DNA of 47,563 bases from an uncultured Alphaproteobacteria bacterium (GTDB lineage Bacteria > Pseudomonadota > Alphaproteobacteria > Caulobacterales > Caulobacteraceae): NCBI GenBank assembly GCA_903892305.1, contig CAITHQ010000013.1:1-47563 (forward strand). Reading direction: 5' to 3'. The notes under the pieces were generated by a model. The model was not told the origin of the DNA and ran no database searches. It worked only from the letters and a program-made list of their open reading frames with translations. A program made the position numbers and the translations under genes. Position 1 is the first letter of the stretch; each line of letters begins with the position of its first letter. This document shows positions 1 through 47,563 of the stretch, one piece after another.

Positions 1-15
1 ACTTCGGTCATGGGC

Positions 16-622
16 CTATTTCTTCACGAACTCGACTTCGAACACGAGGTCCAGATCATCACCGGCGAAGGGTAGCATGGCTGTGACTCCAAAGTCCGAG
101 CGCTTGATACGGCCCGTTCCTGAAAACCCCATGCGCGTACCAATCCCAAGCATGCCCGGGCCAAAGCCGTTGAATGTGGCGTCTAGCCGCACAGGTTTGG
201 TCACCCCATGGAAAGTCAGGTCGCCGGAAATGGTTCCCTTACCGTCCTGAGCCTCGATCCGATTGGCGACAAAGGTGATGTCTGGGTACTTCGCGGCGTT
301 AAAATAGGAGGGGGCCGGCTATGGTCTTGTCGAAGTCCGGCAGGCCCGTATTGATTGAGGTCGGGTCGACCTTGATGGTCGCCACCGTGGTCGGCCAGGT
401 CGCCGGATCAAAGGCGAAGAGGCCGTCCAAACGATCGAAGCGCATGGTGAATCGGGAAAAGCCGCCGAGGTGGGCGATTTTGACCAGCAGACTGGCGTGA
501 CGCTTGTCCAAGACATAGTCGCCCTTGGGCGCCGCGGCCGGGTCATTGCTGATCGGGTTTGCGTGGGCCGCAGCTGAAAGGCCGAGGGCTAGGGCCAGGA
601 TCAGGGGCGCGAGGCGAGACAT
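16..622 (-). pseudogene. YceI-like family protein, disrupted by a single-base frameshift
   Basis: Minus-strand ORFs 299..727 (signal peptide MSRLAPLILALALGLSAAAHA, then DYVLDKRHASLLVKIAHLGGFSRFTMRFDRLDG) and 16..204 (GFGPGMLGIGTRMGFSGTGRIKRSDFGV) are the N- and C-terminal parts of one YceI-like protein. Deleting one G from the G5 run at 310-314 restores ...KTIAGPSYFNAAKYPDITFVANRIEAQDGKGTISGDLTFHGVTKPVRLDATFNGFG... Confidence 0.8.
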
Positions 623-707
623 GCGTGCGGGTCTTTCCGAAGCGAGTGTCGTTACGAACGCGATTTCCTCGAGACATGATCCCTGAAATGTCCTAGGGGC
701 AAGACTT

Positions 708-1106
708 ATGGATAGGGCAAAACGCACTTTGGGAGTCTGGCGCAGCGTCGCTGTGGCGCTCAGCGTGCTGGCGATCGCCCTGAAGGTCCTGACGCCCTCC
801 GGCTTTATGATGGCTCAGCAGGCCGGGGGATTCCCGCTGGTGATCTGCACCGGCCAGGGCCCCTTGGTCATCGCCGACCACAGCGATCAAAAGGCGCCCG
901 CCCACAAGACCTCTGAAACCCCCTGCGCCTTCGCAGGGCTTGGCGCGCCCCTCGCCTCCGAGCCTATGGGGCAGATTGCGGCCATCAGCCCGATTGAACT
1001 GCACGCGATCCTGCAGACCCCTTGGATTGATCACAGGCCTGAGCGCAGGCTGGCGGCGCCCCCGCCGCAATCTCATGCGCCCCCCGCCCTTTCGGAATTG
1101 ATCTGA
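708..1106 (+). CDS. DUF2946-like small protein
   Basis: 132 aa ORF; N-terminal hydrophobic helix, CTGQGP and CAFAG segments, Pro-rich tail PPPQSHAPPAL, located directly upstream of a TonB receptor. Confidence 0.55.
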   Translation: MDRAKRTLGVWRSVAVALSVLAIALKVLTPSGFMMAQQAGGFPLVICTGQGPLVIADHSDQKAPAHKTSETPCAFAGLGAPLASEPMGQIAAISPIELHAILQTPWIDHRPERRLAAPPPQSHAPPALSELI

Positions 1107-1278
1107 GCCTCCAGAGCGGCCTTGGGCTGCGTCTGGCCTGAGACATGCCGGCCCGACCTTGGGTCGGCTCGCCGCCACACCCGTCAATTCTGCCTTCCGA
1201 AGTCCATCGTCTCGGCATGACCGCCCCTGGAGCGGCGCTTTTTGATGACGGCCTTCGGGTTGATCGAAAGTTCACGCC

Positions 1279-3588
1279 ATGCGTCTGTCTACACAAACCT
1301 CCGTCTTCGCCCTGTCCCTAGCCTTCGCCGTCAGCAGCCCCGCCCTGGCGGAGGCTGCAGGGTCTGACAACACGGTCAGCCAGGTTATTGTCACCGGCAA
1401 GCGGACCCCAGACCCTATCGAAAATCCGCCATCGACCATTGCGACTGTAACGGCCGACTCGATCGCCAAGACGGTCAACGCCGCCAGTGTTGAAGACACC
1501 CTAAAATACCTGCCAAGCCTGCTGATCCGTAAGCGGCACATTGGCGATAACTTCGCCCCGATCGCCACCCGCACCTCTGGCCTTGGCGCCTCGGCCCGCA
1601 GCCTGATCTATGCGGACGGCGCCCTGCTATCGGCCCTGATCGGCAACAATAATGGCAATGGCAGCCCCCGTTGGACCCTGGTGACGCCTGAGGAAATCGA
1701 GCGGATCGACGTGCTCTACGGCCCCTTCTCTGCGGCCTATTCCGGCAATTCCATCGGAACGACCGTCAACATCAAGACCCGTATGCCCGACAAGTTCGAG
1801 GCCCGCGCCACGGCGCTGACGAATTATGAGGACTTCTCCCTCTATGGAACCCGCCAGTCCCTGAGAACCAACCAGTTTTCAACCTCGGTCGGCGACCGGT
1901 TTGGCGCCTTCGCCGTCCTTGGCAGTTTCACGCGGACCGACGCCCACGCCCAGCCGATCAGCTTCACGACGATTACCGGGAAGACCAACCCGTCGGGGGC
2001 GAGCGGCGGTTATGGCGACCTCAACAAGCTGGCCCAGGCCATCCGCGTGCTCGGCGCCGGGGGCATCGAACATCACATTCAGGATACGGCTAAGCTCAAG
2101 CTGGCCCTAGACCTGACCCCAAAAATCCACGCCAGCTATATTCTGGCCTCTTGGACCGACGACACTCAAGGCGGGGTTCAGAGCTATCTGACCGACGCCG
2201 CCGGGGCGACTGCCTACCCGACCGCCAACTCTGGGGTCACCACCGGATTCAACTCAGCTGTATACACCCGCGACGCCCGGCACTTCAGTCAGGTCCTCAA
2301 TGTCCTAGGCGAAGAGGCCAGGCTGAACTGGCAGGTCATTGGGACTCTCTATCGCTATGAGCACGACTGGCAGAACAATCCTTCCCCAGACGCGGCCACG
2401 GGGACCACAGCCTCCACAGGTTTGATCGGGACCCGCAATGACCTGCCCTCCGCCTTCGCCGGCGGGGTCGGGACCACTCAAAAGCAGGACGGCACAGGCT
2501 GGCGCACCCTCGACGCTAAGGCGGCTCTGAAGTTCGGGCCAGACGATCAACACACCCTTAGCGGCGGCCTGCATTTCGACGATGAGACCCTGAACGCCCG
2601 AACCTTCACCCTGGCCAACTGGCGCGACAGCAAGTCCGCCTTAGGTCAGCTCCGGTCCGCCTCCCATGGCGTCACCCAGACCAAGGCTTTCTGGGCTCAA
2701 GATCAGGTCAAACTCAGTCCGTTGCTCACCCTGACCTTCGGCGGGCGCTATGAATGGTGGGAGGCCTCCAAGGGCTTCAACACCACCCTGTCGACCGCGG
2801 TGAATGCCACGCTTGTTCAGCCTGCCAGAAGGGATGATTTCTTCAGCCCTAAAGCCTCTTTGGAGTGGCGGGTTCAGGACGATCTCAGCCTGCGCCTCTC
2901 GGCCGGTCGCGCCTATCGGACGCCGACAGTCGGGGAGCTCTACCAGACCACGTCAGTCGGAACCCTGTTGGCCAACCCCAATCCGGGCCTGCTGCCGGAG
3001 CAAGCGACCTCCTATGAACTCGCCGTGGAAAAGCAGTCTGAGGGGTCAAACCTGCGACTTTCCCTGTTCAGCGAGGTGGTGCGCGACGCCCTGATCTCTC
3101 AGCTGAACCTCGCCAAGAACACGACCTTCATTCAGAACGTCGATCGCACCCGCGCCGAAGGCGTGGAGCTGGCGGGAAGCCGCCTGGACCTACTGCCCAA
3201 GGTCGATGTCACGGCCAGCCTGACCTATGTGAACGCAGTCACCGCCAAGGATACGGCCTTTCCGGCGGCGGTGGGCAAGCTCCTGCCCAGCGTGCCGCAA
3301 TGGAAGGGCGCAGCCGTTATCAGTTGGCGCGCCACAGACGCCCTGACGATTTCAACGGCGGCTAGGTTCGCCAGCCGCAACTACGCCAACCTGGCCAATG
3401 ACGACACGGTGGGGAACACCTATCAGGGCTTTTATCGCTATGTGGTCGTCGACGCCCGGGCAGTTTATCGGATCAATGATCACGCCGATGTGTCGGTCGG
3501 CGTCGATAACCTCAACAATGACAAGTACTTCCTCTTCCACCCCTTCCCTCAGCGTTCCTACTTCGCGCAGGTGAATTGGAAGATGTGA
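1279..3588 (+). CDS. TonB-dependent receptor
   Basis: 769 aa; signal peptide, plug domain (VSQVIVTGKRTPDPIENPPSTIATVTADSI... EEIERIDVLYGPFSAAYSGNSIGTTVNIKTR), C-terminal beta-barrel ending in aromatic-rich RSYFAQVNWKM. Confidence 0.93.
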   Translation: MRLSTQTSVFALSLAFAVSSPALAEAAGSDNTVSQVIVTGKRTPDPIENPPSTIATVTADSIAKTVNAASVEDTLKYLPSLLIRKRHIGDNFAPIATRTSGLGASARSLIYADGALLSALIGNNNGNGSPRWTLVTPEEIERIDVLYGPFSAAYSGNSIGTTVNIKTRMPDKFEARATALTNYEDFSLYGTRQSLRTNQFSTSVGDRFGAFAVLGSFTRTDAHAQPISFTTITGKTNPSGASGGYGDLNKLAQAIRVLGAGGIEHHIQDTAKLKLALDLTPKIHASYILASWTDDTQGGVQSYLTDAAGATAYPTANSGVTTGFNSAVYTRDARHFSQVLNVLGEEARLNWQVIGTLYRYEHDWQNNPSPDAATGTTASTGLIGTRNDLPSAFAGGVGTTQKQDGTGWRTLDAKAALKFGPDDQHTLSGGLHFDDETLNARTFTLANWRDSKSALGQLRSASHGVTQTKAFWAQDQVKLSPLLTLTFGGRYEWWEASKGFNTTLSTAVNATLVQPARRDDFFSPKASLEWRVQDDLSLRLSAGRAYRTPTVGELYQTTSVGTLLANPNPGLLPEQATSYELAVEKQSEGSNLRLSLFSEVVRDALISQLNLAKNTTFIQNVDRTRAEGVELAGSRLDLLPKVDVTASLTYVNAVTAKDTAFPAAVGKLLPSVPQWKGAAVISWRATDALTISTAARFASRNYANLANDDTVGNTYQGFYRYVVVDARAVYRINDHADVSVGVDNLNNDKYFLFHPFPQRSYFAQVNWKM

Positions 3589-3650
3589 ACGCCCCACTCG
3601 CCAAATCTCAATCCCATTCGTCTGCATCCGCCATTTGCAATGGATACTCA

Positions 3651-4367
3651 ATGATGAGCGACCCTATGAAACGCCGAACCCTTCTCGGCCGCATGGTTGC
3701 GGCATTTGCTGCAAGCCTAGCAATCTCCGCCAGCACTGCGCGTGCAGAGAGCTCCAAGACGCAAAAAGGCGACAAGAAGCTGATCGGCGTCGTGCTCTAT
3801 CCGGGCTTTGAAGTTCTTGATGTCTTCGGTCCCGTCGAGATGTGGGCCAATGTTCCAGACTTTAAGGTCGTCCTAATCGCCCAGAAAATGGGGGCGGTGA
3901 AGTCAGCCCAAGGGGTCAGCGTCGTCGCCGACTTTGACTTTGAGACTGCGCCGCCCCTGGACATCATGATGGTGCCTGGAGGCATTGGGACCTATGCCGA
4001 ACTGGGGAATGCGGTCTTCCTCGACTACCTTCGCAAGCAGGACCAGACCACCGAGTTCACGACCTCAGTTTGCACGGGCTCCGCCTTGCTGGCCAAGGCG
4101 GGACTTCTGAGGGGGCGGCGGGCCACGTCGAACAAGAAGTTCTTTTCTCTGGCGGTCAAACAGGATCCCAGCGTCACTTGGATCAAGCACGCCCGGTGGG
4201 TTGAAGACGGCAAGTTGATCACCTCATCAGGCGTTTCTGCCGGAACAGACATGGCTTTGGGGCTGGTGGCAAAGATCTATGGCAAGGACCGCGCCCGCGC
4301 TCTTGCTGACGTCCTCGAATACCAATGGAGCGAAGATCCGCACCTCGATCCCTTCGCTATCCAATAA
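3651..4367 (+). CDS. DJ-1/PfpI family protein with N-terminal export signal
   Basis: LIGVVLYPGFEVLDVFGPVEMWA and nucleophile elbow SVCTGSALLAKAGLLRGRRAT; signal-like MKRRTLLGRMVAAFAASLAISASTARA. The track ORF starts at 3576, but 3651 or 3666 are the more likely starts. Confidence 0.88.
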   Translation: MMSDPMKRRTLLGRMVAAFAASLAISASTARAESSKTQKGDKKLIGVVLYPGFEVLDVFGPVEMWANVPDFKVVLIAQKMGAVKSAQGVSVVADFDFETAPPLDIMMVPGGIGTYAELGNAVFLDYLRKQDQTTEFTTSVCTGSALLAKAGLLRGRRATSNKKFFSLAVKQDPSVTWIKHARWVEDGKLITSSGVSAGTDMALGLVAKIYGKDRARALADVLEYQWSEDPHLDPFAIQ

Positions 4368-4394
4368 TCCGACACCGGCAAACTAGGAGGACCC

Positions 4395-5834
4395 ATGGTG
4401 TCCAAAGACAATTTGCAAGTGCGTGTCAGCCCTGTTGGCCTAGCCATTTGGCCCGACTATCGCACCATCTGGCGCTGGCACTTCTATGCTGGCCTATTCT
4501 GCATTCCCTTCGTCATGTGGCTGGCTGCGACCGGCTCAATCTATCTGTTCAAGCCGCAGATCGAGGCCTGGTTGGAGCGCCCCTATGACCATTTGACCCT
4601 GACCGGCCATGCCCAACCCCCGTCTGCACAGGTCAGGGCGGCCCTCGCCGCCGTCCCGGGAACCGTGCTGCGCGCCTACGAGCTGCCCCAAACGCCGACG
4701 GCAGCCGCGAGAGTCATTGTCAGCCAGGGCGCGAAACAGGTTCGGGTCTATGTGCGTCCTGACAATCTTCAGGTGCTCAAGATTCTCAATGAGGATGACC
4801 GGTTTATGCGGACGATCTTCCGCATGCATGGCGAACTCCTGATCGGGGATCGGGGCTCAAACCTGGTGGAACTGGCCGCCTGTTGGACCATTGTCATGTT
4901 GATCACCGGCCTCTTTCTCTGGTGGCCGCGGGGCGCCAACGGCCTAGCCGGATTGGTCTGGCCTCGCCTAAGCGGGGGGCGGCGCCAATTTTGGCGAGAC
5001 CTCCACGCCGTGACGGGGGTCTGGATTTCGCTCTTTGCGCTCTTTCTACTGCTGTCAGGGCTGCCCTGGGCCAAGAACTGGGGCGGCTATCTGAAGGCGG
5101 TGCGAAAACTCACTGGAACCGCCGCAGCGACACAGGACTGGACCAACGGCCGTTCCTCCGAACTGGCCCAAAGGCGAGGGCAAGACGCGGCGACCCGCGC
5201 GGCCCAGTCAGACGAACATGCCGACCATATGGGCACGGCGGGGATGAAGATGGCCGGCATGGCGGGGATGACCCTGCCCATGGATCGCTACGCCCCCTTA
5301 GATCTCATGGTTCCTAAGGTCGCCGCCTTGCATCTTCCGCCCCCCGTCTTGATTTCCCCGCCTGGAAAAAAGCGCGGCGGATGGACTGGGAAGTCCGATA
5401 CGCCAAACCGCCCTCAGCGCGTTGACCTCACCCTGGATGCGGGGACAGGGGCGATCCTTTCGCGAACCAACTTCAATCAAAGGCATTGGATTGATCAGGT
5501 GGTGGGAACTGGCGTCGCCGCCCACGAAGGCCAACTGTTTGGCGCCCTAAACCAAGCCCTGGGGGTCTTTACGGCCCTAGGCCTGCTGATCCTGTCGACC
5601 AGTGCGGTGGTCATGTGGGTCAGGAAGCGACCGCCGGGTCAATTGGGTGCGCCGCAGGCGCTATCAGAACGGCGTATAGGCGCGGGCGTCGTGGTGATCG
5701 GGGCTTTGCTGTTCATCTACCTACCCCTGCTCGCCCTGTCAGCGATCTTGGTCGCTGTTTTGGAGAGGCTGATCCTCCGACAAATCCCTGGGGTGGCCGA
5801 CTGGCTGGGGTTAAGCCGGGCAAACGCCCCCTAG
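4395..5834 (+). CDS. PepSY-associated transmembrane (PepSY_TM) domain protein
   Basis: 479 aa; several TM helices, FRMHGELLIGDRGSNLVELAACWTIVMLITGLFLWWPR, DLHAVTGVWISLFALFLLLSGLPWAKNWG; His/Met-rich insert DEHADHMGTAGMKMAGMAGMTLPMD. Confidence 0.88.
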   Translation: MVSKDNLQVRVSPVGLAIWPDYRTIWRWHFYAGLFCIPFVMWLAATGSIYLFKPQIEAWLERPYDHLTLTGHAQPPSAQVRAALAAVPGTVLRAYELPQTPTAAARVIVSQGAKQVRVYVRPDNLQVLKILNEDDRFMRTIFRMHGELLIGDRGSNLVELAACWTIVMLITGLFLWWPRGANGLAGLVWPRLSGGRRQFWRDLHAVTGVWISLFALFLLLSGLPWAKNWGGYLKAVRKLTGTAAATQDWTNGRSSELAQRRGQDAATRAAQSDEHADHMGTAGMKMAGMAGMTLPMDRYAPLDLMVPKVAALHLPPPVLISPPGKKRGGWTGKSDTPNRPQRVDLTLDAGTGAILSRTNFNQRHWIDQVVGTGVAAHEGQLFGALNQALGVFTALGLLILSTSAVVMWVRKRPPGQLGAPQALSERRIGAGVVVIGALLFIYLPLLALSAILVAVLERLILRQIPGVADWLGLSRANAP

Positions 5835-5866
5835 AGCATGTTCCGATACGTGGGAACGGGCCCTTG
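5832..5866. repeat. Remnant of a dispersed 'gagcatgttccg...gggaac' palindromic repeat
   Basis: tagagcatgttccgatacgtgggaacgggcc with the inverted repeat GTTCC-N8-GGAAC; resembles the GAGCATG...GTGGGAACCGG intergenic repeats common in alphaproteobacteria. Confidence 0.4.
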
Positions 5867-5898
5867 GTGACGGTCAATCGTCAGCACTGAAGATGGCC

Positions 5899-5940
5899 AG
5901 AAAAAACGCCGCCCCTCTTTCGAAGGGCGGCGTCAATCTT
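5899..5940 (-). terminator. Rho-independent terminator of the minus-strand TonB receptor
   Basis: Perfect 8-bp stem cgccgccc (5907-5914) / gggcggcg (5925-5932), followed on the minus strand by T6 (A6 at 5901-5906). Confidence 0.85.
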
Positions 5941-5963
5941 CAGCTCATCCCGTCGTCGGGGTG

Positions 5964-8330
5964 TTAGAACTTCTGACCAAACTTGATCGAGAAGGTGCGC
6001 GGACGAATGGGTCGGACATAGGTCTGGCCGCAAACCGTCGGGGTGCATTCCGAGGTGCGGATGGTCTCGCCGGCGATATCCGCCAGATTGGTCAGGGCGA
6101 CTTCCAGGTTCCAGGCGTCCCGGTCGAGACCGGCTGACAAGTCAACCGATTGGAACCCGCTTTGGCGGCCCAGGAGCCTGCGCTCCGTCAACCGCAGGTC
6201 CGCCCAGCTTGAGGTCTGGAAAACCACAGCGCCTTGGACGTGGGCGTTCATGTCGCCCATTGGGAATTCATAACGCGCGACCGCATTACCCTTGAACTTC
6301 GGCGTCACCGGCAGGGTGGTTCCCGCCGGAGCCTGGGGCTTGCCGCAGACCTTGATGGGAACACCTTTCGCGTCGACCGTGCCGCAATAGTCGGAGGCCA
6401 GCTTGGCGTCAGTAATGCTGGCAGCGGCGCTCAGGTGAAGACCGTCGACCGGGGTCGCCCAGGAAAGTTCGCTTTCCAGGCCCTTGATCCGCGCCTGGCC
6501 GGCATTGCGGATTTCGGTGAAGGAGTTGGGCCCCAGGAAGGAGAACTGGAAGTCCGTCCAATCTTCATAATAGGCCGCGCCATTGAACCGAATGGTGCGG
6601 TCCGCCGACTCGGTCTTCCAGCCCAGTTCGTAATTGTAGAGATAGTCGGCCACATAGGGCGCAAGGGTCGAGCGACGATTAATGCCGCCTGGACGGAAGC
6701 CCTGCGAATAGGTTGCGTAGAGCAGCTTGCCTTCAGCCACCTGCCAATTGAGGTTGGCCTTATAGATGGTGCCGGTTTCCTTGGCGCGCTTGTTCAGGTT
6801 GGTGCAGGGGCTGCCGGCGACGCTGCTGGCGGCGAAGCAGGCGGCTTCCCCTGTCCGCGAGCTATAGCCTCTGCCGAAGCCAAAGAAGCCGTAGAGCGAG
6901 TTATCCGCCTTAAAGTTACGGGCGCCGAGGGTCAGGGTCAGGGTCTTGGTGAGGTCTGCATAGACTTCGCCAAAGATCGCCTCGTCCCGGTCCACTCGGA
7001 ATTGATCGGTGAGCCAGAGGGTGTCCTTACGGCCTTTCACAGAGATCGCCGGATCGATGCCCGTGATCTGATAATTTTGCTCGATCAGGTGGGTCTGACG
7101 CTGTTGGAAGGCACCGACCAAGAACCGAACGCGCCACTCCTGGGGCGAGCTAATGCGGATTTCATGGGACTGACGGGTGAAGTGGTCGTTGCCCGTAATC
7201 CGCTGGGTCGGATCAATGACATTCCCAGCAGCGTCGGTGATATAGGCGCCCGACCCAAACAGGGTGTCGTAGAAGTAGGAATAGTCGGTGTAGTCAGAGT
7301 GGGTGTTGATCTTCCGGTCCATGTAGGAGCCGGAATAGACGAGGTCGAAGTCGCTGATCTTACCCTGAACGGTCAGGGCGGCCTGGTACCACTTGTCCTT
7401 GCTGCCTTCCGGCAGGAAGTGCTTCACCTGGTACTTCTTTAGCCCAACATCATACCCGAACACGCCATTGGCCTTGGTTTCCTGAGCCATGATGGTGGGG
7501 CGAACAGTCCAGTTGTCATTGACCTCGAACACCACAGCGGCGCGAGCGCCGATCGTGTCGACATAGTTGTAATTGTCCTTGGCCCGGGCGCTGTTGTTGA
7601 TGGTGACGCCCGATGATGGGTAGGTCCGCGTACCTTTGATATTGTCGATGAAGCCAGCATCGTGCTGATCCCACCCGACGAGGCGCACGGCGATCTGGTC
7701 GCTCACTGGGATGTTCACCATGCCTTCGGCAGAATAGCCAGAGTCGCCATGGTTCACTGAATTGACGCTCAGGTCATAGCGACCCTTAAAGGTGCCAATT
7801 TCGGGGGCATTGGTGACGAGCTTCAAAGTGCCCGACTGGGAGCTCGCGCCGTACAGCGTGCCCTGGGGTCCGGCCAGGGCTTCCACTCGGGCGATGTCGT
7901 AAATGTGCAGATCTAGGGCACCGCCGATGGTGGTGATCGGTGCTTCGTCAAGATAGGTGCCGACGCTGGGCAGGGAGCCAGAGTGGTTGCCGTCGCCGCC
8001 CGAGGCGACGCCGCGCATGTAGACGGTGGAGAAGCCGGGTGCTGCGCTCTGTACCGCAACGCTGGGCAGGAACTTCACATAGGCGTCGAAGTTATCAATG
8101 CTGAGCTGCTCAAGCTTTTTCGTGGACATGGCCATCACCGCGGCCGGGACGTCCTGAATGTTTTCTTCCCGCTTGGAGGCCGTGACCACCAGTTCTTCGA
8201 CCGTCGCAGACGGCGCAGAGGCTGCGGCGTCGGCCGCAAAGGCGGCAGGGACGCCCGCCAGCATAGAGGTTGCGAGGAGGCTGACGCCGAATGCCATACG
8301 GCCCGACCGACCCTTTACTGCGCGCATCAT
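5964..8330 (-). CDS. TonB-dependent receptor
   Basis: 788 aa; signal peptide, TonB box/plug start ATVEELVVTASKREENIQDVPAAVMAMS, barrel ending RPIRPRTFSIKFGQKF. Confidence 0.95.
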   Translation of the reverse strand: MMRAVKGRSGRMAFGVSLLATSMLAGVPAAFAADAAASAPSATVEELVVTASKREENIQDVPAAVMAMSTKKLEQLSIDNFDAYVKFLPSVAVQSAAPGFSTVYMRGVASGGDGNHSGSLPSVGTYLDEAPITTIGGALDLHIYDIARVEALAGPQGTLYGASSQSGTLKLVTNAPEIGTFKGRYDLSVNSVNHGDSGYSAEGMVNIPVSDQIAVRLVGWDQHDAGFIDNIKGTRTYPSSGVTINNSARAKDNYNYVDTIGARAAVVFEVNDNWTVRPTIMAQETKANGVFGYDVGLKKYQVKHFLPEGSKDKWYQAALTVQGKISDFDLVYSGSYMDRKINTHSDYTDYSYFYDTLFGSGAYITDAAGNVIDPTQRITGNDHFTRQSHEIRISSPQEWRVRFLVGAFQQRQTHLIEQNYQITGIDPAISVKGRKDTLWLTDQFRVDRDEAIFGEVYADLTKTLTLTLGARNFKADNSLYGFFGFGRGYSSRTGEAACFAASSVAGSPCTNLNKRAKETGTIYKANLNWQVAEGKLLYATYSQGFRPGGINRRSTLAPYVADYLYNYELGWKTESADRTIRFNGAAYYEDWTDFQFSFLGPNSFTEIRNAGQARIKGLESELSWATPVDGLHLSAAASITDAKLASDYCGTVDAKGVPIKVCGKPQAPAGTTLPVTPKFKGNAVARYEFPMGDMNAHVQGAVVFQTSSWADLRLTERRLLGRQSGFQSVDLSAGLDRDAWNLEVALTNLADIAGETIRTSECTPTVCGQTYVRPIRPRTFSIKFGQKF

Positions 8331-8474
8331 TCGTAAGATCCCTGATTGAACGGCGCGAGAGACCTCCGCCTAAACTGCGTTCTCTCGGTGCTAATCACTA
8401 GCAAACGGCAGGGGTGGTCCTGTCAAGGTTGTGACACACATCTGTCGCAAAGTGTGGCTTAGGCGCCAGCCTTT

Positions 8475-10487
8475 TTAGGCCATAGTCGGCGGGTCAGGAT
8501 AGGCATCGAGCACGGGGCCAAGGGCGGCCTTTAGGGGGTCAAGCCAGGGCTCGAAGTTACGCCATTGATCAAGACCATCGGTATTGATGGGACGGCGGAC
8601 CTGCTCAGAGCTTGCCGTCCGGACGGCCCGATCATTTTCATGGAATTTGAGACAGGCGGCCTCGAAGGGTAGGCCGCAATAGGCCAAGAGCGCGCGAACT
8701 TCGGCTTCTGGATCTGCCACCATGTTTTCGTAAATCACCCTGTGAATGCGACCGGGTAGGACGGCGTCGAAGTGCGCCATAAGCTCCACATAGTCGCGGT
8801 AATAGCGCCCTAGGTCGACGAGGTCATAGGTAAAGCCCTGGCCCCGGGCGAAGTGCTGCTTAAATCCAGAAAAGCAGCAGGCCAGAGGGTGACGGCGGGC
8901 GTCAATAATCTTGGCCTTGGGCAGGATCAGATGGATTAGGCCCACATGGGCGAAATTGTTCGGCATTTTGTCGATGAAGAAGGGGCGGCCGAGCTTTCGC
9001 TGATGCTGGGTCCGGGCCAGGAATTCTTCCCCCAGGGCCCGACAATCTTCCGCCGACAAGTCTTGGAGCGCCTCTGGATAGGCAGACTCCTGATCGCTCC
9101 GCCGGCGGGCCCCGAGGCGCTTGGCGATGGCCGGAATATCCGGCAGCTCCATGGTGCCTTCGATGGCCGAATGGCTGGCCAGGATCTGTTCAATGAGGGT
9201 CGAGCCCGACCGGGGCAGGCCTAGAATGAAAATCGGATCCTCAGCCTGGGCACCATAATCCTGGCGCGACTCGAAAAAGGCTGGGGTGAAAAGGGCCTGG
9301 GAGCGATGCAGATGGCCCGTCGTCTCTTCGGCGTCATAGCCCATACCCTTTTTCCGCAGGGCATTGCCGGCGGCGTAATGATCAAAGGACTCAGAATAGG
9401 CGGCGACGTCTTCAAACGCCTTGCCCAAGGCGAAGTCCAAGTGAAACCGGTCCTCTTCCGAAAGGTCTAAACGATCCAGTTGCCCCTGCATGGCGACCCG
9501 GTCGGTATCGCTGAACTTGACGGTCTTAAGATTGGCCAGGCTCCACCAGACCTCCCCAAGATTGGGTGCCAGATCTAAGGCCTTGCGATAGGCGGCAATG
9601 GCGTCGGCCTGACGGCCAACGGTCTTCAAGGCGTGGCCATAGCTCATCCAGCCCTTTGGCTGGGCCGGAAATTCCTTCAGCAGGGCCTCATAGACGGCGA
9701 TAGTCTGCTCATAGTCGCCCATCTGGCCAAGGGCGGCGGCCATGAGGTTGCGATAGCTGGGATTGCGCGGATCATCCTTGAGCAGGATCTCAACCTCGGC
9801 CAGGGCCTGAGCCGCCTTGGTCTGGCGATAGAGGGCAATCGCCAGATTGTGCCGGGCGGCAGTAAATTTGGGGGCCAGCTCAAGGCATCTCAGCAGTATG
9901 GCCTCGGCGTCTTCATAACGGCCTAATCGCGTGGCGATCTCGGCTAGCATGCGCAGGGCCGCAGTTTCGTCGGGACGCAACCTAAGAAGATCGCGTAGGC
10001 GGTGCTCGGCCACAGCCAGTTTGCCCTCTGCCAGGGCAGAGCCGGCCTCCAGCAGGATGGGGTCCTGGATCGCCACCCCGAGATAGCGGGCCTGGGCCTC
10101 ATCGGCGCCAGGGCTGTCGCCCAGGAGACGCCTTTGCTGAGACAGGGCACTCCAAGCCTCAGGCAGGTCAGGCTTAAGGCGCACCACATGGTTCAGGGCC
10201 TTCAGGGCAGCTTGGCTATCACCAAGATCAGCCCTGGCCAGACCTAACTCCAGGTGGGCTGGTGGCCATTTGGGTTGGGAGGCCGCCAAGGGCTCTAGAG
10301 TTTGCAAGGCTAGGCTCGACTGGCCCTGGAGCCTCTGAGCTTGTGCCATCAAAAGAAGCGCAGCGGGATGGCCAGGGGCGACCTGCAGAATTTCCCTGGC
10401 CTGCTGCTCGGCAAGATCAGGGCGCGCGCCCAGCATACGAACACCATGGGCGATGGCGGACTCCAGGGTTCCAACGGCGTCGCTCAT
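8475..10487 (-). CDS. Tetratricopeptide repeat / sulfotransferase family protein
   Basis: N-terminal TPR-like repeats ([59 protein letters not shown]); C-terminal PAPS-type motif [22 protein letters not shown]. Confidence 0.92.
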
Positions 10488-11086
10488 GCCGGACGCCGCG
10501 CCCGCATGGCCTGGGCTATGGTGCCATCGTCAAGCCAATCCAGTTCCCCACCCACAGGCACGCCGCGGGCGAGCATGGTCACAGCCACGTCCGCCCGGGC
10601 GAGGTTCTCCGCGAGGTAATGGGCCGTGGTCTGCCCATCGACTGTGGCTGGCAGGGCCAGGACCACTTCACGAATTTCCCCTGCCCCGGCCCGCGCCACC
10701 AGCGGACCCACCCTGAGGGCCTCCGGGCCAATGCCATCCAGGGCCGACAATAGGCCACCCAAGACGTGATATCGCCCGCGGAAGGCGCTAGCCCTCTCCA
10801 TGGCCCAAAGGGCACCGACCTCTTCCACCACGCAGATCAGGGCCGGATCGCGGCTGGGATCTGTGCAAATGGCGCAGGGATCTTGGGTATCTAATGCCCC
10901 ACAAATTTGACAAGTCCGCACCTTGGCTGCGGCCTGAGATAGGGCGTCTGATAGAGGTATAAGCAATTGATCCCGGCGCTTGAGCAAGGCCAGGGCCGCT
11001 CGGCGCGCCGATCTTGGCCCAAGACCAGGCAGCTTAGACAGAAGGGCGATCAGCCGTTCAATTTCAGGTCCCGCGGACGCGGCCAA
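10484..11086 (-). CDS. recR: Recombination mediator protein RecR
   Basis: [29 protein letters not shown]; zinc finger [16 protein letters not shown]; Toprim-like [40 protein letters not shown]. Confidence 0.97.
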
Positions 11087-11254
11087 GACACTATCCCCAA
11101 ATCCAAGGTCAAAACCGTGCGCCGAACACTTGAGGCAGCTTACGGGTCTTTGCTCCAGAACGCCCCGTTTTTCACGAAATGGCTGCGAAAGACAGCCAAT
11201 TGGCGGAAATCATGGTTAACCGGCCTTTAATAGGGCTGGGCCGAAACTCCCTCC

Positions 11255-11638
11255 ATGGTCCGCTCCCTTCGCATCCTATTGGTCTGCTTGGCCATCGCCA
11301 GCACGGGACAAGCCCAGCAGCTGCGCGGGACGACCGGTCAAGAGCCCGCAGGGCCAAGCCTAAGAGGTGCGGTGTCCCAAAGCGCCTCTAATGGGGGCTC
11401 AACCACGTCCATTCGTCGGGCCATCGGCCTTGATCCCGTTGCGTATGGCGCCCAGGGGGTCATCCAACCCCTGCCTTCGGCAAGCCCCCGTTTGGGGGGA
11501 GTGGCCCAGCAATGCCGAATGTCCTGCGCCCAGACCTATTATTTCTGTCTGGCCGGAAATCAGATCGACGACTGCCCAGCCAGCTGGAGTCAGTGTCGCG
11601 CCGGGTGCAGCTCTGCCCCCCTGAGCTCCAGCTATTAG
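11255..11638 (+). CDS. Small secreted cysteine-rich protein of unknown function
   Basis: 127 aa; signal peptide MVRSLRILLVCLAIASTGQAQ; C-terminal C-x3-C-x6-C-x8-C-x6-C-x3-C. Confidence 0.65.
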   Translation: MVRSLRILLVCLAIASTGQAQQLRGTTGQEPAGPSLRGAVSQSASNGGSTTSIRRAIGLDPVAYGAQGVIQPLPSASPRLGGVAQQCRMSCAQTYYFCLAGNQIDDCPASWSQCRAGCSSAPLSSSY

Positions 11639-11699
11639 GCTTTGCAATCGGGGAACGGGGCTTATAGTGACACCTGTCATTTTTTGAGTTCGAGTTCTA

Positions 11700-12317
11700 A
11701 TGCCTCAAGTCGCCTATCTCCCCCTTGGCAAGCGCGAGCAAACCAAGGTGCAGAACCGCCAAGCCATTCTCAATGCTGCGCGGGAGGTTTTTGGCGAGTT
11801 GGGTTATGACAATGTCACCGTTCGAGACATCGTCCGGCGCACGGGATTGGCGGCGGGAACCTTCTACAATTACTATAATTCCAAAGAGGAAGTGGCAGCC
11901 GCCCTATCGGCTGACGGCGCCCGGCGTTTTGCACCGATCCTGAAGGCGCAGAGGGCCCAGGCCACGGACTGGGAAAGCTTTGTTCGCGCTGCCATAGCCG
12001 CCTATTTCGATTTCCTAGCGGATGCGCGTCAGTCCTGGCTCGCCCAGCGGCCCCCGGAAGAACCACATCTGCACATAAAAGGCGAAACCCCGGAAATGCA
12101 GGCGGTGTTCGCAGAGGTGCGCGACTGTATTGTCGATGAGATCGCCAGGGGCGGTGCCAAGGACGTCGATCCTGACTTCCTCGCAGCAGCCTGTATCGGC
12201 GTAGCGCGAGAGGTGGGCGATCGCATGTTGATGCGCCGTCCGTTCGACACCAAGTCGGCCACAGACTTCGCCGTAACCATGATCCTCAGCGGCGTGAACG
12301 GACTACAGGATAAGTAA
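11700..12317 (+). CDS. TetR/AcrR family transcriptional regulator
   Basis: N-terminal HTH RQAILNAAREVFGELGYDNVTVRDIVRRTGLAAGTFYNYYNSKEEV. Confidence 0.95.
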   Translation: MPQVAYLPLGKREQTKVQNRQAILNAAREVFGELGYDNVTVRDIVRRTGLAAGTFYNYYNSKEEVAAALSADGARRFAPILKAQRAQATDWESFVRAAIAAYFDFLADARQSWLAQRPPEEPHLHIKGETPEMQAVFAEVRDCIVDEIARGGAKDVDPDFLAAACIGVAREVGDRMLMRRPFDTKSATDFAVTMILSGVNGLQDK

Positions 12318-12362
12318 GCGAGGCGGGTCCTGCGGAGGGCCGCCCAATGGGAGACGATCCAT

Positions 12363-13346
12363 ATGCGCGCCCTCGTGGTTGAAGAATTAGCAGCCGAATA
12401 TGCTGGCTGCGTGGTCAAGGATATTCCGACCCCTGACCCTCGGCCGGGCGAAGTTCTAATCCAGGTCAAGGCCTCAGCGGTCAACTTCCCAGACCTTATG
12501 CAAACCCGGGGCGAACATCAGCACAAGCCTCAGGTCCCCTTCACACCGGGCATGGAGTTGGCGGGCGAAGTGGTGGCGCTCGGCGAGGGCGTTACCCAGT
12601 GGAAGGTCGGCGACCAAGTGGCTGGTGGCTCACGAACCGGCGGCTTTGCTGAGTTCGCCTGCAGCCCGGCCGCGGCCCTGCACCGCAAGCCAGAGACCTT
12701 AAGCTTTGGCCAGGCTGCGGGCTATCAGGTGGCCTATCTCACCGCCTGGGTCGCCCTGGTCAGCCGGGCCAAGGTTGAACCGGGCGCTTGGGTCCTGGTG
12801 CATGGGGCAGCCGGCGGTGTGGGGCTGGCCTGTGTCGACCTGGCCAGGGTCCTTGGGTGCAAGGTGATCGCCGCCTCGGCCTCAGACGCAAAACTGGCCA
12901 TCATCGAAAAGGAATATCAGCCCGACGCCATCGTAAATGTCACAGGCGGCTTTAAGGACAAGGTGAAAGAGATCACCGGCGGGCGCGGCGCAGATGTCAT
13001 CTATGACCCGGTGGGCGGCGACATTTTCGACGAGAGCGTCCGCTGCATCGCCTTTGACGGTGCCATTCTCTCCATCGGCTTCACCTCTGGACGTTTGCCT
13101 GTGCTGCCGGTCAACTACGCCCTGATCAAGGGCTTTTCGGTCATGGGGGTGAGGGCCGGAGAATATGGCCGCCAATTCCCCGAAAAAGGCCGGGCCAACA
13201 ATCAGGCGATCTGGGACCTCGCTGCTGAGGGCCAGGTCAACCCGCGAGTCCACGAAACCTTCGGCCTTAACAACTGGCGCCCTGCCTTCGATACCCTGGC
13301 CGACCGCAAGGTGGTGGGTAAGACCATCGTGCAGCCGGATCTCTGA
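12363..13346 (+). CDS. NADPH:quinone oxidoreductase / zinc-binding dehydrogenase family (MDR)
   Basis: VLIQVKASAVNFPDLMQTRG, FTPGMELAGEVVALGEGV, VLVHGAAGGVGLACVDLARVLGCKVIA. Confidence 0.94.
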   Translation: MRALVVEELAAEYAGCVVKDIPTPDPRPGEVLIQVKASAVNFPDLMQTRGEHQHKPQVPFTPGMELAGEVVALGEGVTQWKVGDQVAGGSRTGGFAEFACSPAAALHRKPETLSFGQAAGYQVAYLTAWVALVSRAKVEPGAWVLVHGAAGGVGLACVDLARVLGCKVIAASASDAKLAIIEKEYQPDAIVNVTGGFKDKVKEITGGRGADVIYDPVGGDIFDESVRCIAFDGAILSIGFTSGRLPVLPVNYALIKGFSVMGVRAGEYGRQFPEKGRANNQAIWDLAAEGQVNPRVHETFGLNNWRPAFDTLADRKVVGKTIVQPDL

Positions 13347-13402
13347 TGTGTAGGGGGATCCGATATTTTCGAGACTAGGAATTCTTCAATCGTCAGAGTC
13401 GG

Positions 13403-13431
13403 TTGACATACCCCCGCCCATCCCCTATTCC
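13403..13431 (+). promoter_or_regulatory. Putative housekeeping promoter of rpmH-rnpA
   Basis: TTGACA (13403-13408), 17-nt spacer, TATTCC (13426-13431), 32 nt upstream of the rpmH GTG. Confidence 0.5.
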
Positions 13432-13463
13432 CCGCCGCTCGATTTCGACCCGGAGCCATTCTC

Positions 13464-13598
13464 GTGAAGCGCACATTTCAACCCTCCCGTCTCGTGCGTG
13501 CGCGCCGTCACGGCTGGCGCGCGCGTATGGCCACCAAGAACGGCCAGAAGGTGATCGCGCGTCGGCGCGCCAAGGGCCGTAAGCGGCTTTCCGCTTAA
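13464..13598 (+). CDS. rpmH: 50S ribosomal protein L34 (GTG start; not in the supplied ORF track)
   Basis: gtgaag...taa translates to [44 protein letters not shown] (44 aa), the canonical L34 sequence, directly upstream of rnpA. Confidence 0.97.
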
Positions 13599-13622
13599 TC
13601 TTCGGAATCCTGGGGCGTCCGA

Positions 13623-14021
13623 ATGTCGGAGCCCAATTTTCCCATTATCCGGCTTAAAGTCCGGCCCGACTTCCTCGCTGCGGCGAAGGGAAAGTCGTGC
13701 GCCAAGGGTGCCATCGTCATGCAGGCCCGCGCCCGACAGGATGATGAACCGACCGTGCGAGTCGGCTTTACCGCCACAAAGAAAATCGGCGGCTCTGTCG
13801 TCCGTAACCGCGCCAAGCGGCGCATGCGGGCCGCGGCTCAGCAACTTGTCCCCCTTTTCGGCCGCCCCGGTCAGGACTATGTATTGATCGCACGCAATGG
13901 CGCGCCAACCCGACCTTGGGGACGGTTGCTTGACGATGTGAAAAGCGCGCTGTTAAGCCTGCGCGCCGAGAGCCAAAGCCCTGTAGGCGCGAAACACCGC
14001 GCACCCCCTCCTTCGATTTGA
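13623..14021 (+). CDS. rnpA: Ribonuclease P protein component
   Basis: [31 protein letters not shown] plus position between rpmH and yidC. Confidence 0.95.
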
Positions 14022-14032
14022 GTGCGCGCCGC

Positions 14033-15832
14033 ATGCCCGACGACAATTCCAATCGCAATACCTTCATCTTCGCCATCTGCGCGATTGCCCTGCTCTTCGC
14101 CTATCAGGTGTTGGTCATGGGACCGCAGACCAAGCGGATGCAGGCCGAACTGAAGGCCCGGGAAACCGCGGCCGCGACGGCGCAACCCAATGGCAAGGGC
14201 GTCGGCGTTCCCGGCGTCGCCGCCAAGCCGAGCTTCGTCTCCCGATCTGCGGCCCTGTCGGCCAGCCCCCGGGCGCAGATTGATACTGCATCGCTATCGG
14301 GCTCCGTCGCCTTGAAGGGTGCCCGGATCGATGATCTCTTTATGAAGGACTACCGCGCGACGGTGGACCCCAAATCTCCTGCGGTGGAATTGCTGAGGCC
14401 TGAGGGCGCAGAACACGCTTGGTTCGCGGAGTTTGGTTGGGCGGGCGCAAACCTGCCAGGCCTGCCGACGAGCACAAGCCAGTGGACCCTGACGCAGGGC
14501 GATAAGCTGGCACCTAGTCATCCCTTGGTCCTGACCTACAGCAATGGCCAGGGCCTGACCTTCGTCCGTAAGATTGAAATCGACGACAAGTTCATGTTCA
14601 CGGTCAGCGACACCCTGGCCAATGCCACCCCAGCCTCCATCACTGTCGCCCCCTATGCCTCGATCCAGAGGCAGGGCGCACCGGCCCTAGACACATCCAA
14701 CGCCCATCAGGGCGCTGTGGGCGTAATGGATAAGGTTCTGCAGTTGGTGAAGTATAAGGACCTCAAGAAGAACGGCGAGAAAGACTTCAGCGCCAAGGGC
14801 GGTTGGCTGGGCATCACCGACAAATATTGGCTTGCGGCCCTAATCCCCGACCAGAAGGAACAGATCCACGCTGCCTTCCGGGTCACACCGACAGCCTCGG
14901 TGGACATTTATGAGACCAACTTCCTGGGCCAGCCCCGCGCTGTCGCCGCTGGCGGCCAAATCACCCACGTCAGTCACTTCTTCGCCGGGGCCAAGACCGT
15001 TCCCGTCCTGAAAGGCTATGAGACCTCCCTGGGCATTCCACGGTTTGTGGACGCCGTGGACTGGGGCATGCTCTACTTCTTTACAAAGCCGATCTTCTGG
15101 ATCCTGGAACAATTCTACAATCTGGTCGGGAACTTCGGCCTCGCCATCCTTGCCCTCACCGTCCTGGTTCGTCTGGCCTTCTTCTATCCGGCCAATCTCA
15201 GCTACGAATCCATGACCAAGATGAAGAAGATCCAGCCGGAGGTCGAAGCTCTCCGCGGGAAGTTCAAGGACGATCCTGCCAAGCAGCAGCAGGAGCTGAT
15301 GCTTCTCTATCAAAAAGAGAAGATCAACCCGCTCATGGGCTGCCTGCCCATGCTGGCGACCATTCCGGTCTTCCTGGCCCTGTTTAAGGTGCTGTCCGTT
15401 TCCATAGAAATGCGGCACGCGCCCTTCTATGGCTGGGTTCAGGATCTCTCCGCCCGCGACCCCTCCACGATCTTCAACCTTTTCGGCATCATTCCCTGGG
15501 ACCCGTCGACCGCGCCCCTGATCGGAACCCTGCTGGCCGGCAGCCTGCATGTGGGGGTCTGGCCGCTGATGTATGGCTTTACCCAGTGGCTCTCCATGCA
15601 GATGAGCCCCCCAGCCCCAGATCCCGTCCAGCAGCGCATGATGCAGTTCATGCCGGTGATCTTCACCTTCGTGCTCAGCCAGTTGGCCGTCGGCCTGCTG
15701 ATCTATTACACATGGTCAAACGTGCTCACCATTCTGCAGCAGTATGTGATCATGCGGCGCTTCAAGGTGGATAATCCCGTGGACGACATACTCGGCCGTC
15801 TGACCGGGAAGTCCCCTGGCGCAAGGGCGTGA
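14033..15832 (+). CDS. yidC: Membrane protein insertase YidC
   Basis: [92 protein letters not shown]. An upstream TTG at 14018 is an alternative start. Confidence 0.97.
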
Positions 15833-16473
15833 CGTCCGACTACACAGAGGACCAGCTAGAAGACGCCCGCGTCCTGTTTGCGCGCCAAGCCGCCTTCATG
15901 ATGGGCGCGGTGGCCATGGATGGCCTGCCGCCGGCAGACCTGCCAGAAGTGGCCTTTGCCGGACGCTCAAATGTCGGCAAGTCCTCGCTGATCAATGGCC
16001 TAGTGGGCATGAAGCATCTGGCTCGGGCCTCTAATGAACCTGGCCGGACTCGGGAAGTGAATTTCTTTGTCCTGGACGAGAAGCTGCGCCTCGTTGACCT
16101 GCCGGGCTATGGCTGGGCCAAGGCCTCCAAGGGCACGGTCAAGCAGTTTCAAAACCTTGGCCGCGACTATCTGAGGGGACGGCCAAACCTGAAACGGGCC
16201 TATCTGCTGATCGACGCCCGGCATGGCCTTAAGGAGGTCGACCTTGAACCCATGGACGCCTTTGACCGGGCCGCTGTGTCCTACCAGATCGTCCTAACCA
16301 AGTCTGACAAGATCAAGCCATCAGAAGTGGATGCCGTGGTCGCCAGAACCCAGGCTGCCATTGCCAAGCGCCCTGCTGCCTATCCAAAGGTACTGGCGAC
16401 ATCCTCTGAAAAAGGAACGGGCTTGCCCGAACTCCGCGCCGAGATTGCTGCGGCCTGCGCGGTCGCCGCCTAG
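15829..16473 (+). CDS. engB: Ribosome biogenesis GTP-binding protein YihA/YsxC (EngB)
   Basis: [61 protein letters not shown]. Confidence 0.96.
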
Positions 16474-16549
16474 ATCGATTTCAGCCACTGGCGTGACCTT
16501 GGGTGAAGGGGTTTAATTGGGGTCGACATCCTGACTCGGAGACCCCGCC

Positions 16550-17692
16550 ATGCTCGATTCCGCACAACGCGCCTGTTACGACGCTGACCTGGACCTGTTC
16601 CGCGATCAGGTCAGAAAGTTCTATGCCCAGCACCTGATTCCAAACCTCGATAAGTGGGAGGAACAGGGTGTCGTCGACCGGTCATTCTGGCTGGCCTGTG
16701 GCGAGGCGGGCATACTCTGCCCTCAGGTTCCGACCGAGTATGGCGGCCTGGCCCTGGACTACCGCTATAATGCCGTCATCGGCGAAGAGCTGTCCTATGC
16801 CGGGTCCACCGCTGGCATCACCCTGCAGTCCGACATCGTCGTCGACTACATCATCAATTATGGCTCTGAAGAGCAGAAGCAGCGCTGGCTGCCGGGCATG
16901 GTGTCGGGCGAGGTCGTGATCGCCATCGCCATGACCGAACCCGGCGCTGGCTCTGACCTCCAAGGGGTGAGGACCAGCGCAGTCAAGGACGGCAATCACT
17001 ATGTGATCAATGGCTCCAAGACCTACATCACCAATGGCCAGAGCGCAGACCTCATCGTCCTGGTGGCCAAGACCGATCCGGACAAGGGATCCAAGGGCAC
17101 CTCCCTGATCCTGGTGGAGGCCGACCGCAGCGGCTTCAAGCGCGGCCGCAACCTCGACAAGATCGGCCAGAACTCCGCCGACACCTCCGAGCTGTTCTTC
17201 GAGGATGTCCGGGTACCGATCACCAACTGCCTCGGCGAAGAGAACAAGGGTTTCATCTATCTGATGACCCAGTTGCCCCAGGAGCGCCTGCAGATCGCCA
17301 TTGCCGGCCAGGCAGGCGCCCAGCGGGCTTTCGACGAGGCCGTCAAGTTCACGAAGGAGCGGAAGGCCTTCCGCCAGACCGTATTCGATTTCCAGAACAC
17401 CAGGTTCACCCTGGCGGGCCTCAAGGCCAAGCTTCAGGCCGGGTGGGCGCATCTGGACTGGTGCATGGCCAAGCACCTCAAGGGAGAGCTGACAGCCGCC
17501 GAGGCGTCAGCCGCCAAGCTCTTCCACACCGAACTCCAGTGGGAGGTCTGCGACGCAGCCCTGCAATTGCATGGGGGCGCAGGCTATATGAATGAATACC
17601 CCATTGCTCGCCTCTGGCGCGACGCCCGGGTTCAGAGGATCTATGGCGGCACGTCCGAGATCATGAAGGAAGTGGTGGCCCGGAGCCTTTGA
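16550..17692 (+). CDS. Acyl-CoA dehydrogenase
   Basis: AMTEPGAGSDLQGVRTSAVKDG, catalytic-type QLPQERLQIAIAGQAGAQRAFDEAVKFTKERKAF, RIYGGTSEIMKEVVARSL. Confidence 0.96.
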   Translation: MLDSAQRACYDADLDLFRDQVRKFYAQHLIPNLDKWEEQGVVDRSFWLACGEAGILCPQVPTEYGGLALDYRYNAVIGEELSYAGSTAGITLQSDIVVDYIINYGSEEQKQRWLPGMVSGEVVIAIAMTEPGAGSDLQGVRTSAVKDGNHYVINGSKTYITNGQSADLIVLVAKTDPDKGSKGTSLILVEADRSGFKRGRNLDKIGQNSADTSELFFEDVRVPITNCLGEENKGFIYLMTQLPQERLQIAIAGQAGAQRAFDEAVKFTKERKAFRQTVFDFQNTRFTLAGLKAKLQAGWAHLDWCMAKHLKGELTAAEASAAKLFHTELQWEVCDAALQLHGGAGYMNEYPIARLWRDARVQRIYGGTSEIMKEVVARSL

Positions 17693-17705
17693 TCCGGGAC
17701 CAGGA

Positions 17706-18992
17706 TCAGGGGCGGCGGACCGTGTCGCCGCCCTTCATCACGAAGACGGGGTGCTGAAGTAGGGTGACATCCTTCAGGGGGTCACCGGCAACGCCCACCA
17801 GATCACCATAGGCACCAACCTTGATCTGGCCCACATCCTTGCCCTGACCCAGAGCCTCTGCGGCGGTGAGGGTCGCTGACTGGATCGCCTGAAGCGGGGT
17901 CGCACCCCACTGGACCATGGTGGCAAACTGTTTGGCGTTGTCACCGTGCGGATAAACGCCAGCGTCGGAGGAGAAGATCATCTTCACCCCAGCCTTTAGA
18001 GCCTTCTGATAATTCTGACGCTGGATCAGGCCGATATCCCGGTCCTTCTGCAGGTTTTCTTCCAGCACGCCGTTCTTCTTGCCCTCGGCCTGGGTGTAGT
18101 CGGTATTGTAGATATCCATGCCGAAATAGGTGCCCTTCTGGAGCGCCAGCTTGATACCTTCGTCATCCACAAGGCTGACATGTTCGATGGTGTCGACCCC
18201 AGCCAGGATGGACGCCCTTATCCCGGAGGCTCCGTGGGCGTGGGCGGCAACCTTCATGTCGGTGGCATGGGCTTCGTCGACAATGGCCTTGATTTCTTCA
18301 AAGGTCATTTGTTGGGCCCCCGGGGTATCGCCGTGGGAGAAGACCCCCCCCGTCGCACAGATCTTGATGACCTGAGCCCCGTATTTGTGCAGTTGCCGCA
18401 CCATCTGGCGGCCCTGATCGGGGCTATCGATCACCGCATAACCCTTCTGGTTCATAGACGGCGGGAAGAAGGTGGAATCGCAATGACCGCCCGTGGCACC
18501 AATGGCGTGGGTCGCCGTTACGATCCGCGGCCCAATGACAAACCCGGCATCGATCGCCTGACGCAGACCAACATCATCGAAATTGTCGGCCCCCACATTT
18601 CGGATCGTCGTGAAGCCGGCATTCAGCGTGGTTTTGGCGTGGGCCGTGGAAATCACCGCCCAGAAGCTGTCAGTGAACAGAAGCGAATTGAAGCCGCTGT
18701 AAAGCGGCGATGAGGTGATGTGGGTATGCATGTCGATCAGGCCCGGCAGCAGAGTAACGCCTGGCAGATCAACGCGCTCAGCGCCGGCTGGCACCGCATC
18801 ACCCTGACGGCCAACCGAGGTGATACGGCCATCGACGATAATCACCTGGGGCTTGTCAGCTTCCTTACCTGTGGCGACATCGAGGAGCTTGTCAGCCGTC
18901 AAGGCTACAGTCTTGGCTTGAGCTCCACCCCCGCACAAAGCAAGAACAGCAGCAGTAGCGAACAGGGCGATGAGGCGCATGATCAGTCTCAA
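17706..18992 (-). CDS. Exported amidohydrolase family protein (Xaa-Pro dipeptidase/imidazolonepropionase-like)
   Basis: Signal peptide; LPGLIDMHTHITS, GAQVIKICATGGVFS, KVAAHAHGASGIRASILAGVDTIEHVS, FSSDAGVYPHGDNAKQF. Confidence 0.93.
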   Translation of the reverse strand: MRLIMRLIALFATAAVLALCGGGAQAKTVALTADKLLDVATGKEADKPQVIIVDGRITSVGRQGDAVPAGAERVDLPGVTLLPGLIDMHTHITSSPLYSGFNSLLFTDSFWAVISTAHAKTTLNAGFTTIRNVGADNFDDVGLRQAIDAGFVIGPRIVTATHAIGATGGHCDSTFFPPSMNQKGYAVIDSPDQGRQMVRQLHKYGAQVIKICATGGVFSHGDTPGAQQMTFEEIKAIVDEAHATDMKVAAHAHGASGIRASILAGVDTIEHVSLVDDEGIKLALQKGTYFGMDIYNTDYTQAEGKKNGVLEENLQKDRDIGLIQRQNYQKALKAGVKMIFSSDAGVYPHGDNAKQFATMVQWGATPLQAIQSATLTAAEALGQGKDVGQIKVGAYGDLVGVAGDPLKDVTLLQHPVFVMKGGDTVRRP

Positions 18993-19119
18993 TCAAATTG
19001 GATTTTCATCTTGCTAGCACGATCCCATGTTGCGTCGACAGGACAATGACAAGGGTGCGGCGTGACAGACAGGCCAGGGTCCGCTATCGGAGCGCTCCAA
19101 TTGGTGGGAGGCGTGAGAA

Positions 19120-20052
19120 TTGAGCCAGACGTCAGACCGGGAGTCCCGCTCCGAAGAACAAGGCTGGGCCACCGCCAAAACCCTGGCTGAGGCCCTGCCC
19201 TTCATCCAGCAGTATGACCGCGAAACCGTGGTCATCAAGTATGGCGGTCATGCCATGGGCCAGGAAGACACCGCCAAGCTGTTCGCCGCCGATGCCGTTC
19301 TTTTGAAACTCCTGGGTCTTCACCCCGTGGTCGTCCATGGCGGCGGACCTCAGATTTCCCGCATGCTGGACAAGGCCGGAGTTAAGTCGACCTTTGTTGA
19401 CGGTCTGCGCGTCACCGATGAGGCCACTATGGAAGTGGCCGAAATGGTCCTGTCGGGTGCCATTAATAAGGAAATTGCCAACTGGATCACCCTAGCCGGT
19501 GCCGAAGCTGATGTACGCGGGGTGGGCCTATCGGGAAAAGACGCGCGGCTGATCACGGTTGAAAAGGTCACCCGCACAAAAAAGGATCCCGACAGCCTGA
19601 TCGAGCAGGTGGTGGATCTGGGCTTTGTGGGCGAACCCACCCGGATTGATCCGCAACTGATCCAGGGCCTGATTTCCGCCGAACATGACTACATCCCAGT
19701 TATTGCGCCGATTGGTGTGTCCGAGACCGGCCAGACCTATAATATCAACGCCGACACTGTTGCTGGTGCCCTGGCCGGTGCCTTGAATGCCAAGCGCATG
19801 CTCCTGCTGACCGATGTGGCCGGGGTGCTTGGTGCTGACGGAGAACTGATCCGTCAACTCACCGTCGCCGAAGCCCGTGAAGCGATCTCTTCTGGCGTCG
19901 CCTCAGGTGGCATGATCCCAAAGCTGGAAACCGCCATTGCCGCGGTTGAGGCCGGGGTTGAAGCCGTAGTCATCCTGGATGGTCGCCGGGCGCACGCCAT
20001 GCTGGTTGAGTTGTTTACTGAACACGGGTCGGGCACGCTCATCACCGCATGA
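19120..20052 (+). CDS. argB: Acetylglutamate kinase
   Basis: [64 protein letters not shown] start at 19120 in the track. Confidence 0.97.
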
Positions 20053-20708
20053 GCCCGGACCTCGCCCATATAGATACCTGGCTCTTCGACCTGGATAATA
20101 CCCTCTATCCTGAGGACTCCGGGTTTATGAAGCAGGTAGAAGGCCGGATGACGGACTTCGTCGCTCAGGCCGTTGGCCTGCCCCATGACCAAGCCTATGT
20201 GCTTCAAAAAAAGTATTTCGCTGAGCACGGTCTGACCCTGAAGGGGCTGATGCTCAATCACGGGACCGACCCAGCCGACTTCCATGCCCTGTTCCACGAC
20301 CTGTCCCTGGATGTACTGGCCCGGGATCACGACCTGCTAGAGGCCTTGAAGGCCCTACCGGGAAGACGGTTCATCTTCACCAATGCAGACGACCGGCACG
20401 CAGAGCGGGTTCTGGAGCATTTGGGTCTGACCGACCTGTTTGAAGAGGTCTTCCACATCCATTCCTTCGGATTTGTGCCTAAGCCGGACCCCGTGGGGTT
20501 TGAGCGCATGATCGCTGCCCATGGACTTGATCCTGTGGCCACGGCCTTCTTTGAAGACAGTGAGCGTAACCTGAAGCCCGCCAAGGATCTTGGTATGACC
20601 ACCGTCATGGTTGGGCCCCGGGCGGCAGAGACCACCGCCCTCTTTATCGACCACAAGACCGCAAAGCTCGCGCCCTTTCTAAAAAGCGCCCGTCTGAGAG
20701 AAGCCTGA
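20049..20708 (+). CDS. HAD-family hydrolase, pyrimidine 5'-nucleotidase type
   Basis: [76 protein letters not shown] overlap with argB. Confidence 0.92.
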
Positions 20709-20710
20709 CC

Positions 20711-21538
20711 ATGTCCAATGATCTGAAGTCCATAATCGAAGCCGCCTGGGATACCCGGGATACCTTGAACACCGCGACCAAGGGCGAGGTCCGCGAGGCC
20801 GTCGAGGAAACCCTCAACCGCCTGGATGCGGGAACCCTGCGGGTCGCCAGCCGTGGCGATGATGGGGTCTGGACCACCCACCAGTGGGCCAAGCAGGCCA
20901 TTCTCTTGTCCTTCCGCCTGACCGCCAACAGCCTGATCGAGGCTGATGCGCCGGGCCCCTATTGGGACAAGGTGCCATCAAAGTTCACTGGCTGGGACGC
21001 CGCCCGTTTCGAAGCGGCCGGCCTGCGCGCCGTGCCTGGCTGTGTCGCCCGCCGTGGCAGCTTCATTGCCCGAAATGTGGTGCTCATGCCCTCCTTTGTG
21101 AACATCGGCGCCTATGTGGATGAGGGCACCATGGTCGACGGCTGGGCCACGGTCGGTTCCTGCGCGCAGATCGGCAAGAATGTGCACCTGTCCGGCGGCG
21201 CAGGCATTGGCGGGGTTCTGGAACCCTTGCAGGCCAATCCGACCATCATCGAGGACAATTGCTTCATCGGAGCGCGGTCCGAAGTGGCCGAAGGCGTCAT
21301 CGTCCGCGAAGGCAGCGTCCTCTCCATGGGGGTCTATCTGACCTCCACCACCCCGATCATTGACCGCAGGACCGGCGAGGTGATCACCGGCGAAGTCCCG
21401 CCCTATTCCGTGATCATGTCTGGCAGCCGGCCAAGCCCGCACGAGGGCATGCCGTCGACCTATTGCGCTGTAATCATGAAGACGGTCGACGCCCAGACCC
21501 GTTCCAAGACATCGATCAACGAACTGCTGCGGGAATAG
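20711..21538 (+). CDS. dapD: 2,3,4,5-tetrahydropyridine-2,6-dicarboxylate N-succinyltransferase
   Basis: [81 protein letters not shown]. Confidence 0.97.
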
Positions 21539-21565
21539 GCTGCAGCACGCGCGAAGAGGACCACC

Positions 21566-22717
21566 ATGATTGATCCGGTCAGCCTAACCCAAGCCCTAAT
21601 CCGTCGTCCCTCGGTCACCCCGGCCGATGCGGGTGCCATGGACATTGTCGAGCAGACCCTGAGCGGTCTGGGCTTTGCCTGTCGCCGGATGACCTTTGGT
21701 CAGATCGAGAACCTTTATGCCCGGTATGGGTCTGCTCGCCCCAATCTCTGTTTTGCAGGCCATACCGACGTCGTACCCGTGGGCGATGCCGCCGCCTGGA
21801 GCCGCGAGGCCTTTTCAGCAGACATTATCGAGGACGTGCTGATCGGCCGCGGCGCTGTGGATATGAAGAGCGCCGTCGCCGCCTTCGCTGCAGCCTGTGC
21901 CGACGCCATCGAGGCAGGCGAGGTGAAGGGGTCGATCTCCTTCCTGATCACCGGCGATGAAGAGGGCGTGGCCACAGACGGTACGGTTAAGGTCGTCCAG
22001 GCCCTGCAGGCTGAGGGTGAAGTGATCGATCACTGCATTGTCGGCGAGCCCACGAGTTCTGAACGGTTCGGCGACATGGTCAAGATCGGCCGACGGGGCT
22101 CGATCAATGTGGAGATCACCGTCGAAGGTATTCAGGGCCACGTGGCCTATCCCCATCGCGCCGCCAATCCGATCCCAGTCCTGGTCGCCCTCTTGGCTAA
22201 GCTTCAAGATACTGAATTGGACCAGGGCTATCTGGGGTTCCAGCCCTCGAACCTGGAACTGACCACCGTGGACGTGGGCAATCCCACCACCAACCTGATC
22301 CCGGCCGAGGCGCGGGCCCGGCTGAATATCCGCTTCAACCCCAATCATACCGGCCAGAGCCTGGCCGACTGGATTGCCGACGAGGCCATCGCCGCTCAGG
22401 AAGGGTTCCAGGGCAATATCATCGTCAAGCCGACCATCAGCGGCGAGGCCTTCCTGACCGAGCCCGGGGACTTCACCCAGCTGATCAGCTCGGCCGTGAC
22501 GGCTGTGGCCGGATCACCGCCAGACCTGTCGACCACGGGGGGCACCTCCGACGCCCGGTTCATCCGCGCCCTCTGTCCAGTGGTCGAGGTGGGTCTGGTG
22601 GGCAAGACCATGCATTCGGTCGATGAGCGGACGCCAGTGTCAGAAATCCTGCAATTACAGGCCGTCTATCGGGAAATTATCCGCAGCTATTTCGTGACAT
22701 TTTCCAAGGCTGGATAA
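21566..22717 (+). CDS. dapE: Succinyl-diaminopimelate desuccinylase
   Basis: [83 protein letters not shown]. Confidence 0.96.
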
Positions 22718-23448
22718 CTGACCCCTGTGAGATAGAGGCCGTCTGCCGGAGCCACCGGGCCACAGGCCTGTCGGTCCCGGGCCTCGAGTGCCGCCTTGAC
22801 GTCCGCGGCTGTCCAGCGCCCGAGGCCGACCTGAGCCAAGGTACCGGTCATGGACCGGACCTGCCGATGCAGGAAAGATCGCGCCTCAAAGACCAGATGT
22901 ACCTCATCGCCAACCCGGCTGACCCGCGCCACGTCCAGGGTCTTGATCGGTGACTTGGCCTGACATTTAAGGTCGCGGAAGGTGGTGAAGTCATGATGCC
23001 CCACCAGGACCTGGGCCGCATGGTGCATGGCCTGCGCATTCAGATCGCCCTTCAGGCGCCAGACCTTGCCCCGCTCGAGGGCCGCGGGGGCAGCGCGGTT
23101 GAGGATGCGATAGAGATAACGGCGCTCCGTCGCTGAGAACCTGGCATGCCAATCGCCTTCGGCGACAGCGGCGTCTAGGACGACCACCGATTCCTTCGCC
23201 AGGTGGGCGTTTAGGGCGTTGCGCACGGTCTCAGCGGGCCAAGCCTTGTCGAGATCAATATGGACGACCTGCCCCGTCGCATGCACACCCGTGTCGGTGC
23301 GGCCAGCTGCCGCCACCCGTAGAGTCTGGCCACAAAAGGCCCGTACCGCGGCTTCGAGGGCACCTTGAACCGAAGGCAGGTCGGCTTGGGCCTGAAAGCC
23401 GCAATAGGGCCCACCGTCATACTCGATGATCAGACGGTAGCGGGGCAT
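22687..23448 (-). CDS. truA: tRNA pseudouridine(38-40) synthase
   Basis: [82 protein letters not shown]. Confidence 0.97.
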
Positions 23449-24374
23449 TACAGGAACCTTGTTCCTGGGTTCACAGTAGTGCCCCTCAGGAAGACCTCAG
23501 CGTCCTGGGCGCCCTTGCCTTCCCGCTGAACCTTCAAAAGGCGGACGGCACCGGAGCCTGTCGCCACCAGCAGGGCATCATCAAGGACGTCACCCGGGGA
23601 GCCGTCACCATCTTCAACCCGGGACAATAGGACCTTGACCCGAACCGGGCCTTTTTCAGTCGCAAACTCAAACCAGGCCCCGGGAAAGGGCGAGAGACCC
23701 CGGATCTTGCGGTCCAGATCGACGGCGGGCTTTTCCCAGTTCAGGCGAGCTTCCTTCGTCCTGATCTTTTTGGCGTAGGTCGCACCCTCTGCGGCCTGAG
23801 GCGTCTCAATTGCGCGACCGGCGGCGATGTCGTTTAGGGTCGTGACCAGCAGATCCGCACCTGCCGCCATCATGCGGTCATGCAGACTGCCCGCCGTGTC
23901 CAGTGGACTTATATCCAGGACAGTTCCGGCTAAGATCGGACCCTCATCCAGACCCTCAGTCATACGCATGACCTGAACCCCCGACTGGGCGTCTCCGGCC
24001 ATGATGGCCCGCTGGATCGGCGCGGCACCCCGCCAGCGCGGTAGCAGGGAAGCATGCAGATTAAAGGAGCCTAACTTAGGCGCATCTAGCACAGCAGTAG
24101 GCAGGATTTGGCCAAAGGCCACCACCACGGCAGCGTCCAGCTTCAGGGCCGCGAATTCGGCAATGACCTGGGGATCGCGCATAGAGACCGGTGTGCGGAC
24201 CTCAAGGCCCAGGGACAGGGCCATGGCATGGGTTGCAGAGGGTTTCAGATCCTGGCCGCGACCTCGGGGGGCTGGGGGCTGGGAATAGACCATGGCGATC
24301 TCGTGTCCGGCCTGCACTAGGTCAGAGAGGCAGGCAGCCGAAATGTCAGGTGTTCCAAGGAAGGCGAGGCGCAT
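23448..24374 (-). CDS. fmt: Methionyl-tRNA formyltransferase
   Basis: [67 protein letters not shown]. Confidence 0.97.
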
Positions 24375-24416
24375 GATCTGAGTTTAGACCGAAACGGCGG
24401 CCTTAGAAACGAAGGT

Positions 24417-24926
24417 TTATGCGGCGCGGACCAGCTTCTTGACCTTGGACACCGCCCGCTCCCGCTTCAGACGCGAAAGATAGTCGATGAAAAGCACGCC
24501 CTTAAGGTGGTCCATCTCGTGCTGAATACAGACCGCGAATAAGCCCTTGGCCAGTTCGGTGACTTCCTTGCCGTGATAGTCCAGATACCTGATCTTCACC
24601 TCGGCGGCGCGCTCGACTTCGTCATAAATTTCGGGAACTGACAGGCAGCCCTCTTCATAGGGAGCGGTGTCTTCAGACGCCCAGATAATCTTCGGATTGA
24701 CGAAATAGCGCGGCTCAGGCGGCTCATCCTTGCCGGCCAGATCCATGACGATGACCTGCTTGGGCACACCGATCTGAATGGCGGCCAGGCCGATGCCGGG
24801 GGCGTCGTACATGGTCTCAAGCATGTCATCCATGAGCACACGCAGGGCATCATCGACCTCATCAACTGGCGCAGAGACCTGCTTCAGGATGGGATCAGGA
24901 ACAACCAGGATGTCGCGAATAGCCAT
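24417..24926 (-). CDS. def: Peptide deformylase
   Basis: [52 protein letters not shown]. Confidence 0.98.
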
Positions 24927-24931
24927 GATGG

Positions 24932-26212
24932 TCAGGAGTTAGGTGACCGACCCTTGAGCGTCAAGGCAGGGACCGTCCCAGGGTCATCATCATTTTCGAC
25001 GGTTGAGAGCTTTGAAAACGGCCGGACAGCTGTTTCGACAGGCAAGAGATCGGGTAAGTCCCGGCCCTCGTGATCGACCTTGAGGTCCTCAAACCGTTTA
25101 GCCTGGGTCATAACCTGGGTCTCGAGGGACCCGACGAATTGGTTGTAGCGGCCTACGGCCTGATCCAAGGCCTTGCCAACAGCGGCGGCATGGCCGCCCA
25201 TGACGGACAAGCGCTTGTAGAGTTCACGGCCCAGTTTCGAGATCTCCTGGGCATTTGCCGCCTGCTCCTCCACCCGCCAGCCATAGGCCACGGCCTTGCA
25301 CAGGGCGAACAGGGTAGTGGGGGTAACGATCAGCACACGCTTGTCCATGGCCTCCGTCATCAGGTCCGGCGCCCGCTCTACGGCGGCGGCGAGGAAGCTA
25401 TCGCCGGGGATGAACATGGCCACAAAGTCCGGAGACGCATCGAACTGGTCCCAATAGGCCTTGGCCGATAGACCCTGGAAGTGGGCGCGGACGCTCTGAG
25501 TATGGCGAACATAGGCTGCTTCCTGCAGGGCCTCATCCCCCGCATCCTGAGCGTCGAGGAAGGCGTTCAGGGAGCACTTAGCGTCGATGACAAAAACCGC
25601 GCCACCGGGTAGACGCACGGTCACGTCCGGGCGACGGCGGCCCTCATCGGTATCGGTGGAGGTCTGTTCGGTGAAATCGTAATGCTTATTCAGGCCCGCA
25701 GCTTCAAGGACATTGCGCAGGGTCTGTTCCCCCCAGCGACCCTGGACTCCAGCCCCGCGACGCAGGGCGGAGGACAGCTTGCGGGTCTCCGCCTGGGTCG
25801 CGGCCGACGCCTGCATAAGATCAGCGATCTGTTGCTTGAGGCCGCCAGACTCCTCGGCCCGGACCTTCTCGACCGCCGTCACCTGTTCTTGGAATTTTGC
25901 CAGGGTTTCGGCGACAGGCTTGAGCTGGGCCTCCAGCCGGGCCTGGGCCAGCTGTTCGCGATTGTGGAAGGTCTCGTCGGCGCGTTTCAGCACCTGTTCG
26001 GCAATAGCTGAAACCGCTTCGCCCTGGAGAAGGGTTGCCGTCTTGGCACCCATTTCCTCAAGGACCCGTACCCGGGCGACCGCGTCCTGAAGAACAAGAA
26101 CCCGCGCCTCTGCCCGGCCCGCACGGCGATGCTCTGAAAGGGCCCAGATCACCGCAGCCACGGCTGACGCGAAGAACAGGGTGGCGAGGATGAGGAGGAG
26201 ATCAAGGTTCAT
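24932..26212 (-). CDS. rmuC: DNA recombination protein RmuC
   Basis: [118 protein letters not shown]. Confidence 0.94.
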
Positions 26213-26308
26213 GCTCCGTTCCATAACTGAAGTCGGTCGATTCCGCCACTAAGCCTGTTCCCAGCAGACGCACTGTGGGCCATGATCAGGAAAAGGTTTG
26301 GGGAACCC

Positions 26309-26584
26309 ATGCAAAGACAAAAGGTCCTGGTTCTGTATCTGGCCAATTCCGCCTTGGATTCCCCGGTGGTCGCCTGGGCGGTATATGATGGAACCGGCGC
26401 GACCCGCACCATGGCGGGCGATCAGGACGAACCCCCCTTCGCCACGGGTGTCGAGGCCCTGAAGGCTGGCTGGCGGCTTTTTCAGGCAGCCCAAATCCTA
26501 CCCCACAACCGGGGCCAAGAATTCGAGCTCAGCTATCTCAAATACGAATTCTTCTTCGAGCAACTGGTGGAGATGGATGCATGA
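26309..26584 (+). CDS. Conserved-looking small protein of unknown function
   Basis: MQRQKVLVLYLANSALDSPVVAWAVYDGTGATRTMAGDQDEPPFATGVEALKAGWRLFQAAQILPHNRGQEFELSYLKYEFFFEQLVEMDA; ATGA overlap with the next CDS; track ORF begins at 26282. Confidence 0.72.
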   Translation: MQRQKVLVLYLANSALDSPVVAWAVYDGTGATRTMAGDQDEPPFATGVEALKAGWRLFQAAQILPHNRGQEFELSYLKYEFFFEQLVEMDA

Positions 26585-27510
26585 GGGACCTTCCGCTTCT
26601 CAGCGCTGAACAGATGGCGAGCTTTGTCGCCCGGGGCTTCCTGCGGTTCGATGCCGTGGTGCCGGACGAGATCAACCAGCAGTTCATAGATGCGATCGGC
26701 GAGATCGCTCCGGCCGTCCCCGGCCAGAAGCTGCGGCGGACCTATGGCGAGATCCTGGCCCGGGCCGATATTCCCCAGGTGGCGGCGGGAACACCGCTGT
26801 CAGGCACCTATCCGCAGGGATCGGCAATTGAGCGCCTGCTGAACCTACCCCTCGTGGCCGGAGCCATCCGCAGTCTGGTGGGCGAGGCTCCGGTCTTTGA
26901 CCATCACTTCCTGCACGTCACCTTCCCACCTGCCTATCACGAGGGTGGCGAGAGCGTCAGCCAACATACCCACCAGGACTCCACCATCGATCCCCGACAG
27001 GCCTTTGATTTGCAGATCATGTACTATCCGCACAAGGTCACCCGGCCCATGGGCGGAACCCGGTTCGTACCTGGCACCCACCTGCGCAAGGTCAGCGAGG
27101 TGGCGCTTGGCCGCTATCAGAACATCCGCGGCCAGCAGCACATGGTCTGTGAGGCCGGAACCCTGCTCTTCCTCCACTCCGGCATCTGGCATGGCGGCGG
27201 GGTCAATCTGTCGGACGAGACCCGGACCATGTTCAAGGTCCGCATCAACCCCTCCAAGACCCAGGTGCGTCAATTTGATCTGGAAACGCTGAAGCCTCAA
27301 ACCGAACAGAGACCGATCTTTTACCTGAAAGGTCCCCTGCCCCCCAGTGTCGAGCAGACCCTGATGACCCCGGAGCCCTGGTTCGAGCAGGACACTGGCC
27401 GCCTGGAATTCGTCAACCGGATCCAGCTTTGGCGGTATCTGACCGACGATCCGACCTATGATGCTGACTACTGGCTGACCCGGCTGGAAAACAGCCCATC
27501 CATGGCCTGA
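26581..27510 (+). CDS. Phytanoyl-CoA dioxygenase (PhyH) family protein
   Basis: HxD...H arrangement: QHTHQDSTIDPRQAFDLQIMYYPHKVTRPMGGTRFVPGTHLRKV ... LFLHSGIWHGGGVNLSDETRTMFKVRI. Confidence 0.85.
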   Translation: MRDLPLLSAEQMASFVARGFLRFDAVVPDEINQQFIDAIGEIAPAVPGQKLRRTYGEILARADIPQVAAGTPLSGTYPQGSAIERLLNLPLVAGAIRSLVGEAPVFDHHFLHVTFPPAYHEGGESVSQHTHQDSTIDPRQAFDLQIMYYPHKVTRPMGGTRFVPGTHLRKVSEVALGRYQNIRGQQHMVCEAGTLLFLHSGIWHGGGVNLSDETRTMFKVRINPSKTQVRQFDLETLKPQTEQRPIFYLKGPLPPSVEQTLMTPEPWFEQDTGRLEFVNRIQLWRYLTDDPTYDADYWLTRLENSPSMA

Positions 27511-27526
27511 CCCCGGAAGAGACAAA

Positions 27527-28138
27527 ATGCTCGAAGTCTTTTTTGACTGCTCCAGCCCCTGGACCTATCTGGCCTTTGAAAATCTCAAGGCCCTGGAGAC
27601 GGAGTTGAAGGTCGAGACCATCTGGAAACCCATATTGGTCGGCGGCATCTTTAATACGGTCAATCCCAGCGTCTATGCCCAGAGGGAGACGCCGGTCCCG
27701 GCCAAGGCACGCTATATGGGCAAGGACCTGCAGGACTGGGCTCGGTTCACCGGCCTGACTATCAAATTCCCGCCCCGCGTCTTTCCGGTCAACAGCGTCA
27801 AGGCCATGCGCGGCTGCATCTGGCTGGAACCTCAAGGCAAAATGCTCGACTTCGCTACGGCAGTCTTCGAGGCCTATTGGAGCCAGGATCAGGACATTTC
27901 AAAGGACGAAGTGCTGAAGGCCGTCTGCGAAAAGGTAGGCATCGATCCGACCGCCTTCTTTGAGGGCATTGCCCAGACCGAGGTCAAGGACCAGCTGCGG
28001 CTCAATACCGAAGAGGTCATTGCCAGGGGTGGGTTCGGCTCACCCACCATCTATGTGGGCAAGACCGACATGTATTTCGGCAATGACCGCCTGCCCCTGA
28101 TCCGCGACGCCGTTTTGCGGGCCCAGGCCAAAGCCTGA
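27527..28138 (+). CDS. 2-hydroxychromene-2-carboxylate isomerase / DsbA-like thioredoxin family
   Basis: MLEVFFDCSSPWTYLAFENL; FPVNSVKAMRG; EEVIARGGFGSPTIYVGKTDMYFGNDRLPLIRDAV. Confidence 0.9.
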   Translation: MLEVFFDCSSPWTYLAFENLKALETELKVETIWKPILVGGIFNTVNPSVYAQRETPVPAKARYMGKDLQDWARFTGLTIKFPPRVFPVNSVKAMRGCIWLEPQGKMLDFATAVFEAYWSQDQDISKDEVLKAVCEKVGIDPTAFFEGIAQTEVKDQLRLNTEEVIARGGFGSPTIYVGKTDMYFGNDRLPLIRDAVLRAQAKA

Positions 28139-28174
28139 GGATGAAACGAAAAGAGAACATGCTATAGGCAGGTC

Positions 28175-30655
28175 ATGTCCCCTGCCGCGCCCCTCCTGCC
28201 GGAAAGATTCGCCAGCTGGTTTGCTGGACGTGGCTGGCAGGCAAGATCCCATCAGCTGGACATGGTGGCGCGGGCAAGGGCGGGGCGTGACGCCCTGCTC
28301 ATCGCGCCCACCGGCGGCGGCAAGACCCTGGCGGGCTTCCTGCCCAGCCTGATCGAGCTGGCAGAGCGGCCGCCGGCCAATAGCCCGCAGGGCATTCACA
28401 CCCTTTATATCTCGCCGCTAAAAGCCCTGGCTGTGGATGTAGAGCGCAATCTGATGGCCCCCATCCTGCAGATGGGCCTGCCCATCGTGGCCGAAAGCCG
28501 GACCGGGGATACCGGGGTCTCACGCAAGCAAAGGCAGAGGATCAAGCCGCCGGATATCCTGCTGACAACCCCAGAACAGCTGGCCCTGTTCTGTGCCTGG
28601 GAGGGTGCCCGACTCTATTTCGAGAACCTGTCCTGCGTGATCATTGATGAGATCCACGCCATCCACGCCTCAAAGCGTGGGGACCTGCTGGCCCTGGCCC
28701 TAGCGCGGCTACAGGTCTTGGCTCCCAACATGCGTCGAGTAGGTTTATCGGCCACGGTGGATGATCCCGACGTCATCCGCCGCTGGATGGCCTGGGGTGG
28801 AAAGACCACCGCCGAAACGCCGCGACCGGAAGAAACCGTAGATCTGGTCCTAGGCCCCCCAGGTGCCCAGCCTGTGGTGGATATGCTGCTATCGGAGGGC
28901 CGAGTCCCCTGGGCCGGGCATACGGCCAAACATGCCATGGAAGAGGTCTATCAGGCCATAAAGGGCGCTCGAACGGCCCTGGTTTTTGTAAATACCCGCT
29001 TCCAGGCCGAGTTCGCCTTTCAGGAGCTGTGGCGGATCAATGAGGATGACCTGCCCATTGCCTTGCATCATGGCTCTCTGTCGGCCGAGCAGAGGCGCAA
29101 GGTCGAGGCAGCCATGGCCAGGGGCGAGCTTCGGGCCGTGGTCTGCACCTCCACCCTCGACCTCGGCATTGACTGGGGGGATGTGGACCTGGTGATCCAG
29201 CTAGCTTCGCCTAAGGGGGCCAGCCGCATGGTCCAAAGGATCGGCCGGGCCAATCACCGCCTGGATGAGCCTTCGCGGGCCCTGTTCGTGCCGGCCAATC
29301 GGTTCGAAATGCTGGAATGCCAAGCCGCCCGGGAAGCCATTGCCGAGAACCGGTTCGACGGCGAGCCCGCCCGAACCGGCGGCCTCGATGTCCTGGCCCA
29401 GCACATTATGGGCCTGGCCTGTTCCGAGGCCTTTGATCTGCTGAAACTCTATGACGAGCTTGTCTCTTGCGGGCCCTATCGCGACTTGACCTGGGAAGAC
29501 TTCGAGCAGGTGGTCGATTTCGTCTCCACCGGAGGCTATGCGCTCAAGGTCTATGACAGGTTCAGACGGATCGTGAAGGCGCAGGATGGGCTCTGGCGGG
29601 TGCGCGACGCAGCCACGGCCCAGAGGCACCGCTTGAATGTTGGGGCCATCCTATCCCCCGCTGTGCTCTCGGTCCGGGTCGCCATGGGCAAGCGCCTGAT
29701 CGGCGGCCGAAAGATCGGCGAGATCGAGGAGGGCTATCTGGAAATGCTCGACCCCGGCGACACCTTTGTCTTCGCCGGTCAGGTCTGGAGTCTGGTGGCA
29801 GTGACCGGGCTCGATGTCTTCGTGAAGGCGGCGACAGACAAGGATCCTAAAATGCCGTCCTGGGGCGGCTCGAAATTCGCTATCTCGACGTTTCTGGCCA
29901 AGCGCGTTCGGGAACTCATGTTCGACCAGGACCACTGGAAGGTCTTGCCGGCAGATGTCCGCGCATGGCTGGAGGCCCAGAGGGACCGGTCGTTGATTGT
30001 TGGCGAAGGCGAGCTTCTTCTGGAGACTTTTCCGCGGGGGCGGAGAAATTTCCTGGTCTGCTATCCCTTTGAGGGACGCCTGGCCCACACCACCCTGGCC
30101 ATGCTGCTGACCCGAAGGCTGGAGCGGCTGGGAGTGGGGCCCCTGGGCTTTGTCTGTAATGACTATGCGGTGGCGATCTGGGCGCTCAATCCGATGAGCA
30201 CTTTGGATTTCGAAGACCTGTTCGATGAGGACATGCTGGGGGATGATCTGGAATCATGGCTTGCTGACAGCTTCATGATGAAGCGAGCTTTCAAGGGGTG
30301 TGCTGTGATTAGCGGCCTGATCGAGCGCCGCTTTCCCGGCGAGAATCAGAAGTCAGGGCGTCAGGTGACCTTCTCAACCGATCTGATTTACGACGTCCTG
30401 CGCCGGCACCAGCCCGACCATCTGCTACTGGGCTGCGCCCGATCTGATGCGGCAACGGGGCTGATCGACGTGGCCCGGCTCGGACAGATGCTAGCGCGGA
30501 TCAAGGGTCATATCCGCCATGCTGACCTAGAGCATGTCTCGCCGTTTTCCGTGCCCATCCTGCTGGAGCTGGGCAAGGAGCGGACCCCGGGGCAGTCTGG
30601 CGATATGATCTTGGCCGAGGCAGAGGCCGACCTGATTGCAGAGGCTATGGCGTGA
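28175..30655 (+). CDS. Lhr-like, ligase-associated DNA damage response DEXH-box helicase
   Basis: 826 aa; LLIAPTGGGKTLAGFLPSL, IIDEIHAIHASKRGDLLALALARL, GLSATVDDPD, STLDLGIDWGDVDLVIQLASPKGASRMVQRIGRANHR. Confidence 0.94.
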   Translation: MSPAAPLLPERFASWFAGRGWQARSHQLDMVARARAGRDALLIAPTGGGKTLAGFLPSLIELAERPPANSPQGIHTLYISPLKALAVDVERNLMAPILQMGLPIVAESRTGDTGVSRKQRQRIKPPDILLTTPEQLALFCAWEGARLYFENLSCVIIDEIHAIHASKRGDLLALALARLQVLAPNMRRVGLSATVDDPDVIRRWMAWGGKTTAETPRPEETVDLVLGPPGAQPVVDMLLSEGRVPWAGHTAKHAMEEVYQAIKGARTALVFVNTRFQAEFAFQELWRINEDDLPIALHHGSLSAEQRRKVEAAMARGELRAVVCTSTLDLGIDWGDVDLVIQLASPKGASRMVQRIGRANHRLDEPSRALFVPANRFEMLECQAAREAIAENRFDGEPARTGGLDVLAQHIMGLACSEAFDLLKLYDELVSCGPYRDLTWEDFEQVVDFVSTGGYALKVYDRFRRIVKAQDGLWRVRDAATAQRHRLNVGAILSPAVLSVRVAMGKRLIGGRKIGEIEEGYLEMLDPGDTFVFAGQVWSLVAVTGLDVFVKAATDKDPKMPSWGGSKFAISTFLAKRVRELMFDQDHWKVLPADVRAWLEAQRDRSLIVGEGELLLETFPRGRRNFLVCYPFEGRLAHTTLAMLLTRRLERLGVGPLGFVCNDYAVAIWALNPMSTLDFEDLFDEDMLGDDLESWLADSFMMKRAFKGCAVISGLIERRFPGENQKSGRQVTFSTDLIYDVLRRHQPDHLLLGCARSDAATGLIDVARLGQMLARIKGHIRHADLEHVSPFSVPILLELGKERTPGQSGDMILAEAEADLIAEAMA

Positions 30656-31380
30656 GCTTAATCCTTGACGGTCAGAGCCTAGGACTTGCGCCAACCGCGA
30701 CGGGTGGGCTGAGCCTTAAGATAAAGGGTGAGCCCGTCGAAATGCGCGCCTCGGGTGCCCTTTGGCTCGAAGCTGGCTCGACCTTGGTGGTGGCCGATCT
30801 CCACTTGGAAAAGGGCTCGGCCTATGCGGCCAGGGGACAACTCCTGCCGCCCTATGATTCACGAGACACCCTCAGGCGACTGGCCCTGGATGTAGAGCAC
30901 CTAGCACCGAAGACCCTGGTCTTGTTGGGCGACACCTTTCACGACCATGCCGGCGAACTGCGGCTGTGCCCCTCAGATGCCGAGGCCCTGATCGCGATAG
31001 GGCTTGGCCGAACCTTGGTCTGGGTCCTGGGAAACCATGACTCGGAGGGCCCCAAGTATTTGCCAGGTGATATTGTTGAGGATCTTAACTTCGGCGCGCT
31101 GATCCTGCGGCATGAACCCCAGACGGGACGACAATCGGGTGAAGTCTCTGGACATCTTCATCCCTGCACGCGGGTGGCCTCGCCGCGCGGATCGGTCAGG
31201 CGAAGGTGCTTCGTCACAGACGGCACGCGGATGATTGTCCCAGCCTTTGGGGCCTATGCCGGGGGCCTCAATATTCTAGACCCAGCCTTTGATGGACTCT
31301 TTGGTGGCCCTGTGATCGCCGGAGCCCTGGGTCAAGATCGTGTCCACGCCATCGGACCGCGATCCTTCCGCCCCGACTGA
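30652..31380 (+). CDS. pdeM: Ligase-associated DNA damage response endonuclease PdeM
   Basis: LVVADLHLEKGSAYAARGQLLPPYDSRDTLRRL, LGDTFHD, WVLGNHD, SGHLHPCTRV; GTG start overlapping the helicase stop. Confidence 0.92.
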   Translation: MSLILDGQSLGLAPTATGGLSLKIKGEPVEMRASGALWLEAGSTLVVADLHLEKGSAYAARGQLLPPYDSRDTLRRLALDVEHLAPKTLVLLGDTFHDHAGELRLCPSDAEALIAIGLGRTLVWVLGNHDSEGPKYLPGDIVEDLNFGALILRHEPQTGRQSGEVSGHLHPCTRVASPRGSVRRRCFVTDGTRMIVPAFGAYAGGLNILDPAFDGLFGGPVIAGALGQDRVHAIGPRSFRPD

Positions 31381-31381
31381 C

Positions 31382-31825
31382 CTACATGCGCATGGCCTTT
31401 TCCAAGGCCATGGCCAAGGAAATACCCGCGCCCAATGTGAGAGCCGTAACCATGCGCGGATACTTGTTGGGTACGCCAGGAGCGGCTTGGTCGAACATCC
31501 ACTGGATAATAAAGGCTGCTAGAAATCCGCCGACAATCCAGTCGATATCCACATATCGCCGCAGGGCCAACAACCCCCAGCCAGCAAAGGGCGAGATGGT
31601 CGACCCAGCCAGGCGGGCCAAGTTAGGCTCCTCGCGAACCGACTCCACGCCCCACCTGACGCCCCCTAGAAAGCCCATAGTCACGGCCGACCAGGTGAGC
31701 AGGACATTCAAGCCATGGATAGAATAGCTGCTGGGGCCATAGGCATAGATCACAGCAGACACCGGAAAGGGCGCGAGGCCGAAGAGCGCCATGGCCCAGA
31801 GTCGCTTTGGAGCCGATTGCACCAC
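31382..31825 (-). CDS. DUF3429-like membrane protein
   Basis: 147 aa with several TM segments; ALFGLAPFPVSAVIYAYG, ITMGFLGGVRWGVE-type segment (TMGFLGGVRWGVESV). Confidence 0.75.
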   Translation of the reverse strand: MVQSAPKRLWAMALFGLAPFPVSAVIYAYGPSSYSIHGLNVLLTWSAVTMGFLGGVRWGVESVREEPNLARLAGSTISPFAGWGLLALRRYVDIDWIVGGFLAAFIIQWMFDQAAPGVPNKYPRMVTALTLGAGISLAMALEKAMRM

Positions 31826-32584
31826 CTAGGACCTCCTAAAAGCCGCAGACGCCGCCCAGCCTGCTGCAAGAGCGATGCTGACCGAGACGAGACCATAGGT
31901 CCAGGGATGAAAATGCGCAAAAAGATACAGAGAGCGCTGAAGCCCTACCTTCTTGACATCCAGCTCCCTAACCCGCTGGGAAACGAGTTGGCCGTTCTGA
32001 AACAACAGGATTTGGGCCTGGTAACGGCCAATGGGCGCATCGGTTGGTAAGGTGATGTCAGCCTTGAACAGATTCTGATCCACAAAGATCACGCCATGGT
32101 CGTCTTCTTCATAGAGGCCCATCTTCGCCTTGAGGCGCACCACAGCTTGGCGCCAGTCCAGATAATCAGCCCCAAGGCGATTTACGACCACGTCCTTGAC
32201 GCCATATCGGGTCTCGACCCTTTGCTCGGCAGGGGCGTTGATCGCCAGATGGTCGATACCCGCACCCAGGCGTCTGAGTACCCCAAAGCCCGCAATCTGA
32301 TCCAAGGGTCGCGTGGACGCTGCCTTGTAAAAGCCAGGTGCCCCATGGAAGACGACCGGCCGGGAATTAATCCAGAGACCGGCAATGCGGACCTTATGTG
32401 CGATCCGAATTGGCTGTTCGGGACCACGGACAAGAACCACGATATCGCTGGGTTGATGGCTTGGATCAAAAACCGCGCCATATAGGACAATGCGGGCACC
32501 CTGAAAGCCCGAGGTGACCCGCACTTCAGTTGTTGTCAGAGCCGCAGAGACGCTAGGCGGGACGGGAGCTGTTTGAACCATCAT
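31826..32584 (-). CDS. TIGR02186-like membrane-anchored protein
   Basis: 252 aa; FQGARIVLYGAVFDPSHQPSDIVVLVRGPEQPIRIAHKVRIAGLWIN; C-terminal TM; adjacent to TauE-like gene. Confidence 0.78.
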   Translation of the reverse strand: MMVQTAPVPPSVSAALTTTEVRVTSGFQGARIVLYGAVFDPSHQPSDIVVLVRGPEQPIRIAHKVRIAGLWINSRPVVFHGAPGFYKAASTRPLDQIAGFGVLRRLGAGIDHLAINAPAEQRVETRYGVKDVVVNRLGADYLDWRQAVVRLKAKMGLYEEDDHGVIFVDQNLFKADITLPTDAPIGRYQAQILLFQNGQLVSQRVRELDVKKVGLQRSLYLFAHFHPWTYGLVSVSIALAAGWAASAAFRRS

Positions 32585-33510
32585 CCCCCCGATCCTGTCA
32601 TAAGTACGAAGGGTTCGGTGGGCGTCAGGAATAGGCCAAGGCCCATGCGCAGACCAACAGCCAGGACAATGAGGGCCAGAATGGCCCGCAGTTCCTCAGC
32701 GCGAAACCGGGAGGACGCTTTAGCGCCGAGCTGAGCACCGATAACCCCGCCGATAAGCAACAATGTCGCCAGCACGATATCGACGGTCTGATTGCGACCT
32801 GCCTGAAGCACACTGGTCAGGGTCGTGGTGATGATAATCTGAAACAGGCTGGTTCCCACAACCACATTTGCCGGCATACGCAGCAGATAAATCATGGCTG
32901 GCACCAGTATGAAGCCGCCGCCAACACCCATTATGGCTGAGAGCATACCCACAAAGACCCCCAAAGCGATTGGTGGAATTATGCTGATATACATACGGGA
33001 CTTAGGAAACTTGACCTTGAAGGGCAGACCATAAAGCAGGGGTGGACGGCGATCGCGGTTCTGGGGCTGGCTGCCGCCACGGCGGGACCGGATTATGGTC
33101 GTGAGGGACTCCGACAGCATGAGACCGCCGATGACGCCAAGGAAAATCAGGTAGGACAGCGAAACCACCAGGTCAGCCTGGCCGATCAATCTGATCCAGC
33201 GGAAGACTTCAACCCCCACGATCGAACCCACCACACCGCCAGATGCAAGAACGCCGCCCATGCGAAAGTCTACAGCCCGGGCCCGGGTGTAGGAGATAAC
33301 ACTTGAGGTCGAGGACGCTGCAACATGGCTGGCGAGGCTGGCGACAGCGACAGCCGGAGGAATGCCCAGAAACACCAGGATCGGCGTCATAAGAAAGCCG
33401 CCGCCTATGCCAAACAGGCCTGAGATAAACCCCACGCCAGCGCCCAAGGCGACCAGGAGCGGGCCATTGACCGAGACTTCTGCAATCGGGAGGTAAATAT
33501 CCAGGGCCAC
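32581..33510 (-). CDS. TauE/SafE family sulfite exporter-like permease
   Basis: GVGFISGLFGIGGGFLMTPILVFLGIPPAVAVASLASHVAASS; GVFVGMLSAIMGVGGGFILVPAMIYLLRMPANVVVGTSLF. Confidence 0.93.
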   Translation of the reverse strand: MALDIYLPIAEVSVNGPLLVALGAGVGFISGLFGIGGGFLMTPILVFLGIPPAVAVASLASHVAASSTSSVISYTRARAVDFRMGGVLASGGVVGSIVGVEVFRWIRLIGQADLVVSLSYLIFLGVIGGLMLSESLTTIIRSRRGGSQPQNRDRRPPLLYGLPFKVKFPKSRMYISIIPPIALGVFVGMLSAIMGVGGGFILVPAMIYLLRMPANVVVGTSLFQIIITTTLTSVLQAGRNQTVDIVLATLLLIGGVIGAQLGAKASSRFRAEELRAILALIVLAVGLRMGLGLFLTPTEPFVLMTGSGG

Positions 33511-33542
33511 TGAAGACTCCTATCTGGCGGAGTCCCGTCCCA

Positions 33543-36500
33543 TTAGTGGGTAAAGACCGAGAGTCGTGCAACCGTCGCCTGGTCTAGCACGCCCGTTGGG
33601 TTTAGGTTCTGATCCCGCTGATAGGCGGCCAGGGCGAGGTTGAGCGCCGGCGATGCGGACCCATCTGTCGGGCCCTGGTAATAGCCTAGGCGCGACAGCG
33701 CCTTTTGCACAGTTGCCGCGCCGCTCGCATCGGTGCCAAGGCCTGCAGTTAACACCGAAGCCGTGGGCGCGCTGGGCGTGGAGGGCCGGAAGGCGGCCGC
33801 CGCACGCTCTGCAACAATGCGTGCATCCGGGTTCAACTGTAGGCGGATCTGTTCCGCGCGCTTGCGGGCGGATTCATCTCCGGTTTTTGCCGCGACAAGA
33901 TACCAACGATAAGCTTCTGCGGGATTTTGACTGACACCCAATCCGCGCTCGTAGAGGGCAGCAAGGTTATACTGGCTATCGACAAGGCCAAGCTCAGCTG
34001 CCCGCCGAAACCATTGGGCTGCCGTGACGGAATTCTTTGGCCCGCCAACGCCCTCTATGAAGGCGATGCCAAGATTATGCATGGCGCGCCTATCGCCGTT
34101 TTCTGCAGCCCGGCTCGTCCATTGGCGCGCAACGGAGAGATCCTTCTTCAGGCCGCCGTCCCCGTTTTCATACATTTTGGCGAGGTAAAATTGCGCCGGT
34201 GCATAGGCTTGGTTCGCAATCGCCTTAAGGGCCTCGAGGGCGCCGGGCTTTTTGGCCTCGACGTCATCCGCAGCCTTTGCAAACCGGTCGGCAAGGTCCG
34301 ACGTATCTAAGGTCGGCGGAGGAAGGGCGCCCAAATCCGGAGATGCAATTGCCAGTGCCGCGCGGGGGTCTTTAGTCAGCGAAGCTGGATCGACTTCTGA
34401 ACTGGCGATTTCGCTGGTGGGATCTGACCGAACCGCCGCAATCGCCCGGGCCACACGGTCGGGCGTTTCGCCGCCAGCACGACCCTCCATCAGCAGGAAG
34501 CCAGCTGCGCTCAAGGTCAGAGCCGCACCTGCGCTGGCAATAATAAGCGCCGTTTGCAGAGCCGTTCCGGCCTGCCGCTTAGGACGACTTAAACGGTCGA
34601 GAAAGGAGCCGCTGCGCGTTCCCTTCTTAGTCTTGCTCTGGGCCTCTGCCTCCCCAGCCGCCCTTGCAGCAGCCCGGGCCTGTTCAATGACTTCACGGGT
34701 GGTCAAGGGCCGACCAGACTCATTGCCAAGCTGAGGCTCAGCCGTCTGCCGGTTGGGAGGCGCCCGGGAAAGGTCTGGCATGATTGGCGACGGCAAATTG
34801 CCATCGGGGTCATTGAAGGCAACCGTGTCAAAGTGCGAAATCGCCGATTCTGGGGTGCTGGACTCTGATGTCGCGAAATCTGGAAGTTGATCCCTTGCGT
34901 CAAGGTCGCCGGGAAACCGGGCTCCCGTCGCAGAGGTAAAGGCGTCTATGGCCTCGAAGTCCGTCTCGTCAAAATTGCCCTTGTTAGCTTCAAACGCCGA
35001 AGGCTGCCCGATCGGCTCCGGGCCCTTAAGCACAGGGGCATTGGGCGTGCGCACGAGCGGCGTGGGTGTGGCGAACCCTGATTTGGTGGAATAGTTTGCA
35101 GGCTTCGACGAAGAGGCCTGCGCAGCGAAACTTGGGAAAGGCTCTGGATCCCCAAAGGGATCGCCTCTGTCCTCAAAGGCTTGGCTAAATGCAGGGGTCG
35201 CTAAGGTCTCGGCGATTTGCCGCTGATTTTCCGCGAGGCTTTGGTCGATTTTTTCCTTGGTTTCCGCAAGGAGGCGCGCCGTTCGGTCTTCATTGTGGCG
35301 CAGGGTCTCGACGATATTCTCGCTAACGACTCGCTGACCGATGTTTTCGTTCACCCGGGCGAGTTGACCGCTGACCTCATCAATGGCCTGAGCTGACCGA
35401 CGTTCAGCAGAACTAATGCGTTCGGCTAGCCGCTCACTGATCCGGCTGATCTCAACACCCAGGCGCTCCATCGCATTGGCGTGAACCGTGTCATTCTGGG
35501 CAAAGCGACTTTCCATGGCCTGAGTGATACGCCCCACCTCAGTGGTCACCTGGCCCAGGGTATCAGCACTCTTTTGTTCTGCGCCAATGACCCGGCGGCT
35601 CAGTGTTTCAGCAACACTGGTGACCTCATGCCCAAGACGTTCAATGGCCAGAGCTGACTTCTGTTCCGCCGCCCGAACGTGGTTGGTCATCTCGGAGAGC
35701 TTGCGCTCCATCCGATCAAATCGGCCCTCGTTGGAGGTTTGAAGGCTGCGCGCGAGCTCATTGCGCACCGCTTCGACCTGGCTGGTCAGTCCTGTCGCAA
35801 GCCGCGCAAGTTTTTGGTCGATCCCTGGGGAGGCGCCGCTTTCCAACGCCCCCATCCTGTCGTCCAGGCCAGAGAACGAAGATCTCAACCCCTCGAGCGC
35901 CTGGCTTGTGCGGGATTCAGCCTCGATCAACCGCTCGCCGATCTTAGAGACGACCTGCTCTATGGCCTCAGCACTCACAGCCCCGTCGCCGGCTTCCACC
36001 TGGGTCAAACGATCACGAAGGCCATCTAGGGTGCGGCGGGTCCGAGCCTCACCCTCATATAGATGATTGGCGACCTTTCCCAGGGCGGCCTCAAGCCCCC
36101 TCAGCGCCTCCGCAGACTTTGGGCCCGCAGCTTCCGACTCAACACGCTTGAGGCGGCTGGCGATCTGCTCCTGCACCTCTCGCGTCTCATTAACGGCATT
36201 TTCGAAGCGTGCAGCGATAGCGACATGTTCGCGCTCGGCAGACTCGATGCGAGCCGCAGCTTCACGAACCGAATGCTCAACCCCGGATATGGCAAGTCCG
36301 GTGCGGCCCTCTGTGGTTTCGATCCGCTCGATCAACCGGTCTAAGGCGTGGGTAACCCGGCTGATCTCATCAGCGGGGTGTTCTGGTGCCTCAAAGCGCG
36401 ATGGCGCGCTCGTCGTCGCGCCCGCCCGCGGTTGCGGCTCGTTTCGGCCGGTCTCGTAATAGGTGCGGACCGGACCACGCAGACCAGAATCTGACGCCGC

Positions 36501-36662
36501 AAAGTAGGACTCAGACGAGATGTCCTCAGGGCCATCTTCTTCAAAAATCATCTGATTCAGCCACTCGCCGAGAGTCATGCCCGAACGCCGCGCAAGGTCC
36601 TTTGCGACCTCCCTGGCCTTAGGATCAATCCCCTTCACGCTCCAAGGCGCGCCCGACGTCAT
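33543..36662 (-). CDS. podJ: PodJ-like polar organelle development protein (coiled coil, TM, SEL1 repeats, peptidoglycan-binding domain)
   Basis: 1039 aa; MTSGAPWSVKGIDPKAREVAKDLARRSGMTLGEWLNQMIFEEDGPEDISSE; long heptad coiled coil; TM TALIIASAGAALTLSAAGFLLM; SEL1 repeats (AQFYLAKMYENGDGGLKKDLSVARQW...); C-terminal PG-binding LSRLGYYQGPTDGSASPALNLALAAYQRDQNL. Confidence 0.82.
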   Translation of the reverse strand: MTSGAPWSVKGIDPKAREVAKDLARRSGMTLGEWLNQMIFEEDGPEDISSESYFAASDSGLRGPVRTYYETGRNEPQPRAGATTSAPSRFEAPEHPADEISRVTHALDRLIERIETTEGRTGLAISGVEHSVREAAARIESAEREHVAIAARFENAVNETREVQEQIASRLKRVESEAAGPKSAEALRGLEAALGKVANHLYEGEARTRRTLDGLRDRLTQVEAGDGAVSAEAIEQVVSKIGERLIEAESRTSQALEGLRSSFSGLDDRMGALESGASPGIDQKLARLATGLTSQVEAVRNELARSLQTSNEGRFDRMERKLSEMTNHVRAAEQKSALAIERLGHEVTSVAETLSRRVIGAEQKSADTLGQVTTEVGRITQAMESRFAQNDTVHANAMERLGVEISRISERLAERISSAERRSAQAIDEVSGQLARVNENIGQRVVSENIVETLRHNEDRTARLLAETKEKIDQSLAENQRQIAETLATPAFSQAFEDRGDPFGDPEPFPSFAAQASSSKPANYSTKSGFATPTPLVRTPNAPVLKGPEPIGQPSAFEANKGNFDETDFEAIDAFTSATGARFPGDLDARDQLPDFATSESSTPESAISHFDTVAFNDPDGNLPSPIMPDLSRAPPNRQTAEPQLGNESGRPLTTREVIEQARAAARAAGEAEAQSKTKKGTRSGSFLDRLSRPKRQAGTALQTALIIASAGAALTLSAAGFLLMEGRAGGETPDRVARAIAAVRSDPTSEIASSEVDPASLTKDPRAALAIASPDLGALPPPTLDTSDLADRFAKAADDVEAKKPGALEALKAIANQAYAPAQFYLAKMYENGDGGLKKDLSVARQWTSRAAENGDRRAMHNLGIAFIEGVGGPKNSVTAAQWFRRAAELGLVDSQYNLAALYERGLGVSQNPAEAYRWYLVAAKTGDESARKRAEQIRLQLNPDARIVAERAAAAFRPSTPSAPTASVLTAGLGTDASGAATVQKALSRLGYYQGPTDGSASPALNLALAAYQRDQNLNPTGVLDQATVARLSVFTH

Positions 36663-36813
36663 CCGAATCGCTCTCCCGGCACTCTCGGAGCAAGCTAACC
36701 ACCGATTGTTGGGGTGTATACAAAGTCTTAACGCAAGATATAGGGGGTCGCATTGATCTTCTGTGGACGAACGGCAGCTTTGTCTTCCGACCTCATTGGG
36801 CTAGGCGTCGGTA

Positions 36814-37017
36814 ATGGATACAAAAACGACAATTGGATTGCTGATCGGCTTCGCCATTTCGACCGGCCTGTTTGGCTGGCGCGGTGCCCGGCCATTCAAC
36901 ATCCAGAAGGGGCCCAGGCTGATCCCTTGGCGGCCCATGATGGTGGCCTCTGCCACGGCGGCGATCGTTCTGCTGGTACACTTGGTGAACCTGCTTGGGA
37001 TAACAACCGGACGGTGA
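36814..37017 (+). CDS. Small membrane protein of unknown function
   Basis: 67 aa: MDTKTTIGLLIGFAISTGLFGWRGARPFNIQKGPRLIPWRPMMVASATAAIVLLVHLVNLLGITTGR; two TM helices. Confidence 0.6.
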   Translation: MDTKTTIGLLIGFAISTGLFGWRGARPFNIQKGPRLIPWRPMMVASATAAIVLLVHLVNLLGITTGR

Positions 37018-37033
37018 CCCCAAGCGCTAAAGG

Positions 37034-38692
37034 CTAGGCCGAGACTTCGCTAGACTTTCTTGGACGCTTGGCAAGGCCCGCCACGCCCCCGGACGACAGC
37101 AAGCCCACATCAGCCAAAAGCAAGGGTATGGCCCACTTATGGGGCGCTGCAATATATCTTGGTTGCCAGAGGGGGTCGTACTTATCCTTGAACTTCCGAA
37201 CCCCTTGGAAGTTATAGATATCCTCACCGCGATCGAAAAATAGGCGTCCAACCCGGGACATCATGGGTGCCAAGGGCCGATCCTCTAGACCCGCCAAGGG
37301 TGCCATGCCGAACTCGAAGGCCTCATAGCCTTGCTCGCGCCCCCACTCGATCAGCTCGACAAACAGATAGTCCATAATATTTTTGGGCCCATCTTCGGTG
37401 TAACGCATCAAATCCATGGAAAACGACGATCTTGCAGCCGTAATCCAGAGATTAGCAAAGGCGACAATGCGACCTTCAAATCGCACAACTGCGACGGGAA
37501 ACTCGCACAGATATCCAGGGTTAAATCCGCCCATTGAGAAGCCTTTTTCCGCTCCCGCGTGGGCTGCCAGCCAGGCGTCGGAAATCGCTGCGAGCTCAGG
37601 CAGGTGATCGGAGACTTGGTTCGGAGCTAAAACCTGGAAACTGGCCCCCTCCTCCCCTGCCTTGCGCCAGGCGCGCCTAAGATTTCCCCGACGGCGGCCT
37701 TCGATCCGAAAACTTTCAAGGGGCACAGCTGCAGCTTCGCCAACCTTTTGAATCGAAAAGCCAAGCTCAACGACATCGGGCAAATTATCTGCCCCTATGG
37801 CGTAAATTCCAGGCCGCGCTGCATGGGCATCAGCCAACTCGCGAAATCGCCATAGCAATTCAAGCCGCTCATCACGACGCCCGACTGGCCCGCCGAGGGC
37901 AAGCCATGAGCGGCCGCGCACCCCAAACATCAGGAAACTTTCACCAGAAGCCGAGAACAGGAAACGCTTGTCGCCTAGCAAGGCGAGGTTGGAGCTTGGC
38001 TCTGCGTCTTCTGCCGATGCCAGGATACTTCGAACCCGCTGAAAATCAGGGTCGGTTTCACCAACGACACGGGGGGTTGCAGCCGTCGCCGCAAGACGCC
38101 AGACCCCAAAGGCAAGCAGGGCGACAGCGGCACCGGCCCAAGCGCGGATAGATCGCGCCATGTCCCGGTCGATCATCGCCTTCCAAAATGGCTGCCCGGC
38201 ATAGTCTGTATGGCGGAAGGACCACAGCCCCAGCATGCCGGCCCCCGCCACAAGTGCCGCGGCCGAGAGCAGCCAACCCGGGGTCACCTCCATCCGAGTA
38301 AGTTGCGCCTTTCTCGGAAAGGCACCGCGAAACGGCAAGAAGACTAAGGAAATACCGATCAGGGCCGCCGTCTCTTCCCAGACAAAGCCTTTGAGCAAGG
38401 CCAAGGGGGCTGCGATCAGGACTGTGGCAATGGTCGCGCCCCAGGCACCATCGAGCCGCGCACGAAGGCCAAAGGCCAACATGACCAGCACCAGCCCAAG
38501 TATGCTGGAAATAAAATGGCTGACTTCAATAAGCGCTGCAGGCGTGATTTCGTAGAGAGCGATAAAGCGTTCCGGCACCGAAGGCGTCGCACCAGACGCC
38601 AGCAGCATGACCCCAGCAGCAAGGCTCAAAAGCGCGGCCACCGTCGGGGCCACAGCAAACAGGGCAGGCCGTAGATCACGCCAAAATTTCAT
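37034..38692 (-). CDS. MprF-like phosphatidylglycerol lysyltransferase (DUF2156) with short TM region
   Basis: N-terminal TM helices, then FLFSASGESFLMFGVRGRSWLALGGPVG, NIMDYLFVELIEWGREQGYEAFEFGMAPLAGLEDRPLAPMMSRVGRLFFDRGEDIYNFQGVRKFKDKYDPLWQPRYIA. Confidence 0.88.
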   Translation of the reverse strand: MKFWRDLRPALFAVAPTVAALLSLAAGVMLLASGATPSVPERFIALYEITPAALIEVSHFISSILGLVLVMLAFGLRARLDGAWGATIATVLIAAPLALLKGFVWEETAALIGISLVFLPFRGAFPRKAQLTRMEVTPGWLLSAAALVAGAGMLGLWSFRHTDYAGQPFWKAMIDRDMARSIRAWAGAAVALLAFGVWRLAATAATPRVVGETDPDFQRVRSILASAEDAEPSSNLALLGDKRFLFSASGESFLMFGVRGRSWLALGGPVGRRDERLELLWRFRELADAHAARPGIYAIGADNLPDVVELGFSIQKVGEAAAVPLESFRIEGRRRGNLRRAWRKAGEEGASFQVLAPNQVSDHLPELAAISDAWLAAHAGAEKGFSMGGFNPGYLCEFPVAVVRFEGRIVAFANLWITAARSSFSMDLMRYTEDGPKNIMDYLFVELIEWGREQGYEAFEFGMAPLAGLEDRPLAPMMSRVGRLFFDRGEDIYNFQGVRKFKDKYDPLWQPRYIAAPHKWAIPLLLADVGLLSSGGVAGLAKRPRKSSEVSA

Positions 38693-38858
38693 GCAGAGTC
38701 CTTGGACCATTTCAATCCGAGAGAGTCATAGTCGGATTTGGGGCTTGAGACGATGCCGGAAGCGTAGGTTTAAGGGTCAAACAGTTGTTCGTATCACTTG
38801 CTCCAGCCACGGCGGACGCTAAGGTAGAGGTCTGACAATTAGGCTTGCGGAGGATTTT

Positions 38859-40082
38859 ATGGCCGATTTCGGCGGTAGCGATCTCGAGGCGTTTCGCGTC
38901 GAGGCGCGCGCGTGGCTGCAAGACAACTATCCTCCGGAATTGCGCGGGCCGAACGCCCTGACAGATCCTGAAGCCATTTGGGGCGGACGGACATTTGCCG
39001 GGTCATCTGATCCTCAGATCAAATGGATGAATGCTATGGCCAGTCGCGGCTGGACCGCGCCAGTTTGGCCAAAGGCTTATGGCGGTGGCGGGCTGAGCCC
39101 GGAGGAAGGTCGCGCCCTCGATCAAGAATTGACCGCAGGACGCTACCGGGATCCCCTAGCCTCCTTTGGCGTCTGGATGCTGGGTCCGGTCCTGCTCGAA
39201 TATGGCACTGAGGCTCAGAAGGCCGAACACATCCCAGGCATCGTCCAGGGCAAGTATCGCTGGTGCCAGGGTTATTCCGAACCCGGTGCTGGATCCGACC
39301 TCGCCTCACTGCAGACCAAGTGTGAAGACAAGGGCGATCACTGGCTCATTAATGGCCAGAAGATTTGGACCTCCTATGCCAATAAGGCCGACTGGTGTTT
39401 CTGTCTGGTCCGAACCGACACCAGCAAGAAGCACGAGGGAATTTCCTTCGTCCTGATCGATATGACCACCCCCGGCGTAGAGACCCGGCCCATCCAGCTG
39501 ATTTCTGGCGAAAGCCCATTTTGCGAGACCTTCTTCACCGATGTGAAGATTCCCAAGGCCAATCTGATCGGTCAGGTCAATGGCGGCTGGGAAATCGCCA
39601 AGCGCCTGCTCCAGTATGAGCGGCAGAATATTTCAGGTGGTTTTGGTGGCGGCGGCGGCGCAGGCGGCTCGGCGGGCGATCTTGGCCAGATTGCCAAATC
39701 CTACCTTGGCGCTGACGAAACCGGGGCTTTGGCAGATGTAGATCTGCGGTCTCGGATTACGCGGAACAAGATGGACTTTGACTGCTTTTATAAGACCATC
39801 TCTAGGGTAGCGGCGGAGTCAAAGTCGTCAAATGGCCCATCTGCAGCAACATCGATCATAAAGTATGCGGCGGCGACCTTCGCCCAAGAGCGCTCTGAAT
39901 TGATGATTGAAGCCATGGGTGCTCAGGGCCTCGGGTGGGAGGGCGAGACGTTTTCAGCCCAGGAGCTCGCTGCCACCCATGGGTGGCTGAGATCCAAGGG
40001 CAATTCGATCGAGGGCGGGACTTCGGAAGTCAATGTGAATGTGGTGGCCAAGCGCGTGCTTGGCTTGCCAGATCCTAAGTAG
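38859..40082 (+). CDS. Acyl-CoA dehydrogenase, tandem copy 1 (sub-pair A)
   Basis: 407 aa; GYSEPGAGSDLASLQTKCEDKGDHWLINGQKIWTS, RLLQYERQNISGGFGGGGGAGG, NSIEGGTSEVNVNVVAKRVLGLPDPK. Confidence 0.95.
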   Translation: MADFGGSDLEAFRVEARAWLQDNYPPELRGPNALTDPEAIWGGRTFAGSSDPQIKWMNAMASRGWTAPVWPKAYGGGGLSPEEGRALDQELTAGRYRDPLASFGVWMLGPVLLEYGTEAQKAEHIPGIVQGKYRWCQGYSEPGAGSDLASLQTKCEDKGDHWLINGQKIWTSYANKADWCFCLVRTDTSKKHEGISFVLIDMTTPGVETRPIQLISGESPFCETFFTDVKIPKANLIGQVNGGWEIAKRLLQYERQNISGGFGGGGGAGGSAGDLGQIAKSYLGADETGALADVDLRSRITRNKMDFDCFYKTISRVAAESKSSNGPSAATSIIKYAAATFAQERSELMIEAMGAQGLGWEGETFSAQELAATHGWLRSKGNSIEGGTSEVNVNVVAKRVLGLPDPK

Positions 40083-40094
40083 GACGGAAAGCAA

Positions 40095-41306
40095 ATGGCG
40101 GACTTCGGCGACGTAGAGTCAGACACCTTCAGGGCAGAGGCCAGCACTTGGCTTGCCGCTCATTTCCCCGCGAGCCTGAAAAAGGACCCGATGGCCCAAC
40201 TCGCTGCCATGGGTGGCGGCAAAGAAAGCCCTGACGCAAAGGCTTGGCGCGAGGCCATGGGTGCCAAGGGCTGGGGCGTACCGACTTGGCCCGCACAATA
40301 TGGCGGCGGCGGCCTGAGCCGACCACAGGCGCGGATTCTTGCCGAAGAAATGGCTGCGATTGGTGCCCGAAATCCGATTGGCGGCATGGGCGTGATGATG
40401 TTCGGCCCCACCCTGATCGAGTACGGAACCGAGGAGCTTAAGCAACAACACATGCCGGGGATCGTGACCGGCTCGGTGCGCTGGTGCCAGGGATATTCCG
40501 AACCGGGATCAGGATCAGACCTCGCGTCGCTGCAGACAAGAGCCGAGGACAAGGGCGATCATTATCTGGTCAATGGCTCGAAAATCTGGACCAGCGGGGC
40601 CAATCTTGCGGACTGGTGTTTCTGTCTGGTGCGGACAGATACGGCCAAGAAGCACGAGGGTATCAGCTTTCTGCTGATCGACATGACGGCACCGGGCGTC
40701 GAGGTCCGTCCTATTTTGCTGATCAATGGGACCTCTCCCTTCTGCGAGACCTTCTTTACAGACGTTAAGGTCCCGAAAAACCAACTCTTTGGCCCCCTAA
40801 ATGGCGGTTGGACCGTTGCCAAACGCCTGCTGCAGTTTGAGCGGGATAATATCTCCGCAGGTCTTGGCGGTGGCTCTATCGGTGCGCCCATCTCAGCCCT
40901 TACCGTCAAGCAGTCAGCGGTGGACTATGTGGGACTAGATGCGACTGGGCGTTTGACCGACGCTGATCTGCGTCGCCGCATTACGGATCATCAAATGGAG
41001 GTGCACGCCTTCCAAATGACCGTTCGGCGGGCTGCTGATGAAGCGCGAGCCGGGAATGGCCCATCTGCCGCGACCTCAATTATGAAGTATGCAGGCGCCA
41101 AGATTGCTCAGGATCGCAATGAGCTCATCGTTGAGGCCCTTGGCCAAAATGGCTTGGGGTGGGAGGGTGACGATTTCGCAGGCCCTGAATTGGCGGCTGT
41201 GCGCACCTGGCTCAGGTCAAAGGGAAATTCGATTGAGGGGGGGACATCGGAAATCAATCTGAATGTCGTCTCCAAGCGGGTTCTGGGACTTCCAGATCCG
41301 AAATAG
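40095..41306 (+). CDS. Acyl-CoA dehydrogenase, tandem copy 2 (sub-pair A)
   Basis: 403 aa; GYSEPGSGSDLASLQTRAEDKGDHYLVNGSKIWTSG, RLLQFERDNISAG, NSIEGGTSEINLNVVSKRVLGLPDPK. Confidence 0.95.
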   Translation: MADFGDVESDTFRAEASTWLAAHFPASLKKDPMAQLAAMGGGKESPDAKAWREAMGAKGWGVPTWPAQYGGGGLSRPQARILAEEMAAIGARNPIGGMGVMMFGPTLIEYGTEELKQQHMPGIVTGSVRWCQGYSEPGSGSDLASLQTRAEDKGDHYLVNGSKIWTSGANLADWCFCLVRTDTAKKHEGISFLLIDMTAPGVEVRPILLINGTSPFCETFFTDVKVPKNQLFGPLNGGWTVAKRLLQFERDNISAGLGGGSIGAPISALTVKQSAVDYVGLDATGRLTDADLRRRITDHQMEVHAFQMTVRRAADEARAGNGPSAATSIMKYAGAKIAQDRNELIVEALGQNGLGWEGDDFAGPELAAVRTWLRSKGNSIEGGTSEINLNVVSKRVLGLPDPK

Positions 41307-41376
41307 CCGACTCCACCTTGGCGCTATTTTGTGCCAGGGTAATCACTAAAATATTGAATATTATGGAGAATTTGAA

Positions 41377-42585
41377 ATGGCGGATTTTGGTGGCGGCGAA
41401 CTAGACGCCTTTCAAGCCGAAGCAGCGCAGTGGCTTGACGAAAACTTCCCCAAGTCGCTGGGTAAGGACCCAGAGGCCCTTCTAGCCCTGGTCATGTCGC
41501 CGGCCGAAGCCGCAGGCGACTACAAGCTCTGGAAAGAACGCATGGGCGCAAAGGGCTGGGGCGTCCCGACCTGGCCCAAGCAATATGGCGGCGGCGGTCT
41601 GTCACCAGCTGAGGCCCGGGTTCTGCAACAGGAAATGGCCAAGGTCGGCGCCGTCAATCCGATTGGCGGTATGGGTGTTGGCATGTTCGGTCCGACCCTG
41701 TTGGAATACGGCACCGAAGAGCAGAAAATGCGCTACATCCCGGATATCTGCACCGCCAAGGTGCGCTGGTGCCAGGGTTTCTCCGAGCCAGGTGCCGGAT
41801 CGGATCTCGCATCCCTGCAGACCAGGGCCGAAGACAAGGGCGACCACTTCCTCGTGAATGGCTCCAAGATCTGGACCTCAGGTGCGCAGTATGCGGACAT
41901 GATTTTCTGCTTGGTGCGGACCGACACCAGCAAGAAACACGAGGGCATTTCCTTCGTTGTCTTCTCCATGCGTGACCCCGGGGTCGATATCCGCCCGATC
42001 AAGCTGATCGCTGGCAATTCACCCTTCTGCGAAACCTTCATCACTGATGTGAAGGTGCCCAAGGAAAATCTGATCGGTCCGCTCAATGGCGGCTGGAGCG
42101 TTGCTAAGCGCCTGCTGCAGCATGAGCGATCGGGCATGAATGGTGCCCGTGGCGCCCCTGGTGCCGAACCGGCCCTGGGCGTTGTGGCTAAAAAGTACAT
42201 AGGTGAAGACGCCCATGGCCGCCTGGCTGACACAGATCTGCGGACGCGGATTGTCATGAATGAGATGGACAAGCGCGCCCTGGCTCAGACCGTCCGCCGT
42301 GCAGCCTTGGAAGCCAAGGGCAATTCAGGCCCGAGCGCCGCGACCTCAATCCTCAAGAACGCCAATATGAAGACCATGCAGGACCGTGCGGAACTGACCT
42401 TGGAATTCATGGGTCATCAGGGCCTGGGCTGGGAAGGCGATACCTTTAGCGAAGAGGAACTGGCAGCAGTCCGCGGCTGGCTTGGCGGAAAGGCTGGCTC
42501 CATCTACGGCGGATCCAACGAGGTTCAGTCCAACATCATCTCTAAGCGCATTCTGGGCCTGCCCGACCTGACGCAGAGCCACTAG
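41377..42585 (+). CDS. Acyl-CoA dehydrogenase, tandem copy 3 (sub-pair B)
   Basis: 402 aa; GFSEPGAGSDLASLQTRAEDKGDHFLVNGSKIWTSG, RLLQHERSGMNGA, GSIYGGSNEVQSNIISKRILGLPDLTQSH. Confidence 0.95.
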   Translation: MADFGGGELDAFQAEAAQWLDENFPKSLGKDPEALLALVMSPAEAAGDYKLWKERMGAKGWGVPTWPKQYGGGGLSPAEARVLQQEMAKVGAVNPIGGMGVGMFGPTLLEYGTEEQKMRYIPDICTAKVRWCQGFSEPGAGSDLASLQTRAEDKGDHFLVNGSKIWTSGAQYADMIFCLVRTDTSKKHEGISFVVFSMRDPGVDIRPIKLIAGNSPFCETFITDVKVPKENLIGPLNGGWSVAKRLLQHERSGMNGARGAPGAEPALGVVAKKYIGEDAHGRLADTDLRTRIVMNEMDKRALAQTVRRAALEAKGNSGPSAATSILKNANMKTMQDRAELTLEFMGHQGLGWEGDTFSEEELAAVRGWLGGKAGSIYGGSNEVQSNIISKRILGLPDLTQSH

Positions 42586-42639
42586 TTGGGGTAGGGTGAT
42601 CCCTATTACCCAGATACTTATTATTTGAAGGAGTTTCAT

Positions 42640-43842
42640 ATGGCCGACTTTGGCGGCAGTGATTTAGAGGCCCTTCGATCCGAAGCCCGCGCTTGGATCG
42701 AGGCGAATTTTCCGGCGGAGCTCAAGGGCCGCCCCAACCCGATGATGCGGGAAGAGCGCTCGACCCCGAGCGCGGCTCAAGAAGCCTGGCGCAAGGCCAT
42801 GGGCGACAAGGGATGGGGCGTTCCCACCTGGCCGGCCCAATATGGCGGCGGTGGACTTTCGGCTTCAGAAGGCCGTGTGATTCAGCAGGAGCTCGGGCGC
42901 GCCGGTGCCTATAATCCGATCGGCGGCATGGGCGTGATGATGTTTGGCCCGACCCTGCTGGAATATGGCACCGAAGCCCAAAAGCAAGAGCACATTCCAA
43001 AGATCGTTAAGGGCGAAGTTCAGTGGTGCCAGGGCTTCTCAGAGCCCGGCGCAGGCTCAGACCTGGCGGCTCTGTCCACCAAGTGCGAAGACAAGGGCGA
43101 TCATTTCCAGATCAATGGTCAAAAAATCTGGACCAGTGGTGCCCAATTCGCCGACTGGTGCTTCTGCTTGGTCCGCACGGACACCAGTAAGAAGCACGAA
43201 GGGATTTCCTTCGTCCTCTTCACCATGCATCAGCCGGGCGTAGAAGTTCGGCCCATCCCGCTCATCGCGGGCAATTCACCCTTCTGCGAAACCTTCTTCA
43301 CCGACGCCCGCGCCGAAAAGAAGGACTTGGTCGGACCGCTGAACGGTGGCTGGACCATTGCCAAGCGGTTGCTGCAACATGAACGGGGCGGCCTCAGCGG
43401 CGGCGGCGGTGGCTTTGGCGGCGGTCGCGGCCTGGTCGAGCTGGCGAAGCACTATGTGGGCGTCGATGATCAGGGACGTATCGCGGACCCAGACCTTCGG
43501 ACCCGCATTACTGCCCTCGAAATCGAAGGCCGTTCCTTCCAGCAGACCGCTGTTCGCGCCATGTTGGAAAGCAAGGGCAATTCGGGCCCAAGCGCGGCGA
43601 CCTCGATCATGAAGAATGCCGGCACCCAGTGGATGCAGGCCCGCCACGAAATCACCCTCGAAATCATGGGTCATCAGGGCCTGGGCTGGGAGGGCGAAGA
43701 CTTTACAGCTGAGGAGCTCGGAGCCGTCCGCGGTTGGCTCGGCGGCAAGGCCTTCACCATTTATGGCGGCTCTCAGGAAGTGCAATCCAACATCATCTCA
43801 AAGCGGATCCTTGGTCTGCCAGACCTGACCCAGCACACCTGA
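42640..43842 (+). CDS. Acyl-CoA dehydrogenase, tandem copy 4 (sub-pair B)
   Basis: About 400 aa from MADFGGSDLEALRSEARAW; GFSEPGAGSDLAALSTKCEDKGDHFQINGQKIWTSG, RLLQHERGGLSGGGGGFGGGRG, FTIYGGSQEVQSNIISKRILGLPDLTQHT; track ORF begins at 42625. Confidence 0.95.
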   Translation: MADFGGSDLEALRSEARAWIEANFPAELKGRPNPMMREERSTPSAAQEAWRKAMGDKGWGVPTWPAQYGGGGLSASEGRVIQQELGRAGAYNPIGGMGVMMFGPTLLEYGTEAQKQEHIPKIVKGEVQWCQGFSEPGAGSDLAALSTKCEDKGDHFQINGQKIWTSGAQFADWCFCLVRTDTSKKHEGISFVLFTMHQPGVEVRPIPLIAGNSPFCETFFTDARAEKKDLVGPLNGGWTIAKRLLQHERGGLSGGGGGFGGGRGLVELAKHYVGVDDQGRIADPDLRTRITALEIEGRSFQQTAVRAMLESKGNSGPSAATSIMKNAGTQWMQARHEITLEIMGHQGLGWEGEDFTAEELGAVRGWLGGKAFTIYGGSQEVQSNIISKRILGLPDLTQHT

Positions 43843-43920
43843 TCCCTTCACACTTGCAAAATCTTGGGGGACCGCAGAGGCCCCTCATCCACACACGAAT
43901 AGACTAGAGGAAACAAAGAA

Positions 43921-45057
43921 ATGGCCGTTCTGAACGAAGAACAAAGCATGCTCCGCGACGCCGCCAAGAGCTGGACTCAGGAAAAGAGCCCGGTGACGGC
44001 ATTTCGTAAGATGCGCGACAGTGGCGTGGAAGTCGGCTTCGATGCCGCGGCCTGGACCGAAATGGCCGAGATGGGCTGGGCTGGGGTTATCATCCCCGAA
44101 GAGTTCGGTGGGTCCGATTTCGGCTATCTTTCCATGGGCTTGATCCTGGAAGAACTGGGCCGCACACTGACCGCATCGCCCTTGCTGGCCTCAGGGCTTG
44201 GTGCCGCTAGCGCCCTCGTGCTCGGCGGCACGTCCGCACAAAAGTCCGAGTGGCTGCCCAAGATCGCTGAAGGCACCGCCATCGGCGCCCTGGCCGTTGA
44301 CGAAGGCGCTCACCATGCCCCTGAAAAGGTTGCCCTGGCCGCCACCAAGTCGGGTGCGGGCTACAGCCTGTCGGGCACCAAGACCTTTGTGCTGGAAGGT
44401 CTTGCCGCCAATGTCCTGATCGTTTCGGCTCGTACCTCAGGTAAGCCTGGCGATAAGGACGGGATCACCCTGTTTGTTGTCCCCGCCGATGCAAAGGGCA
44501 TTAGCCGTAAGCGTCTTGCCCTGGCCGACAGCCGTGGTGGTGCAAACATTACCTTCGATAAGGTCGAGGTCGGTGCCGACGCCGTGCTTGGTGAAGCCGA
44601 TAAGGGCTATCCGGTTCTGGAAAAGGTCCTCGACCGCGCCCGGGCCGGCATCAGTGCTGAAATGCTCGGTGCCGCTGTGCAAGCCTTCGAGACCACACTG
44701 GACTACCTTAAGGTTCGCGTTCAGTTTGGTCAGGTGATCGGGTCCTTCCAGGCCCTGCAGCACCGGGCGGCAAAGATGTTTACGGATCTGGAACTGGCGC
44801 GCAGCGCTGTGGAAGCGGCCTTGACCGCCATCGACAATGATAGCCCAGACGTTCCCGAACTGGTCAGCCTCGCCAAGGCCAAGATGGGCGACGTGTTCCA
44901 CGTCGTATCCAACGAAATGGTCCAGATGCACGGCGGTATAGGCATGACCGACGCCCATGACGCTGGCTTCTATCTGAAGCGGGCCCGGGCCTGCGAAGCA
45001 GCCTATGGCAGCCAGAGCTATCACCGCGATCGCTATGCGCGCATTCAAGGCTACTAA
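43921..45057 (+). CDS. Acyl-CoA dehydrogenase family protein, divergent fifth member
   Basis: 378 aa; GWAGVIIPEEFGGSDFGYLSMGLILEELGRTLTASPLLASG, LDYLKVRVQFGQVIGSFQALQHRAAKMFTDLELARSAVEAAL, QMHGGIGMTDAHDAGFYLKRARACEAAYGSQSYHRDRYA. Confidence 0.94.
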   Translation: MAVLNEEQSMLRDAAKSWTQEKSPVTAFRKMRDSGVEVGFDAAAWTEMAEMGWAGVIIPEEFGGSDFGYLSMGLILEELGRTLTASPLLASGLGAASALVLGGTSAQKSEWLPKIAEGTAIGALAVDEGAHHAPEKVALAATKSGAGYSLSGTKTFVLEGLAANVLIVSARTSGKPGDKDGITLFVVPADAKGISRKRLALADSRGGANITFDKVEVGADAVLGEADKGYPVLEKVLDRARAGISAEMLGAAVQAFETTLDYLKVRVQFGQVIGSFQALQHRAAKMFTDLELARSAVEAALTAIDNDSPDVPELVSLAKAKMGDVFHVVSNEMVQMHGGIGMTDAHDAGFYLKRARACEAAYGSQSYHRDRYARIQGY

Positions 45058-45100
45058 GCCCTGAAGCCATCGGACTTTCCCGAAAGGGCGTGTTCCTGAT

Positions 45101-45135
45101 AAGCCCTGCAGTCTAACGGCTGCAGGGTTTTTCTT
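45101..45135 (+). terminator. Rho-independent terminator of the acyl-CoA dehydrogenase array
   Basis: Perfect 8-bp stem ccctgcag (45104-45111) / ctgcaggg (45120-45127), loop tctaacgg, followed by tttttcttt. Confidence 0.92.
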
Positions 45136-45266
45136 TGGCGAGAGGCCCCCCGGGCCATCCAGACTTAGTTTGCCCCTGATACGTGCATGTCAGGGAAACT
45201 TAATCCTTGGCATGATAATGTCCCCAGTGTGAGTGATCCTCCTTACGCAGAGTGTCTTAGAGTTCT

Positions 45267-47270
45267 ATGAGCCTGCTCCTCGCTGTGGCCCAAGCTGTGC
45301 TAGCTGTCGGTACCGTTCCGGCTGCGACCGGCGTGGTGGATTACCCCACGGCATACTTCGAAGCCGCACACCCAACATCGGCCCGCGATATGCTGGACCG
45401 TATTCCAGGCTTTACCTTCGATGGCGGTGTCAGCGTCCGCGGCTATGAGGGCGCAGCTGGAAACGTTCTAGTGGATGGTCAGAGACCTGCGGCCAAGACC
45501 GACACCCTCGACGCCATCCTGCGCCGGATTCCAACCACCAGCGTTGCGCGTATTGAAATCATCCGTGGCGGTGCCTCTGGGGTCGACATGCAGGGCCAGA
45601 GTGTTCTGGCAAATGTGGTGCTCAAGCGGGAAACGTCTCGGACCCTCCAGATTAGCTCGGCAGCGACATATCTGACCAGCTCAGGACTGATCGTTCCCCA
45701 AGTACGCATGGTGGGGACGGGGCAAGGTAACGGCCGCAAATGGGACTTCAGCCTATTGGCCGGCAAGTATGTTGATGGCTCCTATGGCGATGGCCCGACC
45801 CTTAGAACCAATGGGAAGGGTGTGACCACCCAAACGGGGTATTCGCAATCCAAAGCCGTCGGGGGAACCTACCAGGCCACCGGGGCCTACGAGACGGCAT
45901 TTGCGGGCGGGCGTCTCAAGGTCAATGGGCTGATGCTAAGCGCGCCCTATGATGATGATATTTCCAACCGTACCCTCACGCCGCTGAACGCCCTGGAAAG
46001 GGAACATGTCAGCATTGATGCAGACAGCTCTGAATTAGGTATCAGGTTCAGCCGGCCCCTTGGGGTCCGATCGTCCGTGGAATTTGTGGCCCTGCGGCAA
46101 GCCAAGGACACTGAATTCAGCGACCGGGTCAGGAACCCCTCTACGGTCATTGATTTCGACCAGCGTTCCAAAACGGCAGAGAATATTCTGCGGGGCATCG
46201 TCAAGCAGAAGCTATCCCCGACCCTGGCCTGGGAATTTGGCCTCGAGGGGGCACAAAATACCCTGCGCAACCGCCTTACCTATTCGGAAAATGGTCAGAA
46301 AATTACCCTGCCCAGCGCCAATGTCACCGTGACCGAAAATCGCTATGAGGCGATTGCAAAAGCTTCCTGGTCGCCCAATCGCCAATGGACGGTGGAAACA
46401 GATATCCGGCAGGAGCTCTCAGACATCGCCTCAGAAGGCGATACGGTGCTGTCAAAATCCCTCAGCTACACAAAGCCACGCCTGGCCGTGAAATGGTCCT
46501 ATGCCGACGGCAATCAGATCCGACTGCGCCTAGAGCGGGAAGTCGGCCAGCTGAATTTTTCAGACTTTACGGCATCGTCAGCGCTGAAAAATGGCCTGGT
46601 AACGGCTGGTAATCCAAGTCTCGTTCCAGAGCAGAGCTGGGTGACGGAGATCACATCCGAACACCAGGTTCTTAAACGCGGTGCCGTTTTGGTGACAGGA
46701 CGGCATATTCAATTGTCCAATGTCATAGACCGGGCGCCGATTTTTACGGCTACAGGTGCCATAGACTCCCCGGCCAATATCGGATCAGGAACGAAGGACG
46801 AGGTGGCAATTAATGCGACCCTGCCCTTGGACAGTTTTGGGGCCAAGGGCATCCAGTTTCAGTCCAATGTGACCTGGCGGCGATCCCGCGTGACCGACCC
46901 GACGACCCACGCTGAGCGCAGCATTTCTGGACTGCCCGATAAGGTTTGGGACGCCTCGATGACCTGGGACCTGCCCGAGCGAAACCTAAACCTGACCCTG
47001 GTGCTGGCCGAAGAGATGAAGTCGACAAATTATCGCTTCAATCAGGTGGAGACCCTCAAGGTCGGATCCTTTCTCAGATTTGTCGCCGTCTGGACGCCAG
47101 ACCCAAAGACCCTGGTGCGGCTCGATCTGTACAATCTAACCCGACAGCCGATCAGCTATAAGAATGAAGTCTTTAGTGGCGCGCGGTCGAACTCTGGTCT
47201 CCTCTATCGAGACTATCGCCAAGAGAGTCTTGGCAAGTTTGTTGCGATCGCGGTTCGCCGCAGTTTCTGA
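45267..47270 (+). CDS. TonB-dependent receptor / outer membrane beta-barrel protein
   Basis: 667 aa; signal peptide; plug-like ARDMLDRIPGFTFDGGVSVRGYEGAAGNVLVDGQRPAAKTDTLDAILRRIPTTSVARIEIIRGGASGVDMQGQSVLANVVLKR; C-terminal Phe (LGKFVAIAVRRSF). Confidence 0.9.
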   Translation: MSLLLAVAQAVLAVGTVPAATGVVDYPTAYFEAAHPTSARDMLDRIPGFTFDGGVSVRGYEGAAGNVLVDGQRPAAKTDTLDAILRRIPTTSVARIEIIRGGASGVDMQGQSVLANVVLKRETSRTLQISSAATYLTSSGLIVPQVRMVGTGQGNGRKWDFSLLAGKYVDGSYGDGPTLRTNGKGVTTQTGYSQSKAVGGTYQATGAYETAFAGGRLKVNGLMLSAPYDDDISNRTLTPLNALEREHVSIDADSSELGIRFSRPLGVRSSVEFVALRQAKDTEFSDRVRNPSTVIDFDQRSKTAENILRGIVKQKLSPTLAWEFGLEGAQNTLRNRLTYSENGQKITLPSANVTVTENRYEAIAKASWSPNRQWTVETDIRQELSDIASEGDTVLSKSLSYTKPRLAVKWSYADGNQIRLRLEREVGQLNFSDFTASSALKNGLVTAGNPSLVPEQSWVTEITSEHQVLKRGAVLVTGRHIQLSNVIDRAPIFTATGAIDSPANIGSGTKDEVAINATLPLDSFGAKGIQFQSNVTWRRSRVTDPTTHAERSISGLPDKVWDASMTWDLPERNLNLTLVLAEEMKSTNYRFNQVETLKVGSFLRFVAVWTPDPKTLVRLDLYNLTRQPISYKNEVFSGARSNSGLLYRDYRQESLGKFVAIAVRRSF

Positions 47271-47311
47271 GGCCCGCAGACATCGCCTTTGCGGCTAAAA
47301 TCATGAAATAG

Positions 47312-47342
47312 CCAAAAAAAGAGGGCACCCAAAGGTGCCCCC
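47312..47342 (-). terminator. Rho-independent terminator of the minus-strand repeat gene at the window edge
   Basis: Stem gggcacc (47323-47329) / ggtgccc (47334-47340); on the minus strand followed by TCTTTTTTT (A7 at 47314-47320). Confidence 0.8.
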
Positions 47343-47425
47343 GAAATTTCTTTAGCCCGCCAACTTGGCTGGCAGCAAAGATACCGGCTCTTAGGAAAGC
47401 CTAAGAGCTAGATCAAAGCAAATAT

Positions 47426-47563
47426 CTAGAAAGGCGAAATGCTGCCATAGCCGGTGATGACAGGCGAAATGCTGCCATAGCCGGTGATGACAGGCGAAAC
47501 GGCACCGTAGCCGGTGATAACAGGCGAAACGGCACCGTAGCCGGTGATAACAGGCGAAACGGC
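47426..47563 (-). CDS. 3' end of a gene encoding tandem decapeptide repeats VITGYG[AS][VI]SP; N-terminus outside the window
   Basis: Minus-strand reading from the edge: AVSP-VITGYGAVSP-VITGYGAVSP-VITGYGSISP-VITGYGSISP-F-stop (stop at 47426-47428). Three of five altered codons between unit types are synonymous; the other two are conservative (V/I, A/S). Confidence 0.75.
   Translation of the reverse strand, partial: AVSPVITGYGAVSPVITGYGAVSPVITGYGSISPVITGYGSISPF
47432..47563. repeat. 30-bp tandem direct repeat, four full units plus a partial unit running off the window
   Basis: 2x aggcgaaatgctgccatagccggtgatgac, then 2x aggcgaaacggcaccgtagccggtgataac, then aggcgaaacggc. Confidence 0.97.

Follow-up and report, generated by a model that had tools for sequence, protein, structure and literature searches.

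The final bases of a draft-genome contig hold a short tandem repeat that stays open on the minus strand up to the last letter. Does this repeat belong to a gene and, if it does, what kind of protein would that gene encode? The window, the whole 47,563-nucleotide stretch of DNA analysed, is the entire contig C13 of genome G000, a draft of 334 contigs.

Repeat array and reading frame

Tandem Repeats Finder reports a period of 30, about 4.3 copies, 94% matches and zero indels over positions 47432-47561. The array consists of four full 30-bp units and 15 bp, and is open on the minus strand, where it forms the end of a gene:

47426..47563, minus strand: 3' portion of the decapeptide-repeat gene with its last 45 codons: AVSP at the cut end, then four units of VITGYG[AS][VI]SP type and a final F; the 5' end lies beyond the contig end

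Minus-strand translation of 47429-47563 gives AVSPVITGYGAVSPVITGYGAVSPVITGYGSISPVITGYGSISPF, which reads as AVSP, two VITGYGAVSP units, two VITGYGSISP units and a terminal F, followed by the stop codon TAG at 47428-47426. The 30-bp period, the open minus strand and the SPF-stop ending described in the initial annotation agree with the output of both the repeat finder and the translation. That annotation also spoke of exact decapeptide repeats; this holds between adjacent copies and fails across the whole array, in which there are two unit types. Our recount agrees that the two types differ at six bases. Read in the minus frame, these change three codons synonymously and replace two amino acids conservatively; the only open plus frame would carry four replacements and a single synonymous change.

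Each of the three minus frames is free of stops over the array, and the proposed frame is singled out by its substitution pattern and by its relatives in other genomes rather than by openness alone. Among the distinct units of the three species in which we found the gene, synonymous and replacement changes stand at 133:171 in the proposed minus frame. The other five frames give 27-38 : 266-295 in four cases and 113:209 in the fifth, which contains stops. Codon changes across the three species thus favour the proposed frame over the other five, and as the pair counts are not independent we read them as support rather than proof.

Complete homologues, neighbourhood and the assembly break

A protein search of 60 related genomes yielded the first relative, on contig C73 of genome G003 from the same genus. 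It is 87 aa long and consists of MTMGKSTLKTIAACAAFAAVSALAGAANAGEAS followed by TNWGGISPLA-type decapeptides. A genus search with this protein found a second homologue, of 83 aa, in G075, a genome of the same genus assembled as one contig. The proteins of these two sister species are complete and 79% identical, and in each a signal peptide, judged by eye, leads directly into about five decapeptides of the form TNWG[NSG][VI]SPLA. Against the G003 protein the repeats of the window score E = 5e-8, and they match a profile at 3.5e-20, although the window itself was part of that profile. All three species repeat T, G, S and P at ten-residue intervals, with the exception of one longer G003 unit that has N for S. 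The final residue is F in the window, V in G003 and N in G075; a role for the terminal F as an outer-membrane insertion signal was ruled out, as F is not kept in the relatives.

These homologues bear out the initial annotation in proposing a translated, selected minus-strand protein: they have the frame, a start codon, a Shine-Dalgarno-like sequence and the signal peptide that it had suggested looking for, and a terminator-like hairpin follows the stop. Both keep the minus frame, where broken copies in relatives had been named as a possible outcome. The recent expansion of units that it proposed gains support in the window and in G075.

The stand-alone gene was found in only 3 of the 392 family genomes. 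Other family profile matches, in the g16 and g24 genomes, are unrelated: they fall on the wrong strand of a gene with Pro-Asp-Arg repeats or hit ordinary signal peptides. Three class-level matches at 4e-4 to 9e-4 were treated as background. A candidate on G057:C24 proved to be an unrelated RPYGDRP-repeat protein; it is encoded at positions 874-2778 of locus L004, and its long DRPYGDRPR-type array, open in several frames, produced the false match.

Synteny places the window gene with its relatives. The order in G075 is enoyl-CoA hydratase, an 86-aa secreted-looking protein, the repeat gene, a convergent TonB receptor and acyl-CoA dehydrogenases. In the window the dehydrogenases are followed by the receptor, which is 71% identical to its G075 counterpart and whose gene converges with the repeat gene:

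45267..47270, plus strand: TonB-dependent receptor with plug and beta-barrel; convergent to the repeat gene and its syntenic neighbour in G075

In G003 the hydratase adjoins the repeat gene; the receptor, at 67% identity, occupies the end of another contig. With the same neighbours and a significant sequence match, the window gene falls into the syntenic orthologue group that the G003 and G075 genes define; the halves of the G000 locus lie on two contigs and are joined by synteny only. Other neighbours include an LPG synthase. At window positions 38859-45057 five consecutive genes encode acyl-CoA dehydrogenase-like proteins, one of 378 aa and the others of 402-407 aa (three were checked with Pfam), and such genes also stand in a row in G075. 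The small secreted-looking protein between hydratase and repeat gene (L037 6363-6620, minus strand; L051 226-492, plus strand) has 86-89 aa and four conserved cysteines, and gave no Pfam match. Identity to the relatives is about half in the repeat units of the window, 67-71% in the receptor and 93% in the G000 hydratase; the greater divergence of the units than of the neighbouring genes is consistent with homogenisation within each lineage.

The initial annotation took the gene to be cut by the window edge. It is indeed cut, and the edge is a contig end rather than an arbitrary cut: the array stops where the assembly stopped, broken at the repeat. The hydratase side of the locus forms the end of another G000 contig, C242, and its hydratase is the one 93% identical in amino acids to that of G075. 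C242 also carries the small protein and ends in the upstream region, where its similarity to G075 stops about 40 bp short of the contig end. Judging from synteny with G075, C13 and C242 are presumably adjacent in the genome, and by the same comparison the part missing from G000 covers about 0.3 kb upstream of the gene as well as the signal peptide and a number of units. A search of the G000 assembly with the G003 upstream and signal region recovered nothing of this 5' part, and the assembly holds no second copy of the array. The start codon and signal peptide expected for the window's own copy would lie outside the assembled sequence.

The regions upstream of the G075 and G003 genes are nearly identical over about 48 bp ending in TTGACTCTA:

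L037 7038-7085, plus strand, and L040 653-700, minus strand: 48-bp upstream stretch, GATAGTTTCCATAGGTTGAAAAAACA.GGTTACCA.GAATTGACTCTA, almost identical in the two species

This stretch contains TTGACT-18-TAG[GT]AT (TAGGAT or TAGTAT), and AGGGAG stands shortly before the ATG. It occurs once each in G075 and G003; it is absent near the G075 subtilase genes and from the three other genomes searched, among them the gap-bearing G000. Possibly it is a regulator site or a promoter. On the downstream side the window has two hairpins:

47321..47342, minus strand: predicted intrinsic-terminator-like hairpin, a consensus match, with 9 pairs, a loop of 4 and a run of seven T, about 85 bp downstream of the stop codon
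47387..47408, minus strand: second hairpin, between stop codon and terminator, with a weak T tail

An analogous terminator-like hairpin with a T run follows the repeat gene in G075; the G003 hairpin, read by eye, has a longer loop and seven T.

The encoded protein and alternative readings

We consider it probable that the end of the window is the C-terminal end of a small Sec-exported decapeptide-repeat protein, perhaps 80-90 residues long, with its own promoter and terminator. The protein would consist of a signal peptide and then a short array of x-x-T-x-[WY]-G-x-[VI]-[SN]-P decapeptides. The gene would be expressed, the product would leave the cytoplasm by the Sec pathway, as the signal peptide seen by eye in the homologues suggests, and it may act, in the periplasm or extracellularly, as a flexible protein of low complexity. 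The same repeat motif would also be in use as an N-terminal array in secreted S8 subtilases of this bacterial family. Change in the array would come from whole 30-bp units being duplicated and homogenised; the frame is then kept and only protein length altered. As a 30-bp unit changes length and keeps the frame, the array is not an on/off switch, and the suggestion of a phase-variable repeat protein in the initial annotation does not fit it.

That the regular repeats, with their aromatic-Gly and Ser-Pro turns, form an exported structural protein, such as a beta-solenoid or an amyloid-like envelope fibre or adhesin, seems to us quite unlikely. The relatives have only about five units, and their terminal residues do not provide an outer-membrane barrel signal. 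AlphaFold, given the G003 protein and an alignment of only two sequences, predicts a helix over the signal peptide and repeats with no order and no strands (mean pLDDT 43, repeats 30-37); this is weak evidence that leaves room for a fold in the repeats, and as far as it goes it speaks against the beta-solenoid first proposed for this DNA. The repeat could instead be a non-coding minisatellite, open on the minus strand by chance. Its adjacent units are identical, a short repeat with a multiple-of-three period is easily open by chance, and all three minus frames are indeed open. The complete homologues, with start codon, signal peptide, conserved upstream region and terminator, and the cross-species changes that fit one frame largely refute this reading, to which we give very little chance. 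We think as little of a multi-core RiPP-like precursor, also raised in the initial annotation, from which decapeptides would be cut out, exported and perhaps re-imported by the adjacent TonB receptor. The near-identical short units, the conserved T, G, S and P and the adjoining receptor would suit it; the repeats directly follow the signal peptide with no leader, we saw no modification enzyme, protease or transporter gene adjoining the repeat gene, whose neighbours are acyl-CoA dehydrogenases, the enoyl-CoA hydratase, the TonB receptor and the LPG synthase, and of the 101 genus genomes 97 have related receptors, while almost none of these 97 has the repeat gene.

The remaining alternative concerns the secreted S8 subtilases of the same genomes, with which the protein could work as a stand-alone [YFW]G[NS][VIL][SNQ]P[LVF] array that binds, competes or co-assembles. 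A profile that includes the decapeptide proteins matches the N-termini of G075 subtilases at 2e-8 and 2e-6, a match that may reflect low complexity. Both kinds of protein use GNVSPL in G075; the G003 decapeptide protein has one WGSLNPV, a unit of that species' subtilase-type array; and PV or PF is the usual ending of both kinds in G000. This within-species likeness of the units is suggestive, but it comes from only three species and is beyond statistical testing. Of the 392 family genomes, 31 matched a heptapeptide-array query, including a few weak matches, and all three genomes with the decapeptide gene have such an array, but no stand-alone protein was found in the 28 other genomes that match. 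The periods differ (10 against 7), the genes are unlinked in G075, and gene conversion between the subtilase arrays and the decapeptide gene was rejected, with no convincing shared DNA and at most 17 bp in common. We regard a partnership with the subtilases as unlikely. Its more specific form, a stand-alone decoy or partner of the cell's own subtilase arrays that would co-evolve with them within each species and control protease export or activity, we hold to be decidedly improbable.

Among the functions put forward in the initial annotation, a small secreted or envelope repeat protein is the one left. The small exported decapeptide-repeat protein that we favour is a minor, lineage-restricted and ordinary kind of object, limited to a small clade and without a description in the libraries searched. 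Taken alone the finding is modest. Small genes like this one are broken in draft assemblies and overlooked by gene callers; synteny recovered it here, and it draws attention to the little-noticed N-terminal heptapeptide array in secreted subtilases of this bacterial family.

Comparison with known families

Searches against Pfam, NCBIfam, PHROGs and PDB sequences gave no significant match, that of the G003 protein against Pfam included, and our literature searches found no papers on these repeats. The Pfam Ice_nucleation repeat (PF00818) shares a GYGS string with the window repeat, but the match is weak (15.2 bits against a cut-off of 27, E = 0.017), its best stretch covers ten residues, and repeat length and architecture are different. 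Multi-core RiPP precursors carry several near-identical short units in one small protein. The decapeptide protein resembles them in its repeated units and differs in having a Sec-type signal peptide, with no leader before the units and no modification genes seen.

The nearest likeness is to the N-terminal heptapeptide arrays (YGNVSPL, WGDIQPF, YGNISPF) of secreted S8 subtilases (PF00082) from the same bacterial family. Secreted proteins with N-terminal arrays of FGSVQPV, WGSLNPV and YGNVSPL are encoded at L041 (G000:C99, 4203-4685), L039 (G003:C392, 1714-2091) and L038 (G075, three minus-strand ORFs); those of G000 and G003 also lie at contig ends, and Pfam confirmed a Peptidase_S8 domain in one G075 array protein. 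In G075 the heptapeptide is constant despite wide variation in its codons, a pattern that speaks for selection acting on the peptide. Subtilase and decapeptide genes are found in the same genomes. In both kinds of protein a signal peptide, seen by eye in G003 and G075, precedes short tandem repeats of aromatic-Gly-x-[VIL]-[SNQ]-P, of which the window copy retains the repeat part, and G-x-[VI]-[SN]-P is the core that they share with the decapeptide array. They part in the period, 7 in the subtilases and 10 in the decapeptide gene, and in what comes after it: the subtilase array leads into a large peptidase, whereas the G003 and G075 proteins end after their repeats and the window copy ends at its stop codon.
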